Below, piece after piece: positions 1 to 52,944 of a DNA stretch of 52,944 nucleotides (within the stretch, counting starts at the first letter, position 1; each line of letters starts with the position of its first letter). Made by a program: the position numbers and the translations under genes. The notes under the pieces are model-generated. The model was not told the origin of the DNA. It searched no databases and saw nothing but the letters and a program-made list of their open reading frames with translations. Source of the stretch: an uncultured Prevotella sp. (GTDB taxonomy: Bacteria; Bacteroidota; Bacteroidia; Bacteroidales; Bacteroidaceae); contig ONLG01000021.1 of the NCBI GenBank assembly GCA_900318625.1, positions 1 to 52,944 on the forward strand, given 5' to 3'.

Positions 1-148
1 TGTGGTAAAAACAAAGGTAACAAAAAGGCTGAAACCCAAACGAGGGCTTCAGCCTAATTTTATATCAAGAAAAAAGTTTTAGCGGACAGCAATAATTTCA
101 TACAACCATATTTATCGGCAAAGCTCATACTGTTTGCGGAAATAGTTG

Positions 149-156
149 TATATTTG
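149..156 (+). promoter_or_regulatory. -7 promoter element of the toxin-antitoxin pair
   Basis: TATATTTG matches the Bacteroidota -7 consensus TAnnTTTG, 26 bases before the preferred antitoxin ATG. No TTTG lies at the usual 19-base distance. The element sits inside a short dyad, GTTG-N8-CAAC at 145-160, which could be an operator for antitoxin autoregulation; the arms are only 4 bp, so this is inference. Confidence 0.4.
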
Positions 157-181
157 CAACATAATGCTAAATGCCAAAACA

Positions 182-400
182 ATGAGCTACACAGAAATAG
201 CACAACTTGAATTGATGAACGCTGCGGCCAATGTAACCTCGCAGGAGGAACTCGATGCGTTGCGGCTAACTCTCTCTCTCTTCTTTGCAGAGAGGGCACA
301 GAAGGCTATCGACAAGATGTGGGACGAAGGAACATTCGACCAAAACAAACTTGACGAACTGCGTGGGCAGCATCTGCGTACACCATATAAAACATTTTGA
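182..400 (+). CDS. Putative antitoxin of a PIN toxin-antitoxin pair
   Basis: A small acidic, mostly helical protein of 72 residues. I do not recognise a named family, but its position directly before a PIN-domain gene, 6 bases apart on the same strand, is the classic antitoxin-toxin order, so its role is inferred from context: binding and neutralising the nuclease and probably repressing the shared promoter. The start is taken at the ATG at 182 (MSYTEIAQLE). An ATG at 164 and a TTG at 146 are in frame but lie on or next to the promoter element. The middle, 'SQEELDALRLTLSLFFAERA', looks like two amphipathic helices, and the C-terminal third (LDELRGQHLRTPYK) could be the toxin-wrapping tail. 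Confidence 0.6.
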   Translation: MSYTEIAQLELMNAAANVTSQEELDALRLTLSLFFAERAQKAIDKMWDEGTFDQNKLDELRGQHLRTPYKTF

Positions 401-406
401 ACGTCT

Positions 407-817
407 ATGCGGCACGTAGTACTCGACACTAACGCACTTATCCAGGCTTTGCCAACCAAGAGTCGTTACCACAAGATATGGTCGGACTTCCTCAGGGGCA
501 CCTATTGCCTGTGTGTAAGCAATGAGATACTCACCGAATACGAGGAAATTCTTTCTGTTCATGCCTCTCCAGAAGTAGCGCGTAACGTAGTTAACGCCAT
601 TGCTCGCCACCCGAAGACAGTCTATCGCGAGTCTTATTTCCGCTTTCATTTGCTTTCACACATTGACAAAGATGATGACAAGTTTGTAGACTGTGCCATA
701 ACTGCCGGTGCCGACTACATTGTCACCGAGGACAGCCACTTCAGCCACATCAGACAGATAACTTTTCCAAGGCTCAACGTACTCACACTTGACGAGTTCA
801 GCGACTTGCTTGAATGA
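407..817 (+). CDS. PIN-domain toxin (putative ribonuclease)
   Basis: A 136-residue PIN-domain protein of the kind annotated as 'putative toxin-antitoxin system toxin component, PIN family' (COG1569-like). The acidic active site is visible: DTN at residues 7-9 (VVLDTNALIQAL), a glutamate in the EILTEYEE segment, the DKDDDKFVDCA segment near 85-95 and TEDSHF near 109. Such proteins are Mg-dependent RNases that inhibit translation when free of their antitoxin. The gene follows the antitoxin by 6 bases and ends before a bidirectional terminator. Length is normal for the family and no defect is seen. Confidence 0.85.
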   Translation: MRHVVLDTNALIQALPTKSRYHKIWSDFLRGTYCLCVSNEILTEYEEILSVHASPEVARNVVNAIARHPKTVYRESYFRFHLLSHIDKDDDKFVDCAITAGADYIVTEDSHFSHIRQITFPRLNVLTLDEFSDLLE

Positions 818-898
818 GCAGCGCCACTTACAGGATTAACTGCAACGAGGTAATGCAGCTCCTGATTGCCGTTATTGCCGACTGTCAGAATAAATAAA

Positions 899-928
899 GA
901 ACCCACTCGCCGCCTGGTGAGTGGGTTC
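899..928. terminator. Bidirectional intrinsic terminator
   Basis: A 10-bp perfect stem (GAACCCACTC, loop, GAGTGGGTTC) followed by TTTATATATA on the plus strand and TTTATTTATT on the minus strand. It lies between the convergent PIN toxin gene and the fused oxidoreductase gene and can serve both. Confidence 0.8.
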
Positions 929-948
929 TTTATATATATAATAAGGTG

Positions 949-3306
949 TTACTCGGCACTGAGCTGCTGGTGCATATTTGCTGCGGCACGACGACCGTCG
1001 CCCATAGCGAGGATCACAGTGGCACCGCCGCGCACGATGTCGCCGCCGGCGAAGATGGCCTTGCGCGAACTCTGCATGTCGTCGCCCACGGCGATGGTGT
1101 TCTTGCGGCCCAACTCCAGTCCCTCGATGCTCTTCGGCACGAGCGGGTTGGGCGATACGCCGATGGCAACAACCACCTGGTCAACGTCCAGCGTGACGGT
1201 CTTTCCCTCAACGGGCACCGGCGAGCGGCGTCCGCTCTGGTCTGGCTCGCCCAGTTCCATCACCTGGAGCACGGCAGCCTTCACCGCACCCTGCTCGTCG
1301 GCCAGATACTCTATCGGGTTGTGCAGCGTGAGGAAGTTGATACCCTCCTCCTTGGCGTGCTTCACCTCTTCCAGGCGCGCCGGCATCTCGGCTTCGGAGC
1401 GGCGGTAGACGAGTGTCACCTCTGCACCAAGGCGCTTCGCCGTGCGGCACGAGTCCATAGCCGTGTTGCCGCCGCCTACTACGAGCACTTTCTTAGCCTC
1501 GTTGATGGGCGTGTCGGTCTTCGGGTTGGCTGCATCCATGAGGTTCACGCGAGTGAGATACTCGTTAGACGACATGATGTTGATGGCATTCTCGCCCGGG
1601 ATATTCATGAAGTTGGGCAGTCCGGCACCCGAAGCTACGAAGATTCCCTTGAAGCCTTGTGCCTCCAACTCGTCTACGCTGATGGTCTTTCCAACGATAA
1701 CGTCGGTCTGGAAGTGAACGCCCATCTTGCGCAGGTTGTCTATTTCCACGTCAACAATCTTGTTTGGCAGACGGAACTCGGGGATACCGTATTTCAGTAC
1801 GCCGCCAATCTCGTGCAGAGCCTCGAACACGTAGACGTCGTAGCCATGCTTCACCATGTCGCCGGCAAACGAAAGTCCGGCAGGACCGCTGCCAACCACG
1901 GCAATCTTCTTGCCGTTTGAGGGTTCAACCTCGGGCAGAGAGATGTTGCCGCTCTCGCGTTCGTAGTCGGCTGCGAAGCGTTCCAGATAGCCGATAGCCA
2001 CGGCAGGCTCGTTCATCTTCAGGTGGATGCATCGGCTTTCGCACTGCTTCTCCTGCGGGCAGACGCGTCCGCACACTGCAGGCAGGGCTGAAGTGGACTT
2101 CAGCACCTTGGCGGCAGCGAGGAACTCGCCGCGCTCTATGTTCTTTATGAACGAAGGAATGTTGATGTTCACGGGGCATCCCTCCACGCAGGTGGGCTTT
2201 GCACAGTCCAGACAACGCTTGGCCTCGGTGAGTGCCATCTCGGCGGTGAGTCCGATGTTCACCTCTTCGGTGCGTGTGGTAGCACGGTAGACAGGGTCGA
2301 GTTCGGGCATCTTCACGCGCTCAATCTGTGTGCGCTCCTTGGGTTTGAGGCTCTTGCGCAGAGCCGTGCGCCACTCGCTGTTGCGGTCGGTGAGCTCCTC
2401 GAGCGATGCTTCGGCCTTGTCGCCGGCTCCGGCAGCATTGCCTTTCTCGCCCTCAGCGGCCTTCTCGTCGCACGTGGGGCATACGTGCTCCTGGAAATGC
2501 TCCATCTCTTCCTGCTCGGCACGCTTGAATGTGCCCATGCGCTTGAACATTTCGTCCCAGTCGACGAGTGCTCCGTCGAATTCGGGACCGTCGATGCACA
2601 CGAACTTAGTCTTGCCGCCGATGGTCAGTCGGCAAGCTCCGCACATACCGGTGCCGTCTACCATGATGGTGTTCAGGCTCACGTCGGTCGGGATGTTGTA
2701 CTTCTGAGTGAGCAGACACGAGAACTTCATCATTATTGGAGGGCCAATGGCGAAGGCGCGGTCGATGTGTCCCTCCTGCTTGATGAACTTCTCTATACCT
2801 ACGGTCACTACGCCTTTCTCGCCGTAGGAGCCGTCGTCGGTCATTATGATCACCTCGTCGGAACTCTCGCGCACCTTGTCTTCCATGATTATCAGGTCCT
2901 TGCTGCGACCGGCCAGCACCGACAGCACGCGGTTGCCGGCTGCCTTCAGCGCCTGGATGATGGGCAGCATCGGAGCCACGCCCACGCCGCCACCGGCACA
3001 AATCACGGTTCCGAACTTCTCAATGTGGGTGGGGTTGCCGAGCGGTCCTACCACGTCGGCCACATAGTCGCCCTCGTTGAGGTTGCAAAGCTTGGTGGAA
3101 CTCAGTCCCACCTTCTGTACTACAAGCGTGATGGTGCCCTTGCTGGTGTCGGCTTCGGCTATGGTGAGCGGCATACGCTCGCCAAGCTTGTCAACGCGCA
3201 CTATCACAAAGTTGCCGGCCTTGCGGCTCTTGGCAATCAGCGGAGCCTCTACTTCGAGCAGAAATACCTTCTCGGAGAATTGCTCCTTGCGGACAATCTT
3301 ATTCAT
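949..3306 (-). CDS. Fused NfnBA-type oxidoreductase (DHODB electron-transfer-like plus glutamate-synthase small-subunit-like)
   Basis: A 785-residue fusion. The first ~260 residues are a ferredoxin-reductase/dihydroorotate dehydrogenase electron-transfer module with an FAD/NAD region (CAGGGVGVAPMLPI) and a [2Fe-2S] cysteine set (GMCGACRLTIGGKTKFVC). After a linker the C-terminal ~440 residues resemble the glutamate synthase beta chain, with cysteine clusters CLDCAKPTCVEGCP and CGRVCPQEKQCESRC, an FAD motif (GSGPAGLSFAGDM) and an NADPH motif (GGGNTAMDS). Separate homologues are NfnA/NfnB or SudA/SudB, which exchange electrons among NADH, NADPH and ferredoxin. The fused form is usually annotated as bifunctional 'DHODB NAD-binding subunit/NADPH-dependent glutamate synthase'. 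No large glutamate synthase subunit is nearby, so I favour an Nfn-like redox role. The start is the ATG at 3306; the open frame runs to 3381 but crosses the promoter. Confidence 0.88.
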   Translation of the reverse strand: MNKIVRKEQFSEKVFLLEVEAPLIAKSRKAGNFVIVRVDKLGERMPLTIAEADTSKGTITLVVQKVGLSSTKLCNLNEGDYVADVVGPLGNPTHIEKFGTVICAGGGVGVAPMLPIIQALKAAGNRVLSVLAGRSKDLIIMEDKVRESSDEVIIMTDDGSYGEKGVVTVGIEKFIKQEGHIDRAFAIGPPIMMKFSCLLTQKYNIPTDVSLNTIMVDGTGMCGACRLTIGGKTKFVCIDGPEFDGALVDWDEMFKRMGTFKRAEQEEMEHFQEHVCPTCDEKAAEGEKGNAAGAGDKAEASLEELTDRNSEWRTALRKSLKPKERTQIERVKMPELDPVYRATTRTEEVNIGLTAEMALTEAKRCLDCAKPTCVEGCPVNINIPSFIKNIERGEFLAAAKVLKSTSALPAVCGRVCPQEKQCESRCIHLKMNEPAVAIGYLERFAADYERESGNISLPEVEPSNGKKIAVVGSGPAGLSFAGDMVKHGYDVYVFEALHEIGGVLKYGIPEFRLPNKIVDVEIDNLRKMGVHFQTDVIVGKTISVDELEAQGFKGIFVASGAGLPNFMNIPGENAINIMSSNEYLTRVNLMDAANPKTDTPINEAKKVLVVGGGNTAMDSCRTAKRLGAEVTLVYRRSEAEMPARLEEVKHAKEEGINFLTLHNPIEYLADEQGAVKAAVLQVMELGEPDQSGRRSPVPVEGKTVTLDVDQVVVAIGVSPNPLVPKSIEGLELGRKNTIAVGDDMQSSRKAIFAGGDIVRGGATVILAMGDGRRAAANMHQQLSAE

Positions 3307-3338
3307 AATGTGTTTTTTGTGATTCCAGAATAACGCTG

Positions 3339-3369
3339 CAAAGGTACGATTAAGCGAGTAAAATGCAAA
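3339..3369 (-). promoter_or_regulatory. Consensus promoter of the fused oxidoreductase gene, with overlapping palindrome
   Basis: On the minus strand TTTG (3366-3369), exactly 19 bases, then TACCTTTG (3339-3346), a perfect Bacteroidota sigma-ABfr-type promoter. The -33 box lies in an 11-bp perfect inverted repeat with a 3-base loop, arms 3360-3370 and 3374-3384 (AAAATGCAAAA and its complement), a possible repressor site. Confidence 0.8.
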
Positions 3370-3532
3370 ATGTTTTTGCATTTTAGAGTGTTAGTACCTT
3401 ATATAAATGCGCAAATCGGTTACAATTTACTGCAATTCGGGCCGAATTTTGTAATTTGTGATGTTGAAACAGCCAAACGGCTTGACAAATGTAACCGAAC
3501 GGAAAGGCTTTCCCTGTAAAGTAATATGACTC

Positions 3533-3672
3533 ATATTGGTAGCCCCCCACAATCCCCCCAAAAGGGGGGAAGGCTTATATGGCTAATATGTCTTATGGGA
3601 AATATAAGGACTTATAGCCCTTATGGAGAGCCTTTAGGCTCCCCTCCCTTGGGGAGGGGTTGGGGGTGGGCT
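3533..3672. repeat. Intergenic C/G-run palindromic repeat
   Basis: Starts with TAGCCCCCCACAATCCCCCC paired to AAAAGGGGGG and ends with GCTCCCCTCCC paired to GGGGAGGGGTTGGGGG. This is the G/C-run intergenic element common in Bacteroidales. A relative begins with the same TAGCCCCCCAC-type edge, in inverted orientation, at 50440-50545. No coding potential. Confidence 0.6.
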
Positions 3673-3674
3673 TG

Positions 3675-3735
3675 TAATATGGCCCATATTACCGACCAAT
3701 ATGGCCCATATTACTGACTAATATGGCCCATATTA
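3675..3735. repeat. Three tandem 17-bp palindromes, 22-bp period
   Basis: TAATATGGCCCATATTA is a perfect palindrome around a central C. It occurs at 3675-3691, 3697-3713 (first base changed) and 3719-3735, every 22 bases, separated by CCGAC/CTGAC. The regular two-turn spacing suits a series of protein-binding sites on one face of the helix. It could also be a simple repeat expansion. No gene lies within it. Confidence 0.8.
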
Positions 3736-3747
3736 CTTGGTCGGCAG

Positions 3748-3991
3748 TTATGTGCTGTGTGGCGTTAAGCCTGCCTGCGCTCCAGTCTTTCTTAAATTTG
3801 GAAATAGTCCAAAGGCCAACCAATCGGCCAAATCCTCCCCTGTGTGTTGCCAATTATTCCCATTATAGTTCAAAATAATCTCTACGGAGCATGGGAGATA
3901 AGTCGTTGTCCTCACCGCACGAAGAAAGAGAACACAACGTTACAAAACCCATCATTAGGCTAACACGGTATAGATATTTGTTTGTTTTCAT
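3748..3991 (-). pseudogene. Frameshifted small lipoprotein remnant
   Basis: The ATG at 3991 opens a clear lipoprotein signal: basic start MKTNKYLYR, hydrophobic core, lipobox LSSC (Cys25), then acidic GEDNDLSP. This frame stops at 3863-3865 after 42 residues. A second minus frame continues plausible protein (EIILNYNGNNWQHTGEDL) to a stop at 3748-3750, so a frameshift near 3880-3890 is likely. The tail of the second frame runs into the left copy of the 28-bp idh-end repeat, which suggests that insertion truncated or fused the gene. It could instead be an intact 42-residue lipoprotein. No lipoprotein family is recognised. The 95 bases between its ATG and the BspA stop are AT-rich, without a clear promoter. 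Confidence 0.5.
3764..3791 (+). repeat. Left copy of 28-bp direct repeat matching the idh 3' end (att-like)
   Basis: Matches 8814-8841 at 27 of 28 positions by eye, in the same orientation; the mismatch is at 3772 versus 8822. The right copy is the last eight codons, the stop codon and one flanking base of isocitrate dehydrogenase. Flanking bases differ on both sides. Two such copies about 5.05 kb apart fit attL/attR of an integrated element, although no integrase is present between them. Confidence 0.6.
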
Positions 3992-4085
3992 AATCTTGTT
4001 TGTTTTAATGTTTGTATTCTGATGTAGCCCAAACCTTTCAGCCGTGGGGCAGAAAGGCTTGGGTCGGTATTTGATTTACGGTTGT

Positions 4086-7000
4086 TTATTTCGCCACGAC
4101 TTTCTTCGTAGTGCCGTCGCTCATCTTCACTATGTTTATGCCGGGCTGCAAGGCATCGCGGCGGCGACCGTTGAGGTCGTATATGTCTGTGATTTCTGCA
4201 TTGCTCACGCTCTCGGCAGCGACTGCTTCGATGCCAGTCACGTCGTTGTCTATGAAGAAAAACTCCTTCCACTGTGCTGCTGCCTGATATGCCGACGTTG
4301 AACCGGCGGGCACAGACAGGGTGCAGGTCCACTTGTTGATGTCGTCAAGAGCCTGCGAGCCGCATGAGGGCGGCGTGGCGGCACGGCTGATAAGGCGCGT
4401 CATGGCCGTGCAGTCGGAGAAAGCCTCCTGGCCGATGGTCTTCACGCTGCTGCCAAAGGCGAAGTAGTCTATTGCTGCGCAGCCAGAGAATGCCCAGCTG
4501 CCGATGGTGGTCACTCCGTCGCCAATCTTTACCTCCTTGAGGTTGGTGCAACCATAGAACTCATTTTCCGAGACCTCGGTCTCGCGGTCTGTGATAGTCA
4601 CCGAGCGCAGCGATGTGTTGCGGTAGAAGGGCGAATAGCCATAGTTGCTGGTCTTGTTGTATGAGATATTCCGTCCGATATAAACCTTGTCGAGGGGACA
4701 CGATGCGAACATCGGCGAAGAGCCATTGCTGCCGAGGCTCAGGACAGTGTCGTCTGCGCGGTCTTCCATGACCACTTCACGCAATGCCTTGCAATTCTGG
4801 AAAGTGTAATTACCGATGCTTGTCACGGCTTTGGGGATATTGATTACCGGCAGCGAGGTGCAGCCGCTAAATACATAGTTGCCGATGGTCCTGACGTTTG
4901 AGCCTATCTGCACGTCTTTCAATGCGGAGCAACCTGAGAACGTAGATTCATTTATGGCTGTCACACCTGTTCCAATCTTTGCCGATGTCATGTTAGAACA
5001 ATTCCGGAACGCATAGCTTCCCATCTGGGTTATGCCATTTGGAATGTCAATGCCTTGCAAGCTTGAGCAACCGCTGAAGACATAGTCGCCTAAACTTGTC
5101 ACTTTGTCGCCAAGGATTGCTTTTTCCAAACTTGTATTACCGCTGAAAGCATAAGTCCCTATGGAACCATTGTTTTCTATTGTTGCAGAAATCATGCTTG
5201 TGTTGTTCTGGAAAGCATAAGCCCCTATGGAACCATTGTTTTCTATTGTTACAGAAATCATGCCTGTGTTGTCCTGGAAAGCATAAGCCCCTATGGAACC
5301 ATTGTTTTCAATTGTTGCAGAAATCATGCCTATACAACCTCTAAAAGCATTGTTTCCTATAGAACCTGAGTTGCTTATGGTGGCTGTATAAGACCCCGTA
5401 ATATTCCTAAAAGCATCTTCGCCTATGTTTCCTGTGTTTTTCACAACAAGCGTAGACGCTATGTTTGAGGATTCAAATGCACTGATGCCAATATCCCCGT
5501 TGTTTGAAAGGGTGACATTATTCAGGGAGCCACAGCCATAGAAAGCATAATCACCTATGCTGCCGTTGTAGCTAACATCAGCAGACTTGATGAAAGGATT
5601 CTTATAGCATGTATATGTGTTTATATTGTTTACTGTCATGTTAATACCTTTATACGATAATGTTTTACCAATGTTAACATTAGCAGCCGATTCATCATAC
5701 ACGCAGTCGATGGCATCGCAAGTGCGTTCCGATGGACTTACCGGAACATATTTCACGCCCCCAGTCTCAAACATCGAACTCAGAAAGGGATAGACGGTCA
5801 TGTTTGAAAGCCCTTTGTACAAATCATTTGCCACATAGTTAACCTTTCCACATACCTTTCCATATCCACTCGGCGGAGTATTAGTTAGCCAAATCACTTT
5901 TACTGGCTTTGCTCCTGTACTTGAGTCACTGTATGAAAAAGAATCAGAGCTAATAGAAAGCACACCAGCACCTATAGTGACAGATTTAAGTCTTGTATTA
6001 TAAAACACAGAACTGCCGATGCTCGTCACGCTGTTGCCAATCGTGACGGATTTCAGGCCGCTACAGCCATAGAACGCTCCGCTGCCGATAGTCGTCACAT
6101 CATTACCAATGATGTAATTCTGCACTTGATCGCCAAATATGTTTACCAATGAAGAAGATGACGTATAGCTCTTTGATAATATAGCATTACTGTTAATCTC
6201 AACAGAAACCAAGTTACCACAGCCAGAGAACGCTTTGTCGCCGATGCTCGTCACGCTGTTGGGGATGGTGATGGATGTCAGGCCGCTACAGCCACGGAAC
6301 GCATAGTTGCCGATGCTCGTCACGCTGTTGGGGATGATGATGGATGTCAGGCCGTAACAGCCATAAAACGCAGACTCACCGATTCTCGTCACGCTGTTGG
6401 GAATAACCAAATCCTTAATCTCAGTATTCTCATCACTGTATATATGCGCAGCATAAGACAAAGGATTTCCATAATAATCGCCAAATGTGATTTTACACCA
6501 GGCCGCTATATCTGGAACTATTACCTTTGTCAGACTGCTACAGTCTCTGAACGCACCATAGTCGATTGTTTTCACGCTGTTGGGGATGGTTATAGATGTC
6601 AGGCCGGTGCACTCAGAGAACGCATTGCTGCCAATGCTCGTCACGCTGTTGGGAATGGTGATAGAGGTCAGACCGCCACAGCCAAAGAACGCATAGTTGC
6701 GGATAGTCGTCACGCTGTTGGGAATAACCAAATCCTTAATCTCAGTATTCTCATCACTGTATATATGCTTAGCATAATACAAAGGATTTGCATCATAATT
6801 GCCAAATGAGATATTGCACCAAGCTGCTATATCTGGAACTATTACTTTTTTCAGGCCGCTACAGTACAGGAACGCATCATCGCCGATGCTCGTCACGCTG
6901 TTGGGGATGGTGATTGATGTCAGGCCGCTACAGCCATAGAACGCAGACTCACCGATTCTCGTCACGCTGTTGGGGATGGTGATTGATGTCAGGCCGCTAC

Positions 7001-7529
7001 ACTTCCAGAACGCATAACTGCCGATTCTCGTCACGCTGTTGGGAATTACTAAATCCGTTATCTCAGTATTCTCGTCACTGTATATATGCTTAGCATAATA
7101 TAAAGGATTTGCATACTCACTGCCGAATGATATTTTGCACCAGGCTGCTATATCTGGAAAAATTACTTTTTTCAGGCCGCTACATTTATAGAACGCAGAA
7201 CCGCCGATGCTCGTCACGCTGTTGGGGATGGTGATAGAGGTCAGGGCTGTGCAGCCATAGAACGCCACCCCGCCGATGCTCGTCACACTGTAGGTCTTTC
7301 CGTCGTATGTAACCGACGAAGGAATGTTTACAGCACCAGTGTACTCGTTTGAATATGAATCGTAAGAGCTACCTCTGCAGGTTACGGCCAACTCCGTTTT
7401 GTTGTTGACATATTTATAATATATAAAAACTCCATCGTCGTTCTTAACGACGATGGAGTGGGCTGAGGTCCCAATGCCTACCATGCTCATGAGAACGGTT
7501 AGCAGAAATGTAAATTTAATGTGTTTCAT
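4086..7529 (-). CDS. BspA-like leucine-rich-repeat surface protein (giant)
   Basis: 1147 residues starting at the ATG at 7529, with a signal peptide (KFTFLLTVLMSMVGIGTSAHS). Most of the protein is LRR_5/BspA-type repeats of about 23 residues with the core 'ITIPNSVTSIGxxAFxGC'. A larger module (VIxPDIAAWC... IYSDENTEIxDLVIPNSV) recurs at least three times, and three nearly identical 23-residue units (NNGSIGAYAF) occur around 5150-5340. The end (IYDLNGRRRDAL...MSDGTTKKVVAK) is the short beta C-terminal tail common on secreted Prevotella proteins. BspA relatives bind host proteins or mediate adhesion; that role here is inference. Its start overlaps the 3' end of the HEPN gene by 14 bases, so the two are probably cotranscribed, although such proteins are normally unrelated to HEPN genes. 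Confidence 0.9.
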   Translation of the reverse strand: MKHIKFTFLLTVLMSMVGIGTSAHSIVVKNDDGVFIYYKYVNNKTELAVTCRGSSYDSYSNEYTGAVNIPSSVTYDGKTYSVTSIGGVAFYGCTALTSITIPNSVTSIGGSAFYKCSGLKKVIFPDIAAWCKISFGSEYANPLYYAKHIYSDENTEITDLVIPNSVTRIGSYAFWKCSGLTSITIPNSVTRIGESAFYGCSGLTSITIPNSVTSIGDDAFLYCSGLKKVIVPDIAAWCNISFGNYDANPLYYAKHIYSDENTEIKDLVIPNSVTTIRNYAFFGCGGLTSITIPNSVTSIGSNAFSECTGLTSITIPNSVKTIDYGAFRDCSSLTKVIVPDIAAWCKITFGDYYGNPLSYAAHIYSDENTEIKDLVIPNSVTRIGESAFYGCYGLTSIIIPNSVTSIGNYAFRGCSGLTSITIPNSVTSIGDKAFSGCGNLVSVEINSNAILSKSYTSSSSLVNIFGDQVQNYIIGNDVTTIGSGAFYGCSGLKSVTIGNSVTSIGSSVFYNTRLKSVTIGAGVLSISSDSFSYSDSSTGAKPVKVIWLTNTPPSGYGKVCGKVNYVANDLYKGLSNMTVYPFLSSMFETGGVKYVPVSPSERTCDAIDCVYDESAANVNIGKTLSYKGINMTVNNINTYTCYKNPFIKSADVSYNGSIGDYAFYGCGSLNNVTLSNNGDIGISAFESSNIASTLVVKNTGNIGEDAFRNITGSYTATISNSGSIGNNAFRGCIGMISATIENNGSIGAYAFQDNTGMISVTIENNGSIGAYAFQNNTSMISATIENNGSIGTYAFSGNTSLEKAILGDKVTSLGDYVFSGCSSLQGIDIPNGITQMGSYAFRNCSNMTSAKIGTGVTAINESTFSGCSALKDVQIGSNVRTIGNYVFSGCTSLPVINIPKAVTSIGNYTFQNCKALREVVMEDRADDTVLSLGSNGSSPMFASCPLDKVYIGRNISYNKTSNYGYSPFYRNTSLRSVTITDRETEVSENEFYGCTNLKEVKIGDGVTTIGSWAFSGCAAIDYFAFGSSVKTIGQEAFSDCTAMTRLISRAATPPSCGSQALDDINKWTCTLSVPAGSTSAYQAAAQWKEFFFIDNDVTGIEAVAAESVSNAEITDIYDLNGRRRDALQPGINIVKMSDGTTKKVVAK

Positions 7530-8022
7530 TATTAGTAATGTTATTTGATGGTTCATCATTTATGCGCTTTACTTCATTAACAAGTGATTTAAAACTATCA
7601 AAAGAGGTGAGTTCAACATATAGTGTTTGTTTCCAATTTTGTCCTTTCTTTTGGAAATCTTTAAGAATATAGGAGCTGTCTTTTTTGATAATATAATTAT
7701 GTGCAAACGCATTCCTTAAGTGGAAGAACCAATTCTTTACAATTTCCGTGTTTTCTCTTGCTGCATTTTCTTTTTTACTCTCTGCAGAGAAATAAAAGAC
7801 ATTTTCAACAGGAGACTCTATCTTATTTTCATAGTCTTTGTACTCGAATTTGAATTTGCTATTATCTTCAATATTCTTTGAAGCCTGTTTCAAAGATTCA
7901 ACTGTGCCAAAAGACTTTCTGTCACACTCAAAGTATAGTAAAATCTCCTCATAAAAGAACTTTATTTCTTCATCTGTTAAAATACATTCAGGAGAGCGAT
8001 GTGGTAATATGCTTCTACTCAT
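7516..8022 (-). CDS. HEPN-domain protein (putative RNase or RNA-binding)
   Basis: 168 residues, AT-rich and unlike the flanking core genes. A helix carries FFHLRNAFAHNY, which fits the HEPN signature R-x4-6-H with the typical Arg-Asn pair (RNAFAH, near residue 110). HEPN proteins are often metal-independent RNases in toxin-antitoxin, abortive-infection and CRISPR systems; some are non-catalytic. The rest is helical and charged, ending in KRINDEPSNNITNNETH. The start overlaps the stop of an upstream frameshifted ORF by 8 bases and the stop overlaps the BspA start by 14, a tightly packed transcription unit. I cannot name the subfamily; the call rests on the motif and length. Confidence 0.65.
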   Translation of the reverse strand: MSRSILPHRSPECILTDEEIKFFYEEILLYFECDRKSFGTVESLKQASKNIEDNSKFKFEYKDYENKIESPVENVFYFSAESKKENAARENTEIVKNWFFHLRNAFAHNYIIKKDSSYILKDFQKKGQNWKQTLYVELTSFDSFKSLVNEVKRINDEPSNNITNNETH

Positions 8023-8235
8023 TATTCAAACTAATTTGATTTGACACTTCAATAATTTCTTTATCCTCAACATTTGCTAAGCCACTAATCATAGCTTTTT
8101 TTATAGCATAGTTATTTCCTTCGTAAAGCCTATACTGAATTTCACCTTGATTTTCTCACGTAATGTTTCTTTATACTTAGGCAGTGAGGAATTCCTGCCC
8201 GTTGAAATCGTGTTTAAATCTCTACCTATACACAT
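8015..8235 (-). pseudogene. Frameshifted small gene upstream of the HEPN gene
   Basis: Two minus-strand frames join into one protein of about 74 residues. The first, from the ATG at 8235 behind AAGGAAAAAG, reads MCIGRDLNTISTGRNSSLPK and on to YKETLREK. The second reads QGEIQYRLYEGNNYAIKKAM and continues to ISLNNE, stopping at 8015-8017. A single A lost from an A5 run near 8152-8155 (GAGAAAATC for GAGAAAAATC) would restore one frame, so this looks like a recent frameshift or a sequencing error. Its stop overlaps the HEPN ATG by 8 bases, indicating former translational coupling. I do not recognise the family. An antitoxin-like or partner role is only a guess from position. A programmed shift is less likely because no canonical slippery heptamer is present. 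Confidence 0.5.
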
Positions 8236-8306
8236 AATAGTAACTTTTTCCTTGCCTACCGCTTCCCCCTGCTTCGGCGGTTAATAGATTGTTTAGGTGT
8301 GGAAAC

Positions 8307-8638
8307 AAAAAAGACGTGGGAGAAGCCTTCCATTGCTTATCCCACACTCCGGCTCTCGCATTGCCTAATCCAAGGATAAGCAACTAAGCCAGCCCACGCC
8401 ATCGCGTATTATATATAGGTATGCTAACAAACCAGTTGTGGCTTGCACACATACGGGTATAATACACCCAGCATGGACGCCTCGTTGCGTTTATCTTCTT
8501 GGATTTGTCAGAGTTGCGAGATCTGAGTGTAGAAGATAACGTTCGAAAACGTCCTTTTAGAGTCCCGTCCGCAGAGCGGAAAGACTCTGTTCCATAATGT
8601 TATGACCCGCCCTCCACACGCTTGGGCTGGCATAGTCT
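8307..8638 (-). ncRNA. Candidate structured noncoding RNA or leader, about 330 nt, family unknown
   Basis: The minus strand has a perfect promoter just upstream, an intrinsic terminator at its end and several strong helices. The closing stem pairs 8384-8396 with 8623-8635 (12 pairs, one mismatch; core GCCAGCCCA). A two-part hairpin pairs 8559-8564/8583-8588 and 8568-8572/8576-8580. Another stem pairs 8491-8499 with 8531-8539 (9 bp). The 3' terminator pairs 8316-8321/8340-8345 and 8323-8326/8335-8338, followed by six T. An alternative 10-bp pairing of 8333-8342 with 8374-8383 (TTGCTTATCC) excludes the terminator, so the RNA may act as an attenuating leader of the frameshifted gene and HEPN gene. 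No RNase P, tmRNA, SRP or 6S hallmark was found. It could be a trans-acting RNA instead. Confidence 0.6.
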
Positions 8639-8642
8639 GTGA

Positions 8643-8673
8643 CAAAGATAGGAATAATCAATAATAGAGCAAA
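8643..8673 (-). promoter_or_regulatory. Consensus promoter of the structured RNA
   Basis: On the minus strand TTTG (8670-8673), exactly 19 bases, TATCTTTG (8643-8650). This is as good a match to the Bacteroidota consensus as any in the window. Transcription should begin near 8636-8640, at the base of the closing helix of the RNA. Confidence 0.8.
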
Positions 8674-8733
8674 GGAAAAAGGGAATTTTATTTCTCGGAG
8701 AAAGGTAGGTAGTGAGTAGGTTGTAATAAAATA

Positions 8734-8783
8734 GTTAAGCCAGTGGTCGTCGGAGAATGATTCCGGGCAACCATTGGCTTAAC
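8734..8783 (-). terminator. Hairpin downstream of idh, probable terminator
   Basis: Arms 8734-8746 (GTTAAGCCAGTGG) and 8771-8783 form 13 pairs with one G-T wobble and an inner CGGA/TCCG stem. On the minus strand TATTTTATT follows. It probably ends the idh transcript. The arm GTTAAGCCA also begins the 28-bp idh-end repeat at 8814, so a role as recombinase arms is conceivable. Confidence 0.55.
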
Positions 8784-8813
8784 TTATGTTTAGGGAGTGC
8801 TGACTAAGCAGTT

Positions 8814-8841
8814 GTTAAGCCAGCCTGCGCTCCAGTCTTTC
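8814..8841 (+). repeat. Right copy of 28-bp direct repeat, idh 3' end (att-like)
   Basis: Covers the last eight codons and stop of idh (read on the minus strand) plus one flanking base. See the left copy at 3764-3791. Integration into the 3' end of a conserved housekeeping gene that restores the reading frame is a common strategy; e14 in the Escherichia coli icd gene is a precedent for this type of target. Confidence 0.6.
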
Positions 8842-10026
8842 GCGTATGGCAGCGATGAAGCCGGCTGAGTTGACGGCTGTGGGGGTGATGCCCTCCATCA
8901 GGTTGACGAGGTCTTTCGTTGCGATGCCTTCGTTGAGGGTGTCGAAGCAGGCACCTTCGAGCTGGTCGGCAAAGTTCTGCAGTGCGTCGATGCCGTCGAG
9001 CTCGCCGCGCTTGCGCAGGGCTCCCGTCCATGCAAAGATGGTAGCCATGGGGTTGGTGGATGTGTCCTCACCCTTCAGGTAGCGGTAGTAGTGGCGAGTG
9101 ACGGTGCCGTGGGCAGCCTCATACTCGTATTTGCCGTCGGGACTGACGAGCACAGAGGTCATCATGGCAAGCGAGCCGAAGGCCGTGGATACCATGTCGC
9201 TCATCACGTCGCCGTCGTAGTTCTTGCAGGCCCAGATGTATCCGCCCTTTGAACGTATCACGCGAGCCACTGCATCGTCGATAAGCGTGTAGAAGAACTC
9301 CAGTCCGCGCTTCTCGAACTCGTCCTTGTACTCCTCGAATACTTCGTAGAAGATGATCTTGAACTGTGCGTCGTATTTCTTGGAAATGGTGTCCTTGGTA
9401 GAGAACCACAGGCTCTGGTTGGTGTCGAGAGCGAACTTGAAGCACGAGTGAGCAAACGAACGTATCGACTTGTCGGTGTTGTGCATACCCTGAATAACGC
9501 CTGCGCCCTTGAAGTTGTGGATTACCACCTCTTCGTGTTTGCCGCTTTCGCCGTCGAACACGAGCTTTGCAACGCCGGGCTCGTCGGCTCTCAGCTCAAC
9601 GCTTTTGTACACATCGCCGTAGGCATGGCGTGCAATGGTGATGGGCTTCTCCCAGTTCTTCACAGCCGGACGTATGCTGGGGATGGTTATCGGCGTGCGG
9701 AACACTGTGCCGTCGAGTATCGAGCGGATGGTGCCGTTGGGACTCTTCCACATCTCGTGGAGCTTGTACTCGTCCATGCGCTGGTGGTTGGGGGTGATGG
9801 TGGCGCACTTCACGGCCACGCCATACTTCTTGGTGGCCTCGGCAGAGTCGATGGTTATCTGGTCGCGGGTCTCGTCGCGCTTGGGCAAACCGAGGTCGTA
9901 GTACTCTGTTTTCAGCTCAACGAAGGGCATGATAAGCTCTTCCTTAATCATTTTCCACAGGATGCGGGTCATCTCGTCGCCATCCATCTCAACGAGAGGA
10001 GTGGTCATCTGGATTTTTTCTTTCAT
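8815..10026 (-). CDS. icd: NADP-dependent isocitrate dehydrogenase, eukaryote-like homodimeric type
   Basis: 403 residues that convert isocitrate to 2-oxoglutarate with CO2 and NADPH. The N-terminus (VEMDGDEMTRILWKMIKEEL), ATITPNHQRMDEY, the substrate-binding serine loop (WKSPNGTIRSILDGTVFR) and the C-terminal NADP region (AAHGTVTRHYYR) are those of the IDP/mitochondrial-type subfamily, not the E. coli type. The protein is full length. It is the last gene of the long minus-strand run and follows citCG by 82 bases with no obvious terminator, so it may be partly cotranscribed with citrate lyase. Its 3' end is duplicated at 3764. The start at 10026 (MKEKIQMTT) is preferred; the ATG at 10008 is an alternative. 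Confidence 0.95.
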   Translation of the reverse strand: MKEKIQMTTPLVEMDGDEMTRILWKMIKEELIMPFVELKTEYYDLGLPKRDETRDQITIDSAEATKKYGVAVKCATITPNHQRMDEYKLHEMWKSPNGTIRSILDGTVFRTPITIPSIRPAVKNWEKPITIARHAYGDVYKSVELRADEPGVAKLVFDGESGKHEEVVIHNFKGAGVIQGMHNTDKSIRSFAHSCFKFALDTNQSLWFSTKDTISKKYDAQFKIIFYEVFEEYKDEFEKRGLEFFYTLIDDAVARVIRSKGGYIWACKNYDGDVMSDMVSTAFGSLAMMTSVLVSPDGKYEYEAAHGTVTRHYYRYLKGEDTSTNPMATIFAWTGALRKRGELDGIDALQNFADQLEGACFDTLNEGIATKDLVNLMEGITPTAVNSAGFIAAIRERLERRLA

Positions 10027-10108
10027 GTTAATGTCTGGTTTAAAGTGTCAAACGACAGTTTATTTTAATAACTTCTTTTAGTCTGAAATATTGTATCGGC
10101 CCGATTAT

Positions 10109-11836
10109 TTAGGCTTGAGCGGTGAGCAGATGTATGAAGATGGTGAGCGACAGCATATCGGCACTGCCGCCGGGGGAGATGTTTCTGCGGATGAACAGCC
10201 TGTCGAGGTCGGACAGGGCGGCGGGGGAGAAATGTTGCAGGGTGTCAGCGGCTTGCGCCTTTACCCACTTGGCAGCCTCGCTGCCGCCACGGTGGTAGAC
10301 GTTTGTGTCGTCGAGGGAGGCCATTATGCTGAGCAGAGTCTTGTGGTTGCGGTGCGGGTCGCCGGTCAGCGATGCGTAGTAGGGCAGCCATTGCTCGAAA
10401 AGTGTGGCATAGCCGCCCTGCGCAGCGGCGAGTGCGCCGCCTTTGCCGTGCTGTCGTTCCACCTCTGCGCCGTGAGTGCCAGTGGGCCGCGGCATAGTGG
10501 CAGCTATCCTTCTTATCTCAGCTTGCAGCTGTTCGGGGGCTATGCAGCCATGTTTGCTGTAGGCTGCCGCTGCCGCTGCCGCCGTGATGCCAAGGGCGAA
10601 GAGTGCTCCGCGGTGGGTGTTCACGCCGTGGGTGGCACCGAGCATCGCCGCCTCGGCAGCCATGCCTGTTTGCCTGATGCGTGAGCTGTCGTGGCAGCAG
10701 TCGTCCTCGCACAGTCTGGCGAAGTATGGGCGCAGTGCCGCAATGCTCTGCTGCATGAGGCGATAGTCCATATCCTGGTGGGCACCGTTGTTGTTTCGGT
10801 CCACAAGACCTGGCTTTGGAGTGGTGTCGAGCTCGTCGGTGAGGGCTTTGCAGACCTGATGTGCGAAGAGGAAAGGCAGGGTGGTGGAGTAGGCCAGTGA
10901 GCAGGCGCGAGCCATCTTGCCCTCGGCCAGCGCGTGGCGCAGGGTGGAAGCCGAGATGTCGCCAAGGCGCGGAATCTCAACCACGCCGTAGCCGTAGGTT
11001 GGCAGCACTTCGTGGATGAGCTGGTTGTATCGGTTGGTTAGTGGGTCGGTGGGCTCGGAGCCGATGAAGCGTTTGTGTATGCCCAAGTGGGGAGCAATGA
11101 AATGCACAAACACATCGAGGTCGAGGCGTATCTGGTTGTCGGTTGCCGAACTCAGTTTCTTAAGGAAATAGGTGGGAAAGGTGGTCTGCGACACGCTGTA
11201 GTCGCTGCCCTCGCATACGTTCACGTTCGTAAGGTCGCGCGTTCCGCGGCGTATCATCTCTATGCGCTCGGCGTATGGGAACTCGCTGCAGTCCTCCTTC
11301 ACCACCACCACGTGGAGCCAGGTAACTTGTCTGGAGGCTTGCTCTATGAGATAGCGGTGTCCGAGGGTGAAGGGATTGGCGTTCATCACTATCACGCCGC
11401 TCTCACCCAGTCGTCGCTGCGAGGAAAGGTAGTTGCAGTAGCTGCGCAGCTCGGTTCCGTTTTCCATGAGGATGGCCTCTGGGGCTTTGCCTATGATGTG
11501 GAACCCGAGGTTCTCGAATATCTGTTGGTTGCCGGGTTTGGTGAACACCCTTGCCGAAGTGTAGTGGTGCGAGTAGATTTCGCTGAGCAGATGCGACACC
11601 AGACGGCTTGAGAAACCCTCGTCGCGCAGCTCCGGGTCGACGGCAATGCACCGTATCACGTTGCCCTTCAGTCCGCCTCCGGCCAATATCTGCTCGTCGT
11701 TGTCGATGGAGAACACGGCGGCATAGTAGTCTACGTCGTCGAGGCGCAGGCCGTTGGCAGCGAGAAAACCCTCTACTTGCCGTCTGCAGAAGGGCGACGA
11801 GAGGGGCATGGGGCGTATCTCGAACTCGTTATACAT
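10109..11836 (-). CDS. citCG: Fused citrate lyase ligase and triphosphoribosyl-dephospho-CoA synthase (CitC-CitG)
   Basis: 575 residues joining two maturation enzymes of citrate lyase. The N-terminal ~330 residues are CitC, which acetylates the acyl carrier protein prosthetic group with ATP and acetate: a GNAT-like start followed by the nucleotidyltransferase signature (MNANPFTLGHRYLIEQA). The C-terminal ~245 residues are CitG, which makes 2'-(5''-triphosphoribosyl)-3'-dephospho-CoA from ATP and dephospho-CoA; its hallmark TPKPGLVDRNNNGAH and the GVNTHRGALFALG segment are intact. The start is the ATG at 11836 (MYNEFEIRP), overlapping the citX stop by 8 bases. Such CitC-CitG fusions occur in some Bacteroidota. 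Confidence 0.9.
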   Translation of the reverse strand: MYNEFEIRPMPLSSPFCRRQVEGFLAANGLRLDDVDYYAAVFSIDNDEQILAGGGLKGNVIRCIAVDPELRDEGFSSRLVSHLLSEIYSHHYTSARVFTKPGNQQIFENLGFHIIGKAPEAILMENGTELRSYCNYLSSQRRLGESGVIVMNANPFTLGHRYLIEQASRQVTWLHVVVVKEDCSEFPYAERIEMIRRGTRDLTNVNVCEGSDYSVSQTTFPTYFLKKLSSATDNQIRLDLDVFVHFIAPHLGIHKRFIGSEPTDPLTNRYNQLIHEVLPTYGYGVVEIPRLGDISASTLRHALAEGKMARACSLAYSTTLPFLFAHQVCKALTDELDTTPKPGLVDRNNNGAHQDMDYRLMQQSIAALRPYFARLCEDDCCHDSSRIRQTGMAAEAAMLGATHGVNTHRGALFALGITAAAAAAAYSKHGCIAPEQLQAEIRRIAATMPRPTGTHGAEVERQHGKGGALAAAQGGYATLFEQWLPYYASLTGDPHRNHKTLLSIMASLDDTNVYHRGGSEAAKWVKAQAADTLQHFSPAALSDLDRLFIRRNISPGGSADMLSLTIFIHLLTAQA

Positions 11837-12374
11837 AGTTCTCAACCATTTCTTTTATCCTCTGCAGCACCTCTTCACGGGTGTGGCTGTGGTTGCGCAT
11901 ACAGTAGCGTGCCTCGTTGTGGCACAGCAGGCAGCGGCGCGGCGGCAGTCCGATGGTGCTGCGTTCGACGGGTATGCCGCGCTGGTCGATGATGTCGATG
12001 TCAAAAAGTCGGCCTAACGGGTGTTCTTCCTCTATGCGACAGGCTTTCCGCTTGGCTTCGGAGGGGGCGAGCGGAGTGAGCAGATAAGCCTCGAAACCAG
12101 TGTTGAGGTCGCGCACTGTGGGCTGTTTGCCAAATGCTTGGGCAAGTGCCTCTACCGCCGCGCGGCCTGTTCGGAGCGACAGCGAGTTGCGTTTCACCGT
12201 GCCGGGCATCACTATGGTGAGCATCACCACCGTCATGCCGGGATTGTCGGCAAGCAGACGGTGTTGCAGCTTGCTTCGTTCGTCGCGGCTGCGGAGCAGC
12301 TCCTCCAGGCTGATGGCCTGTGGAGTTGCTTCCGTTGCCGGGTCTTCAGATTTATGATAATGAGAGTTATGCAT
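11829..12374 (-). CDS. citX: Holo-citrate lyase synthase (apo-citrate lyase phosphoribosyl-dephospho-CoA transferase)
   Basis: 181 residues. CitX transfers the phosphoribosyl-dephospho-CoA group made by CitG to the serine of the acyl carrier subunit CitD. Recognisable segments are LEELLRSRDERSKLQHRLL, MLTIVMPGTVKRN near the middle, and the C-terminal RRCLLCHNEARYCMR common to the family. It overlaps citF by 8 bases at the start and citCG by 8 at the end, so it is translated as part of the cit operon. Length is typical. No anomaly seen. Confidence 0.92.
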   Translation of the reverse strand: MHNSHYHKSEDPATEATPQAISLEELLRSRDERSKLQHRLLADNPGMTVVMLTIVMPGTVKRNSLSLRTGRAAVEALAQAFGKQPTVRDLNTGFEAYLLTPLAPSEAKRKACRIEEEHPLGRLFDIDIIDQRGIPVERSTIGLPPRRCLLCHNEARYCMRNHSHTREEVLQRIKEMVENYV

Positions 12375-13905
12375 CGATGTTTCTTATCACATCCATCACC
12401 GAACCGTCGCGGTTCATCACTATTCCGACAACCTTGTCGCCGAAAGGCAGTGGGTCGGCATGGCCTATTATGCGCTCGCCGCGCTCTTTCAGGGCTGCTA
12501 TGTCTACGATGTTCATGCCAGCCTGGCGCAGACGTTCGGCTATCTCGGGACGGCGCGGGTTGACTGCAATGCCGTATTCCGTCACCACTACGTCGACGGT
12601 AGAGCCGGGAGTGATGAGCGTAGTCACCTTGTCCACGATGCACGGGATGCGTCCGCGCAGCAGCGGACAGACTATAATGGACAGTGCCGAGTCGGCTGCC
12701 GTGTCGGGATGGCCGCCTATGGCACCGCGGATGATGCCGTCGCTGCCCACGAGAACATTCACGTTGAAGTCTACATCGACCTCAAGGGCCGACAGTATGA
12801 CGATGTCGAGGAAGTGGGTAGCCGAGCCTGGCTCCTGCGCACTGGCGTATTCGATAGACGAAACCTCCTTGTGCATACGGTCGTCGCGCAGCGATTCGGC
12901 TGCAACCTTGTCGAAAGACTGCACGTCCATGAGTCGTTCGATAAGCCCTTCCTGGTGCATCTTGACCATGTGGGCAGTGATGCCGCCCAGCGCGAAGCTG
13001 GCTTTGATGCCCTGGTCAATCATGCTTTGGCGGATATACTTCACCGCAGCGAGCGATGCTCCGCCCGAACCTGTCTGTATGGAGAAGCCCGGCTTGAAGT
13101 AGCCGCTGTTGATTATCACCTTGGCAGCTTGCTGGGCGAGGAGAATGTCGCGCGGGTTCTTGGTGTCGCGGATGGCTCCCGAGGAGATCTTCGACGAGTC
13201 GCCGACACTCTCTACCACCACTACGCTGTCGACATCAATCTCCGATATGCCCGACGGACGGTTGGGATAGGGCACAAGGTCGTCGGTAAGGATAACCACG
13301 TGGTCGGCATATTGTGCGTCGGGGAGGGCGTAGCCGATGCTTCCGCAGATAGACTTGGCATTGGCGGAACGCGAGTATCCGCAGGAATTGCCCATCGGAT
13401 CTGACGACGATGCGCCGAGGAAAGCCACGTCGATGTGGAGCTCGCCGCTTGCTATTGCGCTGCCTCGGCTGCCGTGGGAGCGGAATACCACGGGCTCTTT
13501 CATCAGTCCGTGTGAAATCTCCTGGGCCAGTTTGCCTCGCAGTCCGGAAGTGGAGATGCGGCTGATAACGCCGTTGCGTATGTGTTCTATCAGCGGCTCG
13601 TGAACGTCGATGAGGCTCGATGCGGCCAGATGCAGGTCTTTGTAGCCCATTTCGGCAAGTTTGGCAACCACCATGTTCACCACTTTGTCGCCGGCGCGGA
13701 AGTGATGGTGAAACGAAATGGTCATCCCGTCTTTCAGTCCGCTGCGCCTGATAGCTTCTTCAAGGCTCACAACCTTGTACGAGTTGGTGAGCTTGTCGGT
13801 GCGCGGAGCTGGCTCCTTGGGTTGCTGTTTGCCGTCGAAGACGGGCTTGTGAAGCCTTTTGGCGGCTTCGGTTATAAGGTCTATGCGGTCTGTTGTGGTG
13901 TTCAT
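12367..13905 (-). CDS. citF: Citrate lyase alpha subunit
   Basis: 512 residues. CitF is the acetyl-ACP:citrate acyl-carrier-protein transferase of citrate lyase, which swaps the acetyl group for citrate on CitD before CitE cleaves it to oxaloacetate. The CoA-transferase-like fold is supported by GMTISFHHHFRAGD, FRSHGSRGSAIASGE, GASSSDPMGNSCGYS and TGSGGASLAAVKYI. Full family length. It overlaps citE by 4 bases and citX by 8. No citrate transporter is seen nearby, so citrate may be made internally or imported by an unlinked carrier. Confidence 0.96.
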   Translation of the reverse strand: MNTTTDRIDLITEAAKRLHKPVFDGKQQPKEPAPRTDKLTNSYKVVSLEEAIRRSGLKDGMTISFHHHFRAGDKVVNMVVAKLAEMGYKDLHLAASSLIDVHEPLIEHIRNGVISRISTSGLRGKLAQEISHGLMKEPVVFRSHGSRGSAIASGELHIDVAFLGASSSDPMGNSCGYSRSANAKSICGSIGYALPDAQYADHVVILTDDLVPYPNRPSGISEIDVDSVVVVESVGDSSKISSGAIRDTKNPRDILLAQQAAKVIINSGYFKPGFSIQTGSGGASLAAVKYIRQSMIDQGIKASFALGGITAHMVKMHQEGLIERLMDVQSFDKVAAESLRDDRMHKEVSSIEYASAQEPGSATHFLDIVILSALEVDVDFNVNVLVGSDGIIRGAIGGHPDTAADSALSIIVCPLLRGRIPCIVDKVTTLITPGSTVDVVVTEYGIAVNPRRPEIAERLRQAGMNIVDIAALKERGERIIGHADPLPFGDKVVGIVMNRDGSVMDVIRNIDA

Positions 13906-14792
13906 AGTAGGTCCTCCTGTCTTAAAATTCCTGATGCTATGGCGAGGTCGATGGTGCGCTGGGCACGCAATACCACAGGGCGGTCTACCATCTTGCCGTT
14001 AACGGCGATCACTCCCGAACCGCGTTTCTCGGCTTCGCGTATCGCTGCGATTATGGTCTGGGCTTTCTGAATGTCCTTCTCTTTCGGGGCAAACACCTCG
14101 TTCACGATTTGTATCTGGCGCGGATTGATAATCGACTTGCCGTCGAAGCCCAGAGTCTTGATAAGTACCACTTCGCGGCGGAAGGTTTCCATGTCGTTGA
14201 GATTGGAGTAGACGGTGTCCAGCGCGTCAATGCCGGCGGCACGTGCAGCCACTACGATGGTCTGGCGAGCCAGCAACAGCTCGTCGCCTCCGGGCGTGCG
14301 CTGCGTCTTAAGGTTGGCGCAGTAGTCCTCGGCACCCAGTGCTATGCCCATCATTCGTTTCGAGGCGACGGCAATGGAGTAGGCGTTGACAATGCCGAGA
14401 GCACTTTCTATGGCTGCCATAATCTTGGTGCGGCCAACGCATCCCAGCTCTTTCTCCACCTTCTCAATCTCTCGTTCCACTTCGCGGACCTCTTCAGCCG
14501 TCTCGGTCTTCGGCATACGGATAACGTCTACGCCTGCTTTCACCACGGCTTCGATGTCCTTCTTGCCGTAGGGAGTGTTCAGAGGGTTGATCCTCACCAC
14601 CATTTCTGTGTCACCGTAGTCGATGGTTTTCAGTGCGTTATACACCAACAGACGCGCTGCGTCCTTCTCTGCCATAGTCACCGAGTCCTCAAGGTCGAGC
14701 ATGATAGAGTCGGGACCATAGATGAAAGCATCCTGCATCATACCCGGATTGTTGCCGGGTACGAACATCATGGTTCTTCTTAGTCGTTGCAT
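13902..14792 (-). CDS. citE: Citrate lyase beta subunit (citryl-ACP lyase)
   Basis: 296 residues of the CitE/HpcH aldolase family. It cleaves citryl-ACP into oxaloacetate and acetyl-ACP using Mg. The N-terminus RRTMMFVPGNNPGMMQDAFI, LDLEDSV, VVRINPLNT, IMAAIESALGIVNAY and ALGAEDYCANL are the family's substrate- and metal-binding segments. It follows citD by 34 bases and overlaps citF by 4. Nothing unusual. Confidence 0.96.
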   Translation of the reverse strand: MQRLRRTMMFVPGNNPGMMQDAFIYGPDSIMLDLEDSVTMAEKDAARLLVYNALKTIDYGDTEMVVRINPLNTPYGKKDIEAVVKAGVDVIRMPKTETAEEVREVEREIEKVEKELGCVGRTKIMAAIESALGIVNAYSIAVASKRMMGIALGAEDYCANLKTQRTPGGDELLLARQTIVVAARAAGIDALDTVYSNLNDMETFRREVVLIKTLGFDGKSIINPRQIQIVNEVFAPKEKDIQKAQTIIAAIREAEKRGSGVIAVNGKMVDRPVVLRAQRTIDLAIASGILRQEDLL

Positions 14793-14826
14793 AGTATTGC
14801 TTTTTCAGGTTGTCGGTATTGTGTTG

Positions 14827-15108
14827 TCAGTCGCTCCACACGTCTTTGCCCGTCGCCCGCACGGCGGCTGCCGTGACGCGGGCACGTATGGTGCAGTCGA
14901 GGGCTCCCTTGTCGGTGGCTTTCAACACGGCATCGGTGATGCCCTGCGAGGCAAGGGTCTGGGTGATTACTTCCTTGATCTGATTTCCAAACTGATAGGC
15001 CACAGTGCTTTCGAGGTCTATCTGCAGACCGCCCTTGTCGTTTGGGAGTAGCTGAATCATAATGTCTCCCGACTCCAAGGTGCCGGCAAATGCGGTTTTC
15101 AATTCCAT
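14827..15108 (-). CDS. citD: Citrate lyase acyl carrier protein (gamma subunit)
   Basis: 93 residues. The conserved start MELKTAFAGTLESGDIMIQL places the serine that carries phosphoribosyl-dephospho-CoA at residue 13. The ATG at 15108 is chosen because it gives this family start; the open frame runs upstream through a hairpin into the lpdA end. It is the first cit gene, so transcription could start either in the lpdA-citD gap or read through from the gcv genes. The tandem ACTAACCTA just before the ATG has no clear role. Confidence 0.93.
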   Translation of the reverse strand: MELKTAFAGTLESGDIMIQLLPNDKGGLQIDLESTVAYQFGNQIKEVITQTLASQGITDAVLKATDKGALDCTIRARVTAAAVRATGKDVWSD

Positions 15109-15152
15109 ATAGGTTAGTATTAGGTTAGTAATAATGGTTTCTTGCAGGTGAT

Positions 15153-15185
15153 GGGCACTGCCGCAAGCTGCGTGCGACAGTGCCC
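15153..15185 (-). terminator. Hairpin between lpdA and citD
   Basis: GGGCACTG at 15153-15160 pairs with CAGTGCCC at 15178-15185; inner CGCA/TGCG pairs extend the stem to about 12 bp with one mismatch. No T-run follows on the minus strand, so it may be a weak terminator or an mRNA-stability element separating the gcv and cit halves. Confidence 0.4.
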
Positions 15186-15199
15186 TTGTGGGTATATGG

Positions 15200-16489
15200 T
15201 CAGAACATTTCTGCTGCTGACTGCAGAATCTCGCCCAGAGTGGGATGGATGTGGGTGATGTCGCGCAGCCTTTGGACGGTGGCATTGAAGTTCATCAGGG
15301 CTGCAACTTCCTGCACCAGGTCGGCTGCGTGGGCTCCCATGACGTGGCATCCCAGTATGGTTCCGTCCTCGGCAGCAAGCAGTTTCAGTATTCCTTCGTC
15401 CTCGTTCATGGCGAGAGCCTTGCCGTTGGCGCGGTAGAGGGCCTTGCGGCACTGGTAAGAAGGGTGCTGTTGCTTGCATTGTTCTTCGGTCAGGCCTACG
15501 CTTGCCACTTCGGGAGAGGTGAAAACGGCTGCCGGCATGATGTCGAACCTTATGCTGTCGGTGCGTTGCAGTATGTGGTTTACGGCCCTTATGCCTTGCA
15601 TGGTGGCGGCATGGGCAAGCAGGGAGCGACCGTTAACGTCGCCAATGGCATAGATGTTCGGCACGCTGGTCTGCATCATCTCGTTGGTGACGATGCCTTG
15701 CGGCTCTACCTTCACGTCGGTGTTGCTGAGTTGCAGCCCGTCGGTCATGGCTCCGCGGCCTGTTGCCACGAGCACGCAGCTCGTTTCCACCGTCGCTTCC
15801 TTGCCCTTTCGTTCGTAGACTATGGCTTCTGGGGTGATGCGCTTCACGGCTGCCTGCATGATGAACTCCACACCTTTGCGCTCCATAGCCTTGCGCAGGC
15901 GCTTGGCAATGTCGCCGTCGATGGCAGGCAGGCACTCCTTGAGAAACTCTATCACCGTAACCTTGCAGCCAAAAGCGTTCATCACCGAGGCAAACTCCAT
16001 GCCTATCACACCGGCTCCGATAATCGCCAGCCGTTCGGGAACAGCCTTGAGGCTTAGCATCTCGGTAGATGTGAGAACGTGGGGCAGGGTTATGCCGTCG
16101 ATGGGAGGCATCTTAGGCTTCGACCCCGTAGCGATGATGATGTTCTTGGCATTGTATTCGGTGCCGTCGCATACCACGGTGTTGTTGTCCTTGAAGGCTG
16201 CGCGCCCTCTGACGAGGGTTATGCCGGGCTGTGCGAGCAGCTGTTCCACTCCGCTGCGGAGCTGTTCCACAACAGTGTCCTTGTGGCTTGCAGCCTGTGC
16301 AAAATCCTTTTCGGCAAGCGTGGCGGCATGGCATAAAGCCTTGGTAGGGATGCATCCGCAGTTGAGACAGGTGCCTCCGGCCTCCGAACTTTCAAAAACA
16401 GTCACTCTCAGGCCGTGCTTTGCAGCGTAGTCGGCAGCCCGATAGCCGCCCGGTCCGCTACCTATTATAATAAGGTCGCTACAATTCAT
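15200..16489 (-). CDS. lpdA: Dihydrolipoamide dehydrogenase (E3 / glycine cleavage L-protein)
   Basis: 429 residues. It reoxidises the dihydrolipoyl arm of GcvH (and of any 2-oxoacid dehydrogenase) with NAD. The FAD motif IIIGSGPGGYRAADYAAKHG, redox disulfide in GGTCLNCGCIPTKA (a third cysteine replaces the usual Val between the two), NAD motif IIGAGVIGMEFASV and C-terminal HIHPTLGE dyad are present. It is somewhat short for the family, ending soon after that dyad. The position between gcvPB and citD suggests its main partner is the glycine cleavage system. The 77 bases upstream are AT-rich repeats of ATAATTCATAA/TTTATAA type, like the edges of the 27.2-kb four-helix-bundle insertion. Confidence 0.93.
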   Translation of the reverse strand: MNCSDLIIIGSGPGGYRAADYAAKHGLRVTVFESSEAGGTCLNCGCIPTKALCHAATLAEKDFAQAASHKDTVVEQLRSGVEQLLAQPGITLVRGRAAFKDNNTVVCDGTEYNAKNIIIATGSKPKMPPIDGITLPHVLTSTEMLSLKAVPERLAIIGAGVIGMEFASVMNAFGCKVTVIEFLKECLPAIDGDIAKRLRKAMERKGVEFIMQAAVKRITPEAIVYERKGKEATVETSCVLVATGRGAMTDGLQLSNTDVKVEPQGIVTNEMMQTSVPNIYAIGDVNGRSLLAHAATMQGIRAVNHILQRTDSIRFDIMPAAVFTSPEVASVGLTEEQCKQQHPSYQCRKALYRANGKALAMNEDEGILKLLAAEDGTILGCHVMGAHAADLVQEVAALMNFNATVQRLRDITHIHPTLGEILQSAAEMF

Positions 16490-16566
16490 AATTTATAATG
16501 CATAATTCATAATATATAATTGATAAATTATAGTGCGAGATGCCTTTGACTATCCGCTGCTGATTA

Positions 16567-18048
16567 TCAACTGTTAACCATCTTCGTGTAGGTGAGCACG
16601 GGCTGCTTGGCTGCCAGCACGTCGTCGACACGTCCTATGGGAGTGGTGTGGGGAGCCGTCTTCACAAGCTCTGGCTGCTCCTTGGCTTCGCGTGCGATAG
16701 TGCGCATCACCTCGATGAAGCTGTCTATCGTTTCCTTAGACTCGCTCTCTGTTGGCTCTATCATCATTGCCTCATGGAAAAGCAGTGGGAAGTAGATTGT
16801 CGGAGCATGGTAGCCATAGTCGAGAAGGCGCTTGGCAACGTCCATGGTGGTTACGCCGGTTGACTTGTCTTTCAGTCCGTCGAACACAAACTCGTGCTTG
16901 CACACACCCTCGATGGGCAGTTCATAGACATCCTTGAGCTGCTGTTTGATGTAGTTTGCGTTGAGAGTAGCCAGCGGACCGACCTCCTTGATGTGCTCTT
17001 TACCTAATGAACAGAGCCATGCGTAGGCCTTGAGCACCACCCCGAAATTGCCGAAGAAGTTGCCGACGGAGCCCATGCTCTTCTCGTCGTCGGTGGCTAT
17101 GGTGAACGTGTCGCTTTGCTCGTCGTACTCCACACGGGGCGTAGGCAGAAAGTCCTCCAGCCCTTTTCTCACGCCTACCGGGCCGCTGCCGGGTCCGCCA
17201 CCGCCGTGGGGAGTGGAGAAAGTCTTGTGCAGGTTGATGTGCATCACGTCGAAGCCCATGTCGCCGGGGCGTGCCACGCCAAGCATAGGGTTGAGATTGG
17301 CACCGTCGTAGTACATCAGTGCGCCGCACTCATGCACCATCTGGGCTATGGCAGGGATGTTGCGCTCGAAGATTCCCAGCGTGTTAGGGTTTGTCATCAT
17401 CATTGCAGCCACCTCGTCGGCGTGCTCGGCAATCTTCGCTTTGAGGTCGTCGACGTCGACAGTGCCGTCGTCGAGGCTCTTCACCTCAACCACGTCCATG
17501 CCGCAAACAGCTGCCGAGGCGGGGTTGGTGCCGTGGGCAGAGTCGGGAATGAGCACCTTCCGGCGCTTGTCGTCGCCTCGGCTGTCGTGATAGGCGCGTA
17601 TAATCATCAGTCCTGTGAGCTCGCCGTGTGCTCCGGCGCAGGGATTGAGAGTGAAGCGGCTCAGTCCTGTCAGCTCGGCAAGCGACTTCTGCAGGTTGTA
17701 GTAGACGAGCAGCGCGCCTTGACACGATGTGGTGCTTTGCTGCGGATGCAGTGCGGCAAACTCTTCGAGTGTGCCCACCTCCTCGTTCAGGGCCGGATTG
17801 TATTTCATAGTGCACGACCCCAAGGGATAGAAGCCGTCGTCAACGCCGAAGTTGTTGTGGCTCAGATTGGTGTAGTGGCGCACTACTGTCAGTTCGTCGC
17901 ACTCGGGCAGCCCAGCTTCCTCGCTGCGTCTGAGAGCCTGCGGCAGCTCGGCGGTGGAGTGCTCGGAAGCATACTCAGGCAGAGAGTAGCCTTTGCGACC
18001 GCTTTTAGAAAGCTCGAAAATCAGATTGCCATATAGTTTGTTGTTCAT
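16567..18048 (-). CDS. gcvPB: Glycine dehydrogenase (decarboxylating) subunit 2 (P-protein C-terminal half)
   Basis: 493 residues. With GcvPA it forms the split P-protein, a PLP enzyme that decarboxylates glycine and loads methylamine on lipoyl-GcvH. The PLP lysine lies in HINLHKTFSTPHGGGGPG; other family segments are GVDDGFYPLGSCTMKYNP and DSAHGTNPASA. The first codons overlap gcvPA by 4 bases, so the two halves are translationally coupled. Full length. Confidence 0.96.
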   Translation of the reverse strand: MNNKLYGNLIFELSKSGRKGYSLPEYASEHSTAELPQALRRSEEAGLPECDELTVVRHYTNLSHNNFGVDDGFYPLGSCTMKYNPALNEEVGTLEEFAALHPQQSTTSCQGALLVYYNLQKSLAELTGLSRFTLNPCAGAHGELTGLMIIRAYHDSRGDDKRRKVLIPDSAHGTNPASAAVCGMDVVEVKSLDDGTVDVDDLKAKIAEHADEVAAMMMTNPNTLGIFERNIPAIAQMVHECGALMYYDGANLNPMLGVARPGDMGFDVMHINLHKTFSTPHGGGGPGSGPVGVRKGLEDFLPTPRVEYDEQSDTFTIATDDEKSMGSVGNFFGNFGVVLKAYAWLCSLGKEHIKEVGPLATLNANYIKQQLKDVYELPIEGVCKHEFVFDGLKDKSTGVTTMDVAKRLLDYGYHAPTIYFPLLFHEAMMIEPTESESKETIDSFIEVMRTIAREAKEQPELVKTAPHTTPIGRVDDVLAAKQPVLTYTKMVNS

Positions 18049-19382
18049 TCCTTGTCCTCCATATAACGGTTAATAATCTCAATGAAATCAGCCATCTCTT
18101 CGGCAGTTCGCTTTTCGGTGACGGCTATCATCAGCTTGTCGTCGTCGACCTTCACTCCGGCCATGTAGCCGTAGCTCTCGCACTCGAGTAGCAAGTCGTC
18201 GACGTTGCCGTCGAATGTCAGGCAGAACTCGTTGAAGAACGGTTGCTCGTAAGTCAGCCTGAAGTGGCGTGTCGCAATGAGACTGTCGCACAGGTCGTGG
18301 GCTTTCTGATACGACTGTTCAGCCGCCTCGCGCAGCCCCTGCCGTCCCATTGTAGCCAGATAGATGGTGGCATAAAGGGCCATGAGGCTCTGGTTGGAGC
18401 AGATGTTCGATGTGGCTTTCTGGCGGCGAATGTGCTGTTCGCGGGCCTGTAGCGTTAGTACGAAGGCGCGTTGTCCACGGTTGTCCTGCGTCATGCCCAC
18501 GATGCGTCCCGGCATCTTGCGCATCAGTTTCTCGGTGGTACACATATAGCCCAGTCCCGGACCGCCGAACATCATGGGCAGACCAAGGCTCTGCGCCTCG
18601 CCCACGGCGATGTCGGCACCCCATTCGCGAGGAGTCTTCAGTATGGCCAGGTCGGCAGCCACGCTGTTCATTATCAGCAGGGCCTTTGCCGAGTGGCACG
18701 ACTCGCTCAGTCCGCTGAAGTCTTCCACTATGCCATAGCAGTTGGGTTGCTGCACTACCACGCCAGCCACACCGCCCTGAGCCAGTTCGCGTTCCACGCT
18801 TTCGCGGTCGGTGATGCCGTCGGTGGCTTTGATTGTGCAGATGTCTATGCCGTGATAGTGGGCGTAAGTGTCCACAACGCGGCGCGTCTTGGCATCCACC
18901 GTTTCGGAAACGAGCACGCGGGTGGCCTTCTTTGTGGCTGCAATAGCCATCATTGCCGCCTCGGCTGTGGCAGTTGCACCGTCGTACATCGACGCGTTGG
19001 ATATGTCCATGCCCGTGAGCGTGGCCATCATCGACTGATATTCAAAGATGTAGTGAAGTGTGCCTTGTGATATTTCGGCCTGATATGGGGTGTAGCTCGT
19101 GAGGAACTCTGAGCGCTGGGCGAGCCTTGCCACGATGCTCGGCGCATAGTGGTCGTAGCATCCGTTGCCGGCGAAGCACACGAGAGGTGTGTTCATGCTG
19201 GCCAGAGTGCGGAACATCTCGCGCACTTCAATCTCGCTCATCGTCGAGGGCAGGGCATAGTCGCCTCGGAAGCGCAGCTGCTCGGGCACGTCGCAGTAGA
19301 GCTCGTCGAGGCTTTTTGCACCTGCTGCGGCCAGCATCTGGCTGACATCGCTGTCGGTGTGAGGAAAATACTTGTAACTCAT
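18045..19382 (-). CDS. gcvPA: Glycine dehydrogenase (decarboxylating) subunit 1 (P-protein N-terminal half)
   Basis: 445 residues, the partner of GcvPB in the two-subunit P-protein. The start YKYFPHTDSDVSQMLAAAG, NASMYDGATATAEAA, VVVQQPNCYGIVED and FGGPGLGYMCT are conserved family segments. It follows gcvH by 81 bases that hold a strong hairpin, and overlaps gcvPB by 4 bases. Length is typical. Confidence 0.96.
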   Translation of the reverse strand: MSYKYFPHTDSDVSQMLAAAGAKSLDELYCDVPEQLRFRGDYALPSTMSEIEVREMFRTLASMNTPLVCFAGNGCYDHYAPSIVARLAQRSEFLTSYTPYQAEISQGTLHYIFEYQSMMATLTGMDISNASMYDGATATAEAAMMAIAATKKATRVLVSETVDAKTRRVVDTYAHYHGIDICTIKATDGITDRESVERELAQGGVAGVVVQQPNCYGIVEDFSGLSESCHSAKALLIMNSVAADLAILKTPREWGADIAVGEAQSLGLPMMFGGPGLGYMCTTEKLMRKMPGRIVGMTQDNRGQRAFVLTLQAREQHIRRQKATSNICSNQSLMALYATIYLATMGRQGLREAAEQSYQKAHDLCDSLIATRHFRLTYEQPFFNEFCLTFDGNVDDLLLECESYGYMAGVKVDDDKLMIAVTEKRTAEEMADFIEIINRYMEDKE

Positions 19383-19402
19383 GGGCTTGTGAATGGTAAA
19401 AG

Positions 19403-19445
19403 CCCACTCTTTGCCTTTCCCGTGGGGTATGTGGCAAAGAGTGGG
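19403..19445 (-). terminator. Intrinsic-terminator-like hairpin inside the gcv operon, between gcvH and gcvPA
   Basis: A 13-bp perfect stem (19403-19415 with 19433-19445, CCCACTCTTTGCC) followed on the minus strand by CTTTTACC. It lies between two genes of the same pathway, so it probably lowers rather than ends expression of gcvPA and downstream genes relative to gcvT and gcvH. Confidence 0.6.
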
Positions 19446-19463
19446 AATTGGGTTTCTTGATAG

Positions 19464-19841
19464 TTATTTGCAGTAAGCTTCGTAAGCTTTTGCATCCATA
19501 AGCTTGTCGAGCTCGGTCTTGTCGGTCAGCTCAACCTTGATGATCCAGTTCTCGAACGCATCCTTGTTGAGCAGTTCCGGCTCGTCGTCGAGGGCATCGT
19601 TCACCTCTACGACCACTCCCGATACGGGAGAAATGAGGTCGCTGGCAGCCTTCACGCTCTCCACTGCGCCGAATTCCTCGCCGGCTTCCACCTCGTCGTC
19701 GGTCTCAGGCATATCTACATACACCACGTTGCCCAGTGCGTGCTGGGCATAATCGGTGATACCGATGTATCCATACTCGCCTTCAACTCTCACAAACTCG
19801 TGCGACTCGCTGTAAAAGAGTCCTTCAATAATCTTTGCCAT
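19464..19841 (-). CDS. gcvH: Glycine cleavage system H protein
   Basis: 125 residues. The lipoyl carrier shuttles methylamine from the P- to the T-protein. The lipoyl lysine is Lys64 in AVESVKAASDLISPVSG. The start is the ATG at 19841 (MAKIIEGLFYSESHEFVR); the open frame upstream reads across the 28-base gap into gcvT and has no family match. Full length. Confidence 0.96.
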   Translation of the reverse strand: MAKIIEGLFYSESHEFVRVEGEYGYIGITDYAQHALGNVVYVDMPETDDEVEAGEEFGAVESVKAASDLISPVSGVVVEVNDALDDEPELLNKDAFENWIIKVELTDKTELDKLMDAKAYEAYCK

Positions 19842-19869
19842 AGTCTTTTGTATGATGTTAGTTGTTGTT

Positions 19870-20964
19870 TTAGTCCTTCTTGTAGTGCTTTTCATAGAAG
19901 CGTTTCTTCACTACCGTTCCGGGGAAAGTTTTCTTCCGTATCTGCACTTCAAGCCTTGTGCCGAGCTTGGCGTATGCCGTCTCGACGAGAGCCATGCACA
20001 CACTCTTGTCGACCGACAGGCAATGGTAGCCCGTGGTCACTGTTCCCACCTGCTGTCCGTCGGCAAGCACTGCATAGCCGTGGCGCGGAATGGCCTTGCC
20101 TTCGAGCTCTATGCCCACCACGCGCTGCCTGGCACCCTCGGTTTTCTGGCGCAGCAGTGACTCGCGGCCTATGAACTCGGGCTTGTCTGTCTTGACGAAC
20201 ATCCCCAGACCAGCCATCACGGGGCTTATCTCGGCAGAGAGTTCGTTGCCGTAGAGAGGCAGTCCCACCTCGAAGCGGAGCGTGTCGCGGCAGCCAAGAC
20301 CGCACGGACGGCAACGGCCCGAAGCCATCAGTGCATCCCATGCGCGGCGGATGAAGTCGTGAGAAGCGTATATCTCGAAACCATCCTCACCTGTATAGCC
20401 AGTGCGCGACACTACGATTGTCTCGCCGCTGACGGTCATTTCCTTCGTTGTATAGAATGTCAGCTCGGCCACTTTCAGCCCAAGCACCTCCTCGGTGATG
20501 GCTTCGGCCATCGGTCCCTGCACCGCCAGCTGACCGTAGCGGTCGCTCTCGTTGGTGAGGGTGAGGTCGAAGCCCTCGGTGTGACGGGTCATCCAGTCGA
20601 AGTCTTTGTCGATGTTCGAGGCATTGATGACGAGGAAGAAGCGGTCGTCGGCAAGCTTGTAGACCAGCAGGTCGTCAACGGTGCCGCCGTCGTCGTAGCA
20701 CATCATGCCGTAGAACACTTTGCCCACGGGTGCTCCGCTGATGTCGCCGGTGAAGATGTGGCTCACGTAGCGTTCGGCATCGGGGCCGCAGACGGTCACT
20801 TCTCCCATGTGGCTTACGTCGAACACACCGCACTCGCGGCGCACGGCATGGTGCTCGGTGGCAATGTCTGAGTACTGTATCGGCATGTCGAAGCCGGCGA
20901 AGGGCGACATCAGTGCGCCCAGGGCGACGTGCTTGTCGTACAGGCAGGTTTTCTTGTTTTCCAT
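19870..20964 (-). CDS. gcvT: Glycine cleavage system T protein (aminomethyltransferase)
   Basis: 364 residues. It moves the methylene group from GcvH to tetrahydrofolate, releasing ammonia. Family marks are HHAVRRECGVFDVSHMGEV near the start, YTGEDGFEIY in the middle and GLGCRDTLRFEVGLPLYGNE. It begins 2 bases after lplA, so the two share a message. The product 5,10-methylene-THF links to the glyA gene at 37.6 kb. Confidence 0.96.
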   Translation of the reverse strand: MENKKTCLYDKHVALGALMSPFAGFDMPIQYSDIATEHHAVRRECGVFDVSHMGEVTVCGPDAERYVSHIFTGDISGAPVGKVFYGMMCYDDGGTVDDLLVYKLADDRFFLVINASNIDKDFDWMTRHTEGFDLTLTNESDRYGQLAVQGPMAEAITEEVLGLKVAELTFYTTKEMTVSGETIVVSRTGYTGEDGFEIYASHDFIRRAWDALMASGRCRPCGLGCRDTLRFEVGLPLYGNELSAEISPVMAGLGMFVKTDKPEFIGRESLLRQKTEGARQRVVGIELEGKAIPRHGYAVLADGQQVGTVTTGYHCLSVDKSVCMALVETAYAKLGTRLEVQIRKKTFPGTVVKKRFYEKHYKKD

Positions 20965-20966
20965 AC

Positions 20967-22001
20967 TTATCTCGTTTGTTGATTTTCTGTCTTCTGAAGG
21001 CTGCTCTCGTCGTGTGCTGCCGTGGGGTCTGCTGTCAGCAGGATGGCGGCCAGGTTGTCGCGCCGTAGGTTCATCACTATGTGGTCGAGGCTCTCTGGCA
21101 GACGGCTTAGCAGGCTCTCGCGGTTGAGTGGGGTGTTTATGAGCGGCTCAATGATGCCTTTCTCGATGTCGCCTACGGCAAAAAAGTCGCCCGAAAGGGC
21201 CATTGCCTTTATGACGTTGTTCCTCAGAGTGATGCTGATGTCGAAGTTGCCGACTCCCTCTATGCGCCCTCTGCGCTCCACGGTGTAGGCAGGGTCGTGT
21301 CCGCAGATGAAGTCGCGGCTCTGGTATTCCTGCATTATGGCCTCGGCCTCGGCCTCCTCTGCGGCTGTGAGGCGGTAGGTGTCGGCGCAGAGCAGTTGCC
21401 TTATGCTGTCCTTCACCTGTCCGATGCTCATGGTGGTGTGCTCCTTGAGCAGCGTTACGTGCTGGTGTATGCTCTCCACGCCCTTGCTGCGCAGCTTCTC
21501 CTTAGGTGGTGTGAGTGCTCCCGTCATGTGGCTCATGGTGGTGTCGTAGAGCAGTGTGCCGTGTACTATGTTGCTGTGGCCGAGGTGATAGAAGGCGTTT
21601 CCGCTCACTTTGCGACCGCCTATCAGTATGTCGTTGCGCCCGTTGGCCGTGGCCGAGATGCCCATCTGCTGCAAAGCCCAGAGCAGCATCGTGGTGTAGC
21701 GGTTGTAGCTCGTGGCTACGCTGTCGGCGCGTGTGACGAGCGAGAGCATGATGTTTCCCCGGTCAGCATAGACGCAGCCGCCGCCGCTCTTGCGCCTGAA
21801 GGTGCTGATGCCGTGCTGTCGGCAGTAGTCGATGTCTACCTCGTTGCGCATCAGCTGGTTGCGCCCGAATATCACCGACGGGTCTACCTGCCACATCAGC
21901 AGGCAGTCGGAAGCCTGCCGGCGGCGTGCCAGCACTTCCTCTACTGCCAGATAGTATGGCACGGGGCGGTTGTTCTTGTCGCTTGTCTCAACGTATGTCA
22001 T
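20967..22001 (-). CDS. lplA: Lipoate-protein ligase A-like
   Basis: 344 residues from the ATG at 22001 (MTYVETSDKNNR); a TTG two codons upstream is less likely. The biotin/lipoyl-ligase core shows FRRKSGGGCVYADRGN and GRNDILIGGRKVSGNAFYH with the catalytic lysine in the latter. An extra C-terminal region of about 90 residues matches the accessory domain of long LplA proteins. It attaches free lipoate to GcvH or other carriers. Placement at the head of the gcv genes says GcvH is a main substrate. A possible -7 element TATATTTG (22071-22078) lies 70 bases upstream, without a clear -33 box. Confidence 0.9.
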   Translation of the reverse strand: MTYVETSDKNNRPVPYYLAVEEVLARRRQASDCLLMWQVDPSVIFGRNQLMRNEVDIDYCRQHGISTFRRKSGGGCVYADRGNIMLSLVTRADSVATSYNRYTTMLLWALQQMGISATANGRNDILIGGRKVSGNAFYHLGHSNIVHGTLLYDTTMSHMTGALTPPKEKLRSKGVESIHQHVTLLKEHTTMSIGQVKDSIRQLLCADTYRLTAAEEAEAEAIMQEYQSRDFICGHDPAYTVERRGRIEGVGNFDISITLRNNVIKAMALSGDFFAVGDIEKGIIEPLINTPLNRESLLSRLPESLDHIVMNLRRDNLAAILLTADPTAAHDESSLQKTENQQTR

Positions 22002-22244
22002 TGGCAAGTTGTGTTTTTCATTACTTCAGGCTGCTTTGCTCTTGTGCTGAGAGTGATGTCTGACACAGTGCAAATATATGAAAAATAAGAATAAAAGGCG
22101 TGCTTTTCAGTCTGCTTTTTTCAACTAAAAATCAATTTGTCTGTGCCCTCTTTCAATCTCGTTTTATTTGCCGTGATAAAGTTGCTTTTCGCCTGAAAAC
22201 GTGCCGTTTTTCGGATAGTTTTTTACGGGGGTGGTCTGGTAATG

Positions 22245-22333
22245 TTTCTCCAACAGCCTTGGAGCTTTGTTACAGCAGCCCTGGAGTATTGTTACAGGAT
22301 AGCTGGAGCGATGTTACGGGGCTGCTGGAGAAA
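22245..22333. repeat. Intergenic inverted repeat, family shared with 49.7 kb
   Basis: The 368-base gap between lplA and the PagL-like gene holds an imperfect inverted repeat (arms 22245-22258 and 22320-22333, TTTCTCCAACAGCC-like). Between the arms CTGGAG-type units alternate with GTTAC. TACAGGATAGCTGGAGC at 22293-22309 recurs exactly at 49750-49766. The rest of the gap is AT-rich with no gene recognised. Confidence 0.7.
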
Positions 22334-22369
22334 AGTTACGGAGGGCTTGGTAAAAAGTGACGGTTGCGG

Positions 22370-23689
22370 TCAGAACACGCGGTAGCTTAGCTGAAGTTCC
22401 GTGAAGTCGGCTTTCGTGAGGTGGGCATTGACGTTGAAGCCCACAGAAAGGCGCTCACAGCCAGGTATCTGGTAGTGGAGTCCTATGCGTTCGTAGTATG
22501 GTTTCTCTATCTGCTTGGCATGGCTGCCCATGTGGCGGTAGAGATAGTAGCCCAGTGCCATGCGCAGCGACAGCCGTCCGTAGAAAACCTCGTGTCTGGC
22601 GGCTATGCCTAATGACCACGGGCTGTGGCGCATGGTGATGCCTTTGCTTGCGTCGAGCTGTGCCACACGGTCGCTGTAGGTGCCGTAGAAGAGGTCGAGG
22701 CCGAGGCCAGATGCCCAGCGGCGTGCGTAGCGGTAGAGCACTCCGGCTTGGAGCGAGTAGGCCATGTAGAAGTGGAAGCGGTCGGTGCGGTAGTCGGGGT
22801 CGCCCGGCGGGGTGTTGAACTGGGTGAGTTGCCAGTCCTCGAGCAGTGTCTTGCCGCCTACGCCGAGCGTAACCTCGCCGAAGAAGTGGCGGGCGAAGCG
22901 TTTTCTTGATTGGTGATTGGGGGCTGGTGATTGGTGTTCTTGCTTGTCCTCGCTTGGCGAAGTGGTGGTGTGGCTGTCGTATCCGGAGTTATAGTAGACT
23001 ATTCCGACAAACGGACCGACGTAGTTTGCGCCTTTGTTCGGGCGATAGAGTGCTCCGTTGCTGTGGTGGCTGAAGTCCACTCCGGCCCTTATCGCCAGCA
23101 TCGGACTTATATGGTAGGTGGCTGAGAGGCCCGCAGTGAAGTAGATGTTGGGCACGGTGCCGATGAACTCATTGTCTATCTGGTCGGTTAGGTTGTAGTG
23201 CTTAAGGGCGAATCCTATGCCCGCGCCGAGGTAGTAGGCCACTTCCCAGCGACGCGTGCGCAGCAACGGGCGCGAGAAAGTGCCGTAGACGGTAATGATG
23301 TCGCCGAGTATGGTGTTGTAGTCTACGGGTTCGAGCAGTCCCCATGCAGAGTCCTTGTCGCGGTGGAGCACCGTGCCGTGGTTGCGGTTGTAGCGCAGTC
23401 CGAGAGTGAAGGTGGGGTAGCCGTAGTCGGCAGCGAAGCTGTTGCTGTCGGCAGGAAGGGTGTTATAGTGCAGCTCGGCACTTACAGAGAAGGTGTTGCC
23501 TTTCTTGAGCCATTTCCTGACATACTCGTCAAGGGCTATGACGCGTCCGGGGTTGTAGCGTAGCTCATAGCTCAGGTGGTCGGAAAAGGCAGGGCGGCTG
23601 ACAGTCAGGCTGTCGCCGTTGGATGTTTCGGCTTCTGCGAGAGTGCTAAACGTCAGAAACAGAAACGTCAGAACGGCCCTTGTCACCAT
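22370..23689 (-). CDS. PagL-like lipid A deacylase / acyloxyacyl hydrolase family, outer membrane
   Basis: 439 residues with a signal peptide (LTFLFLTFSTLAEAE). The central barrel contains DFSHHSNGALYRPNKGAN, matching the PagL catalytic His-x-Ser region. PagL removes the 3-O-acyl chain of lipid A in the outer membrane; Bacteroidota homologues are longer than the ~170-residue Pseudomonas enzyme. A low-complexity linker (TTSPSEDKQEHQSPAPNHQS) near residues 240-265 is followed by a second barrel-like half of about 170 residues ending in aromatic YRVF. The start overlaps the next gene upstream by 7 bases. Substrate is inferred from the family only. Confidence 0.75.
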   Translation of the reverse strand: MVTRAVLTFLFLTFSTLAEAETSNGDSLTVSRPAFSDHLSYELRYNPGRVIALDEYVRKWLKKGNTFSVSAELHYNTLPADSNSFAADYGYPTFTLGLRYNRNHGTVLHRDKDSAWGLLEPVDYNTILGDIITVYGTFSRPLLRTRRWEVAYYLGAGIGFALKHYNLTDQIDNEFIGTVPNIYFTAGLSATYHISPMLAIRAGVDFSHHSNGALYRPNKGANYVGPFVGIVYYNSGYDSHTTTSPSEDKQEHQSPAPNHQSRKRFARHFFGEVTLGVGGKTLLEDWQLTQFNTPPGDPDYRTDRFHFYMAYSLQAGVLYRYARRWASGLGLDLFYGTYSDRVAQLDASKGITMRHSPWSLGIAARHEVFYGRLSLRMALGYYLYRHMGSHAKQIEKPYYERIGLHYQIPGCERLSVGFNVNAHLTKADFTELQLSYRVF

Positions 23690-24378
23690 AGATGTATCCT
23701 GTATCCCATCGTGAGCATCAGGCTGTGGAGGTGGCCTTTGCCTATAATCTCGCGAGCTTTGTCGCTGCGTGCCACACGCGTGAAGCCGAAGCTGTAGCGC
23801 AGGTCGGCTTGCCAGTTGCCGAACTCATAGCTCACGCCAACGGGTACGCTTACGTCGCCGCTGCGGAGCTGGCTCTTGATGTCGGAAGTGATGTCGCCTG
23901 TGGCAGCCTTTGCCTTGAGCAGGCGGCTCACCTCTATGCCGGCATAGAGGCTCAGGTGGCTTTTGTAGGTGGGATACCAGCGTGCCAAGTAGTTGGTATT
24001 GAGGTAGAGGAAGCGGTAGTCGTAGCTTGCTGTGTTGCCGTATTGGTCGGTATGCGATACGCTGTTGGTGCCTACTTTTGCGAAATCAAGCTCAAAGTCA
24101 ACTGCAAATGTAGGCAGAATGAACACCTCAACGTTGGCTCCGCCCACGAAACCTACCTTTATCTTGCCGTTGAGGGCAGTAATGTCGGAGGCTATGGCAC
24201 CCACGCGCGGTGTAACATATATGTCCCACCGTCCGTGTCCGCCTTTAGCAGCGACATCCTGAAGGTGTATTCTTGTGTTGTCATCGGAGTTCTTGTAGGT
24301 GTATTTGTCTGCCTCTTGTGCGTTGGCAGGCACGAGTGCGAGGCAGGCAAGTGCCAGAATTATTGCATATTTTTTCAT
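23683..24378 (-). CDS. Outer membrane beta-barrel protein
   Basis: 231 residues with a clear signal peptide (MKKYAIILALACLALVPANA) and alternating-hydrophobicity strands such as YVTPRVGAIASDI, KVGFVGGANVEVFIL and HLSLYAGIEVSRLL, ending SLMLTMGYRIHLW with a C-terminal aromatic. It resembles the small 8-strand OmpA-like/PorT-type barrels of Bacteroidota. Function is unknown. It shares a 7-base overlap and a promoter with the PagL-like gene, so the two are probably made together. Confidence 0.75.
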   Translation of the reverse strand: MKKYAIILALACLALVPANAQEADKYTYKNSDDNTRIHLQDVAAKGGHGRWDIYVTPRVGAIASDITALNGKIKVGFVGGANVEVFILPTFAVDFELDFAKVGTNSVSHTDQYGNTASYDYRFLYLNTNYLARWYPTYKSHLSLYAGIEVSRLLKAKAATGDITSDIKSQLRSGDVSVPVGVSYEFGNWQADLRYSFGFTRVARSDKAREIIGKGHLHSLMLTMGYRIHLW

Positions 24379-24399
24379 ATCTGTTGTCTAATTTGTCGG

Positions 24400-24430
24400 C
24401 AAAGGTATTACAAATGCTCTAAATGGCAAA
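24400..24430 (-). promoter_or_regulatory. Consensus promoter for the outer membrane barrel/PagL-like pair
   Basis: On the minus strand TTTG (24427-24430), exactly 19 bases, TACCTTTG (24400-24407). The start codon lies 22 bases downstream, at 24378. Confidence 0.8.
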
Positions 24431-24632
24431 AACTTTTCACATTTTTCCCGTTCTTGACGTTCGTCAAAGTGTTTGATGTTCGTCAACAAATAGAGGAAAA
24501 AAGGCATATTTCGGGCTGAAGATTTCTCTGCGACGGTTTTTGCCCATACCTTTGCAGCGCATTTAGGACGAGCGAGTCCGATGCTAAGGATAACAAAACC
24601 GTATTATTTAATTAAAAAGAAAGGTTAAGATT

Positions 24633-24722
24633 ATGACTACAATGATTTTTAGTTTGGCCGTTGTTGCTGCCAGTGTAGCACAGGCTATCAGGGTTGAACA
24701 CCAGATTGAAGAGAACAAATAG
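24633..24722 (+). CDS. 29-residue membrane peptide
   Basis: A small open frame with one hydrophobic segment (MIFSLAVVAASVAQAI) followed by a charged tail (RVEHQIEENK). It is preceded by AAAGGTTAAG 8 bases upstream, and TACCTTTG about 75 bases upstream could be its -7 element. It ends just before a strong bidirectional terminator, so the stretch 24.55-24.80 kb looks like a stand-alone gene. No family is recognised. The alternative is a transcribed noncoding RNA. Confidence 0.5.
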   Translation: MTTMIFSLAVVAASVAQAIRVEHQIEENK

Positions 24723-24764
24723 ATTAAAATGTCAGGCACTTTGCTGCCTACAGGTAATAAAAAA

Positions 24765-24795
24765 GAAGGCGCAGGACTCATGGTCTTGCGCCTTC
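24765..24795. terminator. Bidirectional intrinsic terminator
   Basis: GAAGGCGCA (24765-24773) pairs with TGCGCCTTC (24787-24795). CTCTTTTT follows on the plus strand and TTTTTTATTACC on the minus strand. It serves the small peptide gene and the glucokinase remnant. Confidence 0.85.
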
Positions 24796-24802
24796 GCTCT
24801 TT

Positions 24803-25631
24803 TTAGTTGGCTGCCGTAGCGGCAGGCTCTCCTTCTTTCACTTCCCATCCTATGGCCGAAGCACCGAGCACTGCTGCGCTGGCTCCGTCGAGCGAGCTGA
24901 TGAGGAACTTGGCCTTGTCGCGGAAGATAGGCATCACGTGCTCGTTGTAGCTGCGCTTGATGGGCTCCATGATGAGGTCGCCGGCCTTTGCCATGCCGCC
25001 GAAGAACACGAAAGCCTCTGGCGAACAGAATGTTGCGAAGTCGGCACAAGCCTCTCCGAGCATATGGCCGGTGAAGTCGTAGACGTCCTTGGCAAGCTTG
25101 TCGCCCTTGCCTGCGGCTATCGACACGTCGAGAGAGGTGATCTTCTCGGGATCCATATCGCGGAGCAGCGAAGGCTCGTCGCTCTTCTGGAGCATCTCGC
25201 GGGCAGTGCGGGCAACGCCGGTTGCAGAGCAGTAAGCCTCAAGACAGCCGTAGCGACCGCAGCCACACGAGCGACCGTCGGTGCGGCGCATGGTGACGTG
25301 GCCAAGCTCGCCGGCAAATCCGTCGGAGCCATAGACCAGCTGACCGTTGATTACGATTCCCGAACCAACACCGGTGCCCAGCGTAAGCATGATGAAGTTC
25401 TTCATACCGCGAGCCACTCCGTAGGTCATCTCGCCGATGGCAGCGGCATTAGCGTCGTTGGTGATAGCCACGGGGATGCCCAGTTTCTCAGAGAACATAT
25501 CTCCCAGGGGGACAATGGTGTCCTTGGCCCATATCAGTGATCTCGCCACGTGTGTCAACGATACCGAAAACGGAGTTAGTACCTCCTAAGTCTAAGCCTA
25601 TTACGTAAGGCTTTGTCAGTTGTTCTTCCAT
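24803..25631 (-). pseudogene. ROK-family glucokinase with internal deletion and frameshift
   Basis: The true start is the ATG at 25631 (MEEQLTKPYVIGLDLGGTNS), the normal ROK N-terminus with its ATP loop. After VDTRGEI the frame shifts, and the rest (IWAKDTIVPLGDMFSEKLG onward, 251-residue frame) resumes in another frame. Compared with Bacteroidales glucokinases, about 55-60 residues between the N-terminal strand and the 'NLPWKG' region are missing, around 25540-25560. The remaining body keeps the catalytic TNDANAAAIGEM, LTLGTGVGSGIV and the zinc motif CGCGRYGCLEAYC. A deletion of a length not divisible by three explains both defects, so no functional enzyme is expected unless this is an assembly error. 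A -7 element TACCTTTG lies at 25721-25728. Confidence 0.8.
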
Positions 25632-25886
25632 GATATGATTGTTTTTAGTTAATGATAACGAGTAATGCTTTCATCGTAAGCCCTCGGCAGGCACGCTTGC
25701 CATTGGTTGAAGGCTTTTCGCAAAGGTAAGAAATAGTGGTCATTTGTTGAGTTTTATTAGCTTGAATAGTCTCTTTTTTAATTTTATTTAACCGTTACAG
25801 CGTGGCTGTAAGGGCCATTATGGTATGTTTATGTCATTTTCTTTCATTGCGGAAGTATGACTGTGGGGCGGAAATTCCTAAATATA

Positions 25887-25918
25887 TTTGGCTTTTCTCA
25901 TGTTAAATAGTACCTTTG
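25887..25918 (+). promoter_or_regulatory. Promoter of the LysE-like gene
   Basis: TTTG (25887-25890), 20 bases, TACCTTTG (25911-25918). The preferred ATG at 25928 is only 10 bases beyond the -7 box, so the message would be leaderless or nearly so. The rest of the 297-base divergent gap holds the glucokinase -7 element and nothing else recognised. Confidence 0.65.
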
Positions 25919-25927
25919 CAACGCATT

Positions 25928-26589
25928 ATGAACTTGCCTTTACCGTTTCAGATTGACATCCTGGACTGCATGATAAAGGGCATCCTGATAGGTGTCATTG
26001 CATCGGCTCCCATGGGGCCCGTGGGCATACTGTGTGTGCAGCGGACTCTGAACAAGGGTCGCTGGTATGGATTAGTTACCGGTATCGGTGCAGCAGCAAG
26101 CGACATAATCTATGCTTTGATAACTGGCTTGGGCATGAGCTTCGTTATGGACTTCATTAACAATGCCCAAAACAAGTTCTATCTGCAAATTCTGGGAAGC
26201 AGCCTGCTGCTCTTGTTCGGTGTGTTCTGCTTCAAGTCCGACCCAATGAAGAACGCTCACAAAAGCTCGAACAAGAAAGGCACCCTGTGGCAGAACGCCC
26301 TGACAGCTTTCTTCGTCACGCTGGGTTTCTTTTCATGGCAACCTATGCTCAGTTTGCCTTCGTCATACCCGACCATCCATTCGAAATGACCATCGGCTAT
26401 CTCAGCATTGTGCTTGGAGCGCTGCTCTGGTGGTTCGGACTGACGTGGCTTGTAGACAAGATACGAGGCAAGTTTGATACCAACGGCGTTATTATAATAA
26501 ATAAGGTGATAGGCTCTCTGGTGATTGTCTTCTCGATTGTAGCACTCATAGGAACGGTGTTCAACCTCTATCACCTGCCCGAATTCTGA
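25928..26589 (+). pseudogene. LysE/RhtB-family transporter with frameshift
   Basis: The first frame gives the N-terminal half with the family's GVIASAPMGPVGILCVQRTL and three membrane segments, then leaves frame near 26325 (VTLGFFSW). The second frame resumes as FLFMATYAQFAFVIPDHPFE and runs to 26589 with two more membrane segments. The usual 'SNPLI'-like residues after VTL are missing, so a short deletion of a length not divisible by three probably occurred near 26320-26330. The intact family exports amino acids or other small molecules. This is the second broken gene within 1 kb, so check for assembly error. The start at 25928 (MNLPLPFQI) is preferred over the TTG at 25916, which lies in the promoter. 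Confidence 0.75.
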
Positions 26590-26599
26590 CATTGAAGAT

Positions 26600-27154
26600 A
26601 TGTTTATTTCCCAACAACTTCGACAAAAGTCAATAGCCGAGTACCTGCTTTATATGTGGCAGGTGGAGGATATCATACGTGCATACGACTGTTCGCTGAC
26701 TCGCATCAAGCGCGAATACATCGAACAGTTTGGCTACACGCCTGAGCAGAAGGCCGAACTCGTAGACTGGTACGGCAATCTGGTGCGTATGATGAACAGC
26801 GAGGGCTGCCGCACGAGCGGACACTTGCAGATAAACAACATCGTATTGCAGCAACTTGAGGAGCTGCACGGGGCATTGCTGCAATCGGCTAAGTTCCCTT
26901 TCTACAGTTCGGAGTACTACCGAGTGCTGCCTTTCGTGGTGGAACTGCGCCACCGAGGAGCCGACAAACAGGAGCACGAGATACAAACCTGCTTCAATGC
27001 GCTCTACGGAACGATGATGCTGCGCCTGCAGAAGAAACCCGTCACGCCTGAGACTGAACACGCGATACGTGAGATAACGACCCTCATAGGTATGCTCTCG
27101 GATTACTACAAAGCGGACAAGGCTGGTGAGCTTGCCCTAATGGATAACGAATAA
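26600..27154 (+). CDS. DUF4924 family protein
   Basis: 184 residues, soluble, helical, without a signal peptide. Segments such as SIAEYLLYMWQVEDIIRAYD and IREITTLIGMLSDYYK match the Bacteroidales family DUF4924 as I remember it; its function is unknown. It follows the LysE remnant by 10 bases. Its last codons (LMDNE, stop at 27152-27154) lie in TAATGGATAA-type repeats that edge the next insertion. Confidence 0.75.
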   Translation: MFISQQLRQKSIAEYLLYMWQVEDIIRAYDCSLTRIKREYIEQFGYTPEQKAELVDWYGNLVRMMNSEGCRTSGHLQINNIVLQQLEELHGALLQSAKFPFYSSEYYRVLPFVVELRHRGADKQEHEIQTCFNALYGTMMLRLQKKPVTPETEHAIREITTLIGMLSDYYKADKAGELALMDNE

Positions 27155-27157
27155 TGT

Positions 27158-27606
27158 ATAATGGATAAAGCGAAATTCCCATAAAATATTATATAATTAA
27201 ACTTGGAAATGGCGGAAAATAATATTTTAGCAGACAAGTCAATGGCTTTTTCGATAAGGATGGTGCATTGTTATGAATACTTAAAAGAAGAAAAACGGGA
27301 ATTTATTATGTCCAAACAATTATTTAGAAGTGCTACCAGTGTAGGTGCAAATATCCATGAAGGGCTACAGGCACAAAGTAAACCAGACTTTATAAGCAAA
27401 CTTAGCATATCCCTAAAGGAAGCGAGCGAAGCATCGTATTGGTTGACATTATTGCATAAAACGGCATATTTTGATGATGACTTATATAATTCTTTGAAAG
27501 GCGATATAGACGAAATAATAAGGCTTTTGATTGCTTCGATAAAGACATCGAAGAAGATCTTACCTAAGTTCCATATTTTTTCAGTAATTAAATTATTATC
27601 CATTAT
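27158..27606. repeat. Inverted repeats flanking the four-helix-bundle ORF
   Basis: ATAATGGATAA at 27158-27168 is the exact inverse of 27596-27606 (11 bp). TAATGGATAA also occurs directly at 27139-27148. AT-rich TAAATTAT stretches lie inside both ends. The layout suggests an inserted cassette of about 450-460 bases between DUF4924 and rfbD. Confidence 0.6.
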
Positions 27607-27739
27607 CCACTATAAATTATCAATTAGCGAAGCGTATGAACATATTGATTACTGGCTGCAACGGCCAGCTGGGCAGCGAGCTGCGTCTGCTCGAGCCCGG
27701 ACACCCCGAACACCAATTCTTCAACACCGATGTGGCTGA
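27209..27739 (+). CDS. Four-helix-bundle protein (23S rRNA intervening-sequence/IVP type)
   Basis: The first ~120 residues (MAENNILADKSMAFSIRMVH, LFRSATSVGANIHEGLQAQS, IRLLIASIKTSKKILPKF) are the family's characteristic helices, including the SATSVGANIxEG signature. These proteins occur inside 23S rRNA intervening sequences and as free ORFs in Bacteroidota; their role is unclear, and relatives (Avd) help diversity-generating retroelements. After residue ~122 the frame leaves the family and runs for 104 bases into rfbD in another frame, so the native stop was probably lost; the tail is unlikely to matter. The flanking inverted repeats suggest that it arrived as a cassette. Confidence 0.7.
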   Translation: MAENNILADKSMAFSIRMVHCYEYLKEEKREFIMSKQLFRSATSVGANIHEGLQAQSKPDFISKLSISLKEASEASYWLTLLHKTAYFDDDLYNSLKGDIDEIIRLLIASIKTSKKILPKFHIFSVIKLLSIIHYKLSISEAYEHIDYWLQRPAGQRAASARARTPRTPILQHRCG

Positions 27740-28499
27740 ACTTGACATCACCGACGGCGAGGCGATAAACCGCTTCGTGACCGACAATGAGATTGATGGC
27801 ATCGTCAACTGTGCCGCCTTCACAGCCGTAGACAAGGCCGAGGAGAGCGTGGCTCTGTGCGAGAAACTCAATGCCGAGGCACCCGAACTGCTGGCAAAGG
27901 CTATTCAGAGCCGTGGCGGATGGCTCATACAGATTTCAACCGACTACGTTTTCGACGGAACAAACCATACACCATACACTCCCGACGAGCCCACTTGCCC
28001 TAACAGTGTCTACGGACGCACCAAGCTCGAAGGCGAGCAACGTGCCACGGCAAGCTGCCAACGCACGATGATTATACGCACGGCATGGCTCTACAGCACG
28101 TTCGGCAACAACTTCGTGAAGACCATGATGCGTCTTGGCCGTGAGCGTAGCGAGCTCGGAGTGATATTCGACCAGGTGGGCACTCCTACCTATGCCCACG
28201 ACCTGGCGCAGGTGATAATGACTGCCATAGGCCAGGGAATAGTGCCGGGAGCCTACCACTTCTCCAACGAAGGTGTCATTTCATGGTACGATTTCACCAA
28301 GGCTATCCACCGTCTGGCCGGCATCGACGGCTGCCACGTTCGTCCGCTCCACACCAGCGAGTATCCCACACCGGCTGCTCGTCCGCACTACAGCGTGCTC
28401 GACAAGACAAAGATAAAGCAGACTTACGGCATAGAGATTCCGTATTGGGAAGAAAGCCTGAGAGTTTGTATTGAAAAGCTAAACAGCCAAGCTCAATAG
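27636..28499 (+). CDS. rfbD: dTDP-4-dehydrorhamnose reductase
   Basis: 287 residues. It makes dTDP-L-rhamnose, the last step of the pathway, for surface polysaccharide. The NAD(P) motif [10 protein letters not shown], the catalytic YGRTKLEGE (Tyr-x3-Lys) and [16 protein letters not shown] are present. rfbA, rfbB and rfbC are not in this window. The start ATG lies inside the run-on of the four-helix-bundle ORF. It is followed by prfC after 2 bases, suggesting cotranscription. Confidence 0.94.
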
Positions 28500-28501
28500 A
28501 G

Positions 28502-30088
28502 ATGAACAAGGAAATAGAAAGAAGACGCACCTTTGCCATCATCAGCCATCCCGATGCGGGTAAGACGACGCTCACCGAGAAGTTCCTGCTCTTCGGCGGA
28601 CAGATTCAGGTGGCCGGAGCTGTGAAGAACAACAAGATACGCAAGACCGCAACAAGCGACTGGATGGACATTGAGAAGCAGCGCGGAATATCGGTCAGCA
28701 CATCGGTGATGGAGTTCGACTACACTCCTGAAGGCTCAGATACGGAGTATAAGGTCAACATTCTCGATACGCCGGGACACCAAGACTTTGCCGAAGACAC
28801 ATATAGAACGCTCACCGCAGTGGATTCTGCCATCATCGTTGTTGATGGAGCCAAAGGCGTTGAGACGCAAACAAGGAAGCTCATGGAGGTTTGCCGTATG
28901 CGGAACACTCCCGTGATAATCTTCATAAACAAGATGGACCGCGAGGGACGAGACCCCTTCGACCTCCTCGACGAGCTGGAAAACGAACTGAAGATACACG
29001 TTAGACCCCTCTCGTGGCCTATCAATCAGGGCGCAAGGTTCAAAGGCGTGTATAACATTTACGAGCAAAAGCTGGACCTTTTCACGCCAAACAAACAGCG
29101 TGTGACGGAGAAAGTGGAGGTAGACATCAACTCCGACGAGCTCGACAAGCAGGTAGGAGAGGCCGATGCCGGACAGTTGCGCGACGACCTGGAGCTTGTA
29201 GACGGAGTCTATCCGCAGTTTGACGTTGAGACCTACCGCAGTGCAGAGGTGGCACCAGTGTTCTTTGGGTCTGCCCTTAACAACTTTGGAGTTCAGGAAC
29301 TGCTCAACTGTTTCGTTGAGATAGCTCCGTCGCCGCGTCCCACCGTGGCCGAAGAACGCACAATCCAGCCCGAAGAGCCAAAGTTTTCCGGCTTCATCTT
29401 CAAGATAACCGCCAACATAGATCCCAACCATCGTTCGTGTATTGCTTTCTGCAAGGTATGCTCTGGCCGCTTCCAGCGCAACCAGCCATATCTCCACGTG
29501 CGTCAGGGCAAGACCCTGCGCTTCTCTTCGCCGACGCAGTTCATGGCTCAGCGCAAGTCTACTATCGAGGAAGCATGGCCCGGAGACATCGTTGGCTTGC
29601 CCGACAATGGCATCTTCAAGATTGGCGACACCCTCACCGAGGGCGAGCAGATACACTTCCGCGGACTGCCGTCGTTCTCACCTGAGATGTTCAAATATAT
29701 CGAAAACGACGACCCAATGAAGGCCAAGCAGTTAGAAAAGGGTATTCAGCAGCTTATGGACGAGGGCGTCGCACAGCTTTTCGTCAACCAGTTCAACGGA
29801 CGGAAGATTATCGGCACCGTGGGCCAGTTGCAGTTCGAGGTCATTCAGTACAGGCTTGAGAATGAGTATAATGCCCGTTGCCGCTGGGAACCCGTCCACT
29901 TGTATAAGGCTTGCTGGATAGAAGCCGACAGCGACGAGCATCTGGAAGCTTTCAAGAAGCGCAAGTATCAGTATATGGCCAAGGACCGCGAGGGACGCGA
30001 CGTGTTCCTTGCCGACTCTGGCTACGTGTTGCAGATGGCTCAACAGGATTTCGAGCACATCCGCTTCCACTTCACAAGTGAGTTCTGA
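28502..30088 (+). CDS. prfC: Peptide chain release factor 3
   Basis: 528 residues. This GTPase recycles RF1/RF2 after termination. The G1 motif [13 protein letters not shown], switch region ([13 protein letters not shown]), LDTPGHQDF and NKMD are intact, and the C-terminal domains ([36 protein letters not shown]) are typical. Its 3' end overlaps the convergent thiD gene by 49 bases. Confidence 0.97.
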
Positions 30089-30912
30089 ACTATTCTTTCC
30101 GTCGCGGACGGGTCCAAAGTGAGCAGTGGACCGCTCCCGTGACCGATATTGTGGCTGGTGCTTCGGATGATGGCATCAGCCACAAACTGTTTTGCTGAGG
30201 CCACGGCAGCAGGCAGCGGCATATCGCCCTTTGCCAGCAGTGAAGCAATGGCCGACGATAGAGTGCATCCCGTGCCGTGAAGGTTGCGTGCGTGCAGCCT
30301 TGCCGACGAGAAGACATAACTGCTTCCGTCATTACAGAAGAGGTAATCGGTGGCTGCTTCCTCATTGCTTTCGATGTGCCCGCCCTTTATCAGGAACGCT
30401 GTGCCATAGCGCTCAGCCAGCCATCGGCCAGCCGTGTAGATGTCCTTGTCAGATTTCAAAGTTGTTCCAGCCAGCACTTGAGCCTCATGCAGGTTGGGAG
30501 TGACGAGCGAACAAAGCGGAAACAGATGCTTGCCGACGTAGTCTATGCACTCATCTTGCATCAGCTTATGTCCGCTGGTAGATACCATTATCGGGTCGCA
30601 GACGATTGGCACGTGCCGCAAGGCCACAATCCTGTGCAGCTCAGCCACTATGCTCTCAGCCACTTTGCTGTCTGGTATCATTCCAATCTTTACCGCACTG
30701 ATGTTCAGGTCGTCAGCAACAGCTCTTATCTGCGATGCCACTGACTCCGGCTGAACAGCCGTTACTTTGCTTACGCCCACCGTGTTCTGCACGGTGAGAG
30801 CCGTTATGACCGTTGCGCCATAGCATCCCAGTGCCGTGATTGTCTTCAAGTCCTGCTGTATGCCTGCCCCAGCTGAGGGGTCGCTGCCTGCTATGCTCAA
30901 AACTATTTCCAT
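30040..30912 (-). CDS. thiD: Hydroxymethylpyrimidine (phosphate) kinase
   Basis: 290 residues. It phosphorylates HMP and HMP-P for thiamin synthesis. [43 protein letters not shown] and [16 protein letters not shown] are the ribokinase-fold signatures. The C-terminal ~20 residues ([16 protein letters not shown]) extend past the family end and read antisense to prfC. The start overlaps the ThiE-like gene by 10 bases. It is the last gene of the thi operon. Confidence 0.94.
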
Positions 30913-31439
30913 GCGTCGCCAAGTATCATGGCTCCTCCGAAGCCCATGCGTTTCACTTCATTTATTTTGTCGAATGTCACACCGCCCAGAGCCATTACCC
31001 GTTGGTCGATGATGCCTCGCAGGCGGGCTTCCTCCAGTTCGGCGGCGGAGAAAGCAGCCTTGTAACCTTTCTTTGAGATGCTGTCGAAGATAGGCGACAG
31101 ACTCATATACGCGTATGGCAAGCGCCTGCACCGCTCCAGTTCTGCTATGCTGTGGCACGAAATGCTTACCGCCCCCGGCCATCCAGCCGGTGCCTGCGGG
31201 TTGCGGCGGTTCAGGTGTATGCCGTGCAAGCCATATCTCACAGCCAGATGAAAGTGGTCGTGCAGCGTCAGCCTGTCATAGAGCGATGCAGGCAGTGCCC
31301 TTATCAGTGCTTCGGTTTCGCTGGCAGTGCTTCCCGGCTTGCGTATGTGCACAAGACTGGCTTGGCCGCTCAGCAGAAGCTCCGTGATACGCTCTGCTTC
31401 AGCCGTAAAGAAATCCGGGCGAGTGATAACAATAGTCAT
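30903..31439 (-). CDS. ThiE/TenI-like protein, second copy
   Basis: 178 residues, shorter than true ThiE (~208). It has LVHIRKPGSTASETEALI, GIHLNRRNP, SISCHSIAELERC and ALGGVTFDKINEVKRMGFGG. The operon already encodes a standard ThiE, and the usual ThiE KNDMP-type motif is replaced by LNRRNP, so it may be a TenI-type thiazole tautomerase rather than a second thiamin phosphate synthase; both readings are inference. It overlaps thiH by 4 bases at its start. Confidence 0.85.
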   Translation of the reverse strand: MTIVITRPDFFTAEAERITELLLSGQASLVHIRKPGSTASETEALIRALPASLYDRLTLHDHFHLAVRYGLHGIHLNRRNPQAPAGWPGAVSISCHSIAELERCRRLPYAYMSLSPIFDSISKKGYKAAFSAAELEEARLRGIIDQRVMALGGVTFDKINEVKRMGFGGAMILGDAWK

Positions 31440-32569
31440 ACGGCGCGGTTGATGAAGTCGAAAGCAGCATCCCAGTCTTTCCACACTGGTTCGCGTCCCA
31501 GCTCCCTGAGGCGCCGGTCGATGACTTTGGCCGTGCGTTCGTCGCTCACGGTGAACTGTTCGAGCGCCTGCGGGAACGTGTGGTAGCCTCCCGGATTGAC
31601 GTGGCTTTCTGCCGACATGGTCGTAACGCCCAGCGTACACATATTGTCGCGTATGTAGGCTGGCTCGCGCGTAGAGTATGATATGTCTACGTCGTGGTCG
31701 AAGATGCGCATTGCGAACGTAGCCTGAGCCAGTTCGCGGTCGCTCATCAGGCAGTTGGGCTTGAATCCTTCGTTCTGTGCAGGGCGCATACGTGGGAAGT
31801 TGATGGAGTATTTCGTGCGCCAATAGTGCTTCTGCAGGTAGCGCAGGTGGTAAGCCATCATGGTAACGTCGGTGCGCCATTCTTTCTCCAGCCCAATGAG
31901 CACCCCCATGCCTATGGAATGAACGCCTGCCTGCCCCATACGGTCGAAGCCGTCGCACCGCCACTCGAAGCGGCTCTTCATTCCGCGTGGGTGGTAGAGC
32001 TTGTAATGCTCGCGGTTGTAGGTCTCCTGAAAACAGATAACCCCGTTCAGCCCGTGGTGAGTTAGCTCCTCGTACTCCTCGGCTTTCAAAGGCATTACCT
32101 CAATCTTTATATTCGAGAAATATCTCTTTGCTATGTCGATGGCTTTGCTCAGATATGGCACGCCAGCCCGCGCTGGGTTCTCGCCCGTTACAAGGAGAAT
32201 GTTCTCAAACGGAGCCAGCCGTTTGATGGCTTTGTACTCGTTCTCTATCTGCTCAGGCGTGAGAATGGTTCGCGCCATGGGGTTTTCGCGATGAAACCCG
32301 CAGTAGACGCACGAGTTTGAGCATGAGTTGGTAATATAAAGAGGTATGAACATCGACATGGTGCGCCCGAAACGTTCCTCGGTGTACTTGCGCGACAGGC
32401 GCGCCATAATCTCTAAATATGGTTCGGCGGCTGGCGAGAGCAGTGCCATGAAGTCTTCCACGTCGCAGCGGCGCTTCGACAACGCTCTTCTGACGTCGCT
32501 GTCGGTCTTGGAAGCTATCCTTTCGGTGGTCTGCTCCCAGCTGATGTTTTTCAATTCGTCTGAAAACAT
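31436..32569 (-). CDS. thiH: 2-iminoacetate synthase
   Basis: 377 residues. This radical SAM enzyme cleaves tyrosine to dehydroglycine for thiazole formation, the anaerobic route. The 4Fe-4S motif is CSNSCVYCGF (C-x3-C-x2-C). VTGENPARAG, GLNGVICFQETYN and FPRMRPAQNEGF fit ThiH. It begins 5 bases after thiF. The presence of ThiH rather than ThiO agrees with an anaerobic lifestyle. Confidence 0.96.
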   Translation of the reverse strand: MFSDELKNISWEQTTERIASKTDSDVRRALSKRRCDVEDFMALLSPAAEPYLEIMARLSRKYTEERFGRTMSMFIPLYITNSCSNSCVYCGFHRENPMARTILTPEQIENEYKAIKRLAPFENILLVTGENPARAGVPYLSKAIDIAKRYFSNIKIEVMPLKAEEYEELTHHGLNGVICFQETYNREHYKLYHPRGMKSRFEWRCDGFDRMGQAGVHSIGMGVLIGLEKEWRTDVTMMAYHLRYLQKHYWRTKYSINFPRMRPAQNEGFKPNCLMSDRELAQATFAMRIFDHDVDISYSTREPAYIRDNMCTLGVTTMSAESHVNPGGYHTFPQALEQFTVSDERTAKVIDRRLRELGREPVWKDWDAAFDFINRAV

Positions 32570-32574
32570 GGTTT

Positions 32575-35757
<3,183 letters not shown>

Positions 35758-35769
35758 ATTCTGTTTATG

Positions 35770-36396
35770 CTATTCAGTTTCGATTGTTACTATTTCTTTC
35801 ATCTTCTCTACGGGATTGTCAGCCCGCAGCACAGCTCCGCTCAGGGCTATCCCCGTCACTCCCGTGGCAAGTATCGGCTGAATGTCGTCGGCTTCGATGC
35901 CGCCGATGGCTACGATGGGTATGCAGATGCTTTCGGCCTGCATACGGCTGACGATGTGGCGGTAGCCGTCAAGTCCCAATATGGGCGAGAGTTTCTCCTT
36001 GGTGGTGGTGAAGCGGAACGGGCCGCAGCCCACATAGTCGCCGCCTGCATCGCTGATGGCTTTCACGTCGGCGAAGGTGTTGGCTGTGCCGCCAATGATG
36101 AAGCCGGGGCCGAGCAGCTGGCGCGCCGCGGCTATCGGCATGTCGTTTTTTCCCAGATGCACTCCGTCGGCACGAAGTTCCCTGACAAGCTCCACGCGGT
36201 CGTCGATTATGAAAGTGGCACCTGCCTCACGGCACAGCCGTTGGGCTTCTATGGCTATGGGGCGCACCTTGTCGTCGGTGGCGTTTTTCATGCGAAGCTG
36301 AATCCACCGGCATCCGCCGAGCAGTGCTATACGGACGGAGTCCAGATAGCCGTAGCGCTCGTTGTGGTGCGAAATGAACTGAACTTGATGCTTCAT
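35770..36396 (-). CDS. thiE: Thiamin phosphate synthase
   Basis: 208 residues from the ATG at 36396, which overlaps the thiS stop (ATGA); the open frame upstream is out of family. It joins HMP-PP and thiazole phosphate. IQLRMKN, FIIDDRVELVRELRADGVHLGKNDMP, GGTANTFADVKA and AIGGIEADDIQP are the family's substrate loops. Confidence 0.95.
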   Translation of the reverse strand: MKHQVQFISHHNERYGYLDSVRIALLGGCRWIQLRMKNATDDKVRPIAIEAQRLCREAGATFIIDDRVELVRELRADGVHLGKNDMPIAAARQLLGPGFIIGGTANTFADVKAISDAGGDYVGCGPFRFTTTKEKLSPILGLDGYRHIVSRMQAESICIPIVAIGGIEADDIQPILATGVTGIALSGAVLRADNPVEKMKEIVTIETE

Positions 36397-36590
36397 CCGC
36401 CGCAGGCTGCTTTGATTATCACTATGCTGTCGTTCTCTTGCAGCGTGGTTGCCGCCCATTCGCTGCGCGGTATCATCCTTTGAGCAATGGCTATTGCCAC
36501 GCCTCGCTCTGGCAGGCTCAGCTCTTCTGCCAGTTCTTGGATGCTACGGGCTGAAGTTTCGGTCTTTTTGCCGTTGATTGCTATCTCCAT
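36393..36590 (-). CDS. thiS: Sulfur carrier protein ThiS
   Basis: 65 residues, ubiquitin-like fold, ending in the Gly-Gly needed for adenylation and thiocarboxylation (KAACGG). It is the first gene of the operon, about 100 bases after the riboswitch, and overlaps thiE by 4 bases. Confidence 0.95.
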   Translation of the reverse strand: MEIAINGKKTETSARSIQELAEELSLPERGVAIAIAQRMIPRSEWAATTLQENDSIVIIKAACGG

Positions 36591-36634
36591 GTTGTCTGAT
36601 ATGTGTATTTAGTCAAGTCTGTATAAACGCAAAA

Positions 36635-36667
36635 TGCTCCGAGTGGCAGCATCGGTCACTCGGAGCA
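36635..36667 (-). terminator. Attenuator hairpin between TPP riboswitch and thiS
   Basis: TGCTCCGAGTG (36635-36645) pairs perfectly with CACTCGGAGCA (36657-36667), 11 bp, followed on the minus strand by TTTTGCGTTT. This is the likely expression platform: TPP binding would favour termination. Confidence 0.75.
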
Positions 36668-36691
36668 CGCATATAAATATGGTGTGATTAT

Positions 36692-36780
36692 ACTTCCTTT
36701 TCCCTACGGCGGCATTACCCGCATCAGGTTATATGGGTATCATCTCAGCCGCCTCTCATGCTGAAAGGCAGCACCCCAAG
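36692..36780 (-). promoter_or_regulatory. TPP riboswitch (thi box)
   Basis: On the minus strand: GGGGTGC at the start, CTGAGATGATACCC, AACCTGATGCGGGTAATGCC and a closing GTAGGGA, the complete thi-box core. It precedes thiSEGCFH and the following genes and should shut the operon off when thiamin pyrophosphate is plentiful. Confidence 0.95.
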
Positions 36781-36794
36781 TGAATTTTCTGGTG

Positions 36795-36802
36795 CAAAGT
36801 TA
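36795..36802 (-). promoter_or_regulatory. -7 element of the thi operon
   Basis: TAACTTTG on the minus strand, 15 bases before the riboswitch. A second copy of the same element lies 86 bases upstream in the tandem duplication. No TTTG at exactly 19 bases. Confidence 0.6.
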
Positions 36803-36970
36803 CGAATAAACGAGCGCAAAGCGAGCAAAAAAGCTTGTTTTTTTGCGTGCTTTGCCGAGTGCCAGTAACTTCGATGATGTCAGAGTTACGAATAAACGAG
36901 CGCAAAGCGAGCAAAAAAGCTTGTATTTTTTGCGTGCTTTGCCGAGTGTCAGTAACATTGATGCAGTCAG
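36798..36970. repeat. Tandem 86-bp duplication carrying the thi promoter
   Basis: Two near-identical units begin at 36798 and 36884 (AGTTACGAATAAACGAGCGC at each start). The second has one extra base pair in its T-run and a few changes near its end. Each contains a TAACTTTG -7 element on the minus strand and an inner imperfect dyad GCAAAGCGAGCAAAAA/TTTTTTGCGTGCTTTGC. Confidence 0.85.
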
Positions 36971-37195
36971 AACTGCTTTTCTTATATTACGTAATATCTT
37001 TACAAAGTTTTAGTCTTATCGCTCAAAATAAGGCCATCGCTGCGCAGACGAAAGCCTCCGTGCACAAGAAAAGCCTGAATTTTGCACTTTTGCGAATAGC
37101 TTGTCAGCCAGACACTTAGCCACAAACTCGGATAGGGAGGAAAGTAAACGCAGTGCGATAAAGGGCATATTGTCCTCTGAAAACTGCCGTATTTG

Positions 37196-37284
37196 GAGCA
37201 AAACAAGTTGTTTTGGTCCTCAGTTAGCACCAAACTGGAATCCTGTTAGTACCAAACAGCGAGGCAAAACAACTTGTTTTGCTC
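37196..37284. repeat. 20-bp perfect inverted repeat, AAAACAAGTTG family
   Basis: Arms 37196-37215 (GAGCAAAACAAGTTGTTTTG) and 37265-37284 are exact inverses; the 49-base loop holds two ACCAAAC motifs. The family recurs at 45355-45445. The remaining gap from 36971 to 37636 shows no credible gene; open frames there have no recognisable protein. Confidence 0.85.
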
Positions 37285-37504
37285 TCTGAAACCTGCCTGA
37301 TTACATTGCAGAAGGGTTGCTTTAGCACCATCATTACTGCCTTTTCGTCTCGAAAGACAGTCCAAACCGTTTTCTGAAAGCTCTGTTTTGCGATTTCAGT
37401 TTGTAAATGATTAGTCATAAATTCGGTAAGGAATATCAACAAATTTCCTGCTTGCAGCGGTCTGCTCCGTCCCAGTCTGTATGATGAAGACGGCGTAAAA
37501 AGCA

Positions 37505-37538
37505 CAGGGGCGCAACGTCTTTCGGCGCTGCACCCCTG
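37505..37538 (-). terminator. Probable glyA terminator
   Basis: CAGGGG (37505-37510) pairs with CCCCTG (37533-37538), extended by three inner pairs; on the minus strand GCTTTTTACG follows. It lies about 100 bases after the glyA stop. A second small hairpin (AAGTGCA/TGCACTT) sits at 37618-37635. Confidence 0.6.
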
Positions 37539-37635
37539 ATATGAGTCGGATTATGTTGCCTGCGGTCAGGCTGTCTGCACGTTTCTGAGCTTCGGAGAGC
37601 GTACTCTTCTGTGGCTGAAAGTGCAGAGCTGCACT

Positions 37636-38916
37636 TTAGTAGGCAAAGAGAGGATAGTCCTTCATTGTGGCGTTGACCTTCTCGCGCACCTTGGCGATTA
37701 CCTTGTCGTCCTCCGGAGCATTGAGCACTTCCTCGATAAGCTCTGCCACGAGGAGCATCATGTCTTCCTTTGCACCGCGAGTTGTCATGGCAGCCGTGCC
37801 CAGGCGTATGCCGCTGGTCTGGAAAGCAGAGCGCGAGTCGAACGGAACCATGTTCTTGTTGGCTGTGATGTCGGCTGCAACGAGTGCCTGCTCAGCCACC
37901 TTTCCGGTGAGGTCGGGATACTTGGAGCGCAGGTCTACGAGCATCGAGTGGTTGTCGGTGCCGCCGCTGACGATGTTGAAGCCTCTCGAAATGAGCGCGT
38001 CGGCAAGTGTTGCGGCGTTGGTCTTCACCTGAGCGGCATATTCCTTCCACGACGGTTCGAGGTTCTCGCCGAAGCCTACGGCCTTGGCAGCTATGACATG
38101 CTCCAGCGGGCCGCCCTGGATGCCGGGGAACACAGCCGAGTTGAGCAGCTGGCTCATCATCTTCAGCTCGCCCTTCTTGGTCGTAAGTCCCCAGGGATTA
38201 GCGAAATCTTTGCCCATGAGGATGATGCCGCCGCGCGGACCACGCAGTGTCTTGTGTGTGGTGGAGGTCACGATGTGGGCATATTTCACGGGGTTGTCGA
38301 GCAGTCCGGCTGCTATGAGGCCGGCAGGGTGGGCCATGTCAATCATAAGCAGCGCGCCAACCTGGTCGGCAATCTGGCGCATACGCTTGTAGTCCCATTC
38401 GCGGCTGTATGCCGAGCCGCCGCCGACGATAAGTTTCGGCTTGTGCTCGAGTGCCAGGCGCTCCATCTCGTCGTAGTCCACGCGGCCAGTCTCCTTGTTG
38501 AGGTTGTAGCCAACGGGCTTGTAGAGGATACCCGAGGTGTTGACCAGTGAGCCGTGAGAGAGGTGGCCGCCGTGGTCGAGGTTCAGTCCCATGAAGGTGT
38601 CGCCTGGTTTGAGCACTGCGAGGAACACGGCAGCGTTGGCCTGTGCTCCTGAGTGGGGCTGCACGTTAGCAAACTCGGCTCCGAAGAGCTTCTTTACGCG
38701 TTCGCGTGCCAGGTCTTCAACCTGGTCAACCACCTGGCAGCCGCCATAGTAGCGCTTTCCGGGCAGACCCTCGGCGTACTTGTTGGTGAGATAGCTGCCC
38801 ATAGCGGCCATCACCTCGTCGCTTACGAAGTTTTCAGATGCGATGAGCTCCATGCCTTTTAGCTGGCGCTGGTGTTCCTGCTCAATAAGTTCAAAGATTT
38901 GACTGTCTTTTCTCAT
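37636..38916 (-). CDS. glyA: Serine hydroxymethyltransferase
   Basis: 426 residues. The PLP enzyme interconverts serine and glycine with tetrahydrofolate, meeting the glycine cleavage genes of this window at 5,10-methylene-THF. The PLP lysine is in [35 protein letters not shown] and [14 protein letters not shown] are conserved. Full length, alone between a terminator and pyrI, 54 bases from pyrI. Confidence 0.97.
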
Positions 38917-38970
38917 AGTGGTATTATCCTTTTAACATTTTGATATTTCAAACTCTCTATACTGTGACTG

Positions 38971-39426
38971 CTAACAAAGCTCCACCTTGTTGATGTCCTG
39001 CTCCTTGTCGCAGTAGTGGCATTTCAGCGTGCCGTTCTGCTTGTCTACTACGTGGAACACCGTCTTCATGGGTTCGTTGTTTGTTATGCACTTGGGGTTG
39101 TTGCACTTCACGATGCCTCGCAGCTCGTCGGGAGTCACCACGGTCTTCTTCTCGACCACCTCGTAGTCGTTGATGATGTTGAGCACAACGTTGGGTGCTA
39201 CGACAGACAGACGGGAAATCTCATCGTCGGTGAAAAACTTCGAGCTGACCTTGATGATGCCCTTGTTCTTTATTCTGGCCGAGGGATAGTTGTAACCGAT
39301 AGTCACCGGTGTCTGCAAATATTGCAGACCAAGCAGGCTGACCACCTGAAACGTCTTGTCGGCAGGAATATGGTCGATAACCGTTCCGTCCTTGATGGCG
39401 GCAACGAGCATTTCTTTCTTTGCCAT
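38971..39426 (-). CDS. pyrI: Aspartate carbamoyltransferase regulatory chain
   Basis: 151 residues. It binds nucleotide effectors and, through zinc, holds the catalytic trimers. The zinc cysteines are CNNPKC and CHYC. The N-terminus [19 protein letters not shown] is the allosteric domain. It follows pyrB by 14 bases. Confidence 0.96.
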
Positions 39427-39440
39427 AAGCTTTGTTACAA

Positions 39441-40385
39441 TTATATAATAGTTGTGTCGTTTCTCACCTCTTCGAGCGAAATGCCCAGACAGTAGGCAAA
39501 GATAGCCTGACGGGCATAGAGTCCGTTCTTGGCTTGCTGGATGTAGTATGCGTGCGGATTCTCGTCAACGTCGTAGTCAATCTCGTTTACGCGCGGCAGC
39601 GGATGCAGTATGCGCATATTCTCGCGGGCGTTGGCGAGCATGTTGTTGTGCAGGATGTAGACATTCTTGACGCGTTCGTACTCCATGAGATCGGAGAAAC
39701 GCTCCTTCTGAACGCGTGTCATGTAGATTATGTCGGCATCGGCTATGATCTTGTCGTTGAACGCCGTGTGCTCCTGAAAGCTTATTCCGTGCTCGCGGCA
39801 GTAGATTTTGTATTCTGCCGGCATAGCAAGCTCCTTGGGCGCAATGAAGTGGAAGGTGGGGTTAAAGTGGCGCATGGCCATTATAAGTGAGTGAACCGTG
39901 CGACCGTATTTGAGGTCGCCCACGAGATAAATGTTCAGATTTTCGAGCGTTCCCTGAGTCTTGTAGATGGAATAAAGGTCGAGCATACACTGCGAAGGAT
40001 GCTGATGGGCACCGTCGCCGGCATTGATTATGGGCACCGGAGCTACTTCGCTGGCATACTGTGCAGCCCCTTCGATGTAGTGGCGCATGGCTATCACGTC
40101 GGCATAGTTGGACACCATCAGGATTGTATCTTTCAAAGTCTCGCCTTTGCTGACGCTCGACACCTTGGCATCGGTAAATCCTATCACTCGCGCACCAAGC
40201 CGGTTAGCGGCTGTCTCGAAGCTGAGGCGGGTGCGGGTAGAGGGTTCGTAAAACAAGGTTGCTACGACTTTGCCCTTGAGAAGTTCACGGTTGGGATGGC
40301 GCTCAAACTCTTTCGCCATGTCAATAAGATAGAGAATCTTCTCACGCGACAAGCCTTCTATGCTTACAAAATCATGTTTGTTCAT
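39441..40385 (-). CDS. pyrB: Aspartate carbamoyltransferase catalytic chain
   Basis: 314 residues. It commits aspartate and carbamoyl phosphate to pyrimidine synthesis. The carbamoyl-phosphate loop [35 protein letters not shown] and [14 protein letters not shown] are intact. Divergent from the penicillin-binding protein gene; TAACTTCG near 40416-40423 could be a weak -7 element. Confidence 0.97.
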
Positions 40386-40473
40386 ACTGAGATGCTGTAT
40401 GTGAAATTCCGACTGCGAAGTTACGGATATTTTTTTATATATTTGCCAGAAAGTATGAAAAAGCTTTATTTAT

Positions 40474-40504
40474 TTTGCAGGGTAAGTAATTTAAACTACC
40501 TTTG
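40474..40504 (+). promoter_or_regulatory. Consensus promoter of the penicillin-binding protein gene
   Basis: TTTG (40474-40477), exactly 19 bases, TACCTTTG (40497-40504). The start codon is 42 bases downstream. Confidence 0.85.
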
Positions 40505-40545
40505 CTGTGAATTCTAAATCTGCAAAATAAGAACTGCATATACGT

Positions 40546-42849
40546 ATGAGACGAACATTCGTGCATTTTCTATGGGGTAGCCTTGTCACTGTTGTCGCCA
40601 CGGTTGCCATTTTCTTTGTTTGTGTATGGAACGGATGGGTTGGCTATATGCCAGATATGGAAGATTTGCAAAATCCTATAGACAAGTTCGCATCACAGGT
40701 GTACTCTGCCGACGGAAAGATGATTGGCACATGGAACCTGAACAAGTCCAACCGAGTGGCTGTGGACTACAACAACCTGTCGCCGCACCTCGTCCACGCG
40801 CTTGTGGCTACGGAGGATGAGCGTTTCTACGAACACTCGGGAATAGACTTCATTGCCCTCGGACGTGCGGTGGTGAAGCGCGGAATGATGCGCAACGAAA
40901 GTGCAGGAGGTGGCTCGACCATCACCCAGCAGCTGGCAAAACAGCTCTACTCGGAGAAAGCCCACAGCAAGATGGAACGTCTGTTGCAGAAGCCGATAGA
41001 GTGGGTTATAGCCATCAAGCTGGAACGCTACTTCACTAAGGAGGAGATAATATCTATGTATCTCAACTACTTTGACTTCCTCTACAACGCTGTGGGCATA
41101 AAGCGCGCGGCAAATACCTACTTCGGCAAGGAACCGCGCAACCTCAACCTCTCTGAGGCTGCCATGCTCATAGGACTCTGCAAGAACCCGTCGCTGTTTA
41201 ATCCGCTGAAGAACGAGGAGCGATGCCTGTCTCGCCGCAACGTGGTTTTGCAGCAGATGCTCAAGTGCGGCTACATCACGCGCTCGCAATATGACGAGAC
41301 CAGCCAGATGCCGCTGGGACTCAACTACCAGACTCCCAAGGCAGTGAAAGGCTCTGCCGACTATTTCAAGGAGTTCCTGCGCCAGTACATGATGGCAAAA
41401 GAGCCCAAGCGCGACAACTATCCCTCGTGGAACGAGAGGCAGTTCACCATCGACTCCGTTGCCTGGAGCGAGGATCCGCTCTACGGTTGGTGCAACAAGA
41501 ACGTGAAGAGCAACGGCGAACATTATAATATATATACCGATGGACTGCGCATCTTCACCACCGTTGACACGCGTATGCAGCAGTATGCTGAGCAGGCAGT
41601 GAAGAAACACATGGCCGGATACCTGCAACCGATGTTCAATGCGGCCAACAAATACAAGAAGAACGCTCCCTTCTCGTCGAACATCTCGCGCCAGACTATC
41701 AAGTCGATAATCAACCGCGCCATACGTTCGAGCCATCGCTACCACGTGCTGAAGGCCAACGGTGCCACGCCCGACGAGATACGCCGCTCGTTCAAGACCC
41801 CGGTGGAGATGTCGCTCTTCAGCTACAACGGCGAGGAACGCCGCACCATGACTCCCATCGACTCTATCCTATACTACAAGTCGTTCCTGCGCTCAGCCTT
41901 TATGAGCATGGAAACGAAGACCGGCTCGGTGAGGGCATACGTGGGCGGACTCGACTTCGACCACTTCAAGTACGACATGGTGATGCTCGGACGCCGTCAG
42001 GTGGGTTCGACCATCAAGCCATATCTCTATGCTTTGGCCATGCAGAACGGAATGACACCATGCACCACTGCTCCCAACGTGCAGCGTTCTTACGGCGGAT
42101 GGACTCCGCGCAACGGCAGCCGAGCACGCTACGGTCAGATGGTTCCGCTGAAATGGGGTCTGCTGACGTCGAACAACTGGATCTCGGCATACCTTATCAA
42201 CCAGCTCGGACCGTCGCAGTTCGTAGACATTCTGCACAGTTTCGGCCTGCATAACCCTGACATCGACAAGAACACCTCGCCCGTCCTGTGTCTTGGTCCG
42301 TGCGAGGTGTCGGTGGGAGAGATGGTCAGCGCTTACACAACATTTGCCAATGGAGGAGTCAGGTGCGCCCCACGCTTCGTCACAAAGATAGAAGACAGCC
42401 ACGGCAACATCATCGCACAGTTCCCTGCCCGCATGATGGAAGTCATCAGTGCCGAGAACTCCTACCGCATGATTGATATGCTACGGGCTGTTGTGGAGAA
42501 TGGTACTGGCCGACGACTCAAGAGCAGCTACGGAATGAAAGGCCAGATTTGTGGTAAGACTGGTACCACGAACAACAACTCCGACGGTTGGTTCATGGGC
42601 TTCACTCCGCAGCTGGTCAACGGCTGTTGGGTTGGAGGCGAGGACCGCGATATACACTTCGATGCCACAAGCATGGGCCAGGGTGCCACGATGGCTCTGC
42701 CAATATGGGCCTACTACATGAAGCTCGTCTATGCCGACAAGTCGCTCGGCTACAGCCCGGAGGCTAAATTCGACATACCAAAGGACTTCAATCCCTGCGC
42801 CGCAAAGGATTCGCTCGACTTCAGCGGCATCGAGGATGTCTACGAGTAG
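40546..42849 (+). CDS. Class A penicillin-binding protein (PBP1-type transglycosylase/transpeptidase)
   Basis: 767 residues: cytoplasmic start, one membrane helix (SLVTVVATVAIFFVCVWNGW), glycosyltransferase domain with ATEDERFYEHSGID and GGSTITQQLAKQLY, and transpeptidase domain with the active-site serine in VGSTIKPYLY (S-x-x-K), SNN and the KTGTTNNNSDGW box. It polymerises and crosslinks peptidoglycan at the outer face of the inner membrane. All motifs intact. Confidence 0.96.
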   Translation: MRRTFVHFLWGSLVTVVATVAIFFVCVWNGWVGYMPDMEDLQNPIDKFASQVYSADGKMIGTWNLNKSNRVAVDYNNLSPHLVHALVATEDERFYEHSGIDFIALGRAVVKRGMMRNESAGGGSTITQQLAKQLYSEKAHSKMERLLQKPIEWVIAIKLERYFTKEEIISMYLNYFDFLYNAVGIKRAANTYFGKEPRNLNLSEAAMLIGLCKNPSLFNPLKNEERCLSRRNVVLQQMLKCGYITRSQYDETSQMPLGLNYQTPKAVKGSADYFKEFLRQYMMAKEPKRDNYPSWNERQFTIDSVAWSEDPLYGWCNKNVKSNGEHYNIYTDGLRIFTTVDTRMQQYAEQAVKKHMAGYLQPMFNAANKYKKNAPFSSNISRQTIKSIINRAIRSSHRYHVLKANGATPDEIRRSFKTPVEMSLFSYNGEERRTMTPIDSILYYKSFLRSAFMSMETKTGSVRAYVGGLDFDHFKYDMVMLGRRQVGSTIKPYLYALAMQNGMTPCTTAPNVQRSYGGWTPRNGSRARYGQMVPLKWGLLTSNNWISAYLINQLGPSQFVDILHSFGLHNPDIDKNTSPVLCLGPCEVSVGEMVSAYTTFANGGVRCAPRFVTKIEDSHGNIIAQFPARMMEVISAENSYRMIDMLRAVVENGTGRRLKSSYGMKGQICGKTGTTNNNSDGWFMGFTPQLVNGCWVGGEDRDIHFDATSMGQGATMALPIWAYYMKLVYADKSLGYSPEAKFDIPKDFNPCAAKDSLDFSGIEDVYE

Positions 42850-42991
42850 CTTACAATTGATATATTCTCACTTTTAGTTAACATAAATAATTATGCCTAT
42901 GATTTAAAGAAAACTCAAAAGACATATAGAAATTGAAGCGTCCGCTTAATTCTTGTTTCTCAAAATTCGCCAAATTTAAAGAAACACACAA

Positions 42992-43037
42992 GAGTAAAAG
43001 CAAGGATGCTCACGCTGTATAGCGTGGGCTTTTACTC
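42992..43037 (+). terminator. Long hairpin terminator after the PBP gene
   Basis: GAGTAAAAGC (42992-43001) pairs with GCTTTTACTC (43028-43037), with an inner CACGCT/AGCGTG stem. It sits in the 317-base gap before the second BspA-like gene; the rest of that gap shows no promoter I can defend. Confidence 0.65.
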
Positions 43038-43165
43038 GTTGAAGTGTGTTGGGTGTTTGGCGATACCTTGAGAAACGTAGACGAAGTTTTAGTCCGCGTT
43101 TTCTTTTTCTGTCTATTCAAGCCAAGGACTATCAACTTATTATTCATTTTAAAAACATTATTAGC

Positions 43166-45265
43166 ATGAAAAAGTATTTATTGGCAGCACTGCTATTTGT
43201 GTCAGCAGTAAATTTCTATGCTGCAGATTTTAATCAAGATGGTTTGTATTACAACATAAAGTCGTTAACAGACCTGACAGTAGAACTTGTTGCTCCCGAC
43301 TACGGACACTACAATGGTAATATAACGGTTCCAAGGACGGTAGAATACCTGTCGCGTACCTTCAAAGTGACTGGCATTAACTCAGAAGCTTTTAGTGGTT
43401 GCGACATCGCAACTTTGTCTATTCAAGATAATATTATAAGCGTTGGCAACCTAAATTTTGGCAATGTAAAGGAATTCCGAATTGAAGACGGTGACGAGCC
43501 TTTGAAAATAGAAAAAGATAAAGAATATTGGTATTGGAACAACTATGAAGATATGTCTGTATATATTGGGCGAGATATATCGCCTGATATGAATCGTTTA
43601 GAAGGTTTCAAAGGTATGTCTGGTGCAACGGCTGTAGAGTTCGGCTCAAAAGTAACAGAAATACCCCGAGATTTGTTTTGGGAGTGTAATACGCTCGCCA
43701 CTGTAATCATTCCAGATAATGTAAAAACCATTGGAAGCTATGCTTTTGAAGGAACGTCAATTAGTTCTATTCAGGCTTTAGGAGTGACCACAATAGGAAG
43801 CGGAGCGTTCGAAGACTGTGATAAACTAAAGCAAGCTAAGTTTTCAGAAGCTTTAGAAGAAATTAATGGCTATGCTTTTTACAGCAGCGCAATAGAGGAG
43901 TTCATACTTCCTGCTAATTCTCATGCACTGAAGCTAATTGACTATCATGCTTTTGATGGTTGCACTTCTCTGAAGTCGTTTGTTATTCCCGAAGGTGTTT
44001 GCTATCTTGGTTATTTTGCTTTCAGCGGTTGCACCAGCCTTGAGACTGTTAAGATTCCGAATAGTGTTTATGATTTTGGCAACTTCTCTGGTGAATATGA
44101 TAATCGAATAGGCAATGTTTTCAAAGGTTGTAGTGCTTTAAAGACAATTATCGTAGGGCACGAAGCCCCTGTTAAGATATGGGAAAACACGTTTGACGCG
44201 GCTACTTACATATCAGCCACTCTGAAAGTGCCTGCAGGAACAAAGGACAAATATCTGAGTGCAGACAATTGGAAGAATTTTTTCAATATAGAGGAAGATG
44301 CAACGATAGCTGATAATATATGTACAGTAGGTATCAGTGTCGACAAATACTCCTATGGCGGAGAAGTTTCTGTTGAGGCGATAGGCGGCTTAGGTGAATG
44401 GTATGATCATCAGGCTGGCCAAAATCTGATAGTAGCTCCCAAAGGGGCTAAGATTAAACTAAAGATAGGACCTTATGATAGTTATAAACTGACTTCGTTG
44501 CTTGTCAATGGTGAAGAGGTCATATCTGCTGTTGTCCGCAACGAGTATGTTATGGAAGTGACTGGAACAATGGAATTAAAGATAATACCAACCTATGAAT
44601 ACTACTATTACCAAACAATACGTACCGAGGAGGCTTCATTCAAAGAGCAGGCTGACGGTTCTGTTGGTATTACTGAGGTTGAGGATGGCGTAAAGGAGTA
44701 TGCAATACCAGAGACCGTTGCCGATTATAGCGGGACAACATATACCGTGGCTTCTATTGAGAACAGTGCCTTTGAGGATAATTCCGAACTAACATCTGTT
44801 TCAATCCCTGCTACAATAACTTATATTGACGATCACGCTTTCGCAGGATGCACTAATCTTGAGGCTATCTATGTTTATAGCGAGGAACCAATAGAATTGC
44901 CTGTCGCATCCCATGCTGTTGAAGCCTCCAGAAAGGCACCCCGATCTGAAGCTGCCGACTCAGAAGTTGACGATATATTTGTATTTGAGGGAGTTAATAA
45001 GGAGTCATGCAAGCTATACGTCCCCAAAGGATGTGTAGAAAAGTACAGAAATGCTGCTGGATGGAATGAATTTAAGCAGATCTTAGAAATAAACACGACG
45101 GGCATAGAGTCTGTCATCAGTCCGGCAAACAGCAATTCGCTAACCGATAAAGCCTGGTATACCCTCGATGGTAGGCAGTTGCATAAAGGCCAGTACACTG
45201 CTGGTAATGGCAAGCTCTCTAAGGGAATCTATATTAGTAGGGGTAAGAAAGTAGTAGTTAAATAA
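43166..45265 (+). CDS. BspA-like leucine-rich-repeat secreted protein, second copy
   Basis: 699 residues from the ATG at 43166 (MKKYLLAALLFVSAVNFYAA, signal peptide); the open frame upstream has no family match. Degenerate LRR_5 repeats (VTTIGSGAFEDCDKL, VTGINSEAFSGCDI, ITYIDDHAFAGCTNL) surround a middle segment of about 100 residues without repeats (near 395-500). The end (YTLDGRQLHK...LSKGIYISRGKKVVVK) is the short beta tail shared with the first BspA-like protein. AT-rich relative to neighbours. Likely surface or secreted and adhesive; substrate unknown. Confidence 0.88.
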   Translation: MKKYLLAALLFVSAVNFYAADFNQDGLYYNIKSLTDLTVELVAPDYGHYNGNITVPRTVEYLSRTFKVTGINSEAFSGCDIATLSIQDNIISVGNLNFGNVKEFRIEDGDEPLKIEKDKEYWYWNNYEDMSVYIGRDISPDMNRLEGFKGMSGATAVEFGSKVTEIPRDLFWECNTLATVIIPDNVKTIGSYAFEGTSISSIQALGVTTIGSGAFEDCDKLKQAKFSEALEEINGYAFYSSAIEEFILPANSHALKLIDYHAFDGCTSLKSFVIPEGVCYLGYFAFSGCTSLETVKIPNSVYDFGNFSGEYDNRIGNVFKGCSALKTIIVGHEAPVKIWENTFDAATYISATLKVPAGTKDKYLSADNWKNFFNIEEDATIADNICTVGISVDKYSYGGEVSVEAIGGLGEWYDHQAGQNLIVAPKGAKIKLKIGPYDSYKLTSLLVNGEEVISAVVRNEYVMEVTGTMELKIIPTYEYYYYQTIRTEEASFKEQADGSVGITEVEDGVKEYAIPETVADYSGTTYTVASIENSAFEDNSELTSVSIPATITYIDDHAFAGCTNLEAIYVYSEEPIELPVASHAVEASRKAPRSEAADSEVDDIFVFEGVNKESCKLYVPKGCVEKYRNAAGWNEFKQILEINTTGIESVISPANSNSLTDKAWYTLDGRQLHKGQYTAGNGKLSKGIYISRGKKVVVK

Positions 45266-45354
45266 TGGCACGTCCTCGTGCTGCTTTTTCTCCTACGGAG
45301 CAGCCCAGTTAGATGTGTTCTCATAGCGGCTGTTTCCGTTAAGGCCCTAATATC

Positions 45355-45445
45355 AAACCAAAACAAGTTGAATTGGTCTCCAATAAGGCCTCTTTTGCAA
45401 TGCAATAAAGCCCAAAACGCAGACCAATTCAACTTGTTTTGGTTT
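45355..45445. repeat. 25-bp perfect inverted repeat, AAAACAAGTTG family
   Basis: Arms 45355-45379 (AAACCAAAACAAGTTGAATT...) and 45421-45445 are exact inverses with a 41-base loop. A smaller hairpin, GCTATGC(t)GCTG/CAGC(g)GCATAGC at 45451-45479, follows. The location between convergent genes suggests a terminator or mRNA-end role, but the arms exceed a normal terminator. Confidence 0.85.
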
Positions 45446-45500
45446 TTGCTTGCTATGCTGCTGTCGGCAGCGGCATAGCAAATGTATCAGAATAGTATGT

Positions 45501-47645
45501 CTATTTCTGTCCGCTGAGCAATCCGGCATCAGTATCTGAGTTGTTGATGTGTCGGTTGTCGTTGCGGTGCAGCTTTCCGAAGCTAATGTTGTAGGAGAAG
45601 GTGAGCATCAGTTTGCCCCGGAAGTCGTTGCTGAAGGCAGACTGGAGCGATGTTGCCTGCCGCGAAAGCTTCTCCTGTCGTTGCTCGTAGCGCTTGGTGA
45701 AGGGGTTTAGTATAATGAGGTTCACGCTCCAGCGTTCGCGACGGTGCCCTATCGACAGCATGTGGGTGGCTTCTTCACACTTCAAGGTTTCGCCCCAGAG
45801 TTCGTGGCGGCTGGTCTTCACTTCGGCAGAGGCCAGCCAGTGCTTCCACATCGCCATTGCCGACAGCCTCAGTCCCCAGTTGGAGTGGGTGTGGACGTAG
45901 TCGTTTCCATTGCTTATGTAGCGGTTGAAGAACGGCGTCAGGTTCAGAGTGAAGCTTTTAGCCAGTTCGCCCGACATCATGCAGAAAGGTCTGAGGCGCA
46001 GACAGGTCTCGATGTTGAGCCTGTGGAAGCCGCGCTGGTTGGCTTCGGTGCGCACAATCATGTTGTTTTCAATCAGAGTTTCTTCCATCACAGGCTTGTG
46101 GTCGTAGCTGTATCGGGCATAGAGGTCGATGGTTACGGGCTGTGTTCGCCAGCTCAGCGACAGGCTGTTGGCCACGAAGGTGGTGGCTTTCAGCCTGGGA
46201 TTGCCACGCCGCAGCTGGTAATTGTCGATGGCTTGCTCCACATTGCTGAGCGAGGCCAGCGATGGAGAGTAGGCCGAAACATACCCGTTGTAGCGCAGAA
46301 ACAGGTTCTTTGTGGGCTGCCAGGTGAGGGTTGCCGATGGTCGCACTATGATTTTGTCTTGCGACTGCTGCCCCTGCTGGTTGTAAGTGTTCATCAGTCC
46401 CATGCCCAGAACGTAGCCGAAGCTGCCCAGCTGGTGCTGAAACTCGGCAAAGGCATAGGTCTCCGACGTGTGGAGCGACACGTGGGTTGCCTCCTGCTGA
46501 GCCTCTTCAGTGTCCGGGTATGAGTATTTGTTGTGGGTGTATGCCTGCGTGTGCTTCACTCCAGCCGTGAACTTGCCTTTCTCGTAGGTCTTCTCGTAGA
46601 TGGCTTCGGCTATCACCGAGTATTTCTTACCGTCGGTAAGCGATGAAACCGACGAAATACCGCTTGCCATATCCTCTGTTCCCACGGGCGTTGAGGTGTA
46701 GGTGCGCTCGTTGCGGCTCTTGATGTATGTGCCCACAACGTCGAGATAGAGGTGCTTGTCCTTGCTGATGTTGAGCTGATAGTAGGCATCGAGCGACGGA
46801 GTGAACTGCCGGTTCGACTGCCTGTCGGTTACGTCGAAGGTCTGAGAGCCCACATACATACGGCTGTCGCGGTCCTCGAAGTGGGAGGGCTGGCAGTTGT
46901 TGTTCATGCGGAAGGCAATGCTCAGCAGGCTTTTGTCGCTGGTGTAGGAGTAGTTGAGGTGGAGCAGCGTGCGGTCGTACTTCACCTTTGTGGGGCGGCC
47001 CGTCTCGCGAGTGGTGACAGTGCCGCCAGGAAGTGCGAACTGCTCTTCGTTCTCACGCGTCCACGTCAGGTTTCTGCGGTCCCAGTTGCCCATCAGGCTC
47101 AGCGACGACTTCCCCATGTAGAGCTTTCCGGCCACATTGTAGTTGCCCATGCCCGGCAGAGTGATGCCTTGCAAGCCGTTTGCCGAGATGTCGCCGCCCG
47201 TTTCGCGGTGCCTTACGATGTAGTCTATCACGGCTGCACTGTTGCCATAGCGCACGCCGGGCATGGTGTGGTATTCCATTCTGATGATGTCCTTCGGCTG
47301 CAGGGCCAGCAGTTCGTTCACCGTTGCTTCCACACCGTTGATGCGCAGCTGCACGGCTTCGTTGCCGGAGGTCTTCACAGAGTTGTTGACAAGGTCCACA
47401 TCGATGCGCGGAAGCTGCATGGCGTGGAGCAGATCGAGGCCGTTGCTCGACATCTTACGGTGCAGGGAGGTGGGCAGATAGAGCTCGCGGTCGGACTTGG
47501 TGCTGATGTGCGAGGTCTCTACCACTACTTCCTTCATTGCGTGAACAGAGTCAGCAGCAAGGCTGTCGGGCGTTACTGTGCTTTTCTGGGCTTCTGCCGT
47601 CATTGCGAGTGCGCAGAGGACGGCTAACAGTTGGTTTCGTTTCAT
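45501..47645 (-). CDS. Outer membrane beta-barrel receptor (TonB-dependent-receptor-like)
   Basis: 714 residues with signal peptide (MKRNQLLAVLCALAMTAEA). A plug-like region (GLDLLHAMQLPRIDV, AVQLRINGVEATVNELLALQ, IIRMEYHTMPGVRYG) precedes a large barrel of the OMP_b-brl_3 type. The SusC-like N-terminal carboxypeptidase-regulatory domain is absent or reduced to a few residues. Ligand unknown; no SusD follows. A -7 element TACTTTTG lies at 47683-47690 on the minus strand. It is divergent from the membrane-anchored regulator, a possible control pair. Confidence 0.8.
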   Translation of the reverse strand: MKRNQLLAVLCALAMTAEAQKSTVTPDSLAADSVHAMKEVVVETSHISTKSDRELYLPTSLHRKMSSNGLDLLHAMQLPRIDVDLVNNSVKTSGNEAVQLRINGVEATVNELLALQPKDIIRMEYHTMPGVRYGNSAAVIDYIVRHRETGGDISANGLQGITLPGMGNYNVAGKLYMGKSSLSLMGNWDRRNLTWTRENEEQFALPGGTVTTRETGRPTKVKYDRTLLHLNYSYTSDKSLLSIAFRMNNNCQPSHFEDRDSRMYVGSQTFDVTDRQSNRQFTPSLDAYYQLNISKDKHLYLDVVGTYIKSRNERTYTSTPVGTEDMASGISSVSSLTDGKKYSVIAEAIYEKTYEKGKFTAGVKHTQAYTHNKYSYPDTEEAQQEATHVSLHTSETYAFAEFQHQLGSFGYVLGMGLMNTYNQQGQQSQDKIIVRPSATLTWQPTKNLFLRYNGYVSAYSPSLASLSNVEQAIDNYQLRRGNPRLKATTFVANSLSLSWRTQPVTIDLYARYSYDHKPVMEETLIENNMIVRTEANQRGFHRLNIETCLRLRPFCMMSGELAKSFTLNLTPFFNRYISNGNDYVHTHSNWGLRLSAMAMWKHWLASAEVKTSRHELWGETLKCEEATHMLSIGHRRERWSVNLIILNPFTKRYEQRQEKLSRQATSLQSAFSNDFRGKLMLTFSYNISFGKLHRNDNRHINNSDTDAGLLSGQK

Positions 47646-47852
47646 GTTGCTTTTGGGTTTTAATGTGAATGTTTCGATGCTGCAAAAGTAGTGCGAAACG
47701 GGCTGAAAAGCCGTTTATATGAAGGTCTTTCTGAGGTGCAGTGCGGTTTGTAATTGTTTGTTATACAGTGCGTTGTGCTTCGTTTAAACGTTAAAAGTTT
47801 ATATCTGTCGCCTTTGCAGGTTATATATAAATAGCTTCACGCCATTATTTAT

Positions 47853-47860
47853 TAACTTTG
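47853..47860 (+). promoter_or_regulatory. -7 element directly before the regulator start
   Basis: TAACTTTG ends 4 bases before the ATG at 47865, implying a leaderless message. No TTTG stands 19 bases upstream (AATA there). Confidence 0.5.
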
Positions 47861-47864
47861 CAGT

Positions 47865-49505
47865 ATGAAAAAGCTATTTCTTTTACTCCTGACGGGGCTT
47901 CTCCTTGGGTGCAGCAGCCGCGACATGAAGCTCATTGACGATGCCAATGAGATGGTTGACAGCCATCCCGACAGTGCCCTATATATATTAAATAAGGTGG
48001 AAAACCTTGGCCGTCTGTCCGACGAATGGGTGGCAAAGTACTGGACCGCCAAGGCTACGGCCCACCAAAAGACTGGCCAGGCCTTGTCGGAAGACTCCGC
48101 CATAGTCTTCGCAATGGACTACTATGCCAACGAGCAGCCCGTCGACAGCAGTCGGCTGATAAAGACGAAGGTCTTGGCGGCATCGTATTACTACTGGACA
48201 GGCGACAGAAAGCGCGGCGCTCAGCTGATGAAGATGGCGTTCGATGATGGCAAGAGGGTGGGCGACGTGGCCCTGCAGAAGATGATGCTGCACGGAATGG
48301 CCGAGTTCGCGCTGATGGATAACGACCAGAAAGCCTCCCGGCGCTATGTGGAGGAGTACGGGCGACTGTGCGGTGGCGACGCAAACAATGTGCGGTTGCT
48401 CAACAGTCTTGCCATTTGTTGCAGCGTGTGGGGCGACAATTCAGCCTCCGAGACCATCTTCCGGCGCATAGAGAACTGCGTGAAGAGGTCGCCCGACTCG
48501 TTGTTTATCTGGCAGACCGTCATGCGAAACCATGCCGACATACTGCTGAACACGGGCGAAGTGGACCGCGGCATAGCCCTTCACAACAGGCTGCTGGGAC
48601 ACTACAGGCAGGCTGGCATGGCCGAAAACATATCCGATTGCCTCTTCTCGCTGTCTTACGGGTGGCTGCTCAAGGGCGATAAGGCTAAGGCACGCGAGTA
48701 CTTTAACCTTGCCGAGCGCACTGATACGCCCCACGACGAGTTCTCGTCGACCACGGCCTACAACTTCATGGCGCAGAAAATGGTGCTCGACTATGCGCAG
48801 ACGGGGAGGTACAGGATTGTCGACATTGCCCTGTATGCCAACAAAATGCGTGGCGAAGCCATCTATAAGGAGGCCGTTGCCTCTGCCAGGGAACGCTCCA
48901 ACCAGCTGTTGCGCGAGCACGAACTGCTGCTTACGCTTTCGCGCCAGCGACAGTTCATCTTCTTCCTGCTGCTCTCGCTCTGCCTGTCGGCTGTCATTCT
49001 GTGCCTTGTTTTCTATATAAGACGCCGCCGCAGACTCATCGAAAAGAAGGACGAGGAGGCCGAAGCTCTGCGCAAACTGCTTGCCGACGCACTGCAGTCG
49101 AGCGGCAACGACGACCGCTTCGTCAAGAAAATCATGCTTCAGCAGCTGGGCATCATACGTCATGCGGCATCGAATCCCACGACGGCCAACCAGCAGCTGC
49201 TGCAACGGATGGCTGCCATTGCAAGCCGCAAGGTCAGCGTGGACTATCTGTTGGACTGGGACGACCTCTACAAAACCATCGACTCGCTCTACGACGGCTA
49301 CTACACCAACCTGCGCTCGCGCTATTCCGATGTGCTCAACGAGCGCGAAATACAGCTCTGCTGCCTGCTCAAGGCTGACTTCTCAACCAAGGAAATCAGC
49401 TTCGTTACGCAGCAAAGTGTGCGCACGGTGTACCAGCGGAAATCCAGCGTGCGACAGAAGCTGAACATGGAGGAAAAGGAAGACATCGCGCAGTTCCTCT
49501 CATAG
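47865..49505 (+). CDS. Membrane-anchored TPR regulator with C-terminal helix-turn-helix
   Basis: 546 residues. N-terminal signal peptide with lipobox-like LLLGCSS (Cys16), then TPR-like helices to about residue 350, one membrane helix (FIFFLLLSLCLSAVILCLVF, about 365-385), a basic RRRRRLIEKK stop, a coiled coil, and a C-terminal region with LNEREIQLCCLLKADFSTKE and VRTVYQRKSSVRQKL that looks like a LuxR-type helix-turn-helix. Bacteroidales have many such TPR/HTH proteins that sense from the periplasm and bind DNA from the membrane; targets are unknown. If Cys16 is truly lipidated, the N-terminus would sit in the periplasmic leaflet, consistent with the topology. Likely target: the divergent barrel gene. 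Confidence 0.8.
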   Translation: MKKLFLLLLTGLLLGCSSRDMKLIDDANEMVDSHPDSALYILNKVENLGRLSDEWVAKYWTAKATAHQKTGQALSEDSAIVFAMDYYANEQPVDSSRLIKTKVLAASYYYWTGDRKRGAQLMKMAFDDGKRVGDVALQKMMLHGMAEFALMDNDQKASRRYVEEYGRLCGGDANNVRLLNSLAICCSVWGDNSASETIFRRIENCVKRSPDSLFIWQTVMRNHADILLNTGEVDRGIALHNRLLGHYRQAGMAENISDCLFSLSYGWLLKGDKAKAREYFNLAERTDTPHDEFSSTTAYNFMAQKMVLDYAQTGRYRIVDIALYANKMRGEAIYKEAVASARERSNQLLREHELLLTLSRQRQFIFFLLLSLCLSAVILCLVFYIRRRRRLIEKKDEEAEALRKLLADALQSSGNDDRFVKKIMLQQLGIIRHAASNPTTANQQLLQRMAAIASRKVSVDYLLDWDDLYKTIDSLYDGYYTNLRSRYSDVLNEREIQLCCLLKADFSTKEISFVTQQSVRTVYQRKSSVRQKLNMEEKEDIAQFLS

Positions 49506-49714
49506 CCTTTCTCTGCGTATCTACGTAGTGTGGCATGAGCGTTTCACGGAGCTTGTCCGCGTGTATGTGCTTTCACAGAAAAGCCCACGCCAAGCCTTTT
49601 CCGCCATAGTGAATGAGCCTTCGCAGCCATTTTGCCAATGGATAGCTCTCAGCGGCAGCATATAAATAAACTCACCGTTTCCAGATATGCCATAATCGGA
49701 TTTTTACCAGGCCG

Positions 49715-49821
49715 CCCGTAAACTTTCTCCAGCAGCCCCGTAACAATGCTACAGGATAGCTGGAGCATTGCTCCAAGGGCTCTGTAAGGTTGCTCCAAGG
49801 CTGCCGGAGAAAGTTTACGGG
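49715..49821. repeat. 23-bp inverted repeat, family shared with 22.3 kb
   Basis: Arms 49715-49737 and 49799-49821 (CCCGTAAACTTTCTCC...) pair with one mismatch; TACAGGATAGCTGGAGC inside is identical to 22293-22309. CTTTTT follows on the plus strand, so it could end the regulator transcript. The 577-base gap otherwise holds the glnB promoter and AT-rich sequence, no gene. Confidence 0.8.
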
Positions 49822-50013
49822 CTTTTTCCTGTGCTGCCGTATCGCAGCAACCGTCATCTTGAACGGTCTTCCTGATTTTCAATTTGAAAGCAAATGTGCA
49901 ATATTTGTTTCAAAGCGAAAGTTTTAAAACAAGTAAAATAACAATATGAAATTATATATTTAATCTATGTTTCATTATGTTATATATTGCTTTTAAATCT
50001 TTTCAATATGTCA

Positions 50014-50021
50014 TATCTTTG
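50014..50021 (+). promoter_or_regulatory. -7 element of glnB
   Basis: TATCTTTG, with TTTT (near TTTG) 19 bases upstream at 49991-49994, and 60 bases before the glnB ATG. Nitrogen control of this promoter is likely but no operator is recognised. Confidence 0.6.
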
Positions 50022-50081
50022 CATCAAGAAAAGCATCCGGAAGCTTATAGTGAGTATTAATCTAAATTAAGGTAATCAGGT

Positions 50082-50429
50082 ATGAAAAGAATAGAAGCAA
50101 TCATTCGCAAAACCAGATTCGAAGACGTGAAGGAAGCGTTGCTTTCGTCGGACATCGACTGGTTTGAATACCACAACGTACATGGCATCGGACAGAGCCG
50201 CGAAGAGCGTATCTACCGTGGTGTGCAGTATTCAACCGACGTGATAGAACGCGTAGCGGTGACTATAGTGTGCCGCGAAAAGTTTGTAGACTCCACGGTA
50301 AAGGCGATTCTCAGGGTTGCTCACACGGGTGAGGTCGGCGACGGACGCATCTTCGTGAGCGACATGATAGACACATGGTCGATACGCACGGGCGAAAACG
50401 GCGACTCTGTGCTTAGGGACAAGAAGTAG
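50082..50429 (+). CDS. glnK: P-II family nitrogen regulatory protein
   Basis: 115 residues. PII trimers sense 2-oxoglutarate and ATP/ADP and plug the ammonium channel. KRIEAIIRKTRFEDVKEAL, the T-loop IYRGVQYSTDV (Tyr50 in the usual place) and AHTGEVGDGRIFV are visible; Arg replaces the lysine normally found in the GDGK phosphate-binding segment. It precedes amtB in the classic glnK-amtB order; the GlnK name rests on that. Confidence 0.93.
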   Translation: MKRIEAIIRKTRFEDVKEALLSSDIDWFEYHNVHGIGQSREERIYRGVQYSTDVIERVAVTIVCREKFVDSTVKAILRVAHTGEVGDGRIFVSDMIDTWSIRTGENGDSVLRDKK

Positions 50430-50439
50430 GTATCGCTCT

Positions 50440-50545
50440 CTGGCATCCCCTCTCGTGGGGAAGAAAACACATTAACAACACAAAAACACAACAATAGGCT
50501 CTCGCCCCCGTTCGGCCTCCTCCATGACGGAGGGTTAGTGGGGGG
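50440..50545. repeat. C/G-run palindromic repeat between glnK and amtB
   Basis: Contains CATCCCCTCTCGTGGGG and CCTCCTCCATGACGGAGGG and ends GGGGGGCTGGTAAT, the inverse of the edge of the 3533-3672 element. It ends about 9 bases before the amtB ATG, so its GGGGGG stretch lies where a ribosome-binding site would be. Confidence 0.6.
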
Positions 50546-50554
50546 CTGGTAATT

Positions 50555-51802
50555 ATGGATAACTTATCACTCGATACAGTATGGATGCTGTTGGCTGCAA
50601 TGCTGGTGTTCTGGATGCAGCCGGGTTTCGCCTTGTGTGAGGCGGGCTTCACGCGTGGAAAGAACACTGCAAACATCTTGATGAAAAACTTTGTGGACTT
50701 CATGCTGGGGTCGCTGCTGTTTTTCTTCATAGGCTTCGGATTTATGTTCGGCTCCGACGGGGCTGGCTTTGCGGGCTTGCCCAACTGGGGCGACCTTTCG
50801 TTCTACAAGGGCGACCTGCCCGTCGAGGGCTTCCTGATTTTCGAGACGGTGTTCTGTGCAACCTCGGCAACCATTGTCAGCGGTGCTATGGCCGAGCGTA
50901 CTAAGTTCTCGATGTATCTCGTCTACTCGGTTTTCATTTCGCTTTTCATCTATCCCATCGAAGGCCACTGGACGTGGGGCGGCGGATGGCTGTGCAACGA
51001 TGCTGCCGACTCGTTTATGATGAGCACCTTTGGAGATGTGTTCCACGACTTTGCCGGCTCGGCTATAGTCCACAGCGTGGGTGGCGTGCTGGCGCTGATC
51101 GGTGCTATGGTGCTCGGACCGCGCATTGGCAAGTATGACAGCAACGGCAAGAGCCGCGCCATTCCCGGACACAACCTTGCCATGGCGTCGCTCGGCGTGT
51201 TCATCCTGTGGCTGGGGTGGTTCGGCTTCAACCCGGGAAGCCAGCTGGCAGCGTCGGGGGAGGTCAACCGCGTGGCTATCTCTCACGTGTTCCTGACCAC
51301 TAACCTTGCGGCTGTGGCCGGCGGTGCGGCAACGATGTTCCTCACGTGGTTCAAGTATGGCAAGCCGTCGCTGTCGCTGACTCTCAACGGCGTGCTGGCC
51401 GGACTGGTCGGCATCACTGCCGGATGCGACCTGGTATCTCCTTTCGGGGCTGTTGCCATCGGCCTTGTGTGCGGAGTGGTGCTGGTCTATGCCATCGAAT
51501 TTATCGACCGCAAGCTCCATATCGACGACCCTGTGGGTGCTTCGTCTGTACATGGTGTGTGCGGAATACTCGGAACGCTGATGACCGGACTCCTCTCTAC
51601 GTCTAACGGCGCGTTTTATGGTCACGGATGGGGATTCTTCGGTGCAGAGTGCTTCGGCATATTGGTAATCGATCTCTGGGCTGCAGTATGTGGAGTTGTG
51701 CTGTTCTTCTCTATCAAGAAACTGCATGGACTGCGTGTCGATGCTCGTATCGAAGAGGAGGGGCTCGATGTCTATGAGCACGGAGAGAGTTGCTATAACT
51801 GA
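50555..51802 (+). CDS. amtB: Ammonium transporter
   Basis: 415 residues, about 11 membrane helices. The Amt signature DFAGSAIVHSVGG carries the first pore histidine and SSVHGVCGILGTLMTG the second; FCATSATIVSGAMAERTKF is conserved. It lacks a cleavable signal peptide. Located after glnK, separated by the repeat; probably one operon with the following porin-like gene. Confidence 0.95.
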   Translation: MDNLSLDTVWMLLAAMLVFWMQPGFALCEAGFTRGKNTANILMKNFVDFMLGSLLFFFIGFGFMFGSDGAGFAGLPNWGDLSFYKGDLPVEGFLIFETVFCATSATIVSGAMAERTKFSMYLVYSVFISLFIYPIEGHWTWGGGWLCNDAADSFMMSTFGDVFHDFAGSAIVHSVGGVLALIGAMVLGPRIGKYDSNGKSRAIPGHNLAMASLGVFILWLGWFGFNPGSQLAASGEVNRVAISHVFLTTNLAAVAGGAATMFLTWFKYGKPSLSLTLNGVLAGLVGITAGCDLVSPFGAVAIGLVCGVVLVYAIEFIDRKLHIDDPVGASSVHGVCGILGTLMTGLLSTSNGAFYGHGWGFFGAECFGILVIDLWAAVCGVVLFFSIKKLHGLRVDARIEEEGLDVYEHGESCYN

Positions 51803-51872
51803 TATGTGAGCTTTCATACATTTTTTTCTTTAATACTGGATTAGTCCAGAATAACCAAAATCACAAACTGAT

Positions 51873-52589
51873 ATGGAAAAGGTAAAAAGATTTGCCTCCG
51901 CTTCACTGCTGCTACTCGTGGCAGCAGTGGCTGGGGCTCAAGACAAGAAAGTGGAAACGACGGTGGCCCTCGATATGGTCAGCCATTATGTGTGGCGCGG
52001 ACAGGATCTTGGCAGCGTCTCTTTGCAGCCTACGCTGGGCATAGCCTACAAGGGACTCTCGCTGACGGCGTGGGGCTCGGTGGGAATAGCTGATGCCAGC
52101 GACACAAAGGAGTTCGACATCACAGTGGCATATACTGTAGGAAACTTCAACGTGGGGGTTACTGACTATTGGTTCAACTCGGGACTTGACCCGGAAAACC
52201 GCTATTTCAAGTATTCGGCCCACGAAACCAACCATGTCTTTGAGGCTAATGTTGGCTACGACTTCGGTATTGTGTCGCTGCAGTGGTTTACCAACTTTGC
52301 AGGCAACGACGGGGTGAACGGCAGTGGCAAGAGGGCGTACAGCAGTTATTTCGAGGCTAATGCTCCGTTCAGGCTCGCTGGGGTGGAGTGGGCGGCCACG
52401 GCTGGTGTCGTGCCATACGCTACCGACTTCTACGGAACTAAGGGATTTGCCGTCACAAACCTCGCACTGAAAGCTACTAAGAGCATACGGGTGACCGACT
52501 CGTTCGCTATCCCCATCTTTGCTCAGGTCATGGCTAACCCATGTGCCCGGAAAGCATACCTCGCATTTGGCTTCACCCTCCAGCCGTAG
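51873..52589 (+). CDS. Putative outer membrane porin-like barrel (TorF-like)
   Basis: 238 residues with signal peptide (FASASLLLLVAAVAGAQ). The mature part begins VETTVALDMVSHYVWRGQDL, a start seen in outer membrane barrels of the TorF-like putative porin group, and ends YLAFGFTLQP. It follows amtB by 70 bases, so it may let ammonium or amines cross the outer membrane; that role is inferred from position. Confidence 0.7.
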   Translation: MEKVKRFASASLLLLVAAVAGAQDKKVETTVALDMVSHYVWRGQDLGSVSLQPTLGIAYKGLSLTAWGSVGIADASDTKEFDITVAYTVGNFNVGVTDYWFNSGLDPENRYFKYSAHETNHVFEANVGYDFGIVSLQWFTNFAGNDGVNGSGKRAYSSYFEANAPFRLAGVEWAATAGVVPYATDFYGTKGFAVTNLALKATKSIRVTDSFAIPIFAQVMANPCARKAYLAFGFTLQP

Positions 52590-52659
52590 CTGTTGGCAAC
52601 ACTTTCCAGATAGGCAACCACCTTCCAGTCTCCAGACTGTGCAGCCTCGGTGGTTGCCT

Positions 52660-52940
52660 TCTGTCCTTTTTCCCCCTTGCTCCTGTTCCCCTTTCCACCT
52701 GTTTTTGTTCTTTTGTTCTTCTGTCTTCTGTTCTTTTGTCCTTCTGTCTTCCTTTCCCTTTTCTTTTTTCCTGTTCCTTTGTCCTTCTGTCTTCGGTTCC
52801 GTTTATCTTTTTTTCTGTTCTTTTGTCCTTTTGTCTTCCGTCCCGTTTTCCTTTTTTCTGTTCCTTTGTCCTTTTGTCTTCCGTCCCGTTTTCCTTTTTT
52901 TGTTCTTCTGTCCTTCTGTCTTCCTTTCCCTCCAGTCCTA
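52660..52940. repeat. Pyrimidine-rich tandem repeat
   Basis: The last ~280 bases are almost pure C/T with G spacing, built from units such as GTCCTTTTGTCTTCC. A unit of about 43 bases (CTGTTC-TTTGTCCTTTTG-TCTTCCGTCCCGTTTTCC) occurs twice nearly unchanged and several times degenerated. No coding signal on either strand. Confidence 0.75.
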
Positions 52941-52944
52941 TATA

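Follow-up and report, generated by a model that had tools for sequence, protein, structure and literature searches.

Terminator-type riboswitches and attenuators are long structured leaders that follow a promoter, contain competing helices and end in a terminator-like stem with a U-run. With regard to Bacteroidota, Rfp18 is a structured sRNA conserved in Flavobacterium, which the consulted sections of its report describe as transcribed on its own and as having several mRNA targets; its third stem-loop is predicted to pair with the mRNAs of metalloproteases and of a putative secreted adhesin, and when it is deleted, two metalloprotease mRNAs become less abundant in stationary phase (PMC9723704). 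In Bacteroides thetaiotaomicron, FopS/GibS constitute a multi-copy family of paralogous sRNAs, of which FopS, about 65-70 nt long, is presented in the consulted text as a single-stranded 5' stretch followed by a terminator hairpin, and acts on SusC-like mRNAs (PMC11697453). The motifs reported for the phylum by Weinberg in 2010 include Bacteroidales-1 and Flavo-1, for which Table 1 of that paper gives the accessions RF01693 and RF01705 (PMC2864571), and a 108-bp Bacteroidetes candidate, HMP2_1881, has been noted near radical SAM domains (PMC8040213, consulted in part). According to the part of PMC9976891 consulted, Bacteroidota fail to recognise Shine-Dalgarno sequences.

The RNA family examined here resembles terminator-type riboswitches and attenuators in its structured leader, its strand-sharing helices and the gene that follows at once downstream. 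Unlike them, it carries a leader segment 3' of the terminator that pairs with the terminator's own strand, belongs to no Rfam class, has no common target pathway and does not end in a U-run in every copy. It shares with Rfp18 of Flavobacterium psychrophilum the phylum, a strong structure and predicted pairing with mRNAs, a likeness drawn from the description in the consulted part of PMC9723704 only. Like FopS/GibS, it is multi-copy in Bacteroidales, but FopS is much shorter and the consulted text describes no multi-pseudoknot core for it (PMC11697453). It is, like the 2010 motifs, a computationally found structured RNA of the phylum and differs from Bacteroidales-1 and Flavo-1, as far as the consulted part of PMC2864571 defines them, in that Rfam 15 scans gave no match, both models being assumed present in the copy scanned. 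HMP2_1881 could be a fragment of this RNA, judging from the part of PMC8040213 consulted. No paper in the literature consulted describes the motif; the consulted parts of PMC8040213, PMC2864571 and PMC6429828 name no such motif, and PMC8632094 has no occurrence of four taxon terms.

The window, that is, the whole stretch of DNA analysed, comprises 52,944 nucleotides of a contig from an uncultured Prevotella sp. On its minus strand, the RNA starts at about 8637 and ends with the T6 run at 8312-8307 (Table 1). The initial annotation had described a structured RNA outside known classes, with its own promoter and a terminator, and had suggested a partnership with a HEPN gene; the description of the RNA was borne out, the partnership was not. 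A Bacteroidetes-type promoter, TTTG-N19-TATCTTTG, lies at 8673-8643 as proposed. The RNA folds with a minimum free energy of -133 kcal/mol (z = -6.8), a value that 0 of 100 shuffled sequences reached, and contains the further hairpins that had been noted; the P5 stem is followed by the T6 run described. The long-range closing helix placed between 8384-8396 and 8623-8635 pairs at 12 of 13 positions over that span by eye; the exact strands of this helix, P10, are 8637-8624 and 8395-8384, with an own-pair duplex energy of -25.3 kcal/mol. Both the closing helix and the terminator stem are thus present, but P10 and P5 use the same GGG and therefore cannot both form in full.

In the Rfam 15 covariance scan at gathering score, no family matched the RNA at 8307-8637(-) or its fetched relatives, and a permissive scan of the same interval returned weak matches only, far under their gathering scores. 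The RNA is thereby no member of the known Rfam families (RNase P, tmRNA, SRP, 6S, known riboswitches), in agreement with the first reading, which had found no familiar class. Gathering-level matches fell elsewhere only, namely a TPP riboswitch at 36684-36788 (minus strand) of the window, a piece of a group II intron (L328) and a tRNA (L352). A strong inverted repeat at 8732-8787, in the interval between icd and the RNA promoter, is perhaps the icd terminator and drew weak microRNA matches only.

Table 1. Features of the RNA locus and of the second family member in the window.
Feature	Position	Strand	Basis
Promoter, Bacteroidetes-type, TTTG-N19-TATCTTTG	8643..8673	-	sequence
Strand 1, GACTATGCCAGCCC at the transcript 5' end; forms P10 with strand 2 or P0 with the local stretch 8612-8604, which ends in GGGCGGGTC	8624..8637	-	duplex tests
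Conserved RNA core	8307..8559	-	model R1 match, 228.8 bits in own genome
5' domain: P1 (8554-8547/8482-8475), P2 (8537-8532/8498-8493), P3 (8525-8522/8512-8509)	8475..8554	-	alignments
PK1 5' strand UCUCGCA, in the P3 loop	8515..8521	-	alignments
P4 and variable apical region, stem 8465-8458/8413-8406	8406..8465	-	28-sequence alignment
P5 5' strand GGCGTGGG (P5: 8400-8393/8320-8313)	8393..8400	-	alignments, duplex test
Strand 2, GGGCTGGCTTAG (J5/6), P10 partner of strand 1; its GGG also in P5	8384..8395	-	duplex tests
GUUGC, partner of GCAAC at 8488-8484 (P8)	8380..8384	-	broad alignment, 3 of 5 pairs counted
P6 (8381-8373/8343-8335) and P7 (8365-8363/8353-8351)	8335..8381	-	28-sequence alignment
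PK1 3' strand UGCGAGA, in the P7 loop	8354..8360	-	alignments
Strand 3, GGCTTCTCCC, PK2 with the leader (PK2: 8327-8318/8269-8261); its CCC also in P5	8318..8327	-	duplex tests
P5 3' strand CCCACGTC	8313..8320	-	alignment
T6 run, intrinsic-terminator-like, immediately 3' of P5	8307..8312	-	sequence
Leader hairpin GCCGAAGCAGGGGGAAGCGGTAGGC, between terminator and gene	8254..8278	-	sequence
Strand 4, GGGGGAAGC, forms PK2 with strand 3 over 9 bp, one of them G-U	8261..8269	-	duplex test
First downstream ORF, 44 aa, broken; starts at 8235	8101..8235	-	sequence
168-aa protein, HEPN-like R-x4-H motif (HLRNAFAHN; H-x-RN-x-FAH)	7516..8022	-	sequence
Second, short-form family member	42931..43106	+	R3 match, 71.4 bits
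BspA-type LRR gene, ATG 59 nt after the second RNA	43166..45265	+	Pfam LRR_5, 4.1e-50

The alignments show a conserved core of two predicted helical arms, P1-P3 and P5-P7, joined by a loop-loop pseudoknot, PK1, formed between the P3 and P7 loops, with a variable tip on P4. In the alignment of 28 sequences, 96.8% of the cells are paired and the covariation score reaches 0.223 versus 0.157 in shuffled alignments; the number of further pair types is not above shuffles in this set (194 of 500 reach the value). The two outermost pairs of PK1 switch jointly from UC/GA to CU/AG in all seven changing sequences and are broken in none of the 28. A broad alignment of 29 sequences, fitted to a model that leaves PK1 and P8 outside, has changes on both sides in 43 of 55 pairs and a covariation score of 0.482, versus 0.235 when shuffled and 0.075-0.125 when slid; PK1 is 100% paired in this set, and three of its seven pairs change on both sides. 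The compensatory changes in homologues that had been named beforehand as a check are thus present in both alignments. In short forms of the RNA, PK1 varies at many positions (for instance UCUGGUAA/UUACCAGA and UCUACCAAA/UUUGGUAGA), and its own pairs were matched by 0 of 2000 permutations in 22 short forms and by 0 of 2000 in phylum-level copies (18 of 20 used), as against 1836 and 443 of 2000 for the control windows. The core is also aptamer-like, as in riboswitches, with unpaired positions that are conserved. A conserved upstream ORF inside the RNA, starting from the AUG in GGCAAUGCGA, was considered and set aside, its frames seeming to differ between loci (by eye, without a count).

A BLASTN search of 150 congeneric genomes placed relatives in 69, counting the own genome; a single genome gave at most 6 matching pieces, and two conserved blocks flank a variable middle. 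The covariance model R1, built from the 28-sequence alignment, matches 279 of 398 sampled congeneric genomes (115 of the 175 good ones) and 50 of 295 genomes of the order, own genome included in both samples. Within the phylum sample of 296 genomes it matches only the own genome, which also speaks for its specificity. Named carriers confirmed by R1, among the pattern matches listed, include Bacteroides bouchesdurhonensis, Bacteroides caecigallinarum, Barnesiella sp. An55, Paraprevotella clara and Xylanibacter rarus. A broader model, R2, matches 45 of 198 genomes of the order, own included, and brought to light shorter forms, about 165-185 nt long. Built from 22 of these, two of them near-identical copies, R3 matches 69 of the 198 order genomes and 32 of the 296 phylum genomes, own included each time, the latter comprising other families of the class and five genomes of other classes. 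The E-values of these models are rough owing to a short calibration, and the fetched loci are mostly best-scoring places and not a random draw.

R3 also recognises the long form at 8307-8559 (48.8 bits), which together with its score for the short copy links the two forms. This second copy in the window has, by eye, UCGCCAAA/UUUGGCGA as PK1 and UAGUCC (43090-43095)/GGACUA (43126-43131) as PK2. The own genome contains three long copies according to R1, and twelve carriers counted in full, chosen among genomes with matches, have 9, 2, 8, 2, 1, 18, 14, 7, 10, 10, 9 and 5 copies; scans of many genomes score 4 to 13 candidates per genome, so that copy numbers from such scans are lower bounds. Phage records gave no match to the RNA, and four of six pattern matches on contigs labelled viral were confirmed by R1 (L306, L307, L309, L311). 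R1 likewise confirms two matches whose bins carry the labels Firmicutes and Clostridia (L237, L261) and whose contigs may be misbinned. The pattern matches L197, L255 and L256, from bins assigned to Spongiibacteraceae, 'Bordetella' and Kiloniellaceae, did not reach an R1 E-value of 0.01 and were taken as chance.

The position of the RNA is that of a leader. Counts were made on 187 distinct loci, since the set of 192 held five duplicates. An ORF of at least 60 aa starts 40-95 nt 3' of the RNA at 146 of 186 distinct loci, compared with 8 of 177 for the control on the opposite side and strand. The -7 element TAnnTTTG is found within 150 nt upstream at 172 of 183 distinct loci versus 40 of 525 in-gene windows, and the 60-nt leader after the RNA holds a promoter element at 4 of 170 loci versus 20 of 720 in-gene windows, hence no excess. 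With a promoter element upstream and none in excess in the leader, the downstream gene most likely depends on transcription through the RNA. The family thus lies between promoter and start codon, at a constrained distance, before a co-oriented gene and without extra promoters, the order in most loci being P5, U-run, short leader and start codon. Elements of the GCC...GGC type that resemble the leader hairpin at 8254-8278 are seen by eye at other loci of the family too.

Four predicted helices share strands within this arrangement: P0 and P10 both use the 5' end, P10 and P5 the GGG, and P5 and PK2 the CCC. Each was assessed with RNAduplex by comparing every locus's own segment pair with pairs mixed between loci, in 170 of the 192 loci, those left out being repeats or loci without recognisable promoter or anchor. 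In the 92 genus-type and 78 other loci, respectively, own pairs gave t = -11.1 and -4.4 for P10, -3.6 and -6.9 for P0, -2.2 and -6.1 for P5, and -5.9 and -6.0 for PK2, compared with -1.7 and -0.7, and -0.8 and +1.2, for two control pairings; all t values assume that the loci are independent, an assumption that related loci violate. Covariation of P5 is weak in the genus set, where this helix hardly varies. Windows moved along the 5' region for P10 (starts 0 to 30, n = 170; a first scan had used 154 of the 192 loci) yielded t = -5.4, -10.6, -10.4, -2.7, -0.4, -1.3 and -2.0, peaking in windows 5-20 and 10-25, the two that cover the helix; P10 is thus locus-specific across 170 loci and therefore not a matter of chance. 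With regard to PK2, 18 windows of the RNA were scanned against the leader in up to 185 of the 192 loci, and the two that contain CUCCC gave t = -10.8 and -8.9, the remaining 16 reaching at most |t| = 1.9. In a full permutation covering 98 of 100 fetched loci, 0 of 2000 permutations equalled the own PK2 pairs overall, 0 of 2000 in the 58 genus-type and 1 of 2000 in the 40 other loci, and 0 of 2000 in the short forms and in the phylum forms each.

Together, these tests show helices that are predicted to compete for shared strands, P0 with P10 for the 5' end, P10 with P5 for J5/6, and P5 with PK2 for the CUCCC strand. The family thus appears to possess mutually exclusive helices, one of them a terminator, albeit weakly for P5 in the genus set, and mutually exclusive helices kept by evolution are the signature of a switch. 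Among the 92 genus-type loci, 66 have a T run of at least four after P5, and among the 78 others 68 do; its absence from the remaining 26 and 10 indicates that intrinsic termination cannot be the sole mechanism. Pseudoknot-free folding does not single out either state: when forced, P10 lies on average 18.3 kcal/mol and P5 15.7 kcal/mol above the unconstrained minimum, P10 is lower in energy than P5 in only 22 of 77 loci, and the median difference is 2.3 kcal/mol in favour of P5 (interquartile range -1.5 to 6.4; below 5 kcal/mol in 40 of 77 loci). This comparison covers 77 of the 92 loci and is biased towards P10, loci with a weak P10 or without a P5 anchor having been dropped.

We therefore consider it fairly probable that the RNA is a cis-acting 5'-leader of the downstream unit, belonging to a Bacteroidota-wide multi-copy family and working as a conformational switch. 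The lack of a promoter excess in the leader and the locus-specific pairing between RNA and leader point to a leader of the downstream gene and not to a HEPN partner. In such a switch, a signal (small molecule, protein or RNA) would stabilise the core, so that P0 and P5 form; with P5 formed, transcription would stop at the U-run and leave an RNA of about 330 nt. If strand 1 instead took strand 2 to form P10, P5 would not be fully formed and RNA polymerase would read through. PK2, joining the terminator strand and the leader, would hold P5 open and expose or remodel the start-codon region. It can form only once the terminator has been transcribed, and therefore cannot act as a classical antiterminator; given the loci that lack a T run of at least four, control may also act on translation through PK2. 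The sequence evidence covers the competing helices and the cis position; the direction of control, termination itself and the signal are our inference. Typical targets would be exported and accessory genes, with some defence genes among them.

A stand-alone base-pairing regulator, released at the U-run and using its CUCCC strand to pair with adjacent and distant mRNA leaders, like an sRNA in trans, is in our view unlikely. In its favour are the RNA's own promoter and its end, which resembles a terminator, and the pairing of the PK2 strand with the leader; Rfp18 provides a precedent in Flavobacterium, as far as the consulted part of PMC9723704 describes it. Furthermore, nine fetched copies from genomes of two families look stand-alone (L342, L344, L347, L350, L351 and L355 of f124; L345, L348 and L354 of f123): a promoter element lies 17-22 nt upstream of them, and in most cases no gene follows closely. 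Seven of these nine contain, by eye, GAGUUCC in the pairing segment. They are possibly a trans-acting branch, and they recall Rfp18, compared by description only in the consulted part of PMC9723704. However, the pairing in Bacteroidales is locus-specific, which fits action in cis better than in trans, and the leader shows no promoter excess. A search for trans targets in eight genomes of f124 (GGAACTCA shortly before ATGAAA) found 22 matches versus 10 for a reversed-order seed and 11 for a backward control; since 19 of the 22 lie inside open frames, this gives no support for trans targets.

It is still less probable that the RNA represents an element, mobile or catalytic (ribozyme-like or associated with recombination), by which a promoter reaches new genes. 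Its multiple copies and diverse neighbours would fit such an element, as would copies in tandem or in pairs: L323 holds two short forms in tandem at 2501-2878 (minus strand), 44 nt apart, and L329 two near-identical short copies at 1250-2542 (plus strand), which begin about 1.1 kb from each other and are followed by related genes. Among 40 genomes compared, seven had icd at threshold, and the RNA is absent from the fetched icd flank in three congeneric ones; the flanks themselves differ, so that no insertion is shown and no clean empty site was found there. Moreover, the copies keep a narrow distance from the start codon, and certain RNA-gene pairs occur at more than one locus, suggesting that RNA and gene were inherited together.

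The genes that follow the RNA are diverse. The initial annotation had correctly noted a frameshifted small ORF on the same strand, a 44-aa piece from 8235 whose continuation is open in another frame up to 8015 (-), and, further on, a HEPN gene. That gene does encode a 168-aa protein on the same strand with an R-x4-H motif, which we take to be HEPN-like on account of this motif; no Pfam or PADLOC match was found for it. Homologues of the RNA do not in general adjoin the same genes, the check that had been suggested: the 179 first genes, taken from the set of 192 loci with its five duplicates, fall into 119 clusters, and HEPN-like genes follow the RNA at 6 of 187 distinct loci (the window and five others, with related proteins), so that no consistent HEPN adjacency is observed. 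That RNA and HEPN protein form a defence or toxin-antitoxin module is accordingly most improbable, for beyond these six loci with related HEPN-like proteins, secreted and other genes are equally tied to the RNA, and a PADLOC scan of five of the six HEPN-like proteins gave no match.

First genes after the RNA code for BspA-type LRR proteins, lipoproteins, CXXX-type RiPP precursors, C10 peptidases, LytTR proteins, small HTH proteins, AbiH, DUF2971 proteins and others. Three profile scans, whose family lists cover the first 25 of 70, 62 and 45 families, were run on 150 of the 173 non-redundant first genes, the 23 others being mostly short. Among the matches listed are 11 to LRR_5, 7 to the CXXX RiPP precursor family, 4 to dockerin, 3 each to LytTR and DUF2971, 2 to peptidase C10 and 1 to AbiH and, for candidate defence models, 3 to PDC-S31 and single ones to SspB, type III methyltransferase, MAD6 or PD-T4-6. 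Exported proteins are over-represented among first genes by a heuristic signal-peptide rule of our own, satisfied by 93 of 169 (55%) versus 80 of 271 background genes (30%; Fisher p = 1.5e-7), the background being genes of at least 100 aa from the longer loci only.

Genes for CXXX-type RiPP precursors, which form one cluster, repeatedly follow the RNA, some with a radical SAM gene next (L006, L010, L011, L023, L098, L220, L235, L250, L251, L261). A small helix-turn-helix-like family, named by eye, provides the first gene in L219, L221, L238 and L265; these proteins are possible autoregulated regulators. No shared pathway emerges from the 119 clusters or the family lists, which is not typical of metabolite riboswitches; among signalling riboswitches, too, there are some with diverse target genes.

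With regard to its broader meaning, the sequences look like those of a structured-RNA family absent from Rfam, switch-like, and placed before many different genes of Bacteroidota. A further step, which we put forward tentatively and hold somewhat less likely than its converse, is that a phylum-wide riboswitch-like class, with long and short forms, senses a single global signal, which might be a second messenger or a metabolite linked to the envelope or to stress, and that, through an attenuator which the target gene's own leader locks, it governs surface, secreted, RiPP and defence genes as one dispersed regulon. Bacteroidota dominate gut and rumen, and little is known about RNA regulation in this phylum. 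If the cis-acting switch proves true, an RNA switch before up to 18 dispersed genes per genome would represent a global regulon that an Rfam scan misses. Its competing helices with locus-specific complementarity would make the mechanism directly testable by compensatory mutants, and the signal of the switch would pose a new question in bacterial signalling.
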